64,000 nt of DNA from contig NZ_CP005986.1 of the NCBI RefSeq assembly GCF_000175575.2, forward strand, positions 379,549 to 443,548, written 5' to 3'. A program made the translations under genes and the position numbers. Positions 1 to 64,000 of the stretch are shown piece after piece. The stretch's first letter is position 1; the number at the start of each line of letters is the position of its first letter. The notes under the pieces were generated by a model. It saw nothing but the letters and a program-made list of their open reading frames with translations, ran no database searches and was not told the origin of the DNA. This DNA is from Acidithiobacillus caldus ATCC 51756 (GTDB lineage: Bacteria; Pseudomonadota; Gammaproteobacteria; Acidithiobacillales; Acidithiobacillaceae).

Positions 1-435
1 TCGGCTTTGTCGTACCAGTTCCTCGCCGACGACCCCATCGGCCTGCGCCTGTCCGGGCCAGCGCAGGGGACGCTGCACGCCCAACTGCCATTCCGTATAG
101 CGGCCCTGATCGGGGCCACTGCGAATCTCGCGGCTCTGCACCTGGCTGGAGAGGCTGAACTCGTCGCTACCGCGGCGCAGGGCAGCGGCCTGCGCCTGCG
201 CCGCCTGCCCTGCGGCCTCGGCCGCTGCCGTGGCTGGCAAGCGTTGGAGGATGGGCTCCAGCGCCGTGGTCGTTGGCAGTCGCAGGCCGCTGGAGCTGGC
301 CAGAGCTGCGGGTGGGGGTAAGGCGGGAGCCTCCAACTCCGGGGGGTTGGCCGCAGCGCCCGCCGAGAGGCCAGCACTGAAAAGGCCGGCACTTGCCCAT
401 ACCGCCAGTTTTTGGGTGATGTGTCGTATGGTCAT
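1..435 (-). CDS. TolC-family outer membrane efflux channel (CusC/CzcC-like), 5' part only
   Basis: This is the outer membrane channel subunit expected as third partner of the RND pump and adaptor just upstream. The first 145 codons are present and the gene runs off the window edge. The ATG at 435 overlaps the pump stop codon (ATGA), so translation is probably coupled. The protein begins with a signal-peptide-like segment (MTIRHITQKLAVWASAG, then Ala-rich), followed by a Pro/Ala-rich linker. A helix-rich stretch follows (residues about 55-90), then the start of a beta region (EFSLSSQVQSREI) typical of the TolC fold. Family assignment rests mainly on position in the operon and general layout; only the N-terminal third is visible, so confidence is moderate. 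Confidence 0.7.
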   Translation of the reverse strand, partial: MTIRHITQKLAVWASAGLFSAGLSAGAAANPPELEAPALPPPAALASSSGLRLPTTTALEPILQRLPATAAAEAAGQAAQAQAAALRRGSDEFSLSSQVQSREIRSGPDQGRYTEWQLGVQRPLRWPGQAQADGVVGEELVRQSR

Positions 436-3400
436 AGGATTGCCTCACGGTTTTGGGACTGCCCCTTGGCGCCCGAATCCGGTTTCTGCGGTGGCAGACC
501 GAAGCGCGTGAAGAGCAGGGGCAAAAGGATCAGGGTCAAGGCGGTGGAACTCAGGAGTCCGCCTACGACCACCACCGCCAATGGTTTTTGGATCTCGGAT
601 CCGGGGCCCGTGGCAAAGAGCAAGGGGATGAGCCCCAGTGCCGTGATGCTTGCCGTCATCATCACCGGTCGCAGGCGCCGCTGGGCTCCGGTGCGCACCG
701 CTTCCACCAGGGGTAGACCGCGTTCCAGAAGCTCGTTGAAATGGCTGACCAGTGCCACCCCGTTGAGTACGGCGATACCCAGGAGGGCGATGAAACCCAC
801 GGAAGCCGGTACCGACAGATAGAGGCCCGAGGCCCACAGGGCGATGACGCCGCCCACCAAGGCAAAGGGAATATTGATGAAAATCAATGCGGACTGGCGC
901 AGGGATCCAAAGGTCGTCAGCAGGATCACGAAGATGAGCAGCAGGGCGATGGGGACGACCAGACCGAGGCGCGCCGCGGCCCGTTGCTGATTTTCAAACT
1001 GGCCGCCCCACTCGATATGGACCTCCGGCGGCAAGGGCACGGCCTTGGCCACGGCCCGTCGCGCATCGTCGACGAAACCCACCAGGTCGCGACCGCTGAC
1101 ATTGGCCTGCACCGCCGCGAAGCGGCTGCCATTCTCGTGGGCCACCTGGACCGGCCCTTGGATCGCGCGCAGGTGGGCGAGATTCTGCAGCGGGTAGCTC
1201 ACGCCTTGACCGTTGTCGACACGCACGGAAGCGAAGGCTTCGGGATTACTGCGCAAGGCCTCGCCCGCGCGCAGGAGGATGGGCACGGGCCGGACCCCCT
1301 CCAGTAGCGTCCCCTGGGGTTGTCCCTCCAGAAGCGCCCGCAAGTCTCCCTCGAGCGTGCTGGCATCGAATCCCGCCCTACCCATGGCCAGTCGATCCAG
1401 TTCGACGTTGAGGTACTCCACCCCTTCAGGCCGTGCTGCCAGGACTTCCGCGGCCCCGGGCAGTCCACGCAGGGTGGCAGCCACCTTCTGCGCCAACTCC
1501 CCGAGCTGGGCGATGTCGGGTCCGTAGATCTTCACCACCAAGTCGCCACGGGAACCGGTGAGCATCTCCGCGACCCGCATCTCGATGGGCTGGGTGATGC
1601 TGTAATCGAGTCCCGGAAAGCCGTCCAGGACCCGACGCATGGCGGCGATCACGCTCTCCTTGTCGCCGCGCCATTCCTTGCTGGGCTTGAGTACGGTGAA
1701 CATGTCCGTTTCGTTGAGGCCCATGGGATCGAGTCCCAGTTCGTCGGCACCGCTACGGGCGATGACCGAGCGGATCTCCGGTACGCCATCCAGGAGCGCC
1801 TTCTCTACCTGCAGGTCCAGAGCTGCGGCACTTCCCAGGGAGATGGAGGGAAGGGTCTGCAATTGCACGATGACATCGCCCTCATCCAGGGTGGGCATGA
1901 AGGTCTTGCCGATGCGGGTATAGGCGATGCCCGCTGCGAGCAGGGCGAGCACGGCCGTGGCATACACCAGGCCGCGGTGACGGAAGGCGAAGTCCAATAC
2001 GCCGGTGTAGATGTGACTGAGCCGGCGCACGAGCCAGGGATCCTCCGCAGGGCCCTGCCGCAGCAGGAGCGAGGCCAGGACCGGAACCAGGGTCAGGGCG
2101 ATGAGCAGGGAGGCACCCAAGGCGTAGACGATGGTCTGGGCGACCGGGCGAAACAGTTTTCCTTCCAGACCCTCCAGGGACAGCAGAGGCAGAAAGACGA
2201 TGACGATGATACCTACCCCAGCCGTGACGGGTGCTGCGACTTCGCGTACGGCGTGGAGGATGCGGTCGAGGCGCTGGCCCACCGCGCGGTCCTGGTCCAG
2301 CGGGCGTCCTGGATCGTGGGCGAGGTGGTGAACGAGGTTTTCCACCACCACCACGGCGGCATCCACCAGCATGCCCAGGGCAATGGCCAGTCCGCCGAGG
2401 CTCATGAGATTGGCGCTGAGGCCAGTGACTTTCATGAGGATGAAGGTGGCCAGGGCGCTCAAGGGTATGGTCACCGCCACCACGGTGGCTGCGCGCCAGT
2501 TGCCCAGAAAGATCAGTAGTAGCACCACCACCAGCACGATGGCCTCGAGCAGCGCATGACTGACCGTGCCCACAGCGCGGTCCACCAGCTGGCTACGGTC
2601 ATAGAAGGAGTGCACGGTCATGCCCTGGGGCAGTCGCGGGGCAATTTCGGCCAGCCGTGCCTTGACGCCCCGGATCACCTGGGAAGCATTGGCACCCTTC
2701 AAGGCGACGACGATGCCTTCCACGGCTTCGTGGCGTCCGTCCTGGGTGACCACTCCGTAGCGGGTGAGGGCTTCCTCCCGGACTTCGGCCAGGTCGCGGA
2801 CACGCAAGGTCTGACCTGCGCGTTGGGCGACGACGGTGTTGGCAATGTCGTCGCCATTGCGAAACGCGCCCTGCACGCGCACGATACGGGTCAATTCGCC
2901 CTCCTCCACGCGCCCCGCCCCGTCGTTGCTATTGTTGCTCTGCAAGGCCTGGCGCAGCCTGTCGAGGCTAATGCCAAAGGCCGTCAGTTTGGCGGGGTCG
3001 GGCTCCACCGCAAAGGCGCGGACGTCGCCACCAAGCATGTTGACATCGGCCACTCCGGGGAGAGTGCGCAACTGTGGGCGGATGATCCACTGTAGGGCAT
3101 CGCGCTTTGCGGCGAGGCTGGCATCGCCATCGACGGTGAACATGAAGACGTCGGACAGGGGGGTGGCGATGGGCGCGAGCCCCCCCTGGGTGCCGGCGGG
3201 CAGGTCACCGCGGACATTGGCCAAGGCTTCCCCCACCTGCTGGCGAGCCCAGTAGATGTCGGTCCCCTCCTGAAAATCCACGGTGATATCGGCAATGCCG
3301 TATTTCGACAGGGAGCGCACCTGAGTTTCGCGGGCAATGCCCAGCAGCTCCTGTTCCACGGGCAGGACCACGCGAGTTTCCACTTCCTCCGGGGTCATGC

Positions 3401-3569
3401 CGGGGGCCTTGAGGATGATCTTGACCTGCGGCGCCGAGACATCGGGAAAGGCATCGATGGGCAGGCTACGCCAGGCCACGATACCCGCCCCGAGTAGGGC
3501 AAGCAGCAGCAGTAGCGCCAAGAGACGCTGACTCAGGGCGGCACGGGTAAGGGCAAGGAGTGCGTTCAC
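432..3569 (-). CDS. CusA/CzcA-family heavy-metal efflux RND transporter
   Basis: Inner membrane proton-driven pump of a tripartite metal efflux complex, 1045 residues, the usual length for heavy-metal RND proteins. The N-terminus has TM1 followed by the typical WRSLPIDAFPDVSAPQVKI periplasmic entry. TM4 reads GGLAIALGMLVDAAVVVVEN: it keeps the second acidic residue (VDAA), but the first Asp of zinc/cobalt-type CzcA pumps is Ala. That resembles the CusA pattern. The periplasmic stretch QPIEMRVAEMLTGSRGD looks more like CzcA/CnrA, so the metal cannot be assigned. The start is GTG at 3569, overlapping the adaptor stop by 4 nt (GTGA); the end overlaps the channel gene start. Confidence 0.93.
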   Translation of the reverse strand: MNALLALTRAALSQRLLALLLLLALLGAGIVAWRSLPIDAFPDVSAPQVKIILKAPGMTPEEVETRVVLPVEQELLGIARETQVRSLSKYGIADITVDFQEGTDIYWARQQVGEALANVRGDLPAGTQGGLAPIATPLSDVFMFTVDGDASLAAKRDALQWIIRPQLRTLPGVADVNMLGGDVRAFAVEPDPAKLTAFGISLDRLRQALQSNNSNDGAGRVEEGELTRIVRVQGAFRNGDDIANTVVAQRAGQTLRVRDLAEVREEALTRYGVVTQDGRHEAVEGIVVALKGANASQVIRGVKARLAEIAPRLPQGMTVHSFYDRSQLVDRAVGTVSHALLEAIVLVVVLLLIFLGNWRAATVVAVTIPLSALATFILMKVTGLSANLMSLGGLAIALGMLVDAAVVVVENLVHHLAHDPGRPLDQDRAVGQRLDRILHAVREVAAPVTAGVGIIVIVFLPLLSLEGLEGKLFRPVAQTIVYALGASLLIALTLVPVLASLLLRQGPAEDPWLVRRLSHIYTGVLDFAFRHRGLVYATAVLALLAAGIAYTRIGKTFMPTLDEGDVIVQLQTLPSISLGSAAALDLQVEKALLDGVPEIRSVIARSGADELGLDPMGLNETDMFTVLKPSKEWRGDKESVIAAMRRVLDGFPGLDYSITQPIEMRVAEMLTGSRGDLVVKIYGPDIAQLGELAQKVAATLRGLPGAAEVLAARPEGVEYLNVELDRLAMGRAGFDASTLEGDLRALLEGQPQGTLLEGVRPVPILLRAGEALRSNPEAFASVRVDNGQGVSYPLQNLAHLRAIQGPVQVAHENGSRFAAVQANVSGRDLVGFVDDARRAVAKAVPLPPEVHIEWGGQFENQQRAAARLGLVVPIALLLIFVILLTTFGSLRQSALIFINIPFALVGGVIALWASGLYLSVPASVGFIALLGIAVLNGVALVSHFNELLERGLPLVEAVRTGAQRRLRPVMMTASITALGLIPLLFATGPGSEIQKPLAVVVVGGLLSSTALTLILLPLLFTRFGLPPQKPDSGAKGQSQNREAIL

Positions 3570-4657
3570 GGGTGCACCTCGCCGGCGGCGGTTTGAATGG
3601 CGATGACGCCCGCCGCTGCCACCTGCTCACCCTGACGCAGCGCGCCGGTCACCACGGCTTCGCCATTGCTCCGACCCTGGACCTCTACGGGTGCTACCCG
3701 GAAGCCCTTGGCCTGATGGACGAAGACCACGCTCTGGTTTTCCATCTGGGTGATGGCGCTGGCGGGGATCCGCCAGCTCTTGGCAGGAACCGGGAGCAGG
3801 ACCATCGCGCTCACCGTCTGCCCAGCCAGAAGACTTCCTAGCCGTTCCACTTTGGCCCGCACACGCACTTCCTGACCGGGGCCAAGACTCAGGCTCTTGC
3901 TCTGGATACGGCCGACGGTCCGGCTATCCGGGATTTCGACGCGCGCGCCCACCGGGATCTCTCCCGCCTGGCCGACCGGAACCGCCATCTCCAGATAGAG
4001 GGCCGCGACATCGACGATGCGCATCAGACTCTGTCCCGGGTCCACCCGCTGGCCAGGGACCACCCCGAGCTCGGTGACCTGTCCTGCACCTTTGGCCCGC
4101 AGCACGGCCTCACCGTTGATACCGGCGCTGCCCCCCAGGGCCTGCAGGGCCAGACGCCGCTCTGCCAATACCCGGCTCGACTCGGCGGCGGACAGGCGGC
4201 TTTGTTGTAGTCGGCTCAGGGGAATGATGCCTTCCTTGAACAGCATCTCGTCGCGCTGTAGTTGGGCCGCGGCGAGTTGCTGGCGGCCCAGGGCGTCACT
4301 GGCCTCGCGCTGAAGCAGGGCTATATCGCTTCCCTGAAGGCGTAGCACCGGCTGACCCGACCTGACGCTGCTGCCGTTGTCCACGAGGACAGCCTGCACA
4401 AAGGCCGAAGTGGGGCTGCTGACCAGCCACTGATTCTGCACCGGCACCATGGCCTGCGCTGGTAGCACGAGTGTGCGGGAGCTTGCCGCCTGGACTGGCG
4501 CAAGGCGTAGGCCCAGCGCCACCTGACGATCGGGACTGAGGGGAATTTCCGTGGGTAAGGCAAGGGCGGCGTTGGTCCCAAGACTCAGGGTGCACAGGAG
4601 CACGGCAAGGGCGAGTGGGCGCACACCCGCCACTGGACGACGGTTGAAAACCTGCAT
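3566..4657 (-). CDS. RND efflux periplasmic adaptor (HlyD/CusB-like)
   Basis: Membrane fusion protein linking the RND pump to the outer membrane channel, 363 residues. It has an N-terminal signal sequence (residues about 12-34, ending near NAALALPTEI). A lipoyl/barrel-sandwich half follows (VLVDNGSSVRSGQPVLRLQG). The coiled-coil hairpin is short (REASDALGRQQLAAAQLQRD), then comes the second lipoyl half (GAGQVTELGVVPGQRVDPGQSL), and C-terminal beta-barrel and membrane-proximal domains. No Met-rich metal-binding segment like that of E. coli CusB is visible at the N-terminus. The ATG at 4657 lies 70 nt downstream of the small membrane-protein gene, and the stop overlaps the pump start. Confidence 0.9.
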   Translation of the reverse strand: MQVFNRRPVAGVRPLALAVLLCTLSLGTNAALALPTEIPLSPDRQVALGLRLAPVQAASSRTLVLPAQAMVPVQNQWLVSSPTSAFVQAVLVDNGSSVRSGQPVLRLQGSDIALLQREASDALGRQQLAAAQLQRDEMLFKEGIIPLSRLQQSRLSAAESSRVLAERRLALQALGGSAGINGEAVLRAKGAGQVTELGVVPGQRVDPGQSLMRIVDVAALYLEMAVPVGQAGEIPVGARVEIPDSRTVGRIQSKSLSLGPGQEVRVRAKVERLGSLLAGQTVSAMVLLPVPAKSWRIPASAITQMENQSVVFVHQAKGFRVAPVEVQGRSNGEAVVTGALRQGEQVAAAGVIAIQTAAGEVHP

Positions 4658-4727
4658 GGCATTTCCTCGATGACTGGATCAAAAAGGGTCTGAACTCGGC
4701 CGAGATGGGCCGAAGGACGGTTTTTGC

Positions 4728-5153
4728 TCAGGGACGAGGAGGCGCCAGGGGTTGTGGTGGCAGACCGGGGGAATGTCGATGCCGTGGCCCCGGACGACGT
4801 GGCCAAAGCCGCGCGCGCGGCTTGTCCCCAGCGGGTGCCAGAAAAAGGACCAGGAGGAGAAGGAAGGGGAGCGCGATGGGGGTGTCTGGAATTTCCTGGG
4901 CGGGACGCTCCAACAGGGCGTCGATGCCGATGGTGGCACCATCGCCGGGTGTGCTGCCGTTGCTGAGTTGCTGATCCACGGGGTCGGCATCCACGGGTAG
5001 CGTTTGCCCCAGATGGAGATGCCAGTGCCAGCCGGCAACGGAGGAGCTTCCAAGATGCTCATGCAGAAAGGGGGCAAACATCAGCAGCAAGGCAAGCCAC
5101 GCCCCGACACCGATTTTGAGCCACTGGTAAGCCCGCGTTCTTGGACGAGCCAT
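4728..5153 (-). CDS. Small His-containing membrane protein, first gene of the metal efflux operon
   Basis: A 141-residue protein with no family I recognise. It has a hydrophobic segment at about residues 15-30, then a His cluster (H31, H33, H43, H45, H47 in HEHLGSSSVAGWHWHLHLG). A loop predicted to be periplasmic follows, then a second hydrophobic segment near residues 92-108 and an Arg/Pro-rich tail. The ATG at 5153 has a good ribosome site (GGGAG, 7 nt away). The gene is the promoter-proximal member of the efflux operon. Comparable small membrane proteins with His or Cys clusters often open copper or zinc resistance operons, so a metal-sensing or metal-handling role is plausible but inferred. 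Confidence 0.7.
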   Translation of the reverse strand: MARPRTRAYQWLKIGVGAWLALLLMFAPFLHEHLGSSSVAGWHWHLHLGQTLPVDADPVDQQLSNGSTPGDGATIGIDALLERPAQEIPDTPIALPFLLLLVLFLAPAGDKPRARLWPRRPGPRHRHSPGLPPQPLAPPRP

Positions 5154-5168
5154 GCTACGCTCCCTTTC

Positions 5169-5209
5169 AGACTGTTTCCAAGTCTATCTCAGGTCGCGAT
5201 GGGAGTAAA
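5169..5209 (-). promoter_or_regulatory. Candidate promoter and operator of the metal efflux operon
   Basis: Reading the minus strand, TTTACT (5209-5204) and TAGACT (5186-5181) are separated by 17 nt, a plausible sigma-70 -35/-10 pair. A perfect 5-bp inverted repeat, AGACT-N7-AGTCT (5169-5185), covers the -10 element and the expected start site, where a repressor would sit. It lies 16-56 nt before the first gene. No regulator gene is adjacent, so the controlling protein is unknown. Confidence 0.35.
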
Positions 5210-5271
5210 GGCCAAGGTCAGGTGCTCTGGGCGTTGATGGGAAGCGACGTCACCCGGTGTCGAGGGTGGGC

Positions 5272-6126
5272 TCAGGGTTCCCGGTCGCTTGGTCTCTGCT
5301 CATCCCTGTGGAAGCTGGCTTCGGCGGCGTCCATGGCAGCGGCCGTGTCGGTTTCCTGCGCGCTGTCCACGCCTGCGGCATTCCCTTCTTCCGCCCAGGG
5401 ACGCGGTGCGACGCGCGCAGCAAAGAAAAGTCCGATCTCAAAGAGCAGGTACATGGGGATGAGCAGCAATACCATGGACATCACATCCGGGGGGCTGAGG
5501 ATGGCGGCCGCCACGGCACAGATCAAGAACGCGTAGCGACGCCCACGGCGCAGGGTATCGATCTGCAGAATCCCGACCCGTACCAGGACCACGATGAGCA
5601 CCGGTATCTGAAAGGCAAGGCCAAAGGCCAGGGAAAACTTGACGATCAGGGAGAGATAATTGTCGACCTTGGGCATGGCCGTGATGTCGGTTCCCGAAAA
5701 ACTCAGGAAAAAGCGAAAGGCATTGGGAAAAACGACAAAATACGCAAAAAGTACGCCGACGATGAATAAAGCAAGAGAAACGAAAATCAAGGGGAAGAAC
5801 AAGCGCCGCTCGTGCACGTAGAGACCTGGTGCGACAAAGGCCCAGAATTGATACAGCACCACCGGCAAGGCCAGAACGAAGCCGGAAATCAACGACAGTT
5901 GGACATAGGTGAGAAAGACCTCCGGCAGACTCGTGTAGATGAGGTGACTACCGGCCGGTAGGAGGCGGGTGAGCGGCTGCGCCAGGATGGTATAGATCTG
6001 CTGGGCAAAAGGGTAGGAGATCAGGAAGCCAATGAAAATGGCCAAAACGGCATAGAGCACCCGACGGCGAAGTTCCAGAAGGTGGCCGACGAAGGTATTC
6101 TCGGAGGAATCCGGGATGGTGGCCAT
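5272..6126 (-). CDS. tatC: Sec-independent protein translocase TatC
   Basis: Polytopic inner membrane core of the twin-arginine translocase that binds the RR signal peptide together with TatB. It has 284 residues and six hydrophobic segments. The cytoplasmic N-terminus carries the conserved HLLELRRR motif (about residues 15-22). The first cytoplasmic loop has PGLYVHERR with the conserved Glu. Conserved VFPNAFRFFL and ILSPPDVMSM segments are present. A charged, non-conserved C-terminal tail of about 45 residues follows TM6. The gene is last in a tatA-tatB-tatC run downstream of hisIE, 103 nt after tatB. Confidence 0.97.
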   Translation of the reverse strand: MATIPDSSENTFVGHLLELRRRVLYAVLAIFIGFLISYPFAQQIYTILAQPLTRLLPAGSHLIYTSLPEVFLTYVQLSLISGFVLALPVVLYQFWAFVAPGLYVHERRLFFPLIFVSLALFIVGVLFAYFVVFPNAFRFFLSFSGTDITAMPKVDNYLSLIVKFSLAFGLAFQIPVLIVVLVRVGILQIDTLRRGRRYAFLICAVAAAILSPPDVMSMVLLLIPMYLLFEIGLFFAARVAPRPWAEEGNAAGVDSAQETDTAAAMDAAEASFHRDEQRPSDREP

Positions 6127-6229
6127 GGTGATCTTCTACCCTTCTCGGTGGTGAACGGAACTCGTGGAGTGTAGCTCAGGCCGGTGGCAGCCGAGAATGC
6201 CCGCACCTTGCGCCCACGCAAAGGTACTA

Positions 6230-6595
6230 TCAGGAGCTTTGCTTTGCTGGGTGAGGCTTGGTTTCGCTGGGCTGCGCCTGGACGACCTGGCCGTCTTCCG
6301 CAGCCGCCCGCGTGGTGGCGTCTGTCCGTGGCTCCTCCGCCGGGGCTGCACTCTGGGTGGGATCGGCGGGAAGCAGTTCCGTATCGGCATACTCCCGCAG
6401 CTTACGGGCCTCCTGCCGCAGTTCATCCAGGAGGAGCTGTTGTTCTACCTCGGATCGCGCATGGTCGACGGTACGCCGCAGCGCCCCATACCAACGGCCT
6501 GCCTTGCGCGCGAGCTCCGGCAGACGTTCTGGACCCACCACCAGCAGGGCGATGATCGCCAGCAGCGCCAGCTCGCCAAAACTGAAGTCAAACAC
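6230..6595 (-). CDS. tatB: Sec-independent protein translocase TatB
   Basis: Single-span partner of TatC in the twin-arginine signal-recognition complex, 121 residues. It starts with GTG at 6595 (MFDFSFGELALL). The conserved Glu8 and the Gly21-Pro22 hinge (VVGPERLPELARKAG) are present, followed by an amphipathic helix and a polar, Pro/Ala-rich tail. Glu8 and the GP hinge distinguish it from the TatA paralogue directly upstream. It lies 6 nt after tatA and is cotranscribed with it and tatC. Confidence 0.96.
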   Translation of the reverse strand: MFDFSFGELALLAIIALLVVGPERLPELARKAGRWYGALRRTVDHARSEVEQQLLLDELRQEARKLREYADTELLPADPTQSAAPAEEPRTDATTRAAAEDGQVVQAQPSETKPHPAKQSS

Positions 6596-6601
6596 CCTCG
6601 C

Positions 6602-6838
6602 TCACCCGTGGTGGACGCTCTCGGACTCCTTGACGGGCTTGGCCTCGGCGTCGATGGTGCTGTGGCTGAGATTGGCAGGCTCCTGCGCCTTTTTCTCTTC
6701 CTCATCCTTGACGGCGGAGCGAAAGCTCTTGATGGCCGCGCCCAGGTCGCTACCCACGTTGCGCAGCTTGGCCGTCCCGAAAAGGGCGACGACGATCAAG
6801 AGGATGATGACCAAATGCCAGATACTGAAAGCGCCCAT
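6602..6838 (-). CDS. tatA: Sec-independent protein translocase TatA
   Basis: Pore-forming single-span subunit of the twin-arginine translocase, 78 residues. The N-terminus [17 protein letters not shown] is followed by the invariant Phe20-Gly21 (LFGTAKL) and an amphipathic helix ([15 protein letters not shown]), then an acidic/Lys-rich tail, exactly as in E. coli TatA. The ATG at 6838 lies 72 nt after the hisIE stop; no terminator is visible in that gap, so the tat genes may be read from the his operon. Confidence 0.96.
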
Positions 6839-6910
6839 GAACCACTCTCCTTCCCCGCAGGGATATTGCGCCGATATGCCTTGGACCTTATGCCAAGGCC
6901 TTAAGTGCCG

Positions 6911-7600
6911 TCAAGTTTGCTTGCCCCGTGCCGCTTTCTCGGCGAGGCCCGAGACACCCTCGCGGCTGGCCAGGCGGTCGAGTACATCGTCGATGTGCAA
7001 GTTCCGTTCCTCCAGGGCGACGAGGGTGTGGAAGAGGAGATCCGCCGCCTCGTTGAGGATGGCCTCGCGCTCGCCATTCTTGGCGGCGATGACGAATTCC
7101 GTGGCCTCTTCGCCCACCTTTTTGAGGATGCGGTCCTGGCCGCCCTGGAGCAGCCTGGCGACATAGGACTGGCCGGGATCGGCCGCCCGCCGCCCATGGA
7201 TGGTCTCCTGCAGACTGTCGAGAAAGCTGCCCGGAGGCGGGGTCGTCTCAGCCCAGGCCGCATCCTTTGCAGCGCGGAAAAAGCAGGTGGCTGCCCCGGT
7301 GTGGCAGGCAGGGCCCTCCTGCAGCACACGCAGAAGTACGGTGTCGCCATCGCAGTCCAGGCGCAGGTCCACGAGTTTCTGGACGTGACCGGAGCTTTCT
7401 CCCTTGCGCCAGAGTTGCTGGCGTGTGCGCGACCAGTAGACCCCGCGGCCTTCGTCAAGGCTCGCGCGCAGGGCATCGGCGTTCATCCAGGCGAGCATGA
7501 GCACCTGGCCGCTGCGCGCGTCCTGGGCGATGGCAGGCACGAGACCCTGGTCGTTCCAGTGAACGGCCGCAAGCAATGCTTCGCTGTCCTTGGCTATCAT
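6911..7600 (-). CDS. hisIE: Bifunctional phosphoribosyl-AMP cyclohydrolase / phosphoribosyl-ATP pyrophosphatase
   Basis: Fusion enzyme for histidine steps 2 and 3. Residues about 1-115 form the HisI cyclohydrolase: VLMLAWMN, the DCDGDT loop and the zinc ligands CHTG and CFF are visible. Residues about 125-229 form the HisE pyrophosphohydrolase with [14 protein letters not shown] and the acidic NEAADLLFH metal-binding helix. It is the last gene of the his operon, 8 nt after hisF and followed by tatABC. The fused form (229 aa) is that of enterobacteria; many betaproteobacteria have separate hisI and hisE. Confidence 0.96.
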
Positions 7601-7608
7601 GCTAGTCC

Positions 7609-8403
7609 TTACGCGGGCTTGGACGGCGCAGATGCATCGTCCAGGGAATCCAGACGCATGGGCAGGCCACGGGCGGCCAGAGCGGCCTTGACCTCGTGGA
7701 TGCGGAATTTGCCGAAGTGAAAGACCGAGGCGGCAAGGACAGCGTCCGCCTCACCCTCCATGAGGCCTGCGGCAAAGTCGGCGATACTGCCGACGCCACC
7801 CGAAGCGATGACCGGTACCGCTACGGCCCGACTCACCGCGCGGGTGAGTTCGATGTCAAAGCCCTGTCCCGTACCGTCCCGATCCATACTGGTGAGGAGA
7901 ATTTCGCCAGCGCCGTACTCGGCCATGCGCTGCGCCCAGGCTACGGCATCCAGGCCCGTGGGACGGCGCCCGCCGTGGGTGAAGACCTCCCAGCCCTTGC
8001 GCACGCGCTTGGCATCGATGGCCACGACGATACAGGAGTTGCCAAAACGTTGGGCAGCCCGACGCACCAACTCGGGCTCGCGCACGGCGGCGCTGTTGAT
8101 ACTGACCTTGTCCGCACCCGCCCGCAGCAGCGTGCGCACGTCCTCGAGGCTAGCCACCCCGCCGCCGACGGTGAGGGGAATAAAGACCTGGGCAGCCACC
8201 GCCGCCACCACCTCGGCCATCGTCCCCCGCCCCTCGTGGCTCGCCGAGATGTCCAAGAAGGTCAACTCGTCGGCGCCCTCGGCATTGTAGCGGGCTGCCG
8301 TCTCCACCGGATCACCGGCATCCCGCAGTTCGGCAAAGCGCACGCCTTTGACCACGCGACCGGCATCGATATCGAGGCAGGGAATGATGCGTCGGGTGAG
8401 CAT
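7609..8403 (-). CDS. hisF: Imidazole glycerol phosphate synthase cyclase subunit
   Basis: TIM-barrel cyclase partner of HisH, converting PRFAR plus ammonia to imidazole glycerol phosphate and AICAR. It has 264 residues. Catalytic Asp11 lies in [15 protein letters not shown] and the second catalytic Asp in [11 protein letters not shown] (about residue 130). Phosphate-binding loops VGGGV and ASGGVGS are intact. The ATG at 8403 shares one nucleotide with the hisA stop (TGATG), so translation is coupled. Confidence 0.97.
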
Positions 8404-9131
8404 CAGTCCTCCACCTGGGCCCGGGCACTGGCATAGTCCAGACTGCCTTCGTAAATGGCGCGGCCGGTGATGGCACCGACGATGCCGTCCTCTTCGTGAG
8501 CCTTCAGGGCCAGGACCTGCTCGAGGTTGGCGATGCCCCCGGAGGCGATGACCGGTACCGGTACCGCCCGCGCGAGCGCGACGGTGGCCTCGATGTTGGG
8601 GCCACTGAGCATGCCGTCGCGGCTGATGTCGGTGTAGATGATGGCCTCGATGCCGTCGGCCGCAAAGCGCTGGGCAAGATCGATGGGGTCGTGCCGGGAC
8701 AGCTTGGACCAGCCTTCGGTGGCGACCTTGCCATCGCGTGCGTCGATGCCCACGAGGATGTGGCCGGGAAAGCTGACGGCGGCGTCGGCGACGAAGCCCG
8801 GGGCCTTGACGGCCTGGGTGCCGATGATGACGTAGCGCACCCCCGCCTGGATGTAGACCTCGATCTGTTCCTCGTCGCGGATGCCACCGCCCACCTGCAC
8901 CTCCAGCTCCGGGAAGGCGGCGCAGATGGCGGCGATGGCGGTGGCATTGACGGGTTCGCCCTGGACCGCACCATCGAGATCCACGACGTGCAGCCGCCGG
9001 GCTCCGGCCTCTACCCAGCGGCGCGCCGTGGCCACGGGATCATCGGAGAAGACGGTGTCGTCCTCCATGCGCCCCTGGCGCAGCCGAACGCAGTTGCCGC
9101 CCTTGAGGTCGATGGCGGGGATCAACAGCAT
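8403..9131 (-). CDS. hisA: Phosphoribosylformimino-5-aminoimidazole carboxamide ribotide isomerase
   Basis: Histidine pathway isomerase (ProFAR to PRFAR), a TIM barrel related to HisF by ancient duplication. It has 242 residues. The catalytic Asp8 is in [10 protein letters not shown] and the second acidic residue lies in [14 protein letters not shown]; the C-terminal phosphate loop IASGGIAN is present. It sits between hisH (60 nt upstream) and hisF, the usual order. Confidence 0.97.
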
Positions 9132-9191
9132 GATGTTTCCTCCATGGTCGCTGTCTATCGATGAGACTTTGTCGGGATGCCGTGCCGGTCC

Positions 9192-9872
9192 TCAGCCGAA
9201 AGCAGCGGGGCAATCGCTGCCGCAGTCGCCGCTCCACTGCAGAAAGTTGCCGAGAAGGCGCAGGCCCGCCTCACCACTTTTCTCGGGGTGGCACTGCAGC
9301 GCAAAGATGTTGTCCTGCGCCAGGGCGGCACAAAAGGCAAAGCCATAGTCGCTGGAGGCCGCCAGAAGGTCGGGGTGGGCCGGTTCCACATAGAAGGAGT
9401 GGACGAAGTAATAATGGGCATCCTGGGGGATACCCGCAAAGAGCGGATGGGTGATGAGCTGGTGCAGTTCGTTCCAGCCCATGTGCGGGACCTTGAGCCG
9501 ACGTCCGTCGCTCGCCACCAGCGCCTCCTCGGGAAAAGGTAGGACCCGACCCGGCAGAATGCCAAGCCCGGTGTGCTCGCCGTGCTCGGTGCTGGATTCC
9601 ATCAGGAGCTGCATCCCCAGGCAGATACCGAGAAAGGGGCGACTGCTGGCCGCCACCCGGACGAACTCCAGAAGATCGCGATCCTCTAGAGCCGCCATGC
9701 AGTCGCCGAAGGCACCGACACCAGGGAAGACGATGCGGTCGCAGCGGGCGAGCTCCTCGGCCCTGCTGCTGATGGTGGCCTTGCCCCCGAGATGTTCCAC
9801 GGCCTTGGCAACGGAGTGGAGATTGCCCATGCCGTAGTCGACGATACCGACGCGGGTGAAACCCATGCTCAT
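9192..9872 (-). CDS. hisH: Imidazole glycerol phosphate synthase glutamine amidotransferase subunit
   Basis: Class I glutaminase that feeds ammonia to HisF. It has 226 residues. The nucleophile Cys84 lies in [13 protein letters not shown], and the His-Glu pair of the triad in [10 protein letters not shown] near the C-terminus. The oxyanion strand [10 protein letters not shown] is at the N-terminus. The ATG at 9872 overlaps the hisB stop by 4 nt. The C-terminal tail after the catalytic HPE is slightly longer than usual. Confidence 0.97.
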
Positions 9873-10465
9873 CCGCTGAGGGTCCCCTTGGTACTGGGGA
9901 CACCGCTTTGGCGCGGATCCGGGCTCACCGCCACCCGCAGAGCCCGGCCGCAGGCCTTGAAGATGGTCTCGGCGATGTGGTGGGCATTGTGTCCCCGAAG
10001 ATTGTCGATGTGCAGGGTGACCTGGGCGTGGTTGACGAAGCCCTGAAAGAATTCATGGAGCAGATCGACGTCAAAGCTGCCGATGAAGGCGCGCGGGTAC
10101 TCCACGGCGTAGACGAGACCCGGCCGCCCCGACAGATCCACCACCACCCGCGACAGTGCCTCGTCCAGAGGCACATAGGCGTGCCCGTAGCGCTGGATAC
10201 CGGCCTTGTCGCCCACAGCCTGGGCAAAGGCCTGACCCAGGGTGATACCGATGTCTTCGACGGTGTGGTGGGCATCGATCTGGAGATCCCCGTGGGCGTG
10301 GATCTCCAGATCAAAAAGGCCGTGGCGGGCGATCTGGTGGAGCATGTGATCGAGAAAGGGTATCCCGGAGGCGAGTTCTGCCCGCCCGCTGCCATCGAGG
10401 CCGATGGCAGCACGGATCTGGGTTTCCTGAGTATTGCGCTCGACAGCAGCGCGACGGGCGGTCAT
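9869..10465 (-). CDS. hisB: Imidazoleglycerol-phosphate dehydratase (monofunctional)
   Basis: Manganese-dependent dehydratase of histidine step 6, 198 residues. The metal-binding motifs [12 protein letters not shown] and [10 protein letters not shown] are intact, with the second copy HNAHHIAE near the C-terminus. It lacks the N-terminal HAD phosphatase domain fused in E. coli HisB, so histidinol-phosphate phosphatase must be encoded elsewhere; no such gene is seen here. It overlaps hisC and hisH by 4 nt on each side. Confidence 0.97.
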
Positions 10466-11538
10466 AGCAAGTTCTCCAGGGCAGTGAGAAAGCGTTGGTT
10501 CTCGACGGGAGTGCCGACGCTCACCCGGAGATGGTCACCTAGGCGCGGATGTCCTGTAAAGGCCCGGATGAGCACGCCACGCTCGCGCAAGCCGGCGTGG
10601 ATGGCTGCCGCCCGCCCCGGGCAATGGAAGAGCAGAAAATTGGCCCGGCTTGGCCAGACCTTGAGCCCCAGAGCCTGGAGGGCCGCCGTGAGGCGCTCCC
10701 GCTCGCGACAGATGGCGTCCGCCTGCTCCGCCAGAAGGTCCGCGTGCGTCAGGAAAAAATCCAGGCTCAACTGACTCAGGACATTGATGTTGTAGGGTAG
10801 GCGCAGTCTGTCCAGAACCTCGATCCAGGGCCTGGGGCCGGCGAGGTAGCCTAGACGCAGGCCCGCCAGACCCTCTTTGGAAAGGGTTCGCAGGAGCAGC
10901 AGGTTGGGGTAGTGTCCGAGCTGCTGGGCAAAGCTCAGGCCGCTGAAGGGATGGTAGGCTTCATCCACCACCACGAGACCGGGAGCGGCCGCGACGATGG
11001 CCTCCAACGTTGCCTCGGGCAGGCACTGACCGCTGGGGTTGTTGGGCCAGTCCAGAAACACGATGGCCGGTCGCTGGGTCGCCATCTCACGCAGAAACTG
11101 CGATAGGTCGAGCTGGAAATCATCGTCCAGGGCCACGCCCACGAAGGGCAGCCCAAAATGCTCGGCGATGATGCGGTACATCACGAAGCTCGGCTCCAGG
11201 GCGAGCACCGGTCGGCCCGTGTGGGCCACGGCCAGGATCAGGAGCTGAATGAGTTCATCGGAGCCGTTACCGAGCATGAGCGCCTGGTCCGCCGGGATGC
11301 CGCCGTGATGGGCAAGGGCGGCCAGCAAGGCCTCGGGTCGCGGCTCGGGATAGCGGTTGAGGGGAGCCTCCCGCAGCCGCGCAAGCCACGACGCACGTAA
11401 GTCCTCGGGCAGGCCGTAGGGGTTCTCCATGGCGTCCAGTTTGACCATGCCCCGGGCATCGGCGACGTGGTAGGCCTTGCCCGCCCGCAGTTCGGGTCGC
11501 AGCAGCGCTTCCTGCAGTGCGGCGATGTCGCTGTCCAT
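10462..11538 (-). CDS. hisC: Histidinol-phosphate aminotransferase
   Basis: PLP-dependent class I/II aminotransferase of histidine step 7, 358 residues. The Schiff-base lysine is in [14 protein letters not shown]. The cofactor-binding LDWPNNPSG and VVDEAYHPF motifs precede it, and the substrate Arg region [11 protein letters not shown] lies at the C-terminus. It is 3 nt downstream of hisD and overlaps hisB by 4 nt. The family also includes phenylalanine-specific paralogues; operon position makes HisC the right call. Confidence 0.96.
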
Positions 11539-11541
11539 GCT

Positions 11542-12833
11542 TCAGTGGCCGGGGATGCGGGCGGCGGCGGATCGAGCGTGGGCGGTCAGCCCCTCCGCCC
11601 GCGCCAGACGCTCTGCCAGGGCGCCCAGGGTGGCGGCACCGGCGGCGCTGGCACCGATGAGGCTGCTACGCTTGACGAAGTCGTAGACGCCCAGGGGCGA
11701 GGAAAAACGGGCGCTACCGCCCGTGGGCAGAACGTGGTTGGGACCGGCCACGTAGTCGCCCAGGGCCTCGCAACTGTGGATGCCGAGGAAGATGGCGCCG
11801 GCATTGTGGATCTTGTCCAGCAGGGCCTCGGGATCGGCCACGGCGAGCTCCAGGTGCTCCGGGGCGATACCATCGGCGATACGGCAGGCGTCGGCGGCGT
11901 CCGTCGCGAGGATCAAGGCACCGCGTTCTTGCCAGCTCTGCCGGGCGATGGGAGCGCGATCCAGCTGGCTCAGGGCGTGGTCGACGGCTGCAGCCACCGC
12001 TTCCAGGTGGGCGGCATCCCAGGCGATGAAGATGCTCTGGGCTAGTTCGTCATGCTCGGCTTGGGAGAGCAGATCCCAAGCCAGCCACTCGGCGGGCGCG
12101 CTGCCGTCGCTGATCACCAGGATCTCGCTGGGGCCGGCGATCATGTCGATGCCCACGCGCCCAAAGACCATGCGCTTGGCCGTGGCGACGTAGGTATTGC
12201 CGGGCCCGACGATCTTGTCCACGGCGGGTACGAGTTCGGTGCCGTAGGCCAGCGCCGCCACCGCCTGGGCGCCACCCAGGCGGAAGACGCGATCCACCCC
12301 CGCCACCGCGGCGGCCGCCAGCACCCAAGGATTCACCTCGCCACGCGGGGTGGGCACGGTCATGTGGATCTCGCCCACGCCGGCGACGCGGGCGGGCAAG
12401 GCGTTCATGAGCACGGAACTGGGGTAGGCGGCCTTTCCTCCCGGCACATAGATGCCGACCCGGGCCAGGGGCAGGACGCGTTGGCCAAGAAGGGTGCCGT
12501 CGGCTTCTCGGTACTGCCAGGATTCCAGTTTTTGCCGCTCATGATACCCACGGATACGATGGGCGGCTTCCTCCAGGGCTTCACGCTCCGGCGCGCTCAG
12601 GGCGGCCAGCGCCTCCTCCCAGTCACGGCGCGGGATTTCGAGTTCGGCGGCGGTCTCGAGGTGGAGGCCGTCGAAGCGCGCCGAGTATTCCAGGAGCGCC
12701 GCATCGCCGCGTTCCCGCACCGCAGCGAGGATCTCCCGCACCCGATTCTCCACCAGCGGATCCAGATTGGCGTCCCAGTCGTGCAGCTGCCGCAGGGCTT
12801 CGGTAAAGTGGGGGTCGCGGCTATTGAGGCGCT

Positions 12834-12837
<4 letters not shown>
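11542..12837 (-). CDS. hisD: Histidinol dehydrogenase
   Basis: Zinc and NAD-dependent enzyme for the last two histidine steps, 431 residues, the usual length. [12 protein letters not shown] and [14 protein letters not shown] contribute to the NAD/zinc site; the catalytic Glu-His pair is in [11 protein letters not shown], and the C-terminal [17 protein letters not shown] is characteristic. The ATG at 12837 overlaps the hisG stop by 4 nt. Confidence 0.97.
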
Positions 12838-14755
<1,918 letters not shown>

Positions 14756-15088
14756 TCAGGCGTCCTGCTGCTTCTGCACGTTGGCCACCAGCTTCTGGAG
14801 CTCGCCCTGCTGGTAGAGGTCGGCCATGATGTCGGAGCCACCGATGAACTCGCCGCCGATGTAGAGCTGCGGTATGGTGGGCCAGTTGGAGTACTGTTTG
14901 ATGCCGTCGCGGATCTGCGGGTCGGCCAGGACATCCACGGTGAAGACCTCCGTGGCGCCGGCCTGCTGCAAGAGCTGCACGGCGCGGGCCGAAAAGCCAC
15001 ACTGGGGCATGCGTGGGTTGCCCTTCATGTAGAGAACGATGGGGTGCTTGTGCACCTGTTCCTGGATGAGATCTTGAATACTGGCCAT
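14756..15088 (-). CDS. grxD: Monothiol glutaredoxin (Grx4/GrxD type)
   Basis: CGFS-type glutaredoxin that binds a bridging [2Fe-2S] cluster and works in iron-sulfur trafficking with BolA proteins. The 110 residues begin at the ATG at 15088 (MASIQDLIQEQV). Longer in-frame readings upstream have no similarity to the family. The active site CGFS is at residues 30-33, with the glutathione-binding WPTIPQLYIGG and GGSDI segments. The neighbouring upstream gene is an IbaG-like BolA protein, its expected functional partner. Confidence 0.96.
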   Translation of the reverse strand: MASIQDLIQEQVHKHPIVLYMKGNPRMPQCGFSARAVQLLQQAGATEVFTVDVLADPQIRDGIKQYSNWPTIPQLYIGGEFIGGSDIMADLYQQGELQKLVANVQKQQDA

Positions 15089-15134
15089 ATGCACCTCGTT
15101 TGGGGATGGGAGACCGGGCCCGCCGGGCGCGGTC

Positions 15135-15374
15135 TCAGGAAGGCTTGTGGACTTCTTCGGGACTGAGCGTGCGCAACTGCAGGGCATGGATTTCGGCACG
15201 CATGCGCTCGCCCAGACACGCGTAGACCTGCTGATGGCGCTGCACCAGCGAGCGTCCAGTAAACTGTGGGGCAATGACCACCGCCTCAAAATGCGCCCCG
15301 TCGTCTCCCAGGACCCGGACGTCGGCGCCGGGCAGGCCGGATTGGATCAGTTCGCGAATGGTATCTGCGTTCAT
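15135..15374 (-). CDS. BolA-family protein (IbaG-like)
   Basis: Small BolA fold protein of 79 residues. The family signature is visible: VRVLGDDGAHFEAVVIAPQFTGRSLVQRHQQVY, containing the conserved His of the helix and the RHQQVY motif, followed by HALQLRTLSPEE. The stretch resembles E. coli IbaG (YrbA) more than BolA itself. It lies 46 nt before grxD and after the ABC-2 permease. Adjacent BolA and CGFS glutaredoxin genes point to iron-sulfur cluster handling. Confidence 0.92.
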   Translation of the reverse strand: MNADTIRELIQSGLPGADVRVLGDDGAHFEAVVIAPQFTGRSLVQRHQQVYACLGERMRAEIHALQLRTLSPEEVHKPS

Positions 15375-15424
15375 GGGCCGGATTCTACCTCAAAAAATGG
15401 ACGCTGTTGATCCCCGCAGGGTAT

Positions 15425-16288
15425 TCAGGGACGGAGCTTGTAACCGCGGTACAGCAACCACCACGCCCAGCCCCCGGCGAGGAGGAAAAAAACCAGGGCC
15501 ACCGCCAGGCTCACCCAGACCGAGACGTCGGCGTCGGCGAAAAAGCCGTAACGAAAGCCATCGATGATATAGAAGAAGGGGTTGACCATGGAAAAGCTGC
15601 GCCACACACCGGGCAGGGATTGCACCGAGTAGAAGACACCGGCCAGAAAGGTCAGCGGCATGATGAGAAAATTCTGAAAACCGGCGATCTGGTCGAACTT
15701 CTCGGCCCACAGGCCAGCGATGATGCCCAGAGCACCCATGCCCCCCGCGCCGAGGATGGTAAAAATCACCACCCACAAGGGATGCAGGATCGGAATCTGC
15801 AGATACAGCAGAGCCAGGGCCAGAATCGCCAGCCCCACGGCGGCACCACGGACGATGGCGGCTGCCGTCATGGCCAGAAAGATCTCCGTGGGGCTCAGGG
15901 GCGACAGCAGCAGGAAGACGATATTGCCGGTGACCTTGGACTGGATGAGGCTCGAGGAACTGTTGGCAAAGGCGTTTTGCAGGACCGACATCATCATCAG
16001 GCCAGGGACGATGAAGGTGGTGTAATCCACTCCCGGATAGACCGTGACCCGTCCTCCCAGGGCGTGACCGAAAACGAGCAGGTACAGCAGTGTAGTCACG
16101 AGGGGTGCGGCGATGGTCTGCAGCCAGACCTTGGCAAAGCGCAATACTTCCTTGCGGAACAGGGTCAGGGTGGGGGTGAGGTGCACTCCCTGGGGTAGAC
16201 CCCGGGGATCGCTGGTCCCGAGCCGCGACGGGCTGGCGCAGGGGTTGCCCCGCGTCGCCCCGGACCCGAGCGTGGGCAGCTCAGGCAT
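15425..16288 (-). CDS. ABC-2 type transporter permease (YadH-like)
   Basis: Integral membrane permease with six hydrophobic segments and the ABC-2 signature (PLTFLAGVFYSVQSLPGVWRSFSMVNPFFYIIDGFRYG near the C-terminus), similar to E. coli YadH. Two starts are possible. ATG 16288 has GGAG upstream, overlaps surA by 8 nt, and gives 287 residues with an unconserved leader of about 34. GTG 16186 gives 253 residues, matching the usual family length. No ABC ATPase gene is next to it, unlike the normal yadG-yadH pair, so its ATPase must be encoded elsewhere. Substrate unknown. Confidence 0.9.
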   Translation of the reverse strand: MPELPTLGSGATRGNPCASPSRLGTSDPRGLPQGVHLTPTLTLFRKEVLRFAKVWLQTIAAPLVTTLLYLLVFGHALGGRVTVYPGVDYTTFIVPGLMMMSVLQNAFANSSSSLIQSKVTGNIVFLLLSPLSPTEIFLAMTAAAIVRGAAVGLAILALALLYLQIPILHPLWVVIFTILGAGGMGALGIIAGLWAEKFDQIAGFQNFLIMPLTFLAGVFYSVQSLPGVWRSFSMVNPFFYIIDGFRYGFFADADVSVWVSLAVALVFFLLAGGWAWWLLYRGYKLRP

Positions 16289-17720
16289 CCTGACTCCGCA
16301 GGCTGGGGTCGAGGATCTCCACATAGGCACCATCGCGGATGCGGCGCTGCCACTCTTCCAGACGCTGGCGGGCGATGCGGTTGTAGAGCTGCATCCGCGC
16401 TGCGGCCAGGATCTGCTCGTCTCCCACTGGTACCTGGCGCTGCGCCTGGGCCTGGAGGATATAGATGGCGTCGCCCACCCGCACGGGACTGCTCACCGCA
16501 CCGGGCTGCAGGGCCAGGAGGGTGCGCTCCAGCTCATCGGGAAGCTTGCCCGGTGCGACCCAGCCCAGCTCCCCCCCGGCGGCGGCGGTACTGGGGTCCT
16601 GACTGTAGCGGCGCGCGAGTTCCGAAAACCGCGTGCCTCCCTGCAGGGCCGTCTCGATGTCCTGGGCGCGTGCCTCGGCCTCCTGCAACTGCAGGCCGTT
16701 ACTGGCGCGCAGGACGATGGCCGCGGCTTTCACCTCGGTGACCGTCGGTTCTTCGTGTTTGGTGTCCAGCACCTTGAAGATGTGGAAGCCCGTGGGGCCT
16801 GGGATCACCGGGCTGATTTCACCAGGCTTCAGGCTCATGAGGGTCTGGCTGATGGCAGGGGGGAGCTCGGCGGCCTTGACCCAGCCCAGTCGTCCGCCCT
16901 GGAGCGCGTCGCGACTGCTGCTGACCTCTGCCGCGAGGCGGCTGAAGCTCGCTCCAGCCTCGAGGCGATCGCGTATCTCCTGGGCCTGACGGCGGGCGGC
17001 GCTGATGGCGTCGGGCGTGGGATTGTCCGGCAGGGGGATGAAGATCTGCTGCAGGTCGAAGCTCACCCCCCCCAGTTCCTTGAGCTGGCGGGCGAAGGTC
17101 TTGACCTCGTCGGGGCCGATGTGGATGCGGCTCTCCACCTCTTGCTGGGTCAGGCGGTCGACGAGGATGCGATCGCGCAGATCGTCCTCGAATTGGGTCC
17201 AGGACTGGCCCTGCTGCGCCAAGGCCTGGCGCAGCTGATCGGGGGTGAGATTGTTGGCTCGGGCGATATTGCCAATGGCCTGATCCAGGGTGGCCTGATC
17301 GACCTTGATCCCGGCCCGCTTGGCAATCTGCAGCTCGACATCCTGCAAGATCATCTGCTGCAGGACCTGGCGCCGCAGGACCTCCTCCGGTGGCAGCGCA
17401 TTGGGATCCTGCTGCTGCAGGCGCGCGCGAATGGCCGCTACCCTCTGCGCCAGCTGCAGGGAGGTGATGATGTCGTCGTTGACGACGGCGACCACCTTGT
17501 CCAGATCCTCGGCGTTGCTGGGCAGAGGAGCGACGCTAGGGGCGAGGTCGGAACTTTCGGAATAGACCCGATCCGACGCCGATGTAGCAGGCGCCTGCTT
17601 TACCAAGACGCTGGGTGCCAGCAAGGAATCGCGGTTGACGAAGGGGGTATCGGCAAGGCCGACGGTACAGATGCTGTTCAAGGCAACCGCAAGGGCTAAG
17701 GCAAGACGAGGGTGTGACAT
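16281..17720 (-). CDS. surA: Periplasmic chaperone and peptidyl-prolyl isomerase SurA
   Basis: Periplasmic chaperone for outer membrane proteins, including LptD encoded just upstream. It has 479 residues from the ATG at 17720, which overlaps the lptD stop by 1 nt (TGATG). The order is signal peptide (about 1-24), then a low-complexity linker to about residue 65. The SurA N-terminal domain follows (VVNDDIITSLQLAQRV to about 205), then two parvulin domains (about 220-320 and 335-430) with GGRLGWV and GGELGWV strands, and a C-terminal helix. Slightly longer than E. coli SurA (428) because of the N-terminal linker. Confidence 0.95.
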   Translation of the reverse strand: MSHPRLALALAVALNSICTVGLADTPFVNRDSLLAPSVLVKQAPATSASDRVYSESSDLAPSVAPLPSNAEDLDKVVAVVNDDIITSLQLAQRVAAIRARLQQQDPNALPPEEVLRRQVLQQMILQDVELQIAKRAGIKVDQATLDQAIGNIARANNLTPDQLRQALAQQGQSWTQFEDDLRDRILVDRLTQQEVESRIHIGPDEVKTFARQLKELGGVSFDLQQIFIPLPDNPTPDAISAARRQAQEIRDRLEAGASFSRLAAEVSSSRDALQGGRLGWVKAAELPPAISQTLMSLKPGEISPVIPGPTGFHIFKVLDTKHEEPTVTEVKAAAIVLRASNGLQLQEAEARAQDIETALQGGTRFSELARRYSQDPSTAAAGGELGWVAPGKLPDELERTLLALQPGAVSSPVRVGDAIYILQAQAQRQVPVGDEQILAAARMQLYNRIARQRLEEWQRRIRDGAYVEILDPSLRSQDA

Positions 17721-19933
17721 CAAAACTCCATGCTGGCGCCCGGCACATACTGGTTGAGCAAGCCGTTGGAGGCGTTACCCACACTGGTCAGGCCGCGCAA
17801 CACAATCTCGAGATAAACGGCATTGTTGGTCTGCCCACCCAAGAGGATCTGATGATAGACCATGAGTTGGGCCGCCCAGCAGCCGCCATCATAGCCGATC
17901 CCCACCAGTTCCTCCAAGGGCTTGTGATCGGCCACATCGTACTGATAGCTCCCCAATACCCGCCACTGGCGAAACACGGGCCAGGCGGCGGATACCCCCG
18001 CCTGATTCACGTAGTTTCGGGTATAGCGGTAGTCGAGGTTGAGGACCTTGCCCGCGCCGGGCAGCCACTGCGCGCGAAAATCGGCGCGTTCGAGGCGTTC
18101 CCAGCCAGAGCGCGCCTGACCGCTGCCGAGGAGGTAGAGATTCGGCAGCGGTGAATATTCCCCTTGAAAGAAATAATCGGACTGGGGATTCTGCGGAACG
18201 ATATTGCCGGCGAGATCGATCTGTTGGCGATTGAAGTAGCGAATCTGCCCCAGGGCCGCCTGCCAGATCTGGCGTCCCGCGGCATTCTGGTGACTGCCCT
18301 GGAGCCCGTAGATGATCTGATTGGCGCCATTGATGCGGTCACTGCCGCTGAAGAGGCTATTGTCGGCAAAAATGCTGTCGTAGTTGGAAAAGGGCAGGCT
18401 GGTATCGAACAGTGGGATGTCGTTCTGGGCGCGCAGGGGGATGTACAGATACTTGAAGATGGGCTGCAGGACGGTGACGCCGTCGGCGGAACCGTAGCGG
18501 ACGAAATTCAGGCTGCCCTTCAGGCTCAGGGCCGGCAGGGTGCGACTGATGGCGCGACTGTAGGGCGGATTGCGCTGCACCTGATAATAGCTGTAGTAGA
18601 GGCGTGCCTTGGGATCGAGAAAGCCCCAGGCGCGGCTGAAGCGCCAGCCGAAGGTCGGAGTCAGGTCCAGACGCTCGCCGATGGGTCCGGCGGACGCGTA
18701 GAAGTAGTTGAAATTGCTGCGCCAGTCGAAGTAACCGCGATTCCCCACCCGCCAGTAGCCATTGGCGTAGAGGTAGGGCAGCTGGGAATAGGGGGCGACG
18801 CCACCTGGTGCCAGCTCTTGATAATTCTGCAGTACGGCGCCGGCGTCGATGTGGGCGTTACCGTAGTACACCCCCGCCGTCGAGGTCAGGTAAGGAGCGT
18901 TGCCGATGCCGCCCAGGAAACTGCTGCCAAAGCCCGCACTGCTGCCGAAATCGGCGAGAAAATTCCGGTAACTCACCCGGTTGATGTTGGTGGCCAGGCT
19001 GAATCCGTCGCCCAGATTCTGCTGGTGCTGCCAGGAAATGGCCCAGACCGTGTTGTGCGTGAGGCGATCGGCGGGGAGCAGGTCGAGGTTCAAGCGCCCG
19101 GAATAGCTGGGCTCGAGGTAGCGAAACTGGTTCTGCAGCATGACGCCGCGCTTGGTGAAGCCCAACACGGTCAGGGTATCGTCCAGGTTGGGAGCGATGT
19201 CGAAGTAATAGGGTATCCCAAGCGTCAGGCCATTGACGGTGGAGCTGCCGAAGGTCGGGGTCAGGAAGCCGGAGTGGCGCTTCAGGGGAAAGCTCAGATA
19301 GGGCAGCCAGAAGATCGGCAGGCCAAAGACGTTGAGGGTCGTATTGCGGGTGGTGACGTAGTCGTCGTTCTGGTTCAGGTCCAACTGGCTGGACCACAGC
19401 TGCCAGGCCGGAACCTTGCCGTCGCAGGTGGTGTAGCAGGCCTCATTCAGGCGATAGCGTCCCTTGCCCAGTTCCTCGCCCTTTTTTGCGTGGCCGTGGC
19501 CGTGCTGGGCTTCCAGCAGATATCGGGGTTGCAGGACGATGCCCTGGTTGGCCTGGACGTGGACGATGGCCTTGGGGGCGGCGGTGACGAGGCCAGGGCT
19601 GACCATGCGCACGTGCCCAGTGGCGATGATCTCGTCTTCGTCCTGGCGGTAGTGCACCTCATCGGCATACAGGCGACGGTCGCCGTAGAGGACTTCGACG
19701 TCACCACTCGCGGTCCAGTGGCCGCTGGCCACCCCCTGCACGTGATCGGCATAGAGGGTGATGGGTCCGGCTGGCGATCCCCAGGCGCCCGGGGCGAGAC
19801 CCAGCAAAACCAGGAGAGACCATCGCCAGGGAGCCACCCGAGGCATTTGGGCGTGGTGCCCGTGCGCCGTGCCGCGCGCGCGGTGGCCGCGAAGCCGTGG
19901 GGCACAGCCGGAGTGGGCGTGGGGCGCTTTCAT
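17720..19933 (-). CDS. lptD: LPS-assembly outer membrane protein LptD
   Basis: Outer membrane beta-barrel that inserts LPS delivered by LptA. The N-terminal beta-jellyroll (OstA-like: ITLYADHVQGVASGHWTASGDVEV) is at about residues 57-150. The barrel follows, with many aromatic-ended strands to the terminal MEF. Conserved Cys are in EACYTTCDG, but only one Cys (GYDGGCWAAQ) is at the C-terminal position where E. coli has an adjacent pair. The longest start is 19933. A more natural one is ATG 19846 (MPRVAPWRWSLLVLLGLAPG), which puts a signal peptide at the N-terminus. It is divergent from amgK and coupled to surA. Confidence 0.94.
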   Translation of the reverse strand: MKAPHAHSGCAPRLRGHRARGTAHGHHAQMPRVAPWRWSLLVLLGLAPGAWGSPAGPITLYADHVQGVASGHWTASGDVEVLYGDRRLYADEVHYRQDEDEIIATGHVRMVSPGLVTAAPKAIVHVQANQGIVLQPRYLLEAQHGHGHAKKGEELGKGRYRLNEACYTTCDGKVPAWQLWSSQLDLNQNDDYVTTRNTTLNVFGLPIFWLPYLSFPLKRHSGFLTPTFGSSTVNGLTLGIPYYFDIAPNLDDTLTVLGFTKRGVMLQNQFRYLEPSYSGRLNLDLLPADRLTHNTVWAISWQHQQNLGDGFSLATNINRVSYRNFLADFGSSAGFGSSFLGGIGNAPYLTSTAGVYYGNAHIDAGAVLQNYQELAPGGVAPYSQLPYLYANGYWRVGNRGYFDWRSNFNYFYASAGPIGERLDLTPTFGWRFSRAWGFLDPKARLYYSYYQVQRNPPYSRAISRTLPALSLKGSLNFVRYGSADGVTVLQPIFKYLYIPLRAQNDIPLFDTSLPFSNYDSIFADNSLFSGSDRINGANQIIYGLQGSHQNAAGRQIWQAALGQIRYFNRQQIDLAGNIVPQNPQSDYFFQGEYSPLPNLYLLGSGQARSGWERLERADFRAQWLPGAGKVLNLDYRYTRNYVNQAGVSAAWPVFRQWRVLGSYQYDVADHKPLEELVGIGYDGGCWAAQLMVYHQILLGGQTNNAVYLEIVLRGLTSVGNASNGLLNQYVPGASMEF

Positions 19934-19962
19934 AGGCGCCTAAAATCGCACAGAATGCGCGC

Positions 19963-20976
19963 ATGTCGCAATCGCCCATGGCCGCCCGTCCAGAACCCTC
20001 GCCACTGCCCGCGCAGGTACGCTCCTGGCTTGCCCAATGGCATCTGCAGGATGGCGCCCAAGCGTTGCGCGGCGACGCCAGCGCCCGGCGCTACTGGCGT
20101 CTGCGCGGCGCCATGCTCGCCCAGTTTCCCGCGGAGGATGAACTGCTTCCCTTTCTCCGGGTCCAGTACCGTTGGCAGCGGGCAGGCCTGCCCGTGCCTC
20201 GCATCCTTGCCGTACAACCGCGCCTCGGGCTCATCCTGCAGGAGGATCTCGGCGATGTGGATCTGAAGTCCCGGCTGGACGACCGGGCGTCTGCAGAAGC
20301 CGCCATGGAGGCGGGCTTGGATCTCGCCTTACGCCTTGCCGCAGCGGGCCGGGGCCAGTGGTCGCGGCCGGCCTTGCCTGCCTACGATGCTACCCGTCTG
20401 CTCGGCGAATTGCGGTTGTTCCGCGACTGGTATCTTCCCGCGCACGTGCCGTCGGCGCCGTCTGCCGCGGCGGAAGCGGCCTTGGACGAAATTTTTGCCA
20501 CGCTCACGGCGCGGGCCCTGGCCCAGCCACGGGTGTGGGTACACCGCGATTTCCATGCCCGTAACATCCTCATCCACCCAAGGTCTGGAGAACTCGTCCT
20601 CATCGACTTTCAGGATGCGGTGGAAGGCCCCTGGACCTACGATCTTGCTTCCCTGCTCTGGGATCGCTACTGGGACTGGAGCCAAGAGCGGCGCTCCGCC
20701 TGGATTGCCTCCTATCGAGAGGGTCTCGTGGATGCAGGCTTTGCGCCGCCGTCGCCAGAGATATTCGAGGCGCAGGTGCAGAGCATGGCCCTGCAGCGCA
20801 ATCTCAAGATTCTGGGAATCTTTTGTCGGCTGGCCCGACGCGATGGCAAGGAGCACTATCTGGACTTTCTGCCACGCTTTTGGTCCTACGTCTGGGAAGG
20901 GTTGGGACACGATGCGAAGCTCGCAGCGTATCGGGACTGGTTTGCGCCGTGGGCACCCGCGTCCGCCAGGCCATGA
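19963..20976 (+). CDS. amgK: N-acetylmuramate / N-acetylglucosamine anomeric kinase AmgK
   Basis: Aminoglycoside-phosphotransferase-fold kinase, 337 residues. It shows the catalytic loop HRDFHARNILIHP and the metal-binding LIDFQDAVEGPWTYDLASLLWD. Together with the overlapping nucleotidyltransferase gene it forms the AmgK-MurU cell-wall recycling pair known from Pseudomonas: the kinase phosphorylates MurNAc/GlcNAc at C1, bypassing de novo UDP-MurNAc synthesis and the MurA/fosfomycin step. The assignment relies on this pairing as well as on the fold. lptD is divergently oriented 29 nt away. Confidence 0.9.
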   Translation: MSQSPMAARPEPSPLPAQVRSWLAQWHLQDGAQALRGDASARRYWRLRGAMLAQFPAEDELLPFLRVQYRWQRAGLPVPRILAVQPRLGLILQEDLGDVDLKSRLDDRASAEAAMEAGLDLALRLAAAGRGQWSRPALPAYDATRLLGELRLFRDWYLPAHVPSAPSAAAEAALDEIFATLTARALAQPRVWVHRDFHARNILIHPRSGELVLIDFQDAVEGPWTYDLASLLWDRYWDWSQERRSAWIASYREGLVDAGFAPPSPEIFEAQVQSMALQRNLKILGIFCRLARRDGKEHYLDFLPRFWSYVWEGLGHDAKLAAYRDWFAPWAPASARP

Positions 20977-21638
20977 TCCTCGCCGCCGGGCGCGGTGAGC
21001 GGCTGCGTCCGCTCAGCGACTATGTGCCCAAGCCCCTGCTGGAGCTTGGCGGCAAATCGCTGCTGCACTGGCACCTGGAAGGTTTCGCCAGACTAGGGCT
21101 GGAGCGCGTGGTCATCAACATCGGGCACCTCGGCGGACAGATTCGTGCCAGTCTCGGTCGGCGCTGCATGGGGCTGGACATCCTCTATAGCGACGAGCGC
21201 GATAATCGCCTGGAGACGGGTGGAGCCATCGTCCGCGCCCGCGAGATCCTCGGCGATGCCCCCTTTCTGCTGGCCAATGGCGATGTCTGCAGCGATTTCG
21301 ACTGGACGCCCCTCGTGACTGCCGACGCCGTGGAGACGCTGGTGCTGGTCCCCAATCCGGCACATCATCCCGGGGGAGATTTTGCCCTCGTGAACGGCCA
21401 GGTCCAGTGCCCGCGGGCGGGCCGTGCGACCTTCACCTACGCGGGCATGGCGCGCCTGTCGGGAGCCTGGTTTGCCGAGCGCGTGTGCGCGCCCGCACCC
21501 TTGGGCCCTTGGCTGTTGGATTGGGCGGCGGCTGGGCTTCTGGCGGGTTGGCTGCATGAGGGCAGATGGTTTGACGTCGGTACGGTGGCGCGCTGGCGCG
21601 ATGCCCGGCGCGCCTGTGGAGGAAGACATGGCCTTTGA
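20949..21638 (+). CDS. murU: N-acetylmuramate-1-phosphate uridylyltransferase MurU
   Basis: Nucleotidyltransferase that makes UDP-MurNAc from MurNAc-1-phosphate in peptidoglycan recycling. The signature is [32 protein letters not shown], with the metal-binding [12 protein letters not shown]. Start choice is uncertain: GTG 20949 gives 229 residues and completes the first beta strand ([13 protein letters not shown]). ATG 20973 gives 221 residues and a 4-nt ATGA overlap with amgK. It belongs with amgK as a functional pair. Confidence 0.9.
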   Translation: [229 protein letters not shown]

Positions 21639-22062
21639 TGAAACCGAGGTGGCCCGCTGGACGCGTCCCGATGTGCAGCAGCGACGGCGCTGGCGGGAAG
21701 CGTGGTTGGCCCTGATGGATCTGTGTCTGTGGGGAGAGCTGCGCAGCACCCAGATCGGTACCCTGAGCCGCCTGCGCAAGCGTGTGCTCGACCTGGGCGA
21801 GAAGCTGCGTTCCTACGTCGGCGACCGCCAGTGGATTCCCCACCCCCGCGAGCGCATTAAAAACTGCTTGAGCTCGGGTCTGCAGCTGCGCGAGGCGCTG
21901 GGGAAGGTGACCGAGAGTCTGGAACAGCTGGATGGTGGGGCAGATCTCGCCCAACTGCACACAATGTGGGATACTTTTTCGTCTTCTCTCCTGGATGACC
22001 TCGGCCCACGCGAAGAGGCTCTGGTGGCTCTGCTCAACCAGCAATACGCAGAGGATGTCTAG
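21628..22062 (+). CDS. Conserved helical protein of unknown function
   Basis: I do not recognise a family. The 144-residue product starts at ATG 21628, preceded by a strong ribosome site (GGAGG), and overlaps the murU end by 11 nt. It is cytoplasmic, helix-rich and charged (EVARWTRPDVQQRRRWREAW at the start). It has heptad-like stretches (LSRLRKRVLDLGEKLRSYV; LREALGKVTESLEQL) that suggest a coiled coil or helical bundle. The acidic C-terminus ends QQYAEDV. Context (murU upstream, Kdo genes downstream) suggests an envelope-related or housekeeping role, but nothing in the sequence fixes it. Confidence 0.75.
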   Translation: MAFDETEVARWTRPDVQQRRRWREAWLALMDLCLWGELRSTQIGTLSRLRKRVLDLGEKLRSYVGDRQWIPHPRERIKNCLSSGLQLREALGKVTESLEQLDGGADLAQLHTMWDTFSSSLLDDLGPREEALVALLNQQYAEDV

Positions 22063-22108
22063 GGGTACTCCCATGCGGGCACACGGGTGGTTACAAGCGA
22101 CTGGATCT

Positions 22109-22429
22109 ATGAAAATCGTCTACACCTTGGTAGTTATCGGGGCCATCGGCCTCATCGCGCTGCTGCTCTGGTCGGAGCGGCCCCAGATCCTGTCGTCCGC
22201 GGAGACCGGGCAGGTCGGCTGGTACCGCAGCCATCCGCAAGCCCTCGCCAATGAGAATGTCAAATGCTGGCGGCTGTTGCGTGCCGCCTCCTTTGCCGAC
22301 GTTGACCGTGTCATGGCCGAGCATCCCCGCTGCCAGGAGGTCTACCACGCCCTCTACGGCAAGGACTCGGCGACGGACGACAACGATGAACCCGACCAGC
22401 AGGATCCGGAGTCCGATGCGGATGACTGA
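22109..22429 (+). CDS. Small membrane-anchored or exported protein, unknown function
   Basis: From the ATG at 22109 the product has 106 residues. It has an N-terminal hydrophobic segment (MKIVYTLVVIGAIGLIALLLW), a region with WYRSHPQALANENVKCWRL and MAEHPRCQEVYHAL, and a strongly acidic tail (DNDEPDQQDPESDADD). An upstream ATG at 22073 has a better ribosome site (AGGGG) and would add 12 residues. The spacing of aromatic, His-Pro and two Cys residues faintly resembles EexN-type small periplasmic proteins, but I would not assign it. The end overlaps kdsD by 14 nt. Confidence 0.65.
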   Translation: MKIVYTLVVIGAIGLIALLLWSERPQILSSAETGQVGWYRSHPQALANENVKCWRLLRAASFADVDRVMAEHPRCQEVYHALYGKDSATDDNDEPDQQDPESDADD

Positions 22430-23447
22430 AACGGCAGGTCGGACGGTGACTGCCCAACGACCCGCGCCCCCCGCGGTGGCTGCGGCGGACTTGCTGGCCA
22501 CCGCCGCCGAGACCCTGCGCCTGGAGACGGCTGCCCTGGCCGCCCTGGTGGAGCGCCTGGACGAACACTTTGTCACCGCCTGCCAACTGCTCTTGGACTG
22601 CCGCGGGCGCGTCGTCGTCACGGGCATGGGCAAGTCCGGCATCATCGCCAAGAAAATTGCCGCCACCTTGGCCAGTACCGGCAGTCCCGCCCTGTTCCTC
22701 CACCCGGCCGAGGGCAGCCACGGCGATCTGGGCATGCTCACCCGGGACGACGTCCTGCTGGCCCTGTCCTACTCGGGCGAGACGGCGGAGCTTCTGGCCA
22801 TTCTGCCCGTCGTCAAACGCCTGGGTGTGCCGCTCATCGCCATGACCGGGCGGCGTCAATCGACCCTGGCACGGCTGGCAGAGGTACACCTGGACTGTCG
22901 GGTGGAGCGGGAAGCCTGTCCCCTCAATCTAGCGCCCACCGCCTCCACCACGGCGACACTGGCCATGGGCGACGCCCTGGCCATGGCCTTGCTGCGCGCG
23001 CGCGGATTCACCGCCGACGATTTTGCCCTCTCTCACCCCGGCGGTGCCCTGGGGCGGCGTCTGTTGCTGCGGGTGCAGGATCTCATGCGCCGTGGCGCGG
23101 ATCTGCCGCGGGTCCGACCGCAGACACCGCTTCATGAGGCCATCCTCGAGATGAGCGGCAAGGGCCTTGGCATGACCACCATCGTGGATGAGCAGGAGCG
23201 GGTTGTGGGTATCTTCACCGATGGCGACCTGCGGCGTGCCCTCGCCCGCGGGCAGGGAATCTGGAATCTGCCCATGGCCGAACTCTGCCACCCGCGACCC
23301 CGGCACATCGCGGCCACGGCCCTGGCAGCGGAGGCCCTGGCGCAGATGGAAGCCGAGCGCATCAACGCCCTCCTCATCCTACGCGACGATGGCCAGCTGG
23401 AGGGGATCCTGGCCATGCATGATCTGCTGCGCGCGGGTATCGTATGA
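22416..23447 (+). CDS. kdsD: Arabinose-5-phosphate isomerase KdsD (KpsF/GutQ family)
   Basis: Converts ribulose-5-phosphate to arabinose-5-phosphate, the entry to Kdo synthesis for LPS. The product has 343 residues from ATG 22416 (GGAG just upstream; ATG 22422 is also possible). A SIS domain is at about residues 45-180 (VVVTGMGKSGIIAKKIAATLASTGSPALFLHPAEGSHGDLG), and two CBS domains cover about 215-335. The catalytic-type residues of the SIS site (Ser-Gly-Glu in LSYSGETAELL, His in LSHPGGALGRRLL) are present. It overlaps kdsC by 4 nt, forming a Kdo gene pair. Confidence 0.95.
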   Translation: MRMTETAGRTVTAQRPAPPAVAAADLLATAAETLRLETAALAALVERLDEHFVTACQLLLDCRGRVVVTGMGKSGIIAKKIAATLASTGSPALFLHPAEGSHGDLGMLTRDDVLLALSYSGETAELLAILPVVKRLGVPLIAMTGRRQSTLARLAEVHLDCRVEREACPLNLAPTASTTATLAMGDALAMALLRARGFTADDFALSHPGGALGRRLLLRVQDLMRRGADLPRVRPQTPLHEAILEMSGKGLGMTTIVDEQERVVGIFTDGDLRRALARGQGIWNLPMAELCHPRPRHIAATALAAEALAQMEAERINALLILRDDGQLEGILAMHDLLRAGIV

Positions 23448-23992
23448 CGGAGCACAGCGTGGCGCAGGGCGTGTGGGCAAATATCCGGCTGGCCATCTTC
23501 GATGTCGACGGCGTGCTCACGGATGGGCGTCTGCTCTTCGATGCCGAGGGCAGGGAGAGCAAGGTCTTCCACGTGCGCGACGGGCATGGCCTGAAAATGT
23601 TGCAGAAAGCCGGAATCGAGATCGCTTTCATCACCGCCCGCTACTCGCCGGCACTGGCCTATCGCGCCCAGGACCTCGGCGTCAGCCGAGTCTATCAAGG
23701 CAGCCTCGACAAACGCCTGGCGTACCGGGAGCTGAAGCTGGAACTGGGTCTGGAAGATGCCGTCATCGCCTACATGGGCGATGACCTCATCGATCTGCCC
23801 ATACTGACCAGCGCGGGGCTTGCCACCTGTCCCAGCGATGCCCACCCGGAGGTGCTGGCGCGGGCACATTGGTGTGCCCAGGCCCCTGGTGGTGGCGGCG
23901 CGGTGCGCGAATTCTGCGAAAACCTCCTTAAGGCCCAGGGTCATTGGGACCGTCTGCTGGATGCGTACCTGTCGGTGGAGGGGCGAGGGTGA
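23444..23992 (+). CDS. kdsC: 3-deoxy-D-manno-octulosonate 8-phosphate phosphatase KdsC
   Basis: HAD-superfamily phosphatase giving free Kdo, 182 residues, cytoplasmic tetramer in the family. Motif I is IFDVDGVLTDGRL with the Asp nucleophile and second Asp; motif II is FITAR; motif III Lys is in GSLDKRLAY; motif IV is YMGDDLIDLPIL. This minimal C0 type without cap domain is typical for KdsC. ATGA overlap with kdsD; the stop overlaps the GTG start of lptC. Confidence 0.95.
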   Translation: MTEHSVAQGVWANIRLAIFDVDGVLTDGRLLFDAEGRESKVFHVRDGHGLKMLQKAGIEIAFITARYSPALAYRAQDLGVSRVYQGSLDKRLAYRELKLELGLEDAVIAYMGDDLIDLPILTSAGLATCPSDAHPEVLARAHWCAQAPGGGGAVREFCENLLKAQGHWDRLLDAYLSVEGRG

Positions 23993-24540
23993 GGCAGCAT
24001 TGGTCGCAGGCGCTGACGCCCTTTTTCCTGCTCGTGCTCGCGGCGCTGGTCTGGTGGACCTGGCCGAAGCACGCGGTGGATCTGTCGGGCATCGACTGGC
24101 ACGGCCAGATACATCGAGGCGATCAATCTGTCACCCAGGTGGTCTTGCGTCAGTACGACGCGGCCGGACGCCTGGACCTGCTGGCCACCGCGGCCTCGGC
24201 TTATCACGAACCCAAGGACGATGAGACTTTCCTAAGCGACGTGCATATCCGCCGTTTTCGTGCCGATGGTGACCTGCTCCTGAGCGGTGCGCATGCCCTG
24301 ATCCACGATCAAAGTCGCGATGTGACCCTGTGGGGTGACGTGCGTGGTCGGCTGCAGCCCGATTCCACCCTGCGCACCCAGAAGCTGCGCTACGATCCGG
24401 CCAGCGGCATCCTGCGCAGCGCCGATCCCGTGTTCCTCACCCACGGTCGCAGCACCCTGCGGGGTGTGGGTCTGTGGGCCTCGGTGAAGACCCAGGAAGT
24501 CCGTCTCCTGCACGATGTGGAGGGAAGTTATGTCCCCTGA
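23989..24540 (+). CDS. lptC: LPS export protein LptC
   Basis: Bitopic inner membrane protein receiving LPS from LptBFG and passing it to LptA. The product has 183 residues from GTG 23989, with a purine-rich ribosome site and overlap with kdsC. One N-terminal transmembrane span (about residues 9-26, TPFFLLVLAALVWWTWP) is followed by a periplasmic beta-jellyroll (YHEPKDDETFLSDVHIRRF ... GDVRGRLQPDSTLRTQKLRYD ... VFLTHGRSTLRGVGL), the classic LptC pattern. It overlaps lptA by 11 nt. Confidence 0.93.
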   Translation: MRQHWSQALTPFFLLVLAALVWWTWPKHAVDLSGIDWHGQIHRGDQSVTQVVLRQYDAAGRLDLLATAASAYHEPKDDETFLSDVHIRRFRADGDLLLSGAHALIHDQSRDVTLWGDVRGRLQPDSTLRTQKLRYDPASGILRSADPVFLTHGRSTLRGVGLWASVKTQEVRLLHDVEGSYVP

Positions 24541-25066
24541 TCGCCGCCGTCTCATCCCGTTCCTTGCGCTATTGGCCGGCGTCTTCTTGGCGTCGGCCCA
24601 GGGCGCCGTCGCACCCACGGACGCCGGTCTCGGTAAAGGACCCATCCACATCAGTGCCGACAGCCTTGCGGCCCAGAACAAGCCGCAGCAGCAGGCCGTA
24701 TATACCGGCAAGGTGGTCATGACCCAGGGCGACATCGTCATCCACGCCGAAAAGCTCACCATCGATGCGCGTCAGGGTAAAGTCGAGGTGGCCACGGCCG
24801 TCGGCTCGCCCGTGACCTTCACCATGTCCAGCGCCCAACGCCATGGCTATGGCAATACCCTCGTCTATCGCCCCGGCAGTGGCGAAATCGTCCTTACCGG
24901 CAACGCCCACCTCTGGCAGGGCCCCAACGAGGTGAGTGGTCAGCAGGTTATCTATCACCTGGACGATCAGCGCACCAGCGTCAGTGCCGCCCCGGGCGGG
25001 CGCGTTCAGTCGGTGTTCTATCCCGGTACGGTCAAGACCGCCTCCAGCCCCGGTGGGAAACCATGA
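24530..25066 (+). CDS. lptA: Periplasmic LPS transport bridge protein LptA
   Basis: Soluble periplasmic OstA-fold protein forming the filament between LptC and LptD, 178 residues. The ATG at 24530 has a strong GGAGGG ribosome site within the end of lptC. A signal peptide (about residues 8-29) precedes the repeated beta-jellyroll strands: [38 protein letters not shown] and [27 protein letters not shown]. It is followed by the ATPase lptB with a 4-nt overlap. Confidence 0.95.
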
Positions 25067-25788
25067 ACGACTCCCTGCACGCCGAGGGTCTGTGCAAGCG
25101 CTATCGGCGCCGGACCGTGGTGCGGGAAGTCTCGGTGGAAGTGGCAGCCGGCGAGGTGGTTGGCCTGCTGGGGCCCAACGGCGCCGGCAAGACCACGACC
25201 TTCTACATGATGGTGGGCTTGGTGCGTCCCGATGGCGGCCACATCTCCCTCCTTGGGAAGGACATCACCGACCTGCCCATGCACCAGCGGGCACGTCTTG
25301 GTCTGGGCTACCTGCCGCAGGAGCCCTCGGTCTTTCGCAACATGAGCGCCGCCGACAACATCCTCGCCGTGCTCGAGCAACTCCCCCTGACGCCCACGGA
25401 GCGTGCGGAGCAGCTGGAGCGGCTCATGGGCGAATTGCACCTGCACGCGCTGCGCGACACCAAAGGCCATAGTCTCTCGGGGGGCGAGCGGCGGCGGGTG
25501 GAAATCGCCCGAGCCTTGGCCATGAACCCGCGATTCATCCTGTTGGACGAGCCCTTCGCCGGCATCGATCCCATCTCCGTGCTGGACCTGCAGCACCTCA
25601 TCCGCGGTCTGCGGGAGCGGGGTATCGGCATCCTCATCACCGACCACAACGTCCGCGAAACCCTCGGAATCTGTGAACGCGCCTATATACTCCACGATGG
25701 AGCGGTGCTCACCTCCGGCAATCCCGAAGCGGTGGTGAGCAATCCATTGGTGCGGGAAGTGTACTTGGGAGATCAGTTCAAGATCTAA
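25063..25788 (+). CDS. lptB: LPS export ABC ATPase LptB
   Basis: Cytoplasmic ATPase powering LPS extraction by LptFG, 241 residues. Walker A is [10 protein letters not shown] (about residue 37), the Q-loop is [11 protein letters not shown], the signature [15 protein letters not shown], Walker [14 protein letters not shown] and the switch His in ITDHNVRE. The membrane partners lptF and lptG are not in this window, as in most proteobacteria. The rpoN gene begins 6 nt later, the widely conserved lptB-rpoN junction. Confidence 0.97.
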
Positions 25789-25794
25789 GCAGCC

Positions 25795-27228
25795 ATGAAG
25801 CCAGGACTCGAACTCAAGCTCGGTCAGCATCTGACCATGACCCCCCAGCTGCAGCAGGCCATACGCCTGTTACAGCTGTCCACTCTCGATCTGCGCCAGG
25901 AAGTGCAGAGCATGCTGGAGAGCAATCCGCTGCTGGATGAGGATGTGGAAGAGGGGAACGAGCCTGCAGAGGCGCTGGAGCCGCGTAGCGAAACCCACGC
26001 CGACGAGCGCCAGCTGGATCTCGATGCCGACGACGCGCTACCCAACGAGCTTCCGGTGGACAGCCAGTGGGACGACATCTACGACCTCGGTAATACCCCC
26101 TCGGCGGGCCCGCCCCCCGACGACGATCTGCCCGATTTCGAGGCGCGTAACAGTCGCTCTCAGTCTCTGCAAGATTATCTGCGCTGGCAGGCGGACCTCA
26201 GCCATTTCAGCGTTCAGGAGCGCAATATCGCCGAGGTGATCATCGACGCCGTGGACGACAGCGGCTATATGGCGGCCAGCATCGAAGAGCTGGCGGCGAC
26301 GCTGGAGCTGGCGCCGGCAGACGTTACGCCGGTGCTGCGCCGGGTCCAGGACTTCGACCCCCCGGGAGTGGCGGCACGGGATCTCGGCGAGTGTCTGTCC
26401 CTACAGTTGCGCCAGTTGCCGCAGCCGGATCTGCCCGTGGTCACCCTGGCGCGGCGCATCGTCGAAGCGCACCTGGACCTTCTGGGCAAACACGATTACG
26501 GCCGTTTGGGCCAGCTCCTGAATGCCGATCCCGAAACCCTGCGCCAGGCGGTGGCGCTCATCGCGAGTCTCAACCCTAAGCCGGGCAGCACGGTGGGCGA
26601 CGATTCGGCCGAATACGTCATCCCCGATGTCATCGTGCGCTGGCGGGGTCGACAACTGCGCGTCGAACTGAATCCGGAGGCCATGCCGCGCCTGCGCATC
26701 AATCGGCATTATGCCGAGATGACCAGCGCCCGCGATGCCGCGCATCGCTACATCCAGGACCAGCTCAGTGAAGCGCGCTGGTTCATCAAGAGCTTGCAAA
26801 GTCGCCAGGAGACGGTGCTCAAGGTGGCCAGCGCCATCGTCGAACGCCAGCAGGACTTCTTCCGGCACGGGCCCGAATCCATGCGGCCCATGGTGCTGCG
26901 CGACATTGCCGAGGCAGTGGAGATGCACGAGTCCACGGTATCGCGGGTCACCAACCAGAAATACATGATCACCCCGCGCGGGCTTTTCGAGTTCAAGTAC
27001 TTCTTTTCGAGTCACGTGAATACCGATAGCGGCGGAGCAGCCTCCGCCACCGCCATTCGTGCCCTCATCGCCAAGTTCGTGCAGGCGGAGGACCCGCAGC
27101 ACCCCCTGAGCGATGCCGAGATCGCCAAGATCCTGGCAGATCAAGGGGTACAGATTGCCCGCCGTACCGTGGCCAAGTACCGGGAAGCGGCCAATATCCC
27201 TCCGGCCAGCCAGAGACGGCGGCTCTAA
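25795..27228 (+). CDS. rpoN: RNA polymerase sigma-54 factor
   Basis: Alternative sigma factor recognising GG/GC (-24/-12) promoters and needing an AAA+ activator. It has 477 residues. Region I is the N-terminal Gln/Leu-rich segment (LKLGQHLTMTPQLQQAIRLLQLSTLDL), region II the acidic stretch (about residues 48-115), and then the core-binding domain. The HTH is near SESTVSRVTNQKYM, and the C-terminal RpoN box is ARRTVAKYRE at about 456-465. A sigma-54 activator (42665-44065) and a matching promoter (46290-46305) occur in the same window. Confidence 0.98.
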   Translation: MKPGLELKLGQHLTMTPQLQQAIRLLQLSTLDLRQEVQSMLESNPLLDEDVEEGNEPAEALEPRSETHADERQLDLDADDALPNELPVDSQWDDIYDLGNTPSAGPPPDDDLPDFEARNSRSQSLQDYLRWQADLSHFSVQERNIAEVIIDAVDDSGYMAASIEELAATLELAPADVTPVLRRVQDFDPPGVAARDLGECLSLQLRQLPQPDLPVVTLARRIVEAHLDLLGKHDYGRLGQLLNADPETLRQAVALIASLNPKPGSTVGDDSAEYVIPDVIVRWRGRQLRVELNPEAMPRLRINRHYAEMTSARDAAHRYIQDQLSEARWFIKSLQSRQETVLKVASAIVERQQDFFRHGPESMRPMVLRDIAEAVEMHESTVSRVTNQKYMITPRGLFEFKYFFSSHVNTDSGGAASATAIRALIAKFVQAEDPQHPLSDAEIAKILADQGVQIARRTVAKYREAANIPPASQRRRL

Positions 27229-27235
27229 GGCGGGA

Positions 27236-27264
27236 TTGGTTCGTCCCTGGGATGGCGCTACACT
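27236..27264 (+). promoter_or_regulatory. Candidate sigma-70 promoter for hpf-ptsN-hprK-rapZ
   Basis: TTGGTT (27236-27241) and TACACT (27259-27264) are 17 nt apart in the 94-nt gap between rpoN and hpf, the only sizeable gap in this plus-strand run. A strong AAAGGAG ribosome site follows before hpf. This would allow hpf and the PTS genes to be expressed separately from rpoN. Confidence 0.45.
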
Positions 27265-27322
27265 GTGCTTAGCCCGTAGGTATCGAGAGCGGCCATATCA
27301 TTAAAGTTTAAAGGAGAATGCC

Positions 27323-27664
27323 ATGCAGATCAGCATCACGGGGCAACACCTGGATCTCACCGAGGCCCTGAAGAGCTATGTCTCAGAAAAAATCTCGCGC
27401 CTCGACCGCTACTTTGATCACGTGCTCGACGCGCGTGTGGTGCTGAAACACCAGAGCCATGAGAAGCTGCCCAACATCGTGGAGATCACGGTCCACTCCC
27501 CCGGTCACGATTTCCATGCCGACTGCCACGACGCCGATATGTATGCCGCCATCGATCTGGTGGCCGCCAAGCTCGAGGGCCAGGTCCGGCAGTACAAGGA
27601 GCGGCTCCGGGACCACCGGACCGAGCCCTCTGGCGCCGTCAGCGTCGCCCTGCAGACGGATTGA
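27323..27664 (+). CDS. hpf: Ribosome hibernation promoting factor (HPF/RaiA family)
   Basis: Binds the 30S decoding region in stationary phase, 113 residues. Signature: MQISITGQHLDLTEALKSYVSEKISRLDRYFDHVLDARVVLK, then HDFHADCHDADMYAAIDLVAAKLEGQVRQYKERLRDHR. It lacks the long C-terminal dimerisation domain of firmicute-type HPF, so it is the short form. It lies between rpoN and ptsN, the conserved proteobacterial order, with a strong AAAGGAG ribosome site. Confidence 0.95.
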   Translation: MQISITGQHLDLTEALKSYVSEKISRLDRYFDHVLDARVVLKHQSHEKLPNIVEITVHSPGHDFHADCHDADMYAAIDLVAAKLEGQVRQYKERLRDHRTEPSGAVSVALQTD

Positions 27665-27668
27665 TACC

Positions 27669-28118
27669 ATGACCGCTCTGCCCCTGGCACTGGATGCTGT
27701 CGTCCTGGATCTCGATGTCGATAGTGCCGAGGCAGTTTTGGCGGAACTCGCCCGTCTTTTGTCGCAGCAGTCGGGTGCTCCGGTGGACTCCGTGCAGCAA
27801 GCCCTGCGCGAGCGGGAGCAGCAAGGATCCACGGCCATCGGGCATGGGGTTGCAGTCCCCCACGCCCGTTCTGCGGCAGCCCGGGAATTGGTGGCGGCGG
27901 CCCTGCGTACCCGCAAGCCCGTTGCCTTTGCCGCGCCCGACGCGGAACCGGTGCAGATCTTCATTGCCTTGCTGGTGCCCGCCAAGGCCACGACGGATCA
28001 CCTAGAGATTCTCTCGGGCCTCGCCAGCCGTCTGATGCGCGCGGATCTGCGCCAGGCTGTGCTGACGGTGCCGGAGGCGTCGGATTTTCATCGGCTTCTG
28101 GCCGAAGCCCTCGGCTGA
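27669..28118 (+). CDS. ptsN: Nitrogen regulatory PTS protein EIIA-Ntr
   Basis: Phospho-acceptor protein of the regulatory PTS branch, cytoplasmic, 149 residues from ATG 27669. The phosphorylation-site His65 lies in AIGHGVAVPHARSAA, the conserved PTS EIIA type-2 motif. In enterobacteria it controls potassium transport and other targets according to its phosphorylation state. Its upstream phosphate donors, HPr and EI, are encoded at 49676-51666. Longer readings upstream run inside hpf and are not credible. Confidence 0.93.
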   Translation: MTALPLALDAVVLDLDVDSAEAVLAELARLLSQQSGAPVDSVQQALREREQQGSTAIGHGVAVPHARSAAARELVAAALRTRKPVAFAAPDAEPVQIFIALLVPAKATTDHLEILSGLASRLMRADLRQAVLTVPEASDFHRLLAEALG

Positions 28119-28136
28119 AGCGGGCGAGGGCTCGGC

Positions 28137-29084
28137 ATGGCCCTGGAGCGGCACATTCAATGTGAGGCGCTTTTCCACGCGCTGGAGCCGGGGCTTTCCT
28201 GGCGTTGTCTGCACCTCCCCGATCCTTTCTGCGTTCTCGCTGCAGACCCCGGTGGCGATGCCCACGATCTGGCCAGCGGTGCAGCACTCGTGGGTTTTCT
28301 CAATTTCATCCGGCCCCACCCCGTGCAGGTGGCAGGAAGGCTCGAACTGGACTACCTCCGGCACCAGCCCGAGCAGATTCCCCAGTTTCTCAACGAGCGT
28401 CTGCGGCTTTTGGTGCTGTGCGAGGTGGACGATATCGATACCGTGCTGCTGGAGCGTCTGCGGGCGCAACAGGTGGCGGTTTTCGTGGCGCCACAGCGGG
28501 CGCGAGCCGTGCTGTCGCGTCTGCAGCACTTTCTGCATCAGGAACTGGCACCGCGGGAGTTCCTCCATGGCGTCCTGGTGGATGTTTTCGGCGTCGGTGT
28601 GCTGATTCAGGGTGAGGCAGGCATCGGCAAGAGTGAGCTGGCACTGGAGCTCGTCAGTCGCAATCATCGCCTGGTGGCCGACGACAGTGTGCTGTGCGTG
28701 CGGGAGGCACCGGAGGTCATCACCGGTCACTGTCCGCCGGCCCTGCGGGATTTTCTGGAAGTGCGGGGGCTCGGGATCATCAATATTCGCGAGCTCTTCG
28801 GCGCGGCTGCCATCGTCCGCTCCAAACGTCTGCGCTTGGTCATCGAGATCAAGGAAATGGCCGATCGGGAAATGGCCGATATCGATCGGCTCCAGGGCAA
28901 GGTGGATCGTTTGCAGATTCTTGGTGTGGAATTCACGCGCCTGCGCCTGCCCGTGAGCCCCGCGCGCAATCTGGCCGTGCTCGTGGAAGCGGCGGCGCGC
29001 AGCCAGTATGTCAAGGAGTCGGGTATCGACATGCTCGCCGAGTTCGATGCCCAGACGCGTCTCGCGGCTGCGGGGCTGCCGTGA
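28137..29084 (+). CDS. hprK: HPr kinase/phosphorylase
   Basis: ATP-dependent kinase and phosphorolytic phosphatase acting on Ser46 of HPr, 315 residues. The N-terminal substrate-recognition domain covers about 1-130. The C-terminal domain has Walker A GEAGIGKSE (about residue 159), HRLVADDSV, and the HPrK signature LEVRGLGIINIRELFG. The matching HPr gene in this window keeps the Ser46 target motif (KSIMGLM). Overlaps rapZ by 4 nt. Confidence 0.95.
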   Translation: MALERHIQCEALFHALEPGLSWRCLHLPDPFCVLAADPGGDAHDLASGAALVGFLNFIRPHPVQVAGRLELDYLRHQPEQIPQFLNERLRLLVLCEVDDIDTVLLERLRAQQVAVFVAPQRARAVLSRLQHFLHQELAPREFLHGVLVDVFGVGVLIQGEAGIGKSELALELVSRNHRLVADDSVLCVREAPEVITGHCPPALRDFLEVRGLGIINIRELFGAAAIVRSKRLRLVIEIKEMADREMADIDRLQGKVDRLQILGVEFTRLRLPVSPARNLAVLVEAAARSQYVKESGIDMLAEFDAQTRLAAAGLP

Positions 29085-29977
29085 CCGTTGCGCGCGACTT
29101 CATCGTCGTCAGTGGCCTGTCCGGCTCCGGCAAATCCACGGTGTTGCAGGCGCTGGAGGACCAGGGCTACTACTGCGTCGATAATCTTCCCGCGACACTC
29201 CTGGTGGAATTCAGCCACACCCTGCGGGCGCGAGCGCCGGAGCAAGCCCTAGCGGCGGTGAGTGTGGATGTGCGCAACCGCGAGTTCCTCGATGACCTGC
29301 CCGCAGCGCTGGCGCAACTGCGCGAAGAGGCGCAGCCACGCATACTCTTTCTGGAAGCAGACGAGGACACCCTGATTCGCCGCTACAGCGAAACGCGTCG
29401 CCGCCATCCCCTGACGGATGCCACGGATCAGAGTCCGGCGGCAGGCCTGCGTGCAGTTCTCGGGCGCGAGCGGGAGATGCTGCAGAGTCTTGCCAGTGAG
29501 GCCGACAAGCGTCTGGATACCTCGCGTATCAACGCCCACGAACTGCGTCTGCGGGTGCAGGCCTGGAGTCTGGCCGCGCGGCATTACCGCGGACTGGTGC
29601 TGCTCTTGCAGTCGTTTGCCTTTCGTAATGGCCTGCCCCTGGATTCCGACTTCGTTTTTGACTTGCGGGCCTTGCCCAATCCCCACTACCACCCTGAACT
29701 GCGCGAGCTTACCGGCCGCGACGCGCCGGTGCGGGATTTTCTCGCCGCGCGCCCGGAGCTGGCCCGCGCCCGCGATAGCCTCAACGATTTCCTGCAACAG
29801 TGGTTGGCACCCTTTGCCCGCGACCATCGCAATTATGTCACCGTATCCTTGGGATGCACGGGGGGCAGGCATCGTAGCGTCTATCTGACGGAAGCACTTG
29901 CCGATCTTTTGGCACAGGAGGGCCGCAGGGTGCTCGTCCATCACCGCGAGCTGCAGATTACCGAGTCGCGCCCGTGA
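29081..29977 (+). CDS. rapZ: RNase adapter protein RapZ (YvcJ/YhbJ family)
   Basis: P-loop protein of 298 residues from GTG 29081, overlapping the hprK stop (GTGA). Walker A GLSGSGKSTVLQAL is at about residues 11-24, with YYCVDNLPATLL following. The conserved C-terminal domain has RNYVTVSLGCTGGRHRSVYL. In E. coli RapZ binds the small RNAs GlmY/GlmZ and guides RNase E, coupling to GlmS and the GlrK-GlrR system; a GlrK-GlrR system occurs at 42665-46031. Whether such RNAs exist here cannot be told from the sequence. Confidence 0.95.
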   Translation: MTVARDFIVVSGLSGSGKSTVLQALEDQGYYCVDNLPATLLVEFSHTLRARAPEQALAAVSVDVRNREFLDDLPAALAQLREEAQPRILFLEADEDTLIRRYSETRRRHPLTDATDQSPAAGLRAVLGREREMLQSLASEADKRLDTSRINAHELRLRVQAWSLAARHYRGLVLLLQSFAFRNGLPLDSDFVFDLRALPNPHYHPELRELTGRDAPVRDFLAARPELARARDSLNDFLQQWLAPFARDHRNYVTVSLGCTGGRHRSVYLTEALADLLAQEGRRVLVHHRELQITESRP

Positions 29978-30381
29978 ATCGCATCGTGCTGCTGACCCAC
30001 AGCGGGCTTGGTCGCGGTTTTCTTTCGGTGCTGGAACATATCTACGGGGCTGTGCCGGACGCCGTGGAGTTGCGTGAAATTGGCGCCGACAGCGACCTGG
30101 AATGGGAAAAAGCGCAACTGCGTCAACGTATCGGGCAACTGGCACCAGGCGAGGCGTTGCTGATCCTCACGGACCTTTTCGGCGCGACACCGACGAATAT
30201 CGTGCCCGTGGAAATGCTGGGCGCGCGCGCGCGAATGGTGACGGGTGTCAACCTGCCCATGCTTTTGCGCGCGCTATCCCGGCGCGATATGCCCGTGCAG
30301 CCGTGGCTGGACGCCGTGCTCGCGGGTGCCCACGAGGGTATTCGCGCCTTTCCCCATAAGCGCGGTAATTTTCCGTCCTAG
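29974..30381 (+). CDS. PTS mannose-type EIIA domain protein
   Basis: A stand-alone mannose-family EIIA protein, 135 residues, GTG start overlapping rapZ by 4 nt. The phospho-acceptor His9 is in IVLLTHSGLGRG, and the conserved ILTDLFGATPTNIVPVEML segment is intact. No mannose-type EIIB, EIIC or EIID gene is seen, so it is likely a regulatory phosphate sink rather than part of a sugar transporter. It closes the rpoN-hpf-ptsN-hprK-rapZ-EIIA run. Confidence 0.92.
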   Translation: MNRIVLLTHSGLGRGFLSVLEHIYGAVPDAVELREIGADSDLEWEKAQLRQRIGQLAPGEALLILTDLFGATPTNIVPVEMLGARARMVTGVNLPMLLRALSRRDMPVQPWLDAVLAGAHEGIRAFPHKRGNFPS

Positions 30382-30413
30382 CAAGATTTTCCGCTTTTGC
30401 CCTGTTGCGCGTA

Positions 30414-30441
30414 TTGAGTAGCGTTGCGGACCTGCTACAAT
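30414..30441 (+). promoter_or_regulatory. Candidate sigma-70 promoter of the Lpp-like gene
   Basis: TTGAGT (30414-30419) and TACAAT (30436-30441) are separated by 16 nt in the 180-nt gap before the lipoprotein gene, giving a leader of about 115 nt. A second pair, TTGACT (30513-30518) and TTATCC (30535-30540), lies closer to the gene. A GG-N10-GC element (TGGC at 30480-30483, GTGCT at 30491-30495) also has sigma-54 spacing, but it is only a partial match. Confidence 0.4.
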
Positions 30442-30561
30442 GCAGCCCACGGAATGCTCGACAGCGGGGCACTGAGGTTTGGCTCTGCGCGTGCTGGTGC
30501 GCCGGACTTTTTTTGACTATGCTTTAAACGCTCGTTATCCAACTCGACAAAGGAGACTGTC

Positions 30562-30867
30562 ATGAGCAAGTTCACCACCGCTTTGAAGGTTACTGCGCTG
30601 ATTCTGCCCCTCGGTCTGGCCGGTTGCGCCACCACCTCCGATCTGAACAAGGTCGCCGCCAAGGCCGACGCCGCGCAGTCCACGGCCAACGAGGCGCTTG
30701 CCAAGGCTAACGCTGCTCAGAACACCGCCACTGAGGCCCTGAGCAAGGCCAACGCCGCGCAGAGCACCGCCGATCAGGCCATGAGCACTGCCAACTCCGC
30801 CAATCAGAAGGCTGAAGAAGCCAATGAGAAGGTTGAGCGCATGTTCAAGAAGGCGATGATGAAGTAA
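30562..30867 (+). CDS. Lpp-like alanine-zipper outer membrane lipoprotein
   Basis: Small lipoprotein of 101 residues. A signal peptide with lipobox LAGC (Cys22) precedes a long helix of repeats containing AAKADAAQSTANEALAKANAAQ and ALSKANAAQSTADQAM. The Ala-rich heptads resemble a trimeric alanine zipper as in Braun lipoprotein. The C-terminus ends FKKAMMK with a terminal Lys, the position by which Lpp is cross-linked to peptidoglycan. An L,D-transpeptidase gene is directly downstream on the opposite strand. Good AAGGAG site and a strong terminator suggest high expression. Confidence 0.88.
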   Translation: MSKFTTALKVTALILPLGLAGCATTSDLNKVAAKADAAQSTANEALAKANAAQNTATEALSKANAAQSTADQAMSTANSANQKAEEANEKVERMFKKAMMK

Positions 30868-30885
30868 GACCACCGAAAGTTTCGG

Positions 30886-30914
30886 AAAAACCCCCGCCCA
30901 TGGCGGGGTTTTTT
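30886..30914. terminator. Bidirectional rho-independent terminator
   Basis: CCCCGCC (30892-30898) pairs with GGCGGGG (30902-30908) around a CAT loop. It is preceded by an A run and followed by a T run, so it can stop both the Lpp-like transcript (plus) and the L,D-transpeptidase transcript (minus), whose stop codon is at 30936. Confidence 0.88.
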
Positions 30915-30935
30915 ATTCCCGCCAGCGCAACGGTA

Positions 30936-31883
30936 TCAGGACGCCGCTGGCAGGATGCCCACCAGCACCGGCACCCCCTCGGCCTTGTGCAATAGGGTCA
31001 AGGCTTCGCTTGGTTCCAGATAAATCCCGGCCGGTGCGCTTTCCTTCAGCCAGAGCATGAACTTTGCCTCGAGTTCCGCCGGGTCCGAGTCATCGTCCAG
31101 CACGGGATAGATCTGTAGGTACACGTGGTCCCCGCGCCGGCCCCACAGCCAAGGCTGATTGACCACGGTCACCGGGGTGCCCGCGGGCACCGCAGCAAAG
31201 AGCTTGGCGATATCCTCCGGGTAGAGGCGGATGCAGCCGTGACTGACACGCATGCCCACGCCCCAGGGCTTGTCGGTGCCATGGATGAGATAACCGGGCC
31301 AACCCAGCCGCAGGGCGTACTGACCGAGGGGATTCTGGGGGCCCGCCGGCACGACATCGGGGAGTATTTCGCCCTTCTCCGCGTGCTCGGCGCGGATGCT
31401 GGCTGGAGGCGTCCAGGTGGGATCCTTGACCTTGCCGGTCACCTGCGTCTTTCCCAGGGGCGTGCGCCAGCCCTCGCGGCCAATGCCCAGGGGATAGCTC
31501 ACCACGACCTTTCCGTTCTTGCCCTCGGGGTAGTAAAAAAGCCGCATGGCCGCAAGATTGATGACGATGCCCTGGCGTGGTGCGTCCGGCAGTATGGTCT
31601 CGCCTGGGATCAGCACGGGCGTCCCCGCACCGGGAAGCCAGGGGTCGACCTTGGGGTTGGCCAAGCGGATCTGGTCGTAGCCGATATCGTGGCGCCGGGC
31701 AATGTCGATGAGGGTGTCTTCATAACGGGCGTCGGTGTAACCGAGGCTGCCAATCAGGTTATCTGGAGGCGGTGGCAAGGGGAATTCCGCTGCCGCAATG
31801 GACGTGGCGGCACAGAGCCCGATGAGCAACAGGGTAATTCGGATGACGACGTCCAAATGAGCTCCCTCTAGTTTCTCGTTCAT
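30936..31883 (-). CDS. L,D-transpeptidase (YkuD family) with LysM-like region
   Basis: Periplasmic enzyme of 315 residues. It has a signal peptide (about residues 14-32). A LysM-like peptidoglycan-binding segment follows (DTLIDIARRHDIGYDQIRLANPKVDPW, about 55-100). The YkuD catalytic domain has IHGTDKPWGVGMRVSHGCIRLYPED with the nucleophile Cys in SHGC and the conserved His and Arg. Family members form 3-3 cross-links or attach Lpp to peptidoglycan. The convergent Lpp-like gene with terminal Lys makes the Lpp-attachment role (ErfK/YbiS type) attractive, but this is inferred. Confidence 0.93.
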   Translation of the reverse strand: MNEKLEGAHLDVVIRITLLLIGLCAATSIAAAEFPLPPPPDNLIGSLGYTDARYEDTLIDIARRHDIGYDQIRLANPKVDPWLPGAGTPVLIPGETILPDAPRQGIVINLAAMRLFYYPEGKNGKVVVSYPLGIGREGWRTPLGKTQVTGKVKDPTWTPPASIRAEHAEKGEILPDVVPAGPQNPLGQYALRLGWPGYLIHGTDKPWGVGMRVSHGCIRLYPEDIAKLFAAVPAGTPVTVVNQPWLWGRRGDHVYLQIYPVLDDDSDPAELEAKFMLWLKESAPAGIYLEPSEALTLLHKAEGVPVLVGILPAAS

Positions 31884-31918
31884 GGATTGGTGGGGATGGA
31901 TCCCCGTGCCCGGCGCGG

Positions 31919-33025
31919 TCAGCCCTCGACGGCAGATCGAAGCGGTTTACCGATTATGGTAAAGACCTTGCTGAACCTTAGCAATCGCGTATGTCCCATG
32001 GCACTGGGTTGAAATTCCCCCAGAGCGTAGACCCCGAGCATGGGTAGCCGGCCGAAGCGCTCCTTCCACAGGGCCAGGTCGTCGTCCCGCTGACCAAAGA
32101 AGCTGGCGTTTCGCCCGATGGAACTGCTGATCCACGCCGTTCGTGCCTCGATGTCGGCGGCTTCCAGCGCCTCCAGCGCCAGACGGGTGTCGCGACGGGC
32201 GACCTCAGGATCGCGCACGGCCAGATAGACGCTGGCTCCAGGGTGCAGGGGTCGTTCTAGCCAAAGGCCGCTGCGGCCGACATCCGTGGCGGTAATGGAG
32301 AGCAACTCGGGCTCTGCGTCTCCACCTTCCGGCACCTCCACCACCACAAAGCGGTCCAGGGGCAGCTTGCGCGCCTGGCGCAGTGCATAGGGGATATTCC
32401 GGGCCAGCAGGGGCAGCGCGGAGTACCGTTCCAGCGCCAAGAGCAGCGCGCCCTGCTGACGGCGGATGGGCAGCGCCTCGGTGAGGGGGCGCAGGCCACG
32501 GGAGGCCTGGCTTCGTGCATGCAGCGGTCCAACCACCTGCAGACAGAGACTGCCAGAGATGGGGCGACCCTGGGCTCCACGCCACTGGCTGAATTGACTG
32601 CCGACGGCGCCGAAGCTGCCATGGGAGCAGGCTTCAGCATACCGGTTGAGGCTGGCCCCGGGTCGGTCCCACAACAGAAACGGAGCCTCGGCAACGGATC
32701 GTTCGGACCGGCCCCAGGCCAGCCCCAGTGGAGCGGCAAAGAGTTGCACGGCACAGGCGGAACTGCCCAGTGCGCTCCCATCCTGGGTAAAGACACCTGG
32801 GAAGGTGCCGACGACGAATTGAAGACAGCCGAGATCGGCACGGGCCCGCCGTAGCGCCTCCTGCGGCAGTTGGAGGTGCGGCGGGCTGAAAAGGATGATG
32901 GCCGCGGTAATCTCGCCGCACTCCCCCATGCCTGCACGCGCCATGGTCAGGGCCTCGTCAAGAAGGGCTGCCGGCGCCCGCGCACCCGAGGCAAAACCGG
33001 TGCTTAGCTGGGGCTCCGCTGCCAA
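31919..33025 (-). CDS. FIST domain protein (signal-sensing)
   Basis: A 368-residue protein matching the FIST N and FIST C domain layout. The N-terminal part has GFASGARAPAALLDEALTMA and AAIILFSPPHL. The C-terminal part has RNIPYALRQARKLPLDRF, SIGRNASFFGQRDDDLALWKERFG and PMLGVYALGEFQP, typical FIST C. FIST domains are thought to sense small ligands and often occur with signalling proteins. No kinase or cyclase domain is fused here. The start appears to be TTG at 33025, overlapping the end of nth by 22 nt; no better start preserves the first FIST strands. Confidence 0.8.
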   Translation of the reverse strand: MAAEPQLSTGFASGARAPAALLDEALTMARAGMGECGEITAAIILFSPPHLQLPQEALRRARADLGCLQFVVGTFPGVFTQDGSALGSSACAVQLFAAPLGLAWGRSERSVAEAPFLLWDRPGASLNRYAEACSHGSFGAVGSQFSQWRGAQGRPISGSLCLQVVGPLHARSQASRGLRPLTEALPIRRQQGALLLALERYSALPLLARNIPYALRQARKLPLDRFVVVEVPEGGDAEPELLSITATDVGRSGLWLERPLHPGASVYLAVRDPEVARRDTRLALEALEAADIEARTAWISSSIGRNASFFGQRDDDLALWKERFGRLPMLGVYALGEFQPSAMGHTRLLRFSKVFTIIGKPLRSAVEG

Positions 33026-33663
33026 AGGGTCTTATCGGGCCAGGCACAGCAGGAGAAAAGGGCGCAGTCGGCGCAACGCGGCTTGCGCGCTGTACAGGTG
33101 TAGCGGCCGTGCAGAATCAACAGGTGGTGGGCGTCCTTACGCACGTCGGCGGGGACGACCTCCAGCAAGCCTTTCTCCACCGCCAAGGGCGTTTTGCCCG
33201 GAGCAATGCCGAGGCGATTGGCGACGCGAAAGATGTGGGTATCCACGGCGATGGTGGGTTCACCGAAAAGGGTGTTGAGCACGACATTGGCGGTCTTGCG
33301 CCCCACTCCAGGCAAGGATTCCAGCGCCTCTCGGGAGTTTGGCACTTGTCCATCGAAGCGTTGCAACAGGGCACCGGAGAGGGCGTGGACGTGCCGGGCC
33401 TTGGCGTTGAAAAGACCCAGGCTGCGAATATGGGCACGGATCCCCTCCTCACCCAGTTCCCACATGGCTTTCGGTGTCGGCGCTGCAGCAAAAAGCCCAG
33501 CGCTGCAGAGGTTTACCGCCTTGTCGGTGCTCTGCGCCGAGAGCACCACCGCCACCAGCAGTTGAAAGGGACTGTGGTAGTGCAGTTCCGTGCGCGGGTC
33601 GGGAATGGCAGCGCGCAACGCGGCGAAACAGCGCGCTGCGCGCTGCTTGCGAGTCTGGCTCAA
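33004..33663 (-). CDS. nth: Endonuclease III
   Basis: DNA glycosylase/AP lyase for oxidised pyrimidines in base excision repair, 219 residues. The helix-hairpin-helix LPGVGRKTANVVLNTLFG carries the catalytic Lys; the catalytic Asp is in IAVDTHIFRVANRLG. Four Cys (CTARKPRCADCALFSC) form the [4Fe-4S] cluster near the C-terminus. The ATG at 33663 lies 24 nt after the His-rich gene stop, and the 3' end overlaps the FIST gene. Confidence 0.96.
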   Translation of the reverse strand: MSQTRKQRAARCFAALRAAIPDPRTELHYHSPFQLLVAVVLSAQSTDKAVNLCSAGLFAAAPTPKAMWELGEEGIRAHIRSLGLFNAKARHVHALSGALLQRFDGQVPNSREALESLPGVGRKTANVVLNTLFGEPTIAVDTHIFRVANRLGIAPGKTPLAVEKGLLEVVPADVRKDAHHLLILHGRYTCTARKPRCADCALFSCCAWPDKTLWQRSPS

Positions 33664-33687
33664 TGTCCGGAATTGGCCTTCGGAACC

Positions 33688-34110
33688 TCAGACGTGCCGA
33701 TAGCGTCCGATCTCCGGAGCTTCGGGGCGAGGATGCTTGGCCGCCACGGCATTGGCCTCTTCCACCCAATGGTGGTGCTCTTCTTCCAGCTGGTGCAGTG
33801 CCTCGTGGTCCAGCTTGGGCAGAATACTACCTTTGATGAATTCGCCAAGATCCAGCAGACGGGTGGCGATGGCATAACCGTGCAGGTGGAACTCGTGATC
33901 GGCGTGGGTACCGAAGTGGAAATGCTCGCCCTGGAAGAGTACACCCTTGGCGGCCAGCAGGTCCGGATCGTTCAGAACGAAATTCTTGGCCCAGGTATAC
34001 CAGTGCTCGTAATACTTTTCCTGTGCTTCAAGGCCCCAGTTGTGGGCTTCGAAGAAGGCATAAACGGAAACCCGGTTGGCCTTGCCGGAAAAAGGAAAGT
34101 GTCCTGCCAT
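33688..34110 (-). CDS. His-rich helical protein of unknown function, putative metal binder
   Basis: I do not recognise this family. The start ATG 34110 is set by a near-perfect ribosome site (AAGGAG, 7 nt away); an upstream in-frame start lacks one. The 140-residue product has no signal peptide or membrane span. It carries 16 His residues, including H63, H65, H69, H72, H75 and H77 in a short acidic stretch (GEHFHFGTHADHEFHLHG), and H102, H106 and H112-114 in a predicted helix (LDHEALHQLEEEHHHWVEE). The layout suggests metal binding, but no known fold could be assigned. It lies between glgA and nth and probably has its own promoter. Confidence 0.8.
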   Translation of the reverse strand: MAGHFPFSGKANRVSVYAFFEAHNWGLEAQEKYYEHWYTWAKNFVLNDPDLLAAKGVLFQGEHFHFGTHADHEFHLHGYAIATRLLDLGEFIKGSILPKLDHEALHQLEEEHHHWVEEANAVAAKHPRPEAPEIGRYRHV

Positions 34111-34149
34111 GCTGTACTCCTTGGGGTCGTTCACGAATATATGCGCATC

Positions 34150-34155
34150 ATTATA
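34150..34155 (-). promoter_or_regulatory. Consensus -10 element before the His-rich gene
   Basis: On the minus strand a perfect TATAAT lies 40 nt upstream of the ATG at 34110. I see no good -35 hexamer 16-18 nt upstream, so an activator may be needed, or the element may be fortuitous. Perfect TATAAT boxes are rare in this GC-rich sequence. Confidence 0.4.
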
Positions 34156-34290
34156 GACCCTTTGCCGCGGTATCGGGTAGCGTGGCGGTCAGGCTGTCCT
34201 CGGTCTGCAGGCAATGGCAAGAGGACAGGTAGTGGAGTCTCCTTGGGATGATCCCATGTGGTGGCCGTCGCCGCAGGACCGCCCAAGGCG

Positions 34291-35754
34291 CTACACAATA
34301 CTGCCGTAGAGATCCCGGTAGGCGAGGGCGGCGCTACGCCAACTGTGGTCTTCGCCCATGCCGCGTGCTTGCAGTTCCCGCCAGAGGGCAGGCTGATGAA
34401 AATAGCGCTCGGCGCGCAGGATGGCCGTGCGCAGGGCATCCACCTGGGCGGGACGGAAAACGAAGCCGTTACCGGGCCGGGTCACGGACCCATCGACATC
34501 GACCACGGTATCCGCAAGGCCACCCGTCTCGTGGACGATGGGCACGGTCCCGTAACGGAGACTGTACATCTGGTTGAGACCGCAGGGCTCGAAGCGGGAC
34601 GGCATCAGGAAGATATCGGCACCGGCTTCGATGCGATGGGATAAGGCTTCATCGAAGCCGATCCGGGCCGCCATCTGGCCGCGGTGCATGGACCCGAGCT
34701 CGCGCAGACGCTGCTCCAGTGCCCGCTCGCCACTACCGAGGATGACCAGCTGGAGGCCACGCTTGAGTAGCTCTGGGGCCAAGGCCAGGACGAGGTCCGA
34801 GCCTTTCTGCTCCACCAGGCGACTGATCATGCCCAGCACCGGCACGCCGGGATCGGGAAAGAGTCCAAGTTCCTGCTGCAGACGCGCCTTGCAGATGGCC
34901 TTGCCCTGCAGATCGTCGGCGCTGTAGTGGGCAGGCAGATAGGGGTCGGCAGCCGGATTCCAATGCTCCGCGTCGATGCCATTGAGAATCCCGCTGAGCG
35001 CGTGGCTGCGCGCCCGGAGCAGGCCGTCGAGGCCCATGCCGAATTCCGGGCGCTGAATTTCTTGGGCGTAAGTCGGGCTCACGGTGCTCAGGTGGTCGGC
35101 GTAGACGAGGCCGGCCTTGAGGAAGGAGAAACTGCCGTAGAGCTCGGTTCCCTCGGGATGGAAATCCGCCGCTGGCAGATGCAGAGGCTCCAGAACGGTG
35201 GGGGCAAAGCGCCCCTGGTAGGCCAGATTATGGATGGTCAGGAGCGTTCGCGGTCGGGCCGCACCGACGCGCGCCTCCAGATCCAGCAGGTAGGGCACGA
35301 GACCCGTCTGCCAGTCGTTGACGTGGACGAGATCCGCTTGCCAGAAGAGCTCCGCTACCCGTCCCTGGGCAATTTCCACCGCCGCCCGGCACAGGCGGGC
35401 AAAACGCTGGGCATTGTCGGGCCAGTCCTCCCCCGCCGGATTCTGATACGGGGTGCCGGCCCGCTCGAAGTCGGGGTGGCGCAGGAAAAGCCACTCGGGG
35501 TGCTCGCTGTGGCTCAGGATCGCCAGCTTCTCGCCGCTGAAGGGTAGGTAGATGTCGGCGCGATGCTGCAAGCGTGCGCCATCTGGCCGTCCGTACCAGG
35601 GAACCAGAACACGTACATCCTCGCCCGCCGCCAATAACTGACGCGGCAAGGCACCGCTGACGTCGCCGAGGCCGCCCGTCTTGGAAAAAGGCGCCATTTC
35701 CGAGGTCACGAAGAGGATCCGCAAGGGCTGCTCCCATTTTGCCAAGGGGACCAT
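34291..35754 (-). CDS. glgA: Glycogen synthase (ADP-glucose glucosyltransferase)
   Basis: GT5 enzyme elongating alpha-1,4-glucan from ADP-glucose, 487 residues, usual length. The N-terminal ADP-glucose-binding KTGG motif is in MAPFSKTGGLGDVSGALPRQL. DWQTGLVPYLL and the catalytic His region LTIHNLAYQGRF follow. The C-terminal GT-B domain has GMISRLVEQKGSDLV and the conserved Glu motif SRFEPCGLNQMYSLRYGTVPIVHETGGLADTV. The gene stands alone; other glg genes are not in the window. Confidence 0.95.
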   Translation of the reverse strand: MVPLAKWEQPLRILFVTSEMAPFSKTGGLGDVSGALPRQLLAAGEDVRVLVPWYGRPDGARLQHRADIYLPFSGEKLAILSHSEHPEWLFLRHPDFERAGTPYQNPAGEDWPDNAQRFARLCRAAVEIAQGRVAELFWQADLVHVNDWQTGLVPYLLDLEARVGAARPRTLLTIHNLAYQGRFAPTVLEPLHLPAADFHPEGTELYGSFSFLKAGLVYADHLSTVSPTYAQEIQRPEFGMGLDGLLRARSHALSGILNGIDAEHWNPAADPYLPAHYSADDLQGKAICKARLQQELGLFPDPGVPVLGMISRLVEQKGSDLVLALAPELLKRGLQLVILGSGERALEQRLRELGSMHRGQMAARIGFDEALSHRIEAGADIFLMPSRFEPCGLNQMYSLRYGTVPIVHETGGLADTVVDVDGSVTRPGNGFVFRPAQVDALRTAILRAERYFHQPALWRELQARGMGEDHSWRSAALAYRDLYGSIV

Positions 35755-35877
35755 ACCCTAGCACGAAAGGTGCGGGGCTTCATCGCCTTTTTTGAATGTT
35801 ATCCGCGTCTCCCGTATATTCAGTGGCCATTGCGACCCCTCGCCGCAGGGGGGGGGCTTGGCCAAGGAAGACGGGAC

Positions 35878-36438
35878 ATGGATATCTGTGAACGTTTCAA
35901 GGAGTTTCGGGATCGTGGGCGGCTGGTGGTGTACTTTCCCAATACCCATACGGGGGAGGAGCCGGAAGCCTACGCCGTGTTTCTGGCGCTGATGCGGGTG
36001 CGCATGGGCCTCATGGTGCTGGCCCCGGACCAGGAAGAACGCTACGAACCCATCTACCGGGAGGCCATCAAGTACCACCTGCAGACCATTCGCCACAGCC
36101 GTCTTTTCACGAGCTTCGTTCCCATCAAGACCCGCGTTTATTTTGTCGAGACGGCGGCGGTACGCGATGCCTTTTACGGCTGTGCCGATTTCTGTGTTCC
36201 CGGAGGGAGTCTGGTGGGGGGCGCCGTCGATCTCGCCGGCCCCATCCAGGCCGACTGCCCCATCGTGCTTGGACCAGCGGCTAACGATGGCGCGAGCAAG
36301 GCTCTGGTGGCGGCGGGCGGCGCCCTGCAGGCCGATAGCATCGCTGCCATCCCTGAGCTTGCCAAAACCTGGCTCTCCGACCCGCAGGCGGCTCGCGACG
36401 CGGCACGCAAGGCGCGCGATTGGTGGCAGAACCGCTGA
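35878..36438 (+). CDS. Stand-alone C-terminal domain of a Kdo transferase (WaaA/GT30-like)
   Basis: The 186-residue product from ATG 35878 resembles only the C-terminal Rossmann half of 3-deoxy-D-manno-octulosonic acid transferase. Its THTGEEPEAY corresponds to the family THEGEE motif. ETAAVRDAFYGCADFCVPGGSLVGGAVDLAGPI and CPIVLGPAANDG correspond to the GELxxxYxxADxxFVGGSLVxxGGHNxxEPA and PVLxGPHTFNF segments. The N-terminal half (about 220 residues with the membrane anchor and acceptor site) is missing. The HN of GGHN is replaced, and several lipid-A-core contacts are altered. The reading frame is intact and has a ribosome site, so it looks like a functional half-protein rather than debris. 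Function unknown. Confidence 0.75.
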   Translation: MDICERFKEFRDRGRLVVYFPNTHTGEEPEAYAVFLALMRVRMGLMVLAPDQEERYEPIYREAIKYHLQTIRHSRLFTSFVPIKTRVYFVETAAVRDAFYGCADFCVPGGSLVGGAVDLAGPIQADCPIVLGPAANDGASKALVAAGGALQADSIAAIPELAKTWLSDPQAARDAARKARDWWQNR

Positions 36439-36503
36439 AAAATGCTACCCGGCAGTAGCGCCGAGCATCGAGGCTTTGCTTCCCGAAGCCCGTGGAGTCG
36501 GCG

Positions 36504-37628
36504 TCAGCCGTAGTGGCGCGCTATCCAGTCGCGATAGCTGCCGTCCAGTACCGGCTGCCACCACTCCCGGTGCTCCAGATACCAGCGAATGGTCTGGCGG
36601 ATGCCCTCGGCAAAGGTATACTGCGGTGCAAAACCCAACTCCTTGCGGATCTTGCTGGCGTCGATGGCGTAGCGGCGATCGTGTCCGGGGCGATCGCGGA
36701 CGTGCTGGATGAGTTCGGCGCTGGGTCGTCCGTGGGCAGGTGCCGCCTGCGGATAGCGCCTTAGCCAGGCACCGTCCTGGGCAAAGATCGCATCGATCTC
36801 CGCGCAGATGAGCTCGACGATGTCCAGATTGCTCCACTCGTTACAGCCGCCGATGTTGTAGCTCTCGCCCACCGTGCCCCGCTCCAGAATCTGGGCGATG
36901 CCTCGACAGTGGTCCTCGACATACAGCCAGTCGCGGATCTGCCGTCCATCGCCGTAGATGGGCAGTGTCTTGCCGTGCAGGATGTTGAGAATAACCAGGG
37001 GGATGAGCTTTTCCGGGAAATGGAAGGGGCCGTAATTGTTAGAGCAGTTGCTGGTGGTCGTCTGCAGCCCGTAGGTGTGGTGATAGGCCCGCACCAGATG
37101 GTCGGACCCCGCCTTGCTGGCGGCATAGGGTGAGTTGGGTGCGTAGGGGGTGTCCTCGCGAAAGGGCGCGTCGCCTGGGCTGAGGCTGCCATAGACCTCA
37201 TCCGTGGAAATGTGGTGGAAGCGGTGCGGGACGGAGCCCTGGGGATCGTCCAGCCAGACGGTCTTGGCTGCCCGCAGCAGACTGTGGGTGCCGAGTATAT
37301 TGCTGCGAATGAAGGCGTCTGGGTCGTGGATGGAGCGATCGACGTGGCTCTCGGCGGCAAAGTGCACCACGACATTGAGGCGATGGTCGCGCAACAAACG
37401 TACCACCAGTGCCTCATCGTTGATATCCCCCTGCACGAAGCGAAAGCCCGGACGTGCCTCGAGGCCCGCCAGGCTATGTCGGTTGCCGGCATAGGTCAGG
37501 GCATCCAGCACCACCAGAGTGGCCCGTGGATGCTGCTGCAGCCAGTAATGGCAGAAATTGGCCCCGATGAAACCGGCACCGCCCGTTACCAGCAGGCGTT
37601 TTTCGGGGAAGATGTCCGTGTTCGGCAT
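36504..37628 (-). CDS. rfbB: dTDP-glucose 4,6-dehydratase
   Basis: Second enzyme of dTDP-L-rhamnose synthesis, an extended SDR of 374 residues. The NAD-binding motif is LLVTGGAGFIGANFCHYW; the catalytic Tyr-Lys pair is in SPYAASKAGSDHLV, with the TDEVYGSL segment before it. Start ATG 37628 is chosen for its GGGAG ribosome site; ATG 37640 would add four residues. It is the last gene of the rhamnose cluster, 16 nt after rfbD. Confidence 0.96.
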   Translation of the reverse strand: MPNTDIFPEKRLLVTGGAGFIGANFCHYWLQQHPRATLVVLDALTYAGNRHSLAGLEARPGFRFVQGDINDEALVVRLLRDHRLNVVVHFAAESHVDRSIHDPDAFIRSNILGTHSLLRAAKTVWLDDPQGSVPHRFHHISTDEVYGSLSPGDAPFREDTPYAPNSPYAASKAGSDHLVRAYHHTYGLQTTTSNCSNNYGPFHFPEKLIPLVILNILHGKTLPIYGDGRQIRDWLYVEDHCRGIAQILERGTVGESYNIGGCNEWSNLDIVELICAEIDAIFAQDGAWLRRYPQAAPAHGRPSAELIQHVRDRPGHDRRYAIDASKIRKELGFAPQYTFAEGIRQTIRWYLEHREWWQPVLDGSYRDWIARHYG

Positions 37629-37644
37629 GGTGGCTCCCATGGGT

Positions 37645-38538
37645 TCAAGCAGAGGATACAGTGGCCTGGGCGGCCAGCGTCTCGCGCAGGGCGACGCGCC
37701 AGTGCGCCGCGGCACCCAGAGCGGCGTAGGATCGGCTCTTGTCCAACTGGCTGTTGGCGGGACGCCGGGCCGGGGTAGGGTAGGCGCTACTGGGAATGGC
37801 TTCGATGGGGATGCGGCGGGAAAGCAGCCCCAAAGCCAAGGCCTCTTCCTGGATGGCCACGGCAAAATCGTACCAGGAGGCGACCCCGGCATCGGTCCAG
37901 TGCTGGATACCGCGAAAATCGGGTCGCGCAAGCGCCCGCCAGAGGGCACCGGCAAGGCTGTGGGCGGAGGTGGGGCTCCCCACCTGATCACAGACGACGC
38001 GCAGCAGCGGCCGGTTTTCCATGAGCCGCAGCATGGTCTGCAGAAAATTTTGCCCCCAGGGCGCATACACCCAACTCGTGCGCAGAATGAGGGCTTGCTC
38101 GCCGAGGATCGCCGCTATGGCCTCTTCACCCGCCACCTTACTGGCGCCGTAGGCATTGATGGGGGCAGTGGGATCTTCGGGGCGGTAGGGTTGTCCTTGA
38201 CTCCCCGAAAACACGAAGTCCGTGGAGATGTGCAGCAGTTCCGCACCCAGTTCTCGGGCGGCGCGAGCCAGATGGGCCGGGCCTTGGGCGTTGATGGCGT
38301 AGGCCTGATCGGCCTCGGATTCAGCGCGGTCCACGGCGGTGTAGGCAGCGGCATTGATGATGACCTGGGGCCGATGGGCGGCAAGGGCTTTAGCTACGGA
38401 TCCCGCGTCGGCGACATCCAGGGCTTGCCGATGGAGGAAAACGGCATCGACCTCCGCTGGCACCGTCTGCGCCAAGGCGCGGCCCACCTGGCCCCCGGCC
38501 CCTGTGACCAGCACCCGTTTGCGACTTGCTCCCGCCAT
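37645..38538 (-). CDS. rfbD: dTDP-4-dehydrorhamnose reductase
   Basis: Final enzyme of dTDP-L-rhamnose synthesis (NADPH-dependent reduction), 297 residues. The N-terminal VLVTGAGGQVGRAL is the nucleotide-binding motif; INAAAYTAVDRAESE and the YGASKVAGEEAI Tyr-Lys pair are conserved. ATG 38538 is the likely start; ATG 38553 would add five residues. It lies 4 nt after an unrelated small membrane-protein gene. Confidence 0.96.
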   Translation of the reverse strand: MAGASRKRVLVTGAGGQVGRALAQTVPAEVDAVFLHRQALDVADAGSVAKALAAHRPQVIINAAAYTAVDRAESEADQAYAINAQGPAHLARAARELGAELLHISTDFVFSGSQGQPYRPEDPTAPINAYGASKVAGEEAIAAILGEQALILRTSWVYAPWGQNFLQTMLRLMENRPLLRVVCDQVGSPTSAHSLAGALWRALARPDFRGIQHWTDAGVASWYDFAVAIQEEALALGLLSRRIPIEAIPSSAYPTPARRPANSQLDKSRSYAALGAAAHWRVALRETLAAQATVSSA

Positions 38539-38542
38539 GGCT

Positions 38543-39109
38543 TCAGGGCCCATGGCGCTCCAGCAAACCCCGGAGCAGCGGGTAGAGCGGCACGGACGGC
38601 TCCGGCTCCGAACGGCTCGCGGGCGGATATGGGTAGAGAAATTCGTAAAAGTTGTCCATGGGCAGACCCTGGGTGTCGTAGGCCTGGACACGAATTTCCG
38701 CACCCTGGCGTTCCACCAGGATATGGCAGGCACGGGCAGCGTGGGCGCGGGGCAGCTGCGTCTGGAAGGGCGAGCCTGGCATGCCGCAGGCGGCGTGCGG
38801 AAAGGCATCACGCCATTCCTGCAGGAGACTGTCTTCGAGCTTGGCGGCAACCTTGGCCGAGGGGAGCAGCAGGGCGCGTCGGTCGGCCCAGGCGGCATCC
38901 ACGGCCGCACGCTCACCCGGCGCGCTGACGGCCACGAGCTGATGGAGGCGGTCCAGATTCTCCAGGGCCATGGTGAGTTCGGTGCGGACGGCTGCCTGGC
39001 GATGGATGATGTGCACACTCAGGGCAATGGCGCCGATGCCGTAGGCGGCAATGATGCCCAGCAGAATCCAGGCAAAGCGACGGCGGGCACGGGGCGATGG
39101 TGCGCTCAT
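38543..39109 (-). CDS. Single-span membrane protein of unknown function
   Basis: Not recognised. The 188-residue product has a basic N-terminus (RARRRF) followed by one transmembrane segment (about residues 13-33, AWILLGIIAAYGIGAIALSV). A helical region with a possible coiled coil (TELTMALENLDRLHQLVAV) comes next, then a C-terminal domain with two Cys (FPHAACGMPGS, ARACHILV). The orientation rule suggests that the C-terminal part is periplasmic. It sits in the middle of the rhamnose genes with tight spacing on both sides (4-nt overlap with DUF3579, 4-nt gap to rfbD), so it is cotranscribed with them. Confidence 0.7.
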   Translation of the reverse strand: MSAPSPRARRRFAWILLGIIAAYGIGAIALSVHIIHRQAAVRTELTMALENLDRLHQLVAVSAPGERAAVDAAWADRRALLLPSAKVAAKLEDSLLQEWRDAFPHAACGMPGSPFQTQLPRAHAARACHILVERQGAEIRVQAYDTQGLPMDNFYEFLYPYPPASRSEPEPSVPLYPLLRGLLERHGP

Positions 39110-39444
39110 CCGGGGCTGCTGCGGCGGGAGTCGCGTCGTGGCATCTCACCCAGCAGGCTGGCACGCTTTTGCGCGACGCTGCCCGGCTCGTAGTGCATTA
39201 CCAGATGATTTTCCTTGGCGAAATGGAGAATCTCCTTGTAGGCCTCGGGACGGATCTTTTCCAGTTCCTCGTCCATGAGGATGGCGGCGTTACCGTTGAT
39301 GGTGGCGGGCTCGATGTATGGCAGATAATGGATCTTGTGGTCGATACCAAAATGGGCAAGGCCCACGCCCTCGATGAGCATCTCCGCCCAGGCCGAGGGT
39401 CGAAACTTCCGCCCGCTGGCCGTGATTCCTTCAATGATGATCAT
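39106..39444 (-). CDS. DUF3579 family protein
   Basis: Small cytoplasmic protein of 112 residues starting MIIIEGITASGRKFRPSAWAEML, the N-terminal signature I associate with DUF3579 proteins of beta- and related proteobacteria. No function is established. ATGA overlap with the following membrane-protein gene; 60 nt downstream of rfbC. A longer reading to 39477 lacks a better ribosome site. Confidence 0.8.
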   Translation of the reverse strand: MIIIEGITASGRKFRPSAWAEMLIEGVGLAHFGIDHKIHYLPYIEPATINGNAAILMDEELEKIRPEAYKEILHFAKENHLVMHYEPGSVAQKRASLLGEMPRRDSRRSSPG

Positions 39445-39504
39445 GCAGCGCCCCTCCGTGAACCGGCGCCATAGCATACCGCAAAGCGGGGCGGGCGGGA
39501 AAAG

Positions 39505-40053
39505 TCAGGGGAAGCACTCCAGTTGGGCGAGGAGGCTGCCGGCGGCGTCCTTGGCGGCAAGGGTGGGCTGGCTGCCGGGCGCAAGGGGCCACTGGACGCC
39601 TACGCTGGGGTCGTCCCAGCGCAGGCAGCGCTCGGCTTCGGGCAGATAATAGTCCGTGGTCTTGTACAGAAAGTCTGCCTGCTCCGACAGCACCAGAAAA
39701 CCGTGGGCGAAGCCCGGTGGTACCCAGAGCATCTGGGCATTGTCGGCGCTGAGCCTTGCCCCCACCCAGCGCCCAAAGTGCGGTGAACTGCGGCGCAGGT
39801 CCACGGCGACATCAAAGACCTCTCCCGCAACCACCCGCACCAGTTTGCCCTGGGGCTGACGGATCTGGTAGTGCAGGCCGCGCAGAACCCCGCGTTGGGA
39901 GCGGCTGTGGTTGTCCTGGACGAAATCCAGGTCCAGTCCGGCGGCGGCAAAGCTGCGGCGATTCCAGCTCTCGAGGAAGAAACCGCGGGCATCGCCGAAA
40001 ACCCGCGGCGTGATGAGGAGTACCTCGGGGATGGCCAGGGCCTCGATGTTCAT
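39505..40053 (-). CDS. rfbC: dTDP-4-dehydrorhamnose 3,5-epimerase
   Basis: Cupin-fold epimerase of the dTDP-L-rhamnose pathway, 182 residues. The catalytic His lies in [21 protein letters not shown], with Asp and Tyr of the active site in [14 protein letters not shown] and [13 protein letters not shown]. The N-terminal [23 protein letters not shown] is characteristic. It overlaps rfbA by 4 nt. Confidence 0.97.
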
Positions 40054-40934
40054 TCCGGTCTTCCTCCCTCCTCCAGCAGGCGCAGCAGATAGTCGCCATA
40101 GCCGCTCTTGCGCAGGGGTTCGGCCAGCCTGCGCAAGGCTTCGTCGTCGACGTAGCCCAGCCGCCAGGCGATCTCTTCGGGACAGGCTACCTTCAGCCCC
40201 TGGCGCTCCTCCAGGGTACGGATGAACTGGGCGGCGTTGAGCAGATCGGCGTGGGTTCCGGTATCGAGCCAGGCCGTGCCACGACCGAGTATCTCCACGC
40301 GCAATTTGCCGTGGTTGAGGTAGAGGTTGTTGAGGTCGGTGATCTCCAGTTCACCGCGGGCCGATGGGCGCAGCTGGCGCGCCAGACGGCTGCCGTCGGC
40401 GTCGTAGAAGTACAGGCCGGTGACGGCGAAGGGTGAGCGCGGTTGGGCAGGCTTCTCAGAAAGGCGCAAGGCGCGACCGGCGGCATCGAACTCCACGACC
40501 CCATAGGCTTTGGGGTTGGCCACGTGGTAGGCAAAGATGGTGGCGCCAGCGTGATCGGCGGCGGTGGCCTGTAATTTTTCGCTGAGCTCGTGGCCGTAAA
40601 AGACGTTATCGCCCAGCACGAGGGCCGAGGGCGCACCCGCCAGAAAGTCCTCGGCAATGATGAGGGCCTGGGCAAGTCCCTCAGGGCGCGCCTGTTCCGC
40701 GTAGTGGAAATCCAGCCCCCACTGGCTACCATCGCCCAGCAGTTGCTGAAAGCGGGGTAGGTCCGTCGGTGTGGAGATGATCAGAACCTCGCGGATGCCG
40801 GCGAGCATCAGGGTGGAGAGGGGATAGTAGATGAGGGGCTTGTCGTAGACGGGCATGAGCTGTTTGCTCAGAACCTGCGTCAAGGGATAGAGACGGGTAC
40901 CCGAGCCGCCCGCCAGAATGATGCCTTTACGCAT
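40050..40934 (-). CDS. rfbA: Glucose-1-phosphate thymidylyltransferase
   Basis: First enzyme of dTDP-L-rhamnose synthesis, 294 residues from ATG 40934 ([19 protein letters not shown]). The signature [32 protein letters not shown], the [13 protein letters not shown] metal-binding region and [11 protein letters not shown] are conserved. It overlaps the end of galU by 8 nt and rfbC by 4 nt. An in-frame extension upstream lies within galU and is rejected. Confidence 0.97.
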
Positions 40935-41823
40935 CTTTGTGCTCGCTGGCACGGGCGGCGCAGAGTCCGTCGAGGTAGCGCACGAAGGCGGGACCAACCT
41001 CGGGATGCAGCTGGGCAAAGGCAATGGTGGCCTGCAGGTAGCCGAGCTTGTCGCCACAGTCGAAGCGCTGACCGCGGAAGCGGTAGGCCAGAACCTGGCG
41101 CTCACCCAAAAGGTTGGCGATGGCGTCCGTCAGCTGGATTTCGCCGCCGGCGCCACTGCCAAGATGCTCCAGAAAGTGGAAGATCCGAGCCGGCAGGATG
41201 TAACGTCCCACCACGCCGAGATTGGATGGCGCGTCTTCCGGCCGGGGTTTTTCGACGATGCGACTGACCTGGAAGATGTTGTCGTCCCAGGGTCTGGCAT
41301 CCACCACGCCGTAGCGCGAACTGTGCTCCCGGGGGATTTCCTCCACGCCCAGAATACCGGCCTGATAGTGCCGATACTGCTCGACCATCTGGCTAAGTAC
41401 GGGTTCCGTTGCCAGCATCAGATCGTCTGCCAAAAGTACGGCAAAGGGCTCGTTACCCACCACCGGACGCGCCATGAGGACGGCGTGGCCGAGGCCCAAG
41501 GGATAGGGCTGGCGCAGGAAAATGGTGCTGACGTGGCTGGGGAGAATGGCCCGCACCTGGTCGAGGAGCGCGGTTTTCTGCTTCTTTTCCAGCTCCATCT
41601 CCAGTTCGTAAGAAACGTCGAAGTGGTCGGCGATGGCCCGTTTGCCGCGACCGGTGACGAAGATGAGCTGATCGACGCCGGCGGCGATGGCTTCCTCCAC
41701 GGCGTATTGGATGAGCGGCTTGTCCACCACCGGCATCATCTCCTTGGGACTGGCCTTGGTGGCGGGAAGAAAGCGGGTACCCAGACCCGCCACGGGGAAT
41801 ACGGCTTTACGCACGAGCTCCAT
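40927..41823 (-). CDS. galU: UTP-glucose-1-phosphate uridylyltransferase
   Basis: Makes UDP-glucose for LPS, exopolysaccharide and related glycans. It has 298 residues. The nucleotide-binding N-terminus is [47 protein letters not shown] carries the metal-binding Asp pair and [20 protein letters not shown] the sugar-binding region. It opens the nucleotide-sugar cluster and is 63 nt downstream of the DUF502 gene. Confidence 0.96.
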
Positions 41824-41886
41824 GTCGTCTCCTCACGGTATTGTCGGCGCCAGTATAGTGAGCCGGGTCGAAGGCGGCAAAACCCC

Positions 41887-42588
41887 TCAGGGCTGCGGTG
41901 CCTTGCCGGGGTCCGCCTGCTCCACGCTGTCTGTGGCCGCCTTGACCGCCTGCAGTTTTTCGCGCAGGTGCCGCCCGCTGCCCACCCCGCCTGCCATGGC
42001 AAAGCGCAGCGCCTGCTGTGGCGAAAGCTCTGGCAGCGGGATGAGCTTGTCGCGCGGCACCACATAGGTGAAGCCGCCGATGTTGTAGGCCATGGGCACA
42101 TAGACGGCCAGACAGTCCTCGCCCAGGCCCGGCACTTCGCTCAGTTCGTCCCGGGTGACCAGGCCGATGACGTAAGCGCCGGCGCCATTCTGGGGGACCA
42201 GCACGGCGCTGCGAAAACCACGGTCCTTACCGCCCAGAAGGAGTTCCACCGTTTCCTGGATGGTGCTGTAGATGCTGTGGAATACCGGGATGCGCTCGAG
42301 TACGGCATTGATCCGTTCAAAGATCCAGGCCGACAGGGTGTGCGAGGCCAGAAAGCCAACGCCGAGGATGGTGACGAGGGTCAACAGAATACCGAGACCG
42401 GGGATGTCCACACCAAAGAGGGCATGGATGGGGCCGTTGAAGATTCCATCCACCCAGCGCCCCACCAGCAGCACGAAGTAGACGGTTAGGCCGATGGGCA
42501 GGGAGATCAGCAGGCCCTGGACAAACCAGCGGCGCAGATGCCAGCGCCGCGAGGGTGGAACTTTCGGAGGACTGGATACGGGTAGCAT
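41887..42588 (-). CDS. DUF502 family membrane protein
   Basis: Inner membrane protein of 233 residues with two N-terminal membrane spans (about residues 23-44 and 58-82). A conserved cytoplasmic/peripheral domain follows: IPVFHSIYSTIQETVELLL, then VYVPMAYNIGGFTYVVPRDKLIPLPELSPQQALRFAMAGG, the DUF502 hallmark. Start ATG 42588 has a GAGG ribosome site; ATG 42627 would add 13 residues. The function of the family is not known. It may be cotranscribed with galU. Confidence 0.85.
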   Translation of the reverse strand: MLPVSSPPKVPPSRRWHLRRWFVQGLLISLPIGLTVYFVLLVGRWVDGIFNGPIHALFGVDIPGLGILLTLVTILGVGFLASHTLSAWIFERINAVLERIPVFHSIYSTIQETVELLLGGKDRGFRSAVLVPQNGAGAYVIGLVTRDELSEVPGLGEDCLAVYVPMAYNIGGFTYVVPRDKLIPLPELSPQQALRFAMAGGVGSGRHLREKLQAVKAATDSVEQADPGKAPQP

Positions 42589-42664
42589 GGTGGCCTCGGC
42601 GAAGGTCAGTGGTGGCTGTGGAAGCATAGCAAGGCCACCCCCTGGGGCAAAGGGACGTCGTCGT

Positions 42665-44065
42665 TCACGGCGCTTCCTCGTCGCCCTGATTCTTGAACTC
42701 CTGCGGGGTGAGTTCGTGCTTGCGCATCAGCTTGTAGAGGTCCGTGCGGTGCCGACCGGCAATGCGCGCCGCCCGCGAGATGTTGCCATCCGTTGCGCGC
42801 AGCAGGTTCTCGAGATAGCCGCGTTCAAAGGCCGCTTTGGCATCTTGCAAAGGCGGGAAGGCACTGCGTCCGCCGGCGCGACTGGGGTCGGGAATGGTTT
42901 CGGCGGCCACCCAGCCTTTTTCCGTCAGGGCTGCGGCCAGGGTGACGGCATTCTCCAGTTCGCGGACATTGCCGGGCCAGGGGCGGCAGATCAGCTTGTC
43001 CAGGGCCTCCGGGCTGAATCCTTGGATGGGGCGACGCAGGCGGGCGATCTCCCGATCGAGAAAGTGCTGGGCCAAGAGCAGGATGTCCTCGGGGCGTTCG
43101 GCAAGGCTCGGCACCCGCAGTGGAATCACGTGGAGGCGGTAGTACAGATCCTCGCGAAAGGCGCCGCTGGCCGTCAGGGCGCAGATGTCCTGGTGCGTGG
43201 CGCTGATGACGCGGATGTCCACGCGATACTCCTCCCGCGATCCCACCGGTCGCAGGGTGCCCTCTTGCAAAACGCGCAGGAGCTTGACCTGCAGGCTCAG
43301 GGGAAGATCGGCAATCTCGTCCAGAAACAGGGTGCCGCCGTCGGCGGCGCGGATGAGACCGGGGTGATCCTGGCTGGCGCCGGTGAAGGCCCCCTTGACG
43401 TGCCCGAAGAGCTCGCTCTCGGCCAGATCGGCGACGATGGCGCCGCAGTTGACGGCGACGAATGGGCCCTGGGCGCGGGGGCTGGCGGCGTGGATGGCGC
43501 GCGCCACCCGCTCCTTGCCCGAGCCGCTCTCGCCCGTGAGGAAGACGCTGGTCTGGGAGTGGGCAACGCGGGTCAGTTCATCCACGAGCTTGGCCATGAC
43601 GGGACTGCGGTGCAGGATCATCTGCCCGGCCAGATCCTTCAGCGTGGCGCGCAGGCGGCTGGTTTCGCGACTTGCCTGACGCTGGCGCAGGGCGGCGGCG
43701 ACCAGGGATTCCAGCTCCTCACTGCTGAAGGGTTTGCCAAGATAGCCAAAGGCTTGCGCACGCATGGCGGCGACGGCGTTGGGGATGCTGCCGTGGGCGG
43801 TGAGGAGGATCACCGGCAACTCGGGATCCAGCTCCTGCACCGCTTCGAGGACTTCCATGCCATCCATTTCGGGCATGCGCAGGTCGGTGATGACCAGATC
43901 CGGAAGTTCTCGCTCCATGGCCTTGACCGCCTGCACCGGCGTGCTGAAGGCCTGTACCTTATGCCCTTCACTCTCCAGCCAGAGGCCGAGAAGGCGCAGG
44001 AAATCGGCATCGTCGTCGATGATGCAGATGTGGCCAGGGTCGCTACCCAGGGACTTTCGACTCAT
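42665..44065 (-). CDS. glrR: Sigma-54-dependent response regulator (GlrR/QseF-like)
   Basis: Transcription activator of 466 residues. Receiver domain (about 10-125) with phospho-acceptor Asp61 in DLVITDLRMPEMDG and Lys in GYLGKPF. AAA+ domain (about 150-390) with Walker A GESGSGKE, GAFTGA sigma-54 contact loop and Walker B GGTLFLDEIADLP. Fis-type HTH at the C-terminus (ISRAARIAGRHRTDLYKLM). It is translationally coupled to the lipoprotein gene upstream. The kinase-lipoprotein-regulator order is that of glrK-glrG-glrR (qseE-qseG-qseF). Confidence 0.9.
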   Translation of the reverse strand: MSRKSLGSDPGHICIIDDDADFLRLLGLWLESEGHKVQAFSTPVQAVKAMERELPDLVITDLRMPEMDGMEVLEAVQELDPELPVILLTAHGSIPNAVAAMRAQAFGYLGKPFSSEELESLVAAALRQRQASRETSRLRATLKDLAGQMILHRSPVMAKLVDELTRVAHSQTSVFLTGESGSGKERVARAIHAASPRAQGPFVAVNCGAIVADLAESELFGHVKGAFTGASQDHPGLIRAADGGTLFLDEIADLPLSLQVKLLRVLQEGTLRPVGSREEYRVDIRVISATHQDICALTASGAFREDLYYRLHVIPLRVPSLAERPEDILLLAQHFLDREIARLRRPIQGFSPEALDKLICRPWPGNVRELENAVTLAAALTEKGWVAAETIPDPSRAGGRSAFPPLQDAKAAFERGYLENLLRATDGNISRAARIAGRHRTDLYKLMRKHELTPQEFKNQGDEEAP

Positions 44066-44550
44066 TGCGGGGCCTTTGTGGTGAGACTTTCCTCAGCCTG
44101 TTGATGCAAGAGCTGCTCCAGACGTTGCAGACGCTGCGCCGCCGATGCTTCCGCAGCCGATTTGGCGGGGGCCGTTGCCGGATGTGCGGCCTTCGGGAGC
44201 TCCGTCGGTAGGCAGGAAAGGCGGCGCCGTTGCAACGAACGGCTATAGGCGATGAGGTTCTGCCAGGGCTGTATCTCCTCGGCCACCTTGGGGTTTTGCG
44301 CGGCCATCTGCAACTCCCGTGCGGCGTTGTCGACATTGGTACTGGTCAGTGGCGCCTGCTGCAGGTAGCCTCTGGCCAGGGCAAAATGGATACGGGCGCA
44401 GTCGACGCCATCGGCCGCGCCGCAGTGACCAAGCTCCGTCAAAAGCTGCGCCCGGCTGGAGCTTGCGGCTGGCTCTGCGGACGGAAGTATCTGGGCACAG
44501 GCAGCCAGGGCCGGCAGGACCAGAAGCACAATGGAGCTACGGATGTTCAT
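44062..44550 (-). CDS. Outer membrane lipoprotein of the GlrK/GlrR system (GlrG/QseG-like)
   Basis: A 162-residue lipoprotein with lipobox LAAC (Cys18) after a short signal peptide. A helical domain follows (HFALARGYLQQAPLTSTNVDNAARELQMAAQNPKVAEEIQPWQNLIAYSRSL), then an Ala-rich linker and a C-terminal coiled-coil-like helix (AAQRLQRLEQLLHQQ). Between a GlrK-like kinase and a GlrR-like regulator it corresponds to QseG/GlrG, which in E. coli contacts the kinase's periplasmic domain. It overlaps both neighbours by 4 nt. Sequence similarity to QseG is weak; synteny carries the call. Confidence 0.75.
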   Translation of the reverse strand: MNIRSSIVLLVLPALAACAQILPSAEPAASSSRAQLLTELGHCGAADGVDCARIHFALARGYLQQAPLTSTNVDNAARELQMAAQNPKVAEEIQPWQNLIAYSRSLQRRRLSCLPTELPKAAHPATAPAKSAAEASAAQRLQRLEQLLHQQAEESLTTKAPQ

Positions 44551-46031
44551 GGCTGTGCCTCGCGGGGTGGCGGAGCGGGAAGCCAGACCTCGGCACTGAG
44601 CCCCCCCTGGGGATGGTTGCGGACCCGGATCTCACCGTGCTGGGCAAGTACCAGTTCGCGGGCGATGGCCAGGCCGAGGCCGGTTCCGCGCGGCAGATTA
44701 CTGCTGGCAGAGACCTGAAAGAAGCGCTCGAAGACGCGGCCCAGGAGTGCCTCGGGTATGCCCGGGCCATGATCGCGCACCTGAATCCGTACCCCTGCGC
44801 CCTCCGCCCGCGCTGCGACGCGGATGGTATCTCCGGACACACTGTACTTGTGGGCATTGCTCACCAGATTGCTGAGGATCTGGAGCAGGCGCTTGGGATC
44901 GGCGCGCACCTGCAGTCCCGCGTCCACCGCGATTTCCATTTTCTGCTGACGACGGTCGAGGAGCGGCTGCATCCGTCCGCATAACTCCTGCAGTTGCGTC
45001 GCCAGTTCCAGATCCGTCACCGCATACTCCAGACTCTGTGCCTGCAGGGCATGCATGTCCAGCATCTCTTGGATGGCGAGGTAGAGTTCCTGGACCTGCC
45101 TCGAGATGATCTCCAGCACCTCGCGCTGTGCCTGGGAGAGTTTTCCGAGGCGCTCGCTGAGCATCAGCTCGGCGCCGGAGCGAGCCGAGGCCAGTGGCGT
45201 CTTGAGCTCGTGGGACACCTGACTGAGAAAGAGGTGGCGCAGGCGCTCCTCTTCGCGCAGGCGGCTCTGCATGGTCTCGATGCTCGCCGCCAGATCGCGG
45301 ATCTCCTGGGGCCCCTCGCGCACGAGGCGTGTTGCCCGCCCGGCCCCAAGGTCCTCCAGAGCGCGGCGGATCTCTGCCAGGGGGCGCGTCAGCGCCACCG
45401 CGACCCGCCAGGGAATCCACAGGGCGAGGGCTGCCGTCACCGCCACCAGCAGGTAGAGTAGCCAGACGGCCCGCGTCCGCGCCACGGCCGCCTGCTCCGA
45501 CTCGCGGGTGAAGAGTTTCCGCAGGCTAGCGTGGAGATCGGCCAGAGCCGCATCGACGCCAGCCTGGCCGGCCTTCCCATCCTTGGTCTGGACACCGGCG
45601 CGCCCGTAGTCGGCGAGGGCCTTGCTGAGTGCCATTATCCGACTGCCCAGTTCAGGGTGCCGGTTCTGCACGATGGGCAGGAGCTCCTGTAGTTCCTGCT
45701 GTTCCCTCTGCACCAGCGCGCGAAAGGTGCGCTCGTAGCCGCTGTGGGGAAGCACTCCGGCCAGACGCCGGTAGAATTCTGCCTGTCCTTGGGTGTCCCG
45801 GATCTCCAGAAGCTGTCGTTGTACCGGCAATGCCGTATCCAGCAGCACGTCGCTGCTACTGCCCAGGCTGTGAATGGCTTGCAAGGCGAGGGCCACGAGC
45901 AGCACCACCATGAGGAAGATGAGCAGGGCAGCGGCCCGCACCCGCCGCGGAATGGACCCACCCTGGCGGCTATCCACAGGCACGCCGGCAGCCCAGCTTC
46001 CATCCGTCTCCAATCCCTTGACCACGCTCAT
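44547..46031 (-). CDS. glrK: Sensor histidine kinase (GlrK/QseE-like)
   Basis: Membrane kinase of 494 residues. TM1 is at about 33-52, a helical periplasmic domain at about 53-187, TM2 at about 189-207, then a HAMP linker (RPLAEIRRALEDLGAGRATRL). The dimerisation domain has phospho-His274 in SQVSHELKTPL. The ATPase domain has N-box ILSNLVSNAHKYS, G1 VRDHGPGIPEALLG, F-box RFFQVS and G2 GTGLGLAIAREL. The periplasmic part is all-helical, as in GlrK. The start ATG 46031 has a GGGGAG site. Confidence 0.9.
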   Translation of the reverse strand: MSVVKGLETDGSWAAGVPVDSRQGGSIPRRVRAAALLIFLMVVLLVALALQAIHSLGSSSDVLLDTALPVQRQLLEIRDTQGQAEFYRRLAGVLPHSGYERTFRALVQREQQELQELLPIVQNRHPELGSRIMALSKALADYGRAGVQTKDGKAGQAGVDAALADLHASLRKLFTRESEQAAVARTRAVWLLYLLVAVTAALALWIPWRVAVALTRPLAEIRRALEDLGAGRATRLVREGPQEIRDLAASIETMQSRLREEERLRHLFLSQVSHELKTPLASARSGAELMLSERLGKLSQAQREVLEIISRQVQELYLAIQEMLDMHALQAQSLEYAVTDLELATQLQELCGRMQPLLDRRQQKMEIAVDAGLQVRADPKRLLQILSNLVSNAHKYSVSGDTIRVAARAEGAGVRIQVRDHGPGIPEALLGRVFERFFQVSASSNLPRGTGLGLAIARELVLAQHGEIRVRNHPQGGLSAEVWLPAPPPREAQP

Positions 46032-46195
46032 GATTGCACTCCCCGTAGCGGTTCGGGGCCTCCTTGATCCCGGCGAGCAGAATGTCAGTGTACGGGAGCG
46101 CCGATCTTTCGCCCACTGTAGTCATGTCGCTACGGCCGCCAAAGCCACGCTGGCGCGGGTGCTCTGACTCGCCCGTGCGCGGGTACGGGCCAAAA

Positions 46196-46213
46196 TGTCG
46201 GTAATCGTCTACA
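46196..46213 (+). promoter_or_regulatory. Candidate GlrR-type binding site
   Basis: TGTC (46196-46199), 10 nt, TACA (46210-46213). E. coli GlrR binds TGTC-N10-GACA; this matches 7 of 8 positions. It is centred about 110 nt upstream of the predicted start of the sigma-54 promoter at 46290, a normal distance for an activator of this class. Confidence 0.35.
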
Positions 46214-46289
46214 GGCGAAGCGCTGGGGCTGGGGCTTGGTCCGCCGCCGCCGCCGTCGGATGCGTCGCCAGGGCCTGTCGTTTCTGGGC

Positions 46290-46305
46290 TGGCACGAACC
46301 CTGCT
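46290..46305 (+). promoter_or_regulatory. Near-consensus sigma-54 promoter (-24/-12)
   Basis: The sequence TGGCACGAACCCTGCT matches the sigma-54 consensus TGGCACG-N4-TTGCW at all fixed positions except one (C for T at the first T of TTGC), with exact GG-N10-GC spacing. Transcription would start near 46316 and give a 54-nt AT-rich leader ending in an AAAGGAG ribosome site before the gene at 46370. It is divergent from the glrK-glrG-glrR operon. Confidence 0.75.
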
Positions 46306-46369
46306 TCAATGACTTGCAAAACATCAGAAAAAGTAAATTTGCTAATGGAATGACGGTAAAGGAGTCACG

Positions 46370-46933
46370 ATGCAGCTACTGTCTTTGTCCCCGAGTCGAC
46401 CACGCCACCAGCACCGTCAGGCTTTGTGGGATGCCGCGAGTCATGAGGCCTTGATCCTAGATTTTACCAGCGCTGCCCTGGAGGGCGATCTGGATCAGCT
46501 CCTGGACCGTGACCCGCAGTTGCGGCCCCGATATATCCTGGTCAGCCACAGCGATCCGGACCTCAATGCCGCCGCCGAGCGCTTGGCCCTACTCCTGCCC
46601 GACGCCCGTCTGCTCTTGCCGAGCGAGGAGAACTGGGACCAGAGCGCGGTGGGACCACTGTCCTTGGGTCGTCAACAACTGCACCTCATTCGCCTGGGAA
46701 ATGGCCATTGGGGCGTGCATGCCCCGGGACACTGCCTGTGTGCCGCGGTCTGGGACCAGCACGGTCGCTGGCAAGGGGATGAACTGGGCTATCGGCGCGT
46801 CCGGCACCTGCCGACAACAACCCGGCTCTACAGCGCCGGATTGCCCGACGGCGGCCTTGCGGTAGCGCGCTGGCAGGCCGCGCGCGGTCAGGTGCTGACA
46901 CTTCCGCGCCCGCGACACCATCGCGCTGCCTGA
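46370..46933 (+). CDS. Degenerate metallo-beta-lactamase-like protein, unknown function
   Basis: A 187-residue cytoplasmic protein. The segment ALILDFTSAALEGDLDQLLDRDPQLRPRYILVSHSDPD followed by AAAERLALLLPDARLLLPSEE resembles the start of an MBL fold, and VHAPGHCLCAAVWDQHG (116-132) resembles the third metal-ligand strand (HxPGHxxG). The HxHxDH zinc motif is reduced to HSDPDL, so canonical zinc hydrolysis is unlikely. It sits behind a strong sigma-54 promoter and an AAAGGAG site. The 3' end is only 5 nt from convergent recN. Fold assignment is tentative; it could be an unrelated alpha/beta protein. Confidence 0.65.
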   Translation: MQLLSLSPSRPRHQHRQALWDAASHEALILDFTSAALEGDLDQLLDRDPQLRPRYILVSHSDPDLNAAAERLALLLPDARLLLPSEENWDQSAVGPLSLGRQQLHLIRLGNGHWGVHAPGHCLCAAVWDQHGRWQGDELGYRRVRHLPTTTRLYSAGLPDGGLAVARWQAARGQVLTLPRPRHHRAA

Positions 46934-46938
46934 GGGCT

Positions 46939-48621
46939 TCAGGTTTTGTTCGCCTCGTCCAGAAGCCGCTGGGCGGCACGGTGGATACTGTCGTCCAGTT
47001 CGATCCCGCCGAGCATGCGCGCTACCTCGTCCCGTCGTCCCTCGGTATCGAGTACCCGAATGCGGCTGTGGGTCGCCTCGCCCGTCACCACTTTTTCCAC
47101 CAGGAGTTGGTGGTGCGCCTGGGCTGCCACCTGTGGCAAGTGCGTCACGCACAACACCTGCTGCGCCTTGCCCAGGCGGCGTAGCAGGCGACCGATGCGC
47201 TCGGCCACCGCTCCCCCTACGCCGACGTCCACTTCGTCGAAGATCAGGGTATCGACCTGCTCTGGTTGTGCCAGGATGACCTGCAGCGCAAGGCCGATAC
47301 GGGCGAGTTCACCACCAGAGGCAACCCTGGCCAGTGCCTGCAGGGGATGTCCGGGATTGGCGCTGAAGTGCAGCTCCACCTGATCCCAGCCCGTGCTTTG
47401 CCAGTGACGGGGATCGTCCGGGTAGCTTTGCACGTCCACTTTCACCGTCGCATGGGGCATGCCGAGATCCCGTATTTCGGCGGCGATGGCCTGTGCCAAT
47501 CGGGGTGCCGCTACCCTGCGGGCCGTGCTGACGCCCTTGGCCTGCTCCCGGTAGGATGCTTCGCTCTGGTCGGCCTCTGCTTGCAGACGATGGAGGCGCT
47601 CGCCATCCTGCTCTGCGTCACCCAGTTCAGCGCGTAGTTCCTCCAAGAGGGACAGCAGTCCCGCCATATCCCGCTGATGCTTGCGCTGCAGGTCCTGCAG
47701 TACCTGAAGGCGATGGCCGATCTGTTCCAGGCGCGCGGGGTCCGCTTCCAGATGCTCATGGTAGGCGCGCAGAGCGTGACAGGCCTCTTGAACCTGGATT
47801 TCTGCGCTGTCGACGAGGGCCGCGCTATCGGCGAGGGCGGTATCCTTCTGGCAAGCACCTGCCAGGGCGCGCTGCGCCTCACCCAGCAGCCCAAGGGCAC
47901 CACCCTCGTCCTCCAGGCAAGACAGGGACGTGGCGACGGCCTCACGAAGCTGTTCCACGGCCCCCAGGCGACGGGCTTCGCTGGACAATTCCTCCCACTC
48001 ACCCGCGCGCAGACCGACACGCTCCAATTCCTCCAGCACGAAGCGGCGCCATTCCCGTTCTGCGCCGCTGCGTTCGCGTTCGCTGCGGTACTGCTCAAGG
48101 GCGGCTTGAGCGGCGCGCCAGCGTTGTTGGCGACGTGCCAGCTCGTCCAGTTCCGCCTCCAGATGGGCAAAACGATCCAAAAGAGCGCGCTGGCGTTCTG
48201 GACGCAACAAACCTTGCTGGGCGTTCTGGCCGAGCAGCTCTATCAGGTACTCCCCCAACTCGCGTAGCTGATTGCCAGCAACCTGCCGACCATTGATGAA
48301 GGCTCGGCTGCGCCCTTGTCGCGGGATGAGACGACGGACGATGCAGCCCTCGCCATCGTCGTCGTCGAGTCCCTGATCGCGCAGCCATTGACGGGCAGGT
48401 GCAGCGTCCGTCAGGCTGAAACTCGCGGCAATCTCCGCCTGTTCGGCGCCGAAACGGACCAGGTCCGCACTGGCCTTGTCGCCGAGGATCTGGGCAATGG
48501 CATCGACGACAATGGACTTGCCCGCGCCCGTCTCGCCCGTCACCACGGTCATGCCCGGGGCGAGTTCCAGTTCCAGAGCCTCGATCAAGGCAAAATTACG
48601 GATTTCCAGACGGGTCAGCAT
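46939..48621 (-). CDS. recN: DNA repair protein RecN
   Basis: SMC-like ATPase of double-strand break repair, 560 residues. Walker A GETGAGKSIVVDAIAQILG is at the N-terminus. Long coiled coils of about 150-340 flank the hinge-like centre, and the C-terminal ABC signature VASGGELARIGLALQVIL and Walker B DTLIFDEVDVGVGG are intact. Its 5' end overlaps the 3' end of nadK by 7 nt, the common nadK-recN pairing. Confidence 0.96.
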   Translation of the reverse strand: MLTRLEIRNFALIEALELELAPGMTVVTGETGAGKSIVVDAIAQILGDKASADLVRFGAEQAEIAASFSLTDAAPARQWLRDQGLDDDDGEGCIVRRLIPRQGRSRAFINGRQVAGNQLRELGEYLIELLGQNAQQGLLRPERQRALLDRFAHLEAELDELARRQQRWRAAQAALEQYRSERERSGAEREWRRFVLEELERVGLRAGEWEELSSEARRLGAVEQLREAVATSLSCLEDEGGALGLLGEAQRALAGACQKDTALADSAALVDSAEIQVQEACHALRAYHEHLEADPARLEQIGHRLQVLQDLQRKHQRDMAGLLSLLEELRAELGDAEQDGERLHRLQAEADQSEASYREQAKGVSTARRVAAPRLAQAIAAEIRDLGMPHATVKVDVQSYPDDPRHWQSTGWDQVELHFSANPGHPLQALARVASGGELARIGLALQVILAQPEQVDTLIFDEVDVGVGGAVAERIGRLLRRLGKAQQVLCVTHLPQVAAQAHHQLLVEKVVTGEATHSRIRVLDTEGRRDEVARMLGGIELDDSIHRAAQRLLDEANKT

Positions 48622-49508
48622 CGCTCCTCACCCGGAAGCTCACCCCAGTGCAGCTTGCGGCGCAGAATGCCATAAAAGTCATGATCCAGGGGATGGATGA
48701 AGCGCGCCTCACACGGTGAGCGGCGGACCCGGACCTCATCGCCCGCCTGCATGGGGTAGGAATGGTGACTGTCCAGACTGAGGGCCGCCGGGTGGCGGGC
48801 TGCCAGCAGCGACAGGCGCAGTTCCAGCCCGTCGCCGATGGCAATGGGTCGGGCGCTGAGGGTGTGCGGACAGATGGGAACCAGCAGCAGGGCCGGAAGC
48901 TCCGGGCTCAGGATCGGTCCTCCCGCCGACAGGGCATAGGCAGTGGAGCCCGTGGGTGTGGCTATGATCAGGCCATCGGCTCGCTCGGTGTAAAGGGGCC
49001 GGTCGCCCAGCAGCACGCGCAGTTCTACCATGCTCTCGCCGCAGCCCTTGTGGACGAAGACCTCGTTCAGGGCAAGACCGCTGACGATGCGGCGTTCGTC
49101 GCGCCAGAGTTCAGCCACCAAGACGCTGCGACGGTCCTCGCGGTAGGCTCCGGCGAGGATGGGCGGCAGGGTCTCCTCAATGGTGTCCAGAGGAATATCG
49201 GCGAGAAAACCAAGCCGTCCCTGATTGACGCCAAGAACCGCCGTGCCGCTGCCAGCGAGACTCCGGGCCGTGCTCAGCAAGGTACCGTCGCCGCCCAGGG
49301 AAATCACCAGATCCGGTGTGGGCGTCGGATCTTCCAGGTTCAGCAGGGGCAGGCGCAGGTCGTGCTGCAGCGCCGGCGCACAATGGCTTTCGAGAAAAAC
49401 CTCGGCGCCGAGGGTGTGTAGCAGCGTCGCCAGACGAGCAAGACCGGGCCCCGAGCTCGGGTCTCGATACTTGCCGATGAGCAGGACGCGCGGGAATATC
49501 GGTGCCAT
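48615..49508 (-). CDS. nadK: NAD kinase
   Basis: ATP-dependent synthesis of NADP, 297 residues. The GGDG motif lies in VISLGGDGTLLSTARS; LGVNQGRLGFLADI, the NE motif in LNEVFVHKG and the glycine-rich TPTGSTAYALSAGGPI are conserved. The gene is divergent from ptsH and overlaps recN. Confidence 0.97.
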   Translation of the reverse strand: MAPIFPRVLLIGKYRDPSSGPGLARLATLLHTLGAEVFLESHCAPALQHDLRLPLLNLEDPTPTPDLVISLGGDGTLLSTARSLAGSGTAVLGVNQGRLGFLADIPLDTIEETLPPILAGAYREDRRSVLVAELWRDERRIVSGLALNEVFVHKGCGESMVELRVLLGDRPLYTERADGLIIATPTGSTAYALSAGGPILSPELPALLLVPICPHTLSARPIAIGDGLELRLSLLAARHPAALSLDSHHSYPMQAGDEVRVRRSPCEARFIHPLDHDFYGILRRKLHWGELPGEERC

Positions 49509-49614
49509 ACCGCTAGCCTACCTTGGGCCATGGCCGGCGCCAAGGGGTGCGGCCCCGGGGTGCGGCATAGCTGCCATCCGCGCCTGCGCTGCCCCGCCAG
49601 GGAGCTCTGGGGCC

Positions 49615-49644
49615 TTGGAGGGTAAGGCCACGGCGCGCTATGCT
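49615..49644 (+). promoter_or_regulatory. Candidate promoter of ptsH-ptsI
   Basis: TTGGAG (49615-49620) and TATGCT (49639-49644) are 18 nt apart, 32 nt before the ptsH start codon, in the 167-nt divergent gap between nadK and ptsH. The fit to sigma-70 is fair. Confidence 0.4.
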
Positions 49645-49675
49645 CGCCACTGATCTTTACTGGCGAGGAAAACCC

Positions 49676-49944
49676 GTGACTGTCCGCATCGATTTTCCGA
49701 TCCTCAACCGTTTGGGTCTGCACGCGCGGGCATCGGCGCGCTTTGTCAGCATCGCAGCTCGTTTTCCCTGCCAGGTCTGGGTGGAGCGCGATGGTCAGCG
49801 AGTCAACGGCAAGAGCATCATGGGCCTGATGACTCTGGCGGCGGCCCAGGGCAGCACCTTGCAACTGGAGACCTCTGGCGAGGGTGAGCGTGAGTGTGCC
49901 GATGCCCTGCTGGCGCTGACCATGGATCGCTTTGGGGAGGGGGA

Positions 49945-49948
<4 letters not shown>
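49676..49948 (+). CDS. ptsH: Phosphocarrier protein HPr
   Basis: Small phosphocarrier of the PTS, 90 residues from GTG 49676 with a GAGGA site. The EI phosphorylation site is in RLGLHARASARFV (His at residue 15-16). The HPr-kinase target Ser lies in VNGKSIMGLMTLAAAQG, matching the Ser46 motif. Both sites are intact, so control by the HprK encoded at 28137 is expected. A longer reading upstream does not match the family. The stop overlaps ptsI by 4 nt. Confidence 0.95.
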
Positions 49949-51666
<1,718 letters not shown>

Positions 51667-52908
51667 AAAATCCCGGAGGAAGAGGCTCCTTGCACTCTTC
51701 ATCCTCGGCCTGCCGCTGGCGCTCTTGCTGTTCTGGCTGGCGCGTGGGCCGCGCGCGCTGCTCGTCCAGGCCCTGGGCGCCGCCACGGGTCAACCGGTGC
51801 GTCTGGCCGCCAACCCCCACTTCTTCCTGGACCGCGACGCCCTCGGCATCGTGCTTGACGGTCTTGTCGTGGGCCCCGCCGCGGAACCTCTGTTGCAGAT
51901 ACCCCGCCTACAGCTGGAAATCGCTTTGCCCGCCCTTTTCCACGGACGTCTGCGCCTGCGCCAAGTGCTTGCCGATGCACCCCGTATCCGTGGCCCCTGG
52001 CCTACTCACGGTAGCGGCACGGGTCTGCCGCCACTGCCGCAGGCGCTCCTGGTGCGTGGCGCGTCGGTCCAGTGGACGCAGGCGGGGCGAACATTGGAGC
52101 TGACCCATCTAAATCTCGGTTGGCAGCGAAGTCGGCTGTATGCCCGTGGGCAATGGTCTGTGGCTGGTGCTGCCGGGTATCTGGCCGTGGCGGCGCGATG
52201 GCCAAGCGCGTCCCGTCTCGGTCACGGGCAGCTGCAGTTGACGGTACGCAGCAGTCAAGGCGCGGACCGCTTGCATCTTCAAGCCAGCGGCCTGCAGCGT
52301 GCTGGCGCGGATCTGCACATGGCGAGACTCGTGGGTAGGGGTAGCTGGCGTGGTCGGGAATTTTCCCTGAATCTGGAGCAACTCGCCTGGCAGGCGCAGA
52401 GCGCTCGCCTCTCCTGTGCCGACTCGCGCCTGCGCACGGCTGGAGCCGCCCTCGAGCTGCGGGATTTCCAGCTCGGTCTACGTCCGCCGCAGCCAGTTGA
52501 GGCACAGTTGCAGATGTGGGTGAGCCGGCCTCAGCTGCTTGCCCAAGGCTTTGGCATTCACCTTCCTCCTATGGCCAATGCCCATAAGGCTCTGGATCCC
52601 CTGCGCCTGGAGGGCTCTGTGCGCGGGCATTGGCCAGCGCAGTGGTCCATGGATGGCGCACGGGGTCAAGTGGGGAAAACCCATTTCCACGGCCTGCTGC
52701 GTGCCCGTCTGCAAGGTCCACACCTGGACGTCGATCTGCAGATTCCCAAGCTCGATCTCGACCCCTATCTTCCGCGATCTTCCCCCCGCGCCGGCCCCGG
52801 CCAACTGCCGGCGCTGCCCACGCGGTGGCCGGTGCAGGGTCGCATCGAGATCGGGCAGCTGCATTGGAAAAGCTACACGGCGCGGGGGGTGGTCGTGGAG
52901 ATCCGCCC

Positions 52909-54021
52909 TTGAAGCCGCCGCCACGTTCAGAACCAGGGACTGGAACCGCGGAGGCACCCCTTGGCTTGGCCGAGCTGCTGCTGCCCTGGTACCGCCGCTG
53001 TGGCCGACACGATCTGCCGTGGCGGAAGACCCAGGACGACTACGCCCTGTGGCTGGCGGAAATTCTCCTGCAACAGACCCAGGTGCGTACCGCCTTGCCC
53101 TACTACGGGCGTCTTCTGGCGCACTTTCCGCGCTGGCAGGATCTGGCCAGCGCCCCTCTGGATGCGGTTCTCGCGCAATGGAGTGGCCTCGGTTACTACG
53201 CCCGTGCACGCAATGCCCACCGCGCGGCGCAGATGGTGGTACGCGACCACGGCGGTCGCTTTCCCAAGGATAGGGCCAGCGCCATGGCCCTCCCCGGCGT
53301 GGGGCGCAGCACCGCGGCCGCCGTCTTGGCCAGCGCCTATGGTCAGGATGAGGCGATTCTCGATGCCAATGCTCGGCGCGTTCTGTTTCGCACAGCTGGA
53401 CTCGTGGGCGAGCCGCGCAGCGCCGCCAACGATCGGCGGCTGTGGCAGCTCGCCGCCATGGAGACGCCCCGGGGTACCGCCCACGACTACAATCAGGCGA
53501 TCCAGGACCTCGGCGCCATCCACTGCCGCTCGCGTCGGCCAGATTGCCCCGGTTGCCCGCTACGCCCGCGCTGCCGAGCCGCCGCCCGGCCCGAGCTCCT
53601 GAATCGGTACGAGCAGACCCACAGGTCCGACCGTCCGCAGCGCTACGCAACCTTGCTGCTGGCCCGCGATGCTGCTGGTCGGGTATTGCTGCACCGCCGT
53701 CCGGAACACGGCATCTGGGGCGGGCTGTGGTCCCTGCCCATCCTGGATGCCAGCCAGATCCTTACCGATCCAGACCAGCGCGCGCAGGCCCTCGAGCGTT
53801 ACGCCTCTGCCTGCGGTTTGCGGCTAAAAGCGCAATCCCTGGATCCCGTGCGACGCCACCTCTTCAGCCACTTCCAACTGGAATACGCAGTACTCCACGC
53901 GCAGCTGCGTGCCGAGGTCGTTGCCGACGGGGATTCTGGATTGGTTTGCCAGGATATTGGTAGTGCCCTTGGCCTCGGTCTCCCAAGCCCAATCCGGCGG
54001 CTGCTAGAGCAGCTGGATTGA
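52909..54021 (+). CDS. mutY: A/G-specific adenine glycosylase MutY
   Basis: Removes adenine opposite 8-oxoguanine, 370 residues from TTG 52909 (overlap TTGA with the AsmA-like gene). Catalytic Glu in EILLQQTQV, HhH LPGVGRSTAAAVLASAYG, catalytic Asp in QAIQDLGAIHC. The [4Fe-4S] ligands follow as CRSRRPDCPGCPLRPRC, and a NUDIX-like 8-oxoG recognition domain (GIWGGLWSLP) closes the protein. The asmA-mutY-yggX order is conserved in many gammaproteobacteria. Confidence 0.95.
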   Translation: MKPPPRSEPGTGTAEAPLGLAELLLPWYRRCGRHDLPWRKTQDDYALWLAEILLQQTQVRTALPYYGRLLAHFPRWQDLASAPLDAVLAQWSGLGYYARARNAHRAAQMVVRDHGGRFPKDRASAMALPGVGRSTAAAVLASAYGQDEAILDANARRVLFRTAGLVGEPRSAANDRRLWQLAAMETPRGTAHDYNQAIQDLGAIHCRSRRPDCPGCPLRPRCRAAARPELLNRYEQTHRSDRPQRYATLLLARDAAGRVLLHRRPEHGIWGGLWSLPILDASQILTDPDQRAQALERYASACGLRLKAQSLDPVRRHLFSHFQLEYAVLHAQLRAEVVADGDSGLVCQDIGSALGLGLPSPIRRLLEQLD

Positions 54022-54069
54022 GCTACACTGCGCAACCGTATTCTGCTTTCGTCGACAAGGAGTGCTGGC

Positions 54070-54342
54070 ATGACCCGAATGGTACATTGTGTGAAGCTGG
54101 GGCGTGAGGCAGAAGGTCTCGATCGCCCCCCCTATCCCGGTCCCCTGGGAGCACGAATCTACCGTGAAGTGTCCAAGGAGGCCTGGGCCGATTGGCTCAA
54201 GCACCAGACCATGCTCATCAACGAGTATCGTCTTTCCCCCATCGACCCCAACTCCCGCAGTTTTCTGGAGAAACAGATGGAGGCCTACTTTTTCGGTGAG
54301 GGTGCCCAGGCTCCGGAAGGCTACGTTCCGCCCGAGCAGTGA
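54070..54342 (+). CDS. yggX: Probable Fe(2+)-trafficking protein YggX
   Basis: Small cytoplasmic protein implicated in iron handling and protection of Fe-S clusters from oxidation, 90 residues. Signature: [67 protein letters not shown], with the conserved Cys near the N-terminus. It is 48 nt after mutY, an Fe-S enzyme, as in E. coli. Confidence 0.97.
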
Positions 54343-54750
54343 GTTGTCCCTGTCTCCCGACAAGGACGATTCAGCAGGGACGCGGATTTTCGTGGATCGC
54401 TGCGGTGCGCGTCGCCGGAAGGTGACGCCTCCGCTGGTCAGCCCCAGGCGGCAGGGAAACCGGGCGAAAAGCTTACAAGGAAATGCATAGGCCGGAATAC
54501 CTTCCCTTTTTTGATGAGGCGCGGCCAATCCCAGTGCCCAGCTGCGCAGGTCGCGGGCCCGAATCCCTGGTCCTTGGGCCACGGGCCGATACCAAAAACC
54601 GACAACATGGTGCTTTCCGTGGCCGCCAAAAACGCTCCAACCCCAGGATGGACGGGCCTTGGATACCTTGGCATGGCTTATGCTTCAGAGCCGGTGCCGC
54701 CCGTGCGGCCCGCATTTGCGGTGGACCATCACTTATTTGGAGAGCTTTTT
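54343..54750. other. 408-nt gap without a recognisable gene
   Basis: No convincing coding region on either strand. Near the left end GTCCCTG (54346-54352) and CAGGGAC (54375-54381) form a 7-bp inverted repeat that could end the yggX transcript, but no T run follows. The right part must hold the promoter of the next gene; I see only weak hexamers (TTGGAT at 54658-54663, TATGCT 14 nt downstream). A small RNA cannot be excluded. Confidence 0.4.
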
Positions 54751-54978
54751 ATGAAGAAGATTGTTGCGTTGAGCGTCGCCCTGTCTTTCCTCACCGCCAG
54801 CAGCGCTTTCGCTGCCGAGGCTGCTGCCCCCGCCGCCGCGCAGGGTTCCGAGATGGCCGCCCAGAAGGCTCCGGAGAATAAGATGGAGCACAAGAGCTAC
54901 CATCACCACAAGAATACCCATCACAAGAAGGCGATGGAGAAGAAGGAAGAGGCCAAGGAAGCTGCTCCTGCGGAGTAA
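54751..54978 (+). CDS. Small secreted His/Lys-rich protein
   Basis: A 75-residue protein: signal peptide (MKKIVALSVALSFLTASSAFAAEA, cleavage likely after AFA), an Ala-rich spacer, then a highly charged tail with six His and many Lys/Glu (MEHKSYHHHKNTHHKKAMEKKEEAKEAAPAE). No family recognised. Good GGAGAG ribosome site and a strong terminator behind it suggest abundant expression. The periplasmic polyHis/Lys composition suggests metal or proton buffering, which is speculative. Confidence 0.8.
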   Translation: MKKIVALSVALSFLTASSAFAAEAAAPAAAQGSEMAAQKAPENKMEHKSYHHHKNTHHKKAMEKKEEAKEAAPAE

Positions 54979-55015
54979 GTCGCCCCATGGGTCGGCCCCC
55001 CTGGGGGCCGTGCCA

Positions 55016-55048
55016 AAAGCCCGGACCACAGCGGTTCCGGGCTTTTTT
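55016..55048 (+). terminator. Rho-independent terminator
   Basis: AAAGCCCGGA (55016-55025) pairs with TCCGGGCTTT (55036-55045) around a 10-nt loop, followed by further T residues to 55048. It ends the transcript of the small secreted protein. The A run on the left arm would also let it work on the minus strand for the gene at 55181-56884. Confidence 0.9.
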
Positions 55049-55180
55049 CATGAACGAAGTCCGGCAGCCAGGATTTTGAGCCAGGGTTTTGAGATTACCG
55101 TCATCCACAAAGAACACTCCGCTGCAAGAGCGGAGTGTGGGACGGACCAGACTACGAGCCGTGAAGGTCGCCGGACGAAA

Positions 55181-56884
55181 TCAGGCGGTGGACTTCATGG
55201 ACTTCAGGAAGATACTGGCAAAGCGCACGACGTAGCGCAGGACGTACTGGGTGTCCTTGGCAAAGAAGATCTTGACCAGGCCAAGGATGCCACCACCGCG
55301 ATTGCTCTCGTCCTTCATCTCACGCTGGGTCTGTGCCAAGGCCTTGGCTGCCTTGTCCACCCCGCTGGCAAAGGCCTGATCCGAGGGCATGAGGGGCACG
55401 ACCTGTGCCATTACCAGGTTGACCTTGTGCAGTAGACCCGCCTTCTGCAGGTTGCCGAGCAGGGCAAAAAGCTCCGGCAGCATGTCCAGGAGCTTGGCAT
55501 CGTGCAAGCCCTGCACGATCCCACGCACACGGCTGGCAATACTATCGGCGTCGCCCTTGAGGGCCTTGCCGCCCAGTTGGGCAATTTCGAGCCAGATCGT
55601 GGCTCCCTGGGCAATATTCCCGCCGATGCGCTGGATGGTGCCGTCGCGCCACATCTCCCCGATGAAGTCCGCGGCCGTGCCAAAGGCGATGTTGAGGTCC
55701 CCATCGGTGGAGAAAATGTTCTTCAGGTGAATGCCCTGCGCTTCCAGGGACTGCGCAACCGAGGCCATGGACTGGCTCACCGTCTCGGCCATCACCAGAA
55801 GACCATCTACCCGATCCGCAAGACTTTCCGCGTTGCCTTGGGCCAGGGACTTGGCGCGCTGGGCGATCTTCAGCCACCTTTCCGCTTCGCTGGCGAGCTC
55901 GTCCAACTTGTCGGGCAACTGCATCTCGCTGACCATGTCCTTGACCACGGTCAGGCCATCCTTGCCCGCCTGCAGGAAAAACCGCAGGTTTTCACCATAG
56001 CTGGCCAGGTGTTCGATCTGACCCAGCAAACCTTCCACCCGGGTGGCGAGATCCGGGGCATCCCCCTGGGCCAGACCCTTGACCCGCAGGGCGATACTCA
56101 GCCAGCGCCGGCCACCACTGCCGATGGTGGCCAGAGCGCCGCTCATGTCGGCGGACTTCAATAGCTCCGGCGCCGTGTCCGTCAGGGTGCCGATGGCCAC
56201 GCTCATCTGTCCGGCGAGAATCTCGCCCATGTTGAGCAGGCCCTCCAGACGGGCGTGCAGGCTCGGCGCATCCCCTTGAATGAGTCGCTGTGCGCGCTTG
56301 GCCAACTGCAGCCACTGGTCGGCCATCTCCTGGATCTCATCGAGGCGATCGGGCAGATCCATCTCGCTGAGGACATTGCCGATGACGCCGACGCCTTCCT
56401 TGGCGCTCTTGGTCCAATACTGCAGGTTGGCCGCAGCGGCGCGCAGCTTCTGCACCATGTCTTCAGGGGAATCGCCCACGAGCGGGCAACGCAACTCGCC
56501 GCTGAGCGCCGCCAAAGAGGCAAAGAAGCCGGCTTTCTGGAGGTTGTTGAGGATGGTGATGAGTTCTCCGAGGGTCTTGTCCAGCTGTGCTTCCTTGACT
56601 TCGGAGAGCAGGGCCTTGAGGCGTTCCGTGCCGCCCTCGACGGTGAGCATGGACTGCAGGCTCTCCACGGTCTCGCGCAGGGCATCCAGTTGGGGCTGGT
56701 ATTTGGCCAGGAGCTTGTCGGTATCGATGGCGTTGGGCAACTCGGCGAGCACATCCCGGAGCATCTGCAGCAGATTCTGTACCTGTAGGGCAGCGTCACC
56801 GACCTTGCCCAGGCCCTCCCACTGCTTTGGGGTCAGAGGAGTAACGTTGTTGTCCGAGGATGCGACTGCATTTGCGTTGGCCAT
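55181..56884 (-). CDS. Large helical protein with internal repeats (DUF1641-like ends)
   Basis: A 567-residue, almost entirely helical protein with no signal peptide. Four repeats occur at residues 191-217, 261-287, 337-363 and 431-457 (pattern WLxIAxRxxxLxQGDAxxLxxRVEGLL). Two longer copies, residues 164-227 and 310-373, share VxSEMxLPDxLDE before the motif. The flanks LGELITILNNLQKAGFF (105-121) and LPELFALLGNLQKAGLL (469-485) also match each other and resemble DUF1641 proteins. The C-terminus (FAKDTQYVLRYVVRFASIFLKSM) is amphipathic and could touch a membrane. Function unknown; DUF1641 proteins are known near redox complexes. Confidence 0.8.
   Translation of the reverse strand: MANANAVASSDNNVTPLTPKQWEGLGKVGDAALQVQNLLQMLRDVLAELPNAIDTDKLLAKYQPQLDALRETVESLQSMLTVEGGTERLKALLSEVKEAQLDKTLGELITILNNLQKAGFFASLAALSGELRCPLVGDSPEDMVQKLRAAAANLQYWTKSAKEGVGVIGNVLSEMDLPDRLDEIQEMADQWLQLAKRAQRLIQGDAPSLHARLEGLLNMGEILAGQMSVAIGTLTDTAPELLKSADMSGALATIGSGGRRWLSIALRVKGLAQGDAPDLATRVEGLLGQIEHLASYGENLRFFLQAGKDGLTVVKDMVSEMQLPDKLDELASEAERWLKIAQRAKSLAQGNAESLADRVDGLLVMAETVSQSMASVAQSLEAQGIHLKNIFSTDGDLNIAFGTAADFIGEMWRDGTIQRIGGNIAQGATIWLEIAQLGGKALKGDADSIASRVRGIVQGLHDAKLLDMLPELFALLGNLQKAGLLHKVNLVMAQVVPLMPSDQAFASGVDKAAKALAQTQREMKDESNRGGGILGLVKIFFAKDTQYVLRYVVRFASIFLKSMKSTA
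55514..56314 (-). repeat. Four-copy protein repeat within the helical protein gene
   Basis: The repeat copies start at residues 191, 261, 337 and 431, so the period grows from 70 to 76 to 94 residues. Copies 1 and 3 are closest to each other, which suggests duplication of a two-unit block. The repeats are visible at protein level; the DNA has diverged. Confidence 0.8.
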
Positions 56885-57089
56885 GACGTGCTATTCTCCC
56901 GCTAAGATATGGCTGTACCAGGCTAGTTCTGGTGGAATGGGGCCCAAATCCAACTTTTCCTTATTTACCACAAAAAGCAGTGCGTTCCCAGTCCGGCACT
57001 GGACCAGCGGCGCCGGTGTGGCGCCGGATTTGGGCGCGTGGGCACACCATCCGTATCATCGCGCAACAACGGCCTGAGGTCTTGCAAAC

Positions 57090-57569
57090 ATGCTTTATGG
57101 CAGTAAACGAGAGACTTATCGACAGGTGTTCATTGACCAATGGCAGCGCTATCGCCGTGGTTTGCCCCTGGATGGCATCGGCCAGCGCATCGTTGCCGTC
57201 GTCCTCGAGCACCCCGAGTACCACGCGCTGCTGGACGACCCGGACAAGGCCCTTGCCGCCGATTTCTCGCCCTTGCAGGGTGAGACCAATCCCTTCGCCC
57301 ACATGGGCCTGCACGTCGCTCTCCTGGAGTTGTTGGCAAATGCCGAGCCGCCGGGTATCGTCGAGGCTTTCGCCGGACTGACGGAGCGCCTGGAGCGACA
57401 CCCGGCGGAGCACGCCTTTGTCGAGTGTCTGGGTGAATTGATCTGGCAAGGCCAGCGTGCGGGCCGGCAACCGGATCTTGCCGATCTGCTCCCGTGCGTG
57501 CGGCGCGCCACCCGGGTGGGTGGAAGTGCAGATCCGGAGCGGAACTCTGAGGAGATGGACGATGCATAA
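57090..57569 (+). CDS. DUF1841 family protein
   Basis: Cytoplasmic protein of 159 residues with the family start YRQVFIDQWQRYRRGLPLDGIGQRIVAVVLEHPEYHALLDD, then NPFAHMGLHVALLE and a helical C-terminus. No function is established for DUF1841. The 3' end overlaps the peptidase gene by 8 nt. The gap upstream (56885-57089) is divergent with the repeat-protein gene. Confidence 0.88.
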   Translation: MLYGSKRETYRQVFIDQWQRYRRGLPLDGIGQRIVAVVLEHPEYHALLDDPDKALAADFSPLQGETNPFAHMGLHVALLELLANAEPPGIVEAFAGLTERLERHPAEHAFVECLGELIWQGQRAGRQPDLADLLPCVRRATRVGGSADPERNSEEMDDA

Positions 57570-59361
57570 GCGAGCCGGGCAGACGGGTGCGGAGCAGATA
57601 CACTGGCGGCTGGAGGATCTCTATGCCGGACCGGACGACCCGCGTCTGGAAGCGGACATGACCTGGGCCGAAGCGGCGGCGACCGCCTTTGCCCGCGATT
57701 ATCGCGATGCTCTGCCCAGGCTCGATGCCGCGCAACTGGCGGAGGCCCTGACACGCCTGCAGGAAATTCGCCAGCGTCTCGCGCGGGTCGGCAGCTACCG
57801 TTATCTGAGCTATGTCACCCATTCCGACGATGCGCGTTTTGGCGCAGCCCTGCAGGCCTATGAAGAGCGCGCCACACAGATTGGCAATATCCTGGTCTTC
57901 TTTGACATAGCGTGGGCGCGCCTGGATGAGGACCGGGCCCGCGCGCTCATGGCGGCGGCGGAACTCGCGCCCTGGCGCCACCTCCTCGCGCATTGGCGAG
58001 CCTATGGCGATCACCTCTTGAGTGAGGCGGAAGAGCGTATCCTGGCCGAGAAACGGGTGACTGGTGCAGGTCTCTGGGCGCGCCTCTTCGACGAGACCCT
58101 GACGGAGATGCGCTTTCCCCTGCGCGGCAAGAGCCTGAGCGAGCAGGAGATCCTGAGTAAGCTCTCGGACCCCGATCGCGCTCTGCGCCACGATGCGGCC
58201 GAGGCCCTGAGCAGCGGGCTGGAAAGCCGGCTGCACACCTTGACCACCTGTTTCAACGCCATCCTCGCGGACAAGGCCCTGGACGACCGTCTGCGCCGTT
58301 ATCCCCATTGGCTGGCGGAGCGCAACCTGGCCAACGAGATCGACGACGCCATGGTTGCCAGCCTCGAGGCCGCCGTGGTGGCGCGCTACCCCCTGGTTGC
58401 CCGTTACTACCGGCTCAAGGGCCGCTTGCTCGGTATCGACCGGCTCATGGATTACGATCGCTACGCGCCTTTGCCGGGCAAGTCCCGCACCCACGACTGG
58501 CAAGACTGTCAGCGTATTGTCCTGGCGGCGGTGGCGGATTTCTCGCCGGAGTTGGCGGCCATCGGTCGACGCTTCTTCGACGAGGGCTGGATCGATGCGG
58601 CTCTGGCGCCGGGCAAACGGGGCGGTGCCTTTGCCCACCCCGTGACACCCGATGTGCATCCCTACCTCATGGTCAACTACACCGGCCAGACCCGCGACGT
58701 CATGACCGTTGCCCATGAGCTCGGCCACGGTATCCATCAGTATCTGGCGCGAGAGCAGGGCTTCCTCAATGCCGACACCCCCCTGACCACCGCCGAGACC
58801 GCTTCGGTCTTTGGCGAAATGCTCACCTTCGAGCAACTTTTGCGCGAGGAGAGTGACCCGCGCGGACGGCTCGCGCTGCTCTGTGGCAAGATCGAAGACA
58901 CCTTTGCCACGGTCTTTCGGCAGATGGCCATGCATCGCTTCGAGGCACAGATGCATGAGGCGCGCCGACGGGAGGGTGAATTGAGTCGCGAGCGGCTTGC
59001 CGAGCTGTGGCTCGCCACCCAGACCGAGCAGTTTGCCGATTCCGTCGCCTTCAGCCAGGGCTACCGTTGGTGGTGGAGCTACATTCCGCACTTCATCGGC
59101 TCGCCGGGCTACGTCTACGCCTACGCCTTTGGCGAGCTGCTGACTCTGGCCCTCATCCAACGCTACCGCGCCGAGGGCAAGGCCTTCGTGCCGCGCTACA
59201 TCGAGATGCTGCGTCTAGGCGGTTCCCGTAGTCCGGTGGAGGTGGTGGGGGTGACGGGGATCGATCTCACGGATCCCGGTATCTGGTCCAGCGCCCTGGA
59301 TTACCTGGAGAGTCTCGTCGTTCAGGCCGAGACCCTGGCACGGGAGTGTGGCGATGTCTGA
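57562..59361 (+). CDS. M3 family metallopeptidase (oligoendopeptidase F-like)
   Basis: Zinc oligopeptidase, 599 residues from ATG 57562, cytoplasmic (no signal peptide). The zinc motif HExxH is VAHELGHGIHQYL at about residue 390, with the third ligand Glu in ETASVFGEML about 25 residues later. VHPYLMVNYTGQTRDVMTVAHELGH and the C-terminal GYVYAYAFGELLTLALIQRY are typical of M3B/oligoendopeptidase F. It overlaps fumC by 8 nt. Confidence 0.94.
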   Translation: MHKRAGQTGAEQIHWRLEDLYAGPDDPRLEADMTWAEAAATAFARDYRDALPRLDAAQLAEALTRLQEIRQRLARVGSYRYLSYVTHSDDARFGAALQAYEERATQIGNILVFFDIAWARLDEDRARALMAAAELAPWRHLLAHWRAYGDHLLSEAEERILAEKRVTGAGLWARLFDETLTEMRFPLRGKSLSEQEILSKLSDPDRALRHDAAEALSSGLESRLHTLTTCFNAILADKALDDRLRRYPHWLAERNLANEIDDAMVASLEAAVVARYPLVARYYRLKGRLLGIDRLMDYDRYAPLPGKSRTHDWQDCQRIVLAAVADFSPELAAIGRRFFDEGWIDAALAPGKRGGAFAHPVTPDVHPYLMVNYTGQTRDVMTVAHELGHGIHQYLAREQGFLNADTPLTTAETASVFGEMLTFEQLLREESDPRGRLALLCGKIEDTFATVFRQMAMHRFEAQMHEARRREGELSRERLAELWLATQTEQFADSVAFSQGYRWWWSYIPHFIGSPGYVYAYAFGELLTLALIQRYRAEGKAFVPRYIEMLRLGGSRSPVEVVGVTGIDLTDPGIWSSALDYLESLVVQAETLARECGDV

Positions 59362-60811
59362 GGCCTGGCGTGAGGAGCGGGATTCCCTCGGTGTGGTCCG
59401 GGTGGCGGCGGATGCCCTCTGGGGCGCGCAAACCCAGCGATCCCTCCAGTACTTTGCCATCGGCTCCGAGATCATGCCGATGGAGCTCATCCACGCCCTG
59501 GCCGAGATCAAGGGGGCTGCGGCCCTGGTCAACGCGGAGCTTGGCCTCCTGCCGCCCGAGCTCGCCGCCGCCATTGCCAAGGCCGCGGCGGAGGTGGCCG
59601 CAGGGCGCTGGGATGCGCATTTTCCCTTGCGTATCTGGCAGACCGGTAGCGGCACCCAGAGCAACATGAATGTCAACGAGGTCATCGCCAATCTCGTCAA
59701 CGAGCGCTTTGGTACGCCGCGGGGCAGTAAGCGGCCGGTCCATCCCAACGACCACGTCAACCTGGGTCAGTCCTCCAACGATGTCTTCCCGACGGCCATG
59801 CATCTGGCGGTGCTGCGGCGGCTGCACGAGCACTTCCTGCCGCGCCTCGAGGGCCTGTGTGCCGGCCTCGAGGCCCGCGCCAGCGAGTTTGCCGGGATCC
59901 TCAAGATCGGTCGGACTCACCTCATGGATGCCGTACCTCTGACCCTGGGACAGGAGTTTTCCGCCTACGCCCACCAGCTTCGTCAGGGCGAGGAGGCGCT
60001 GCGGGCGAGCATTCCGGGACTCTCGGCGGTGGCCTTGGGAGGAACGGCTGTGGGCACGGGGCTCAATACCCATCCGGACTTTGCCCGCTTGGTCTGTGCC
60101 CGCCTCGAGCAGGATACCGGGCTGCCCCTGCGCCCGGCGGAGAATCCCTTTGCGGCCCTGGCGGGGCACGAGGCCCTGGCGACCGTGAGCGCCGCCCTGC
60201 GCAATCTGGCCATGTCCGCCATGAAAATGGCCAACGACATCCGCTGGATGGGCTCGGGTCCGCGGGCGGGCCTTGGTGAGCTCGCCTTGCCGGAAAACGA
60301 ACCGGGCTCCTCCATCATGCCTGGCAAGGTCAACCCTACCCAGGCCGAGGCCCTGACCATGGTCTGCGTGCAGGTCTTCGGCAACGATGCGGCGGTGGCC
60401 TTCGCCGCTTCCCAGGGGCAATTCGAACTGAATGTCTTCAAACCGGTCATAGTCAGCAACGTGTTACGCTCGCTGCAGCTCCTGGGCGACGCGCTGGATT
60501 CCTTCGCCCACCACTGTCTGGAAGGTCTACAGCCGCGGCGGGAGGTCCTGGACCGGCATCTGCACCGCTCGCTCATGCTGGTCACGGCCCTGGCGCCGCG
60601 TCTGGGATATGAGAAAGCGGCGGCGGTGGCGCAGTACGCCCACCAGCACGATCTGGATCTGCAAAGTGCCGTACTGGCTCTGGGTTATCTCGAGCCCGAC
60701 GAGGCGCGCGAACTCCTGCAACCGGAGCGGATGCTAGAGCCTGCGTCCGGGGAGATACCGGAAAAAAGCGAGTCCCACCCCCTTCTGGCCACGAAAAGGA
60801 AGCCTTCATGA
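59354..60811 (+). CDS. fumC: Class II fumarate hydratase
   Basis: Iron-independent fumarase of the TCA cycle, 485 residues from ATG 59354 (GTG 59348 is an alternative). Conserved segments: SGTQSNMNVNEVIAN, HPNDHVNLGQSSNDVFPTAMH, GRTHLMDAVPLTLGQEFSAYA and the signature GSSIMPGKVNPTQ. The family also contains aspartase, but the SGTQSNMN and HPND patterns favour fumarase. It overlaps the DAHP synthase gene by 4 nt. The C-terminal tail is about 20 residues longer than in E. coli FumC. Confidence 0.93.
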   Translation: MSEAWREERDSLGVVRVAADALWGAQTQRSLQYFAIGSEIMPMELIHALAEIKGAAALVNAELGLLPPELAAAIAKAAAEVAAGRWDAHFPLRIWQTGSGTQSNMNVNEVIANLVNERFGTPRGSKRPVHPNDHVNLGQSSNDVFPTAMHLAVLRRLHEHFLPRLEGLCAGLEARASEFAGILKIGRTHLMDAVPLTLGQEFSAYAHQLRQGEEALRASIPGLSAVALGGTAVGTGLNTHPDFARLVCARLEQDTGLPLRPAENPFAALAGHEALATVSAALRNLAMSAMKMANDIRWMGSGPRAGLGELALPENEPGSSIMPGKVNPTQAEALTMVCVQVFGNDAAVAFAASQGQFELNVFKPVIVSNVLRSLQLLGDALDSFAHHCLEGLQPRREVLDRHLHRSLMLVTALAPRLGYEKAAAVAQYAHQHDLDLQSAVLALGYLEPDEARELLQPERMLEPASGEIPEKSESHPLLATKRKPS

Positions 60812-61935
60812 TCTTGATTCTGGATACCGACCTCACCGAGGAATCTCCCACCTTTCAAGCTCTGGTGCAGCATCTGCGCGGCCTGGAAGGAATCGAGCAC
60901 CGGGTACATCGGGTGCAGGGGGCCGAGCAGACCCTGCGCGAGATCTACCTCATCGGAAACACCAAGGCCCTGAACATTGCCGACATGGAGGCCTTGCCGG
61001 GGGTTGCCAAGGCCATCCGGGTATCGCGGGAATATCGGGTGCTGGGACGGCATGCGGGGGACGCACGACCCTCGGGCTTCGACTACCATGGCGTCCACTT
61101 CGGTCAGGACAACCTGCACATCTTCGCGGGCCTCTGCGCCGTGGACACCCGTGAGCATGTGGAAGCGATGATGCGCGCGCTCAAGGACAACGGCCAGGTA
61201 TGCACGCGCATGGGTGCCTACAAACCGCGCACCAGCCCCTATGCCTTCCAGGGACACGGCGCTGCCTGCCTGCCCTACGTCTTCGAACTGGCGGGCAAGT
61301 ACGGGATCCAGGTCATCGCCATGGAGATCCTCCACGAGGCGCACATGGACGAGATCCGCAAGGCCCTTGCCGAGACGGGTCACCCCACTGGGGTCATGCT
61401 CCAGATCGGCACCCGCAACACGCAAAACTTTGAGCTTCTGAAGGCCGTGGGTCGACAGCGGGAGTTTCCGGTGTTGCTCAAGCGCGGCTTTGGCATCACC
61501 CTGGAAGAATCCCTCAACGCCGCCGAGTATCTGGCCTCGGAGGGTAACGATCGGGTGATCTTTGGCTTGCGCGGCATGAAGAGCAACCTCGGCGACCCCC
61601 ACCGCAATTTCGTCGACTTCGCCCAGGTGCCGGTGGTAAAGCGTTTGACGCGCATGCCCGTCTGTATCGATCCCTCCCACTCCGTCGGTAGCCGGGAGGT
61701 GGGGCCGGATGGGATTCCGGAGGTCTTTCAGGTGACCGCTCAGGGCGTGATCGCCGGCGCCAACATGGTCCTGGTGGACTTCCATCCGGATCCCGCCACT
61801 GCCCTCGTGGATGGGCCGCAGGCCCTGCGGCTAGAGGAGTTGCCCTGGTTTCTGGAGGATGTGCGCTTGGCGCGGGAGGCCTACGAGGAGCGCAGGCTCC
61901 TGGCGGAAGCCCAGACCTTCGCCCAGGCCGGATAA
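60808..61935 (+). CDS. 3-deoxy-7-phosphoheptulonate synthase, type I-beta
   Basis: First enzyme of the shikimate pathway, 375 residues. It has an N-terminal ferredoxin-like regulatory domain (about 1-85; EIYLIGNTKALNIADMEALPGVAKAIRVS), as in Thermotoga-type DAHPS. The TIM barrel follows, with GAYKPRTSPYAFQGHG, VLLKRGFGITLEE and PVCIDPSHSVGSREV. The I-beta form differs from AroF/G/H of E. coli and is closer to KDO8P synthase. The regulatory domain in this class often mediates feedback control by an aromatic amino acid. Confidence 0.94.
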   Translation: MILILDTDLTEESPTFQALVQHLRGLEGIEHRVHRVQGAEQTLREIYLIGNTKALNIADMEALPGVAKAIRVSREYRVLGRHAGDARPSGFDYHGVHFGQDNLHIFAGLCAVDTREHVEAMMRALKDNGQVCTRMGAYKPRTSPYAFQGHGAACLPYVFELAGKYGIQVIAMEILHEAHMDEIRKALAETGHPTGVMLQIGTRNTQNFELLKAVGRQREFPVLLKRGFGITLEESLNAAEYLASEGNDRVIFGLRGMKSNLGDPHRNFVDFAQVPVVKRLTRMPVCIDPSHSVGSREVGPDGIPEVFQVTAQGVIAGANMVLVDFHPDPATALVDGPQALRLEELPWFLEDVRLAREAYEERRLLAEAQTFAQAG

Positions 61936-62099
61936 TGGTGGCCATGGCCGTGAAGAGTTGATCCAGGTCCCCTTGGGTGAGTCCACCCGGGTAGTCGGGC
62001 GTACGCGAATAGTAGGTAGAGGCGTCGATGAGGATGAGTTCCCGGAACCCTTGCAGCGCGGCGACCCGACGGCGATCCACGCCGTCGGGTCGCCGAGAG
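61936..62099 (-). pseudogene. Possible 3' remnant of a gene, minus strand
   Basis: The minus strand of this gap reads RRVAALQGFRELILIDASTY, then YSRTPDYPGGLTQGDLDQLFTAMATI, with codon use like the neighbouring genes. There is no start codon context, and the frame runs on without a stop into the antisense of the DAHP synthase gene. It may be a truncated gene end left by a deletion, or chance in GC-rich DNA. I recognise no family. Confidence 0.3.
62060..62094. repeat. Perfect 15-bp inverted repeat downstream of the DUF805 gene
   Basis: GGCGACCCGACGGCG (62060-62074) and CGCCGTCGGGTCGCC (62080-62094) pair perfectly around a 5-nt loop. It lies 6 nt beyond the stop codon of the DUF805 gene on the minus strand. 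There is no T run on either side, so it is not a classical intrinsic terminator; it could stabilise the 3' end of that mRNA. Confidence 0.8.
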
Positions 62100-62645
62100 T
62101 CATGAAGCGGTCTCAGCCGTGCCGGACACTTTTGGCGAAACGGCTCTCCCATAGCGCACATGCGGGCCGTAGCGCTCGCCGCTGGGTCGGCTGGGCAGGA
62201 GTGTAAAAATAAGCATCAGCAGTTCAATGAGGATAAACGAGACCACCACCGGGGCCAGCCACCACGGTGACAGGAGACGAAGCGCTGCAAGGCCGCCGAT
62301 CAGGAAACCGGCAAACATGGATACATACGCAGCGAGTACCCACTTGCCCGATTGACCTGCGTCGTGCAGGCGCCGCACGGTGATGGAGAGCTCAGGTATG
62401 GCAAACCAGAGCAGGACAATCCCATAGAATATGGTGAGTACGGTTCCAAGGAGGGTGGTCGTCTTCGTTTCAGAATCCCCAAAAATGTCGGAATCCCCAA
62501 AAATGAGGGCGACGATCACGGTTGGGCCAAACAGGATAATGAGATAGGCCAACCGGTACCACCAGTAATCCACCCTTCGGGTACGACCAGTGAAGTTGAA
62601 ATAGTTGAAAAAAACCTCGTACTTGAGAACGTCCAATAGGCGCAT
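62100..62645 (-). CDS. DUF805 family membrane protein
   Basis: Inner membrane protein of 181 residues from ATG 62645, preceded by a strong GGAGG site. DUF805 hallmark at the N-terminus: FNFTGRTRRVDYWWYRLAYLIIL, followed by three or four membrane spans and SITVRRLHDAGQSGKWVL. The function of the family is unknown. Base composition is clearly more AT-rich than its neighbours, which hints at transfer. It contains a short in-frame tandem duplication (residues IFGDSD-IFGDSE). It lies alone between two non-coding gaps. Confidence 0.88.
   Translation of the reverse strand: MRLLDVLKYEVFFNYFNFTGRTRRVDYWWYRLAYLIILFGPTVIVALIFGDSDIFGDSETKTTTLLGTVLTIFYGIVLLWFAIPELSITVRRLHDAGQSGKWVLAAYVSMFAGFLIGGLAALRLLSPWWLAPVVVSFILIELLMLIFTLLPSRPSGERYGPHVRYGRAVSPKVSGTAETAS
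62473..62508. repeat. 18-bp in-frame tandem duplication inside the DUF805 gene
   Basis: Two adjacent 18-nt units (62473-62490 and 62491-62508) share their first 15 nt (GAATCCCCAAAAATG). They encode the hexapeptide pair IFGDSD/IFGDSE in a loop between membrane spans. The duplication keeps the frame and looks recent. Confidence 0.85.
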
Positions 62646-62980
62646 ACATACCCTCCAACACGGTATTGTGGTCATAGGCGACGCGGCGGGGAGTAGAAGG
62701 AGTCCCGCCGGCAACCATTGGAGGGAGCAGAAGCGGCACGACCGGATAAACCCGGCCCTGCCCGAGATACGGCCACAGCTTTTGCTCCCTCCACTGCACG
62801 TGGTTTTCTATTCAGCAACGCGGGGGACCGGCAGGCTGGACCAAAGGGCATTCAGCGCGTGGGCGAAGCCCAGCGAAAGGCACCCGAGAAGCCGTCGATA
62901 GTATAATGGCTAAGCCATTGAAAAGGCAAAGAGGATCTGGGCTGGGTGGCGCTGCCAGGGCCCTTTGTTCCAGCCCGTCC
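62646..62980. other. 335-nt gap between metG and the DUF805 gene
   Basis: No coding region recognised on either strand. It contains the large inverted repeat at 62719-62793 and a small perfect one, AATGGC-TAA-GCCATT (62905-62919), which overlaps a TATAAT (62902-62907, plus strand). No good -35 partner is seen for that box, and no plus-strand gene follows. The DUF805 promoter should lie here on the minus strand but is not obvious. Confidence 0.5.
62719..62793. repeat. Large imperfect inverted repeat (15 of 16 bp)
   Basis: TGGAGGGAGCAGAAGC (62719-62734) and GCTTTTGCTCCCTCCA (62778-62793) pair at 15 of 16 positions around a 43-nt GC-rich core. That core holds a further small repeat (CCGG 62742-62745, CCGG 62752-62755). 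It lies 74 nt upstream of the DUF805 start. It might be a leader RNA structure, a metG 3' structure or a small non-autonomous repeat element. Confidence 0.75.
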
Positions 62981-64000
62981 CTATTTGATACGCATACCGG
63001 GCTCAGCGCCGCTGTCTGGAGCCAGCAGAAAGGGTCCGCCCGTGGGGCCGCTGGCGGCAAGCACCATGCCCTCGGACAGGCCAAAACGCATCTTGCGCGG
63101 CGCGAGATTGGCCACCATGACCGTCAGGCGCCCCTGCAGGTCCTCGGGACGGTAGGCGGACTTTATACCGGCAAAGACCTGACGCGGCTTTTCCTCGCCA
63201 ATGTCGAGGGTGAGGCGCAGGAGCTTGTCCGCCCCTTCCACGGCCTCTGCCGCAACGATGCGGGCCACGCGCAGCTCCACGCGGGAAAAGTCTTCAATGG
63301 AAATGGTGGCCGGGGCTTGGGTTGCCTGGGTGCCACTCGCCGCCTCGGGACTGCGCTCCTCGGCTGCCTTGTCCTTGGGGGTTTGCGCCGGCGTGGGGCT
63401 GGCGATGAGGCTGTCCACGGTGCTTTTCTCCATCCGTTGCAGGAGGTGCTGGTAGGGGGCGATGTGGTGATCCAGCAGCGGCTCGGCAAGGCTATCCCAG
63501 TCCAGCGGGCAGTGCAGGAAATCCAGGGAACGGCGGGCGAGCTGCGGTACCACCGGGCTCAGCAGAGTGATCAGCAGACGAAAGGCATTGAGCGTGGTGG
63601 TGGCCACCCGCAACAGGACCTCGCGCTGTGCAGGATCCTTTGCCAGTTGCCAGGGCGCATGGCGATCGACGTAGGCGTTGACGCGATCGGCCATGGCCAT
63701 GATGTCGCGAATGGCGCGCGCGTAGTCGCGCTCGGCGTAGGCGGCACCGATTCGTTCCCGCTGTCCTGCCAGTTCGGCGTAGAAGGTGGCGTCCTCGCCC
63801 AGACTCGGGGCAAGGCGACCGCCACCGAACTGGTGAATGAATCCGGCGCTGCGGGCGGCGAGATTGACCACCTTGCCCACCAGGTCGCCGTTGCCCTTAA
63901 GCAGGAAATCCTCGAGGTTGAGGTCGATGTCCTCCGGACGCGGATTGAGCTTGCTGGCGAAGTAGTAGCGCAGGAACTCCGGCTCCAGGCGCTCCAGATA
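62981..64000 (-). CDS. metG: Methionyl-tRNA synthetase, C-terminal part
   Basis: The last 339 residues are in the window; the 5' part lies beyond the right edge. The visible part starts in the end of the catalytic core and anticodon-binding helical domain ([20 protein letters not shown] ... [16 protein letters not shown] ... [16 protein letters not shown]). A Pro/Ala/Glu-rich linker follows, and then the C-terminal tRNA-binding OB fold ([31 protein letters not shown] ... [23 protein letters not shown]). The fused C-terminal domain mediates dimerisation in E. coli-type MetG. Confidence 0.96.

Follow-up and report, generated by a model that had tools for sequence, protein, structure and literature searches.

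Most of what is known about the GlrK-GlrR system comes from enteric bacteria, where it activates glmY and rpoE. In Escherichia coli the glmY gene adjoins the qseEGF operon, and the QseF activator recognizes the consensus TGTN12ACA (PMC6075780). In Salmonella, GlrR has been tied to heat and pH tolerance, and the available text of that report holds no mention of a link between GlrR and cellulose (PMC11594007). The qseEGF genes have been reported in Acidithiobacillia (PMC12691602), two QseEF pairs have been described in most Acidithiobacillus strains (PMC9040811), and separate GlrR/GlrK and GlrR_2/QseE groups are listed in the accessible part of PMC12194929. This part gives sites or circuits for HupR, NtrC, NtrX and TspR and none for GlrR. 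In the literature surveyed, which was mainly open-access and included the available portions of PMC12194929, PMC9040811, PMC12691602 and PMC11594007, no GlrR regulon or target list for Acidithiobacillaceae was found. Since qseEGF, the two QseEF pairs and other sigma-54 circuits are already in print while GlrR targets were not found there, the locus described here is presented as a known kind of system with new predicted outputs.

The stretch of DNA analyzed (the window) comprises 64,000 nucleotides of Acidithiobacillus caldus (G000:C1:379549-443548, from a genome of 2,987,045 bases in four contigs). It was compared with a family sample of 29 genomes, the own genome included, and with a class sample of 274 genomes. 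Judging from the sequence comparisons, the control region of a divergent GlrK-GlrG-GlrR operon is likely to drive sigma-54 transcription of a gene for a 187-aa protein, and this gene is likely to be a lineage-specific member of a small GlrR regulon.

Organization of the locus

The gene for the 187-aa protein sits on the plus strand between recN and the kinase gene, both of which are on the minus strand (Table 1). The original prediction described a divergent kinase-lipoprotein-activator operon with a GlrR-like sigma-54 activator and an rpoN gene in the same window. Analysis of the window confirmed both descriptions: the kinase, the lipoprotein-like gene and the REC-AAA+-HTH activator follow the QseEGF gene order in one operon, and rpoN, as well as a gene for RapZ, is encoded in the window. 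The middle gene product gave no Pfam or NCBIfam match, and the gene is called glrG/qseG-like because it is placed between kinase and regulator. The activator is named GlrR-like because its best NCBIfam model, GlrR PRK15115, scored 485.5 bits and thus remained under the curated cut-off of 763. An orthologue of this activator was found in 28 of the 29 family genomes (69-94% identical); in the remaining one, G006 (71% complete), only a paralogue was detected. No Rfam family, GlmY/GlmZ included, reached the gathering score in the window, RapZ nonetheless being encoded there, and a small-RNA target as in E. coli was rejected on these grounds.

Table 1 Features of the window discussed in the text
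Feature	Position	Strand	Remarks
rpoN (sigma-54)	25795..27228	+	three Pfam domains
glrR/qseF-like sigma-54 activator	42665..44065	-	REC, AAA+, Fis HTH
glrG/qseG-like gene	44062..44550	-	N terminus MNIRSSIVLLVLPALAACA, a lipobox by eye
glrK/qseE-like sensor histidine kinase	44547..46031	-	HAMP, HisKA, HATPase_c domains
Palindrome TGTAGTCATGTCGCTACG (TGT-N12-ACG), main candidate GlrR site	46117..46134	+	between glrK and divergent gene
Second candidate GlrR site TGTCGGTAATCGTCTACA (reverse TGTAGACGATTACCGACA)	46196..46213	+	76 bp before -24/-12 box
Sigma-54 -24/-12 box TGGCACGAACCCTGCT of 187-aa gene	46290..46305	+	one base off consensus; conserved in sister species
Candidate target gene 'mblX' (187 aa)	46370..46933	+	ORF; predicted metallo-beta-lactamase fold, persulfide dioxygenase/glyoxalase II type; metal site eroding in family
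recN	46939-48621	-

The sigma-54 box before the 187-aa gene

The near-consensus GG-N10-GC box of the original prediction was found as TGGCACGAACCCTGCT, close before the gene, with its GG-N10-GC in TGGCAC/TTGCW context. It scored 9.5 of 10, and no other site in the window reaches that score; in first-order Markov copies of the window, sites scoring at least as high occur at a rate of 0.35 per 64 kb, both strands counted. Across the own genome, 35 places fit TGGCAYN5YTGCW versus 9 for the reversed pattern. Taken alone, such a -24/-12 match is weak evidence and could be due to chance. The spacer between the 46196 site and the box (46214-46289) is 76% GC. A second, weaker sigma-54-like site, TGGCATGGCTTATGCT at 54669-54684 on the plus strand, scored 9.0, and 2.45 sites of at least that score are expected by chance.

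Conservation of the box in relatives had been proposed as the test of its significance, and the family comparison came out in its favor. The region upstream of glrK could be assessed in 26 of the 29 family genomes, the others being G006 (no glr locus fetched), G025 and G028 (contigs end in the region). All eight regions with the gene between recN and glrK, the own one included, have a correctly oriented box that scores 9 of 10 or more, versus none of the 18 regions without the gene (best score 8.0), the compared regions being unequal in length (281-401 bases for the 8 and 174-417 bases for the 18). In the regions with the gene, the box score was matched by 0-1 of 200 shuffles, a control which, as in the palindrome and arsR counts, preserves single-base composition only. 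An additional 9.0 match is present on the opposite strand in G009.

The sister species (G001) keeps the box within otherwise strongly diverged DNA. G003 has the gene, together with its upstream region, relocated to another contig, and this copy has a 10/10 box and a 10/10 palindrome. The vacated recN-glrK spot in G003 consists of recognizably homologous DNA in which the palindrome is kept (9/10) and the -12 element has decayed (box 8/10). It is because of this conservation, in the eight regions against the 18, in the sister species and in the G003 pair, that the box is judged real. Several g4 genomes also have an inverted repeat just downstream of the -12 element, such as ATTAGAATA-N6-TATTCTAAT in G015, and this repeat is partly retained in the window (46300-46350) as ATCAGAA..CTAAT, further from the box.

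Candidate activator palindromes

The original prediction placed a TGTC-N10-TACA activator site at 46196-46213, and the sequence is present there. The palindrome at 46117-46134, which is of the TGTAG-N8-CTACG type, was absent from that prediction. Both are close to the QseF consensus, the first reading TGT-N12-ACA and the second TGT-N12-ACG (one letter off). Conservation of the 46196-46213 site held only in part: GTCGGTA-TCGTCTACAG is kept in the sister species, where the TGTC half reads CGTC, and the CTACAG half is kept in G003, while no counterpart was seen in the six g4 sequences. The altered half in the sister species and the missing g4 counterparts led us to demote this site from the place of main activator site.

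The main activator site is probably the palindrome at 46117-46134, which is stronger and more widely conserved. A TGTAG-N8-CTAC palindrome at 8 or 9 of 9 letters precedes glrK in 23 of the 26 regions, whether the 187-aa gene is present or not. It is not universal, because it is poor in G013 (7/9) and G019 (6/9) despite good arsR sites and is broken in G023 (7/9) too. The distance from the main palindrome to the box is 155 bp in the window and 166 in G003, compared with 53-80 in the family pattern matches described below.

Five distinct places in the own genome match TGTAGN8CTAC exactly, and three of the five precede sigma-54 boxes, namely those of the 187-aa gene, arsR and a lipoprotein gene. 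The other two do not fit, one being within an ORF (1297924) and one downstream of a box (2119759). The latter palindrome (G000:C1:2119759) is located ~170 bp downstream of a sigma-54-like box at 2119932, and this box is followed by a 170-aa ORF whose N terminus is signal-like. Of the 35 own sigma-54-like sites, 30 were scored, and among these a palindrome of at least 9/10 lies 30-220 bp upstream only at the 187-aa gene and at arsR.

A family-wide set of paired sites

The 187-aa gene of the own genome is not itself among the matches to the pattern GTAGN8CTAC-N50-80-TGGCAN7TGC, which occurs 35 times in 25 of the 29 family genomes, while the reversed control gave 0. The 274 class genomes gave 7 matches; the own genome accounts for 2 of these and the 273 others for 5. 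The reversed control gave 26 matches (our own count) in the same 274 genomes, and by that yardstick ~3 would be expected per 29 genomes. The 35 family matches are found before genes for an ArsR-family regulator (21), a Gly-zipper lipoprotein (4, one inferred solely from a near-identical site), the 187-aa protein (3) and cellulose synthase (3; in G008 a GalU-like nucleotidyltransferase gene comes first). The remainder precede a DUF4214 gene with a large glycosyltransferase ORF behind it (2, with Pfam run on one), a flagellin gene (1, L133) and no clear gene (1, L127).

The arsR gene has orthologues (E<1e-29) in 28 of the 29 genomes, and the exception, G010, is also without the pattern. Upstream of arsR, a palindrome of at least 9/10 is present in 28 of 28 orthologues and a box of at least 8.5/10 in 27 of 28 (7.5 in G015), although 21 of these 28 upstream regions are already among the pattern matches. 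The two elements are 63-79 bp apart before arsR, and ~180 bp apart in G003 and G006. The best NCBIfam model for the ArsR protein is the general ArsR/SmtB model, followed by the sulfite-sensing BigR model (54.5 bits, cut-off 155).

The Gly-zipper lipoprotein site pair differs by hardly a letter among three genomes from two genera (L124 at G000:C1:184969, L126 in G004 and G011:C58:32951, with the gene read in two of the three), which suggests that it was recently transferred. Cellulose synthase operons (GT2 + PilZ) with a palindrome and a sigma-54 box were found at L141 (G026), L142 (G008) and L145 (G005). The site pair is ~250 bp before bcsA in G026 and 315 bp before it in G005, and in G008 it stands before the GalU-like gene ahead of bcsA. 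L112, ~250 bp before cellulose synthase, is counted with the cellulose synthase matches above. The cellulose operon sites would join GlrR to c-di-GMP-dependent matrix production.

A GlrR-type output unlike that of E. coli is well supported by these comparisons, because the pairing of palindrome and sigma-54 box recurs before specific genes in the family. The claim of an undescribed GlrK-GlrR output, with which the original prediction had ended, is thus backed by both the conservation of the box and the pairing across the family.

The 187-aa protein

Strong matches to the 187-aa protein (E<1e-39) are present in 9 of the 29 family genomes. Among the best 12 candidates per genome, a profile match (E<=1e-6) was obtained in one of the 274 class genomes, the own one. 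Weak matches (E 4e-5 to 0.006) in seven g2 genomes (G012, G016, G018, G020, G022, G025 and G027) and at G004:C1:910542 were not counted as members. The protein matched no Pfam family at the cut-off (best E 0.11), and the best Pfam value for any member of the protein family was E 0.053, to an unrelated family. A nine-member profile remained below significance against persulfide dioxygenases (PDB 4ysb E 0.089, 4chl 0.5).

The structure model, calculated from 4 sequences, is of low confidence (pLDDT 58.5, pTM 0.59), and the predicted structure has a metallo-beta-lactamase fold. Foldseek matched this low-confidence model to glyoxalase II 8ewo (prob 1.00, E 2.2e-7, TMq 0.62), and VIA matched it to ETHE1 4ysb (Z 12.0, rmsd 4.5, 170 aligned). 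The 187-aa protein is predicted to be a short persulfide dioxygenase/glyoxalase II relative. At 187 aa it is shorter than the dioxygenase chains 4ysb, 4chl and 2gcu, which are single-domain and have 233-245 aa. The iron ligands of AcPDO are H57, H113 and D130 (PMC6060420), to which H60, H121 and D137 correspond by motif and spacing, without significant alignment. These 2-His-1-Asp positions are complete in the window protein, the sister species and G003, and incomplete in the other 6 of 9 sequences. H121 is lost in those 6, with W or Y in its place in all five g4 sequences and in the plasmid paralogue; three of the nine have R instead of H60, and D137, within a G-W-GD motif, is kept in 9 of 9. 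Other residues of HxHxDH are lost. The description 'degenerate MBL-like' in the original prediction agrees with the predicted fold and needs amendment in one respect, as the three residues that correspond to the iron ligands are still present in A. caldus.

The plasmid paralogue (L021, G000:C2:37067-37627, 41-44% identical) is encoded on a 172-kb replicon, near genes for an NtrC-like activator, glutamine synthetase and an ammonium transporter (Pfam). A truncated copy (L022, G000:C1:1728222-1728547) is found in a very similar chromosomal cluster. No such promoter was found before the plasmid paralogue, where the best box scored 8.0 and the palindrome 6. The NtrC-like gene, glnA and the ammonium transporter gene in its vicinity had pointed to NtrC control, an idea that was dropped given the lack of box and palindrome.

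Discussion

In the proposed mechanism, GlrK would sense the envelope as it does in E. coli and, together with the lipoprotein GlrG, would phosphorylate GlrR. GlrR would then bind TGT-N12-AC(A/G) palindromes at 46117-46134 and, in the A. caldus lineage, at 46196-46213, and would drive RNA polymerase-sigma-54 at 46290-46305 to give a transcript that starts at about 46315 and encodes the 187-aa protein. The 46117-46134 palindrome is so placed that it may touch the promoter of glrK itself, which would amount to autoregulation. The ArsR-family regulator would be the core member of the regulon, joined by the Gly-zipper lipoprotein and, in some species, probably by the cellulose-synthase and glycosyltransferase operons. 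The analysis established sequence conservation, co-occurrence, motif pairing and a predicted fold; the phosphorylation and DNA binding of GlrR, the rpoN-dependent transcription and the protein function are inferred.

It is highly improbable that the -24/-12 match arose by chance in GC-rich DNA and that the gene is read from an unrecognized sigma-70 promoter. The chance expectation of 0.35 such boxes per 64 kb speaks for this reading. Against it, no sigma-70-like promoter was found in 46000-46400, and the box is conserved in diverged DNA, accompanies the gene in all 8 regions that have it, is missing from the 18 that do not, and has decayed where the gene is gone in G003. We discarded the chance reading on this conservation and on the 35 pattern matches in the family against 5 in the 273 other class genomes. 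The sigma-54 promoter may also be real and be driven by another enhancer-binding protein, in particular by the second GlrR-like activator (G000:C1:297624-298973), with the glrK palindrome serving only glrK. This activator counts against the window GlrR, as it is present in 27 of 29 genomes (E<=1e-140) and could share the sites or own them. It is 86-98% identical, compared with 69-94% in 28 genomes for the less conserved window GlrR, and the incomplete G006 genome has the paralogue with box and palindrome before arsR and no detected window-GlrR orthologue. The two QseEF pairs and the two GlrR groups in the literature cited above are also in keeping with a second activator. We nevertheless regard control by this activator as unlikely, since 23 of the 26 regions have a palindrome of the same type ahead of glrK, whether or not they carry the target gene, which is what one would expect if GlrR regulated its own operon from this site, and since G013 and G025, in which no paralogue was detected, keep palindrome and box before arsR.

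A further alternative concerns the product and is compatible with the sigma-54 promoter: the 187-aa protein could be an active mono-iron persulfide dioxygenase, the circuit then being a sulfur-stress rather than an envelope switch. The match of its three residues to the AcPDO ligands (PMC6060420) and the BigR model as next best for the co-regulated ArsR protein speak for such an enzyme, whereas the replacement of H121 and H60 in relatives, the short chain, the loss of the other HxHxDH residues and the lack of a significant family match in Pfam or PDB profiles make it rather doubtful. We think instead that the protein is a sensor or accessory protein in envelope/sulfur stress and not a full-rate enzyme, which is the weakest step of the argument.

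More broadly, a tentative but quite possible reading is that GlrK-GlrG-GlrR has been rewired in Acidithiobacillaceae, so that in some members of the family a gene encoding a metallo-beta-lactamase-fold protein occupies the slot of glmY. Envelope sensing would then be coupled to a BigR-like ArsR regulator and a Gly-zipper lipoprotein, and in several species also to cellulose and other matrix polysaccharides. The result would be a switch for surface attachment or biofilm formation, one branch of which concerns sulfur chemistry. The site pair and the family-wide target list would provide these important bioleaching bacteria with a testable envelope/attachment regulon, and the 187-aa protein family, which is without known function, would gain a clear expression context.

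Comparison with described systems places the 187-aa protein beside ETHE1 and glyoxalase II in predicted fold and, in the window protein, the sister species and G003, in the three putative iron-ligand positions; it differs in its shorter chain, in lacking the second histidine in 6 of 9 sequences and in having no significant Pfam match. The predicted promoter follows the arrangement of the TspS/TspR, NtrB/NtrC and HupR circuits of Acidithiobacillia, with an activator, a conserved upstream motif and a -24/-12 box (PMC12194929). The closest likeness is to the E. coli QseE-QseG-QseF system with its glmY and rpoE targets. Both have a kinase-lipoprotein-activator operon, a sigma-54 target gene (predicted in A. 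caldus) right beside that operon, and TGT-N12-ACA-like activator sites (PMC6075780). In E. coli, however, the adjacent target is the sRNA gene glmY upstream of the operon, whereas in A. caldus it would be a divergent protein gene, and the other predicted targets in the A. caldus family are arsR, the lipoprotein gene and polysaccharide operons.
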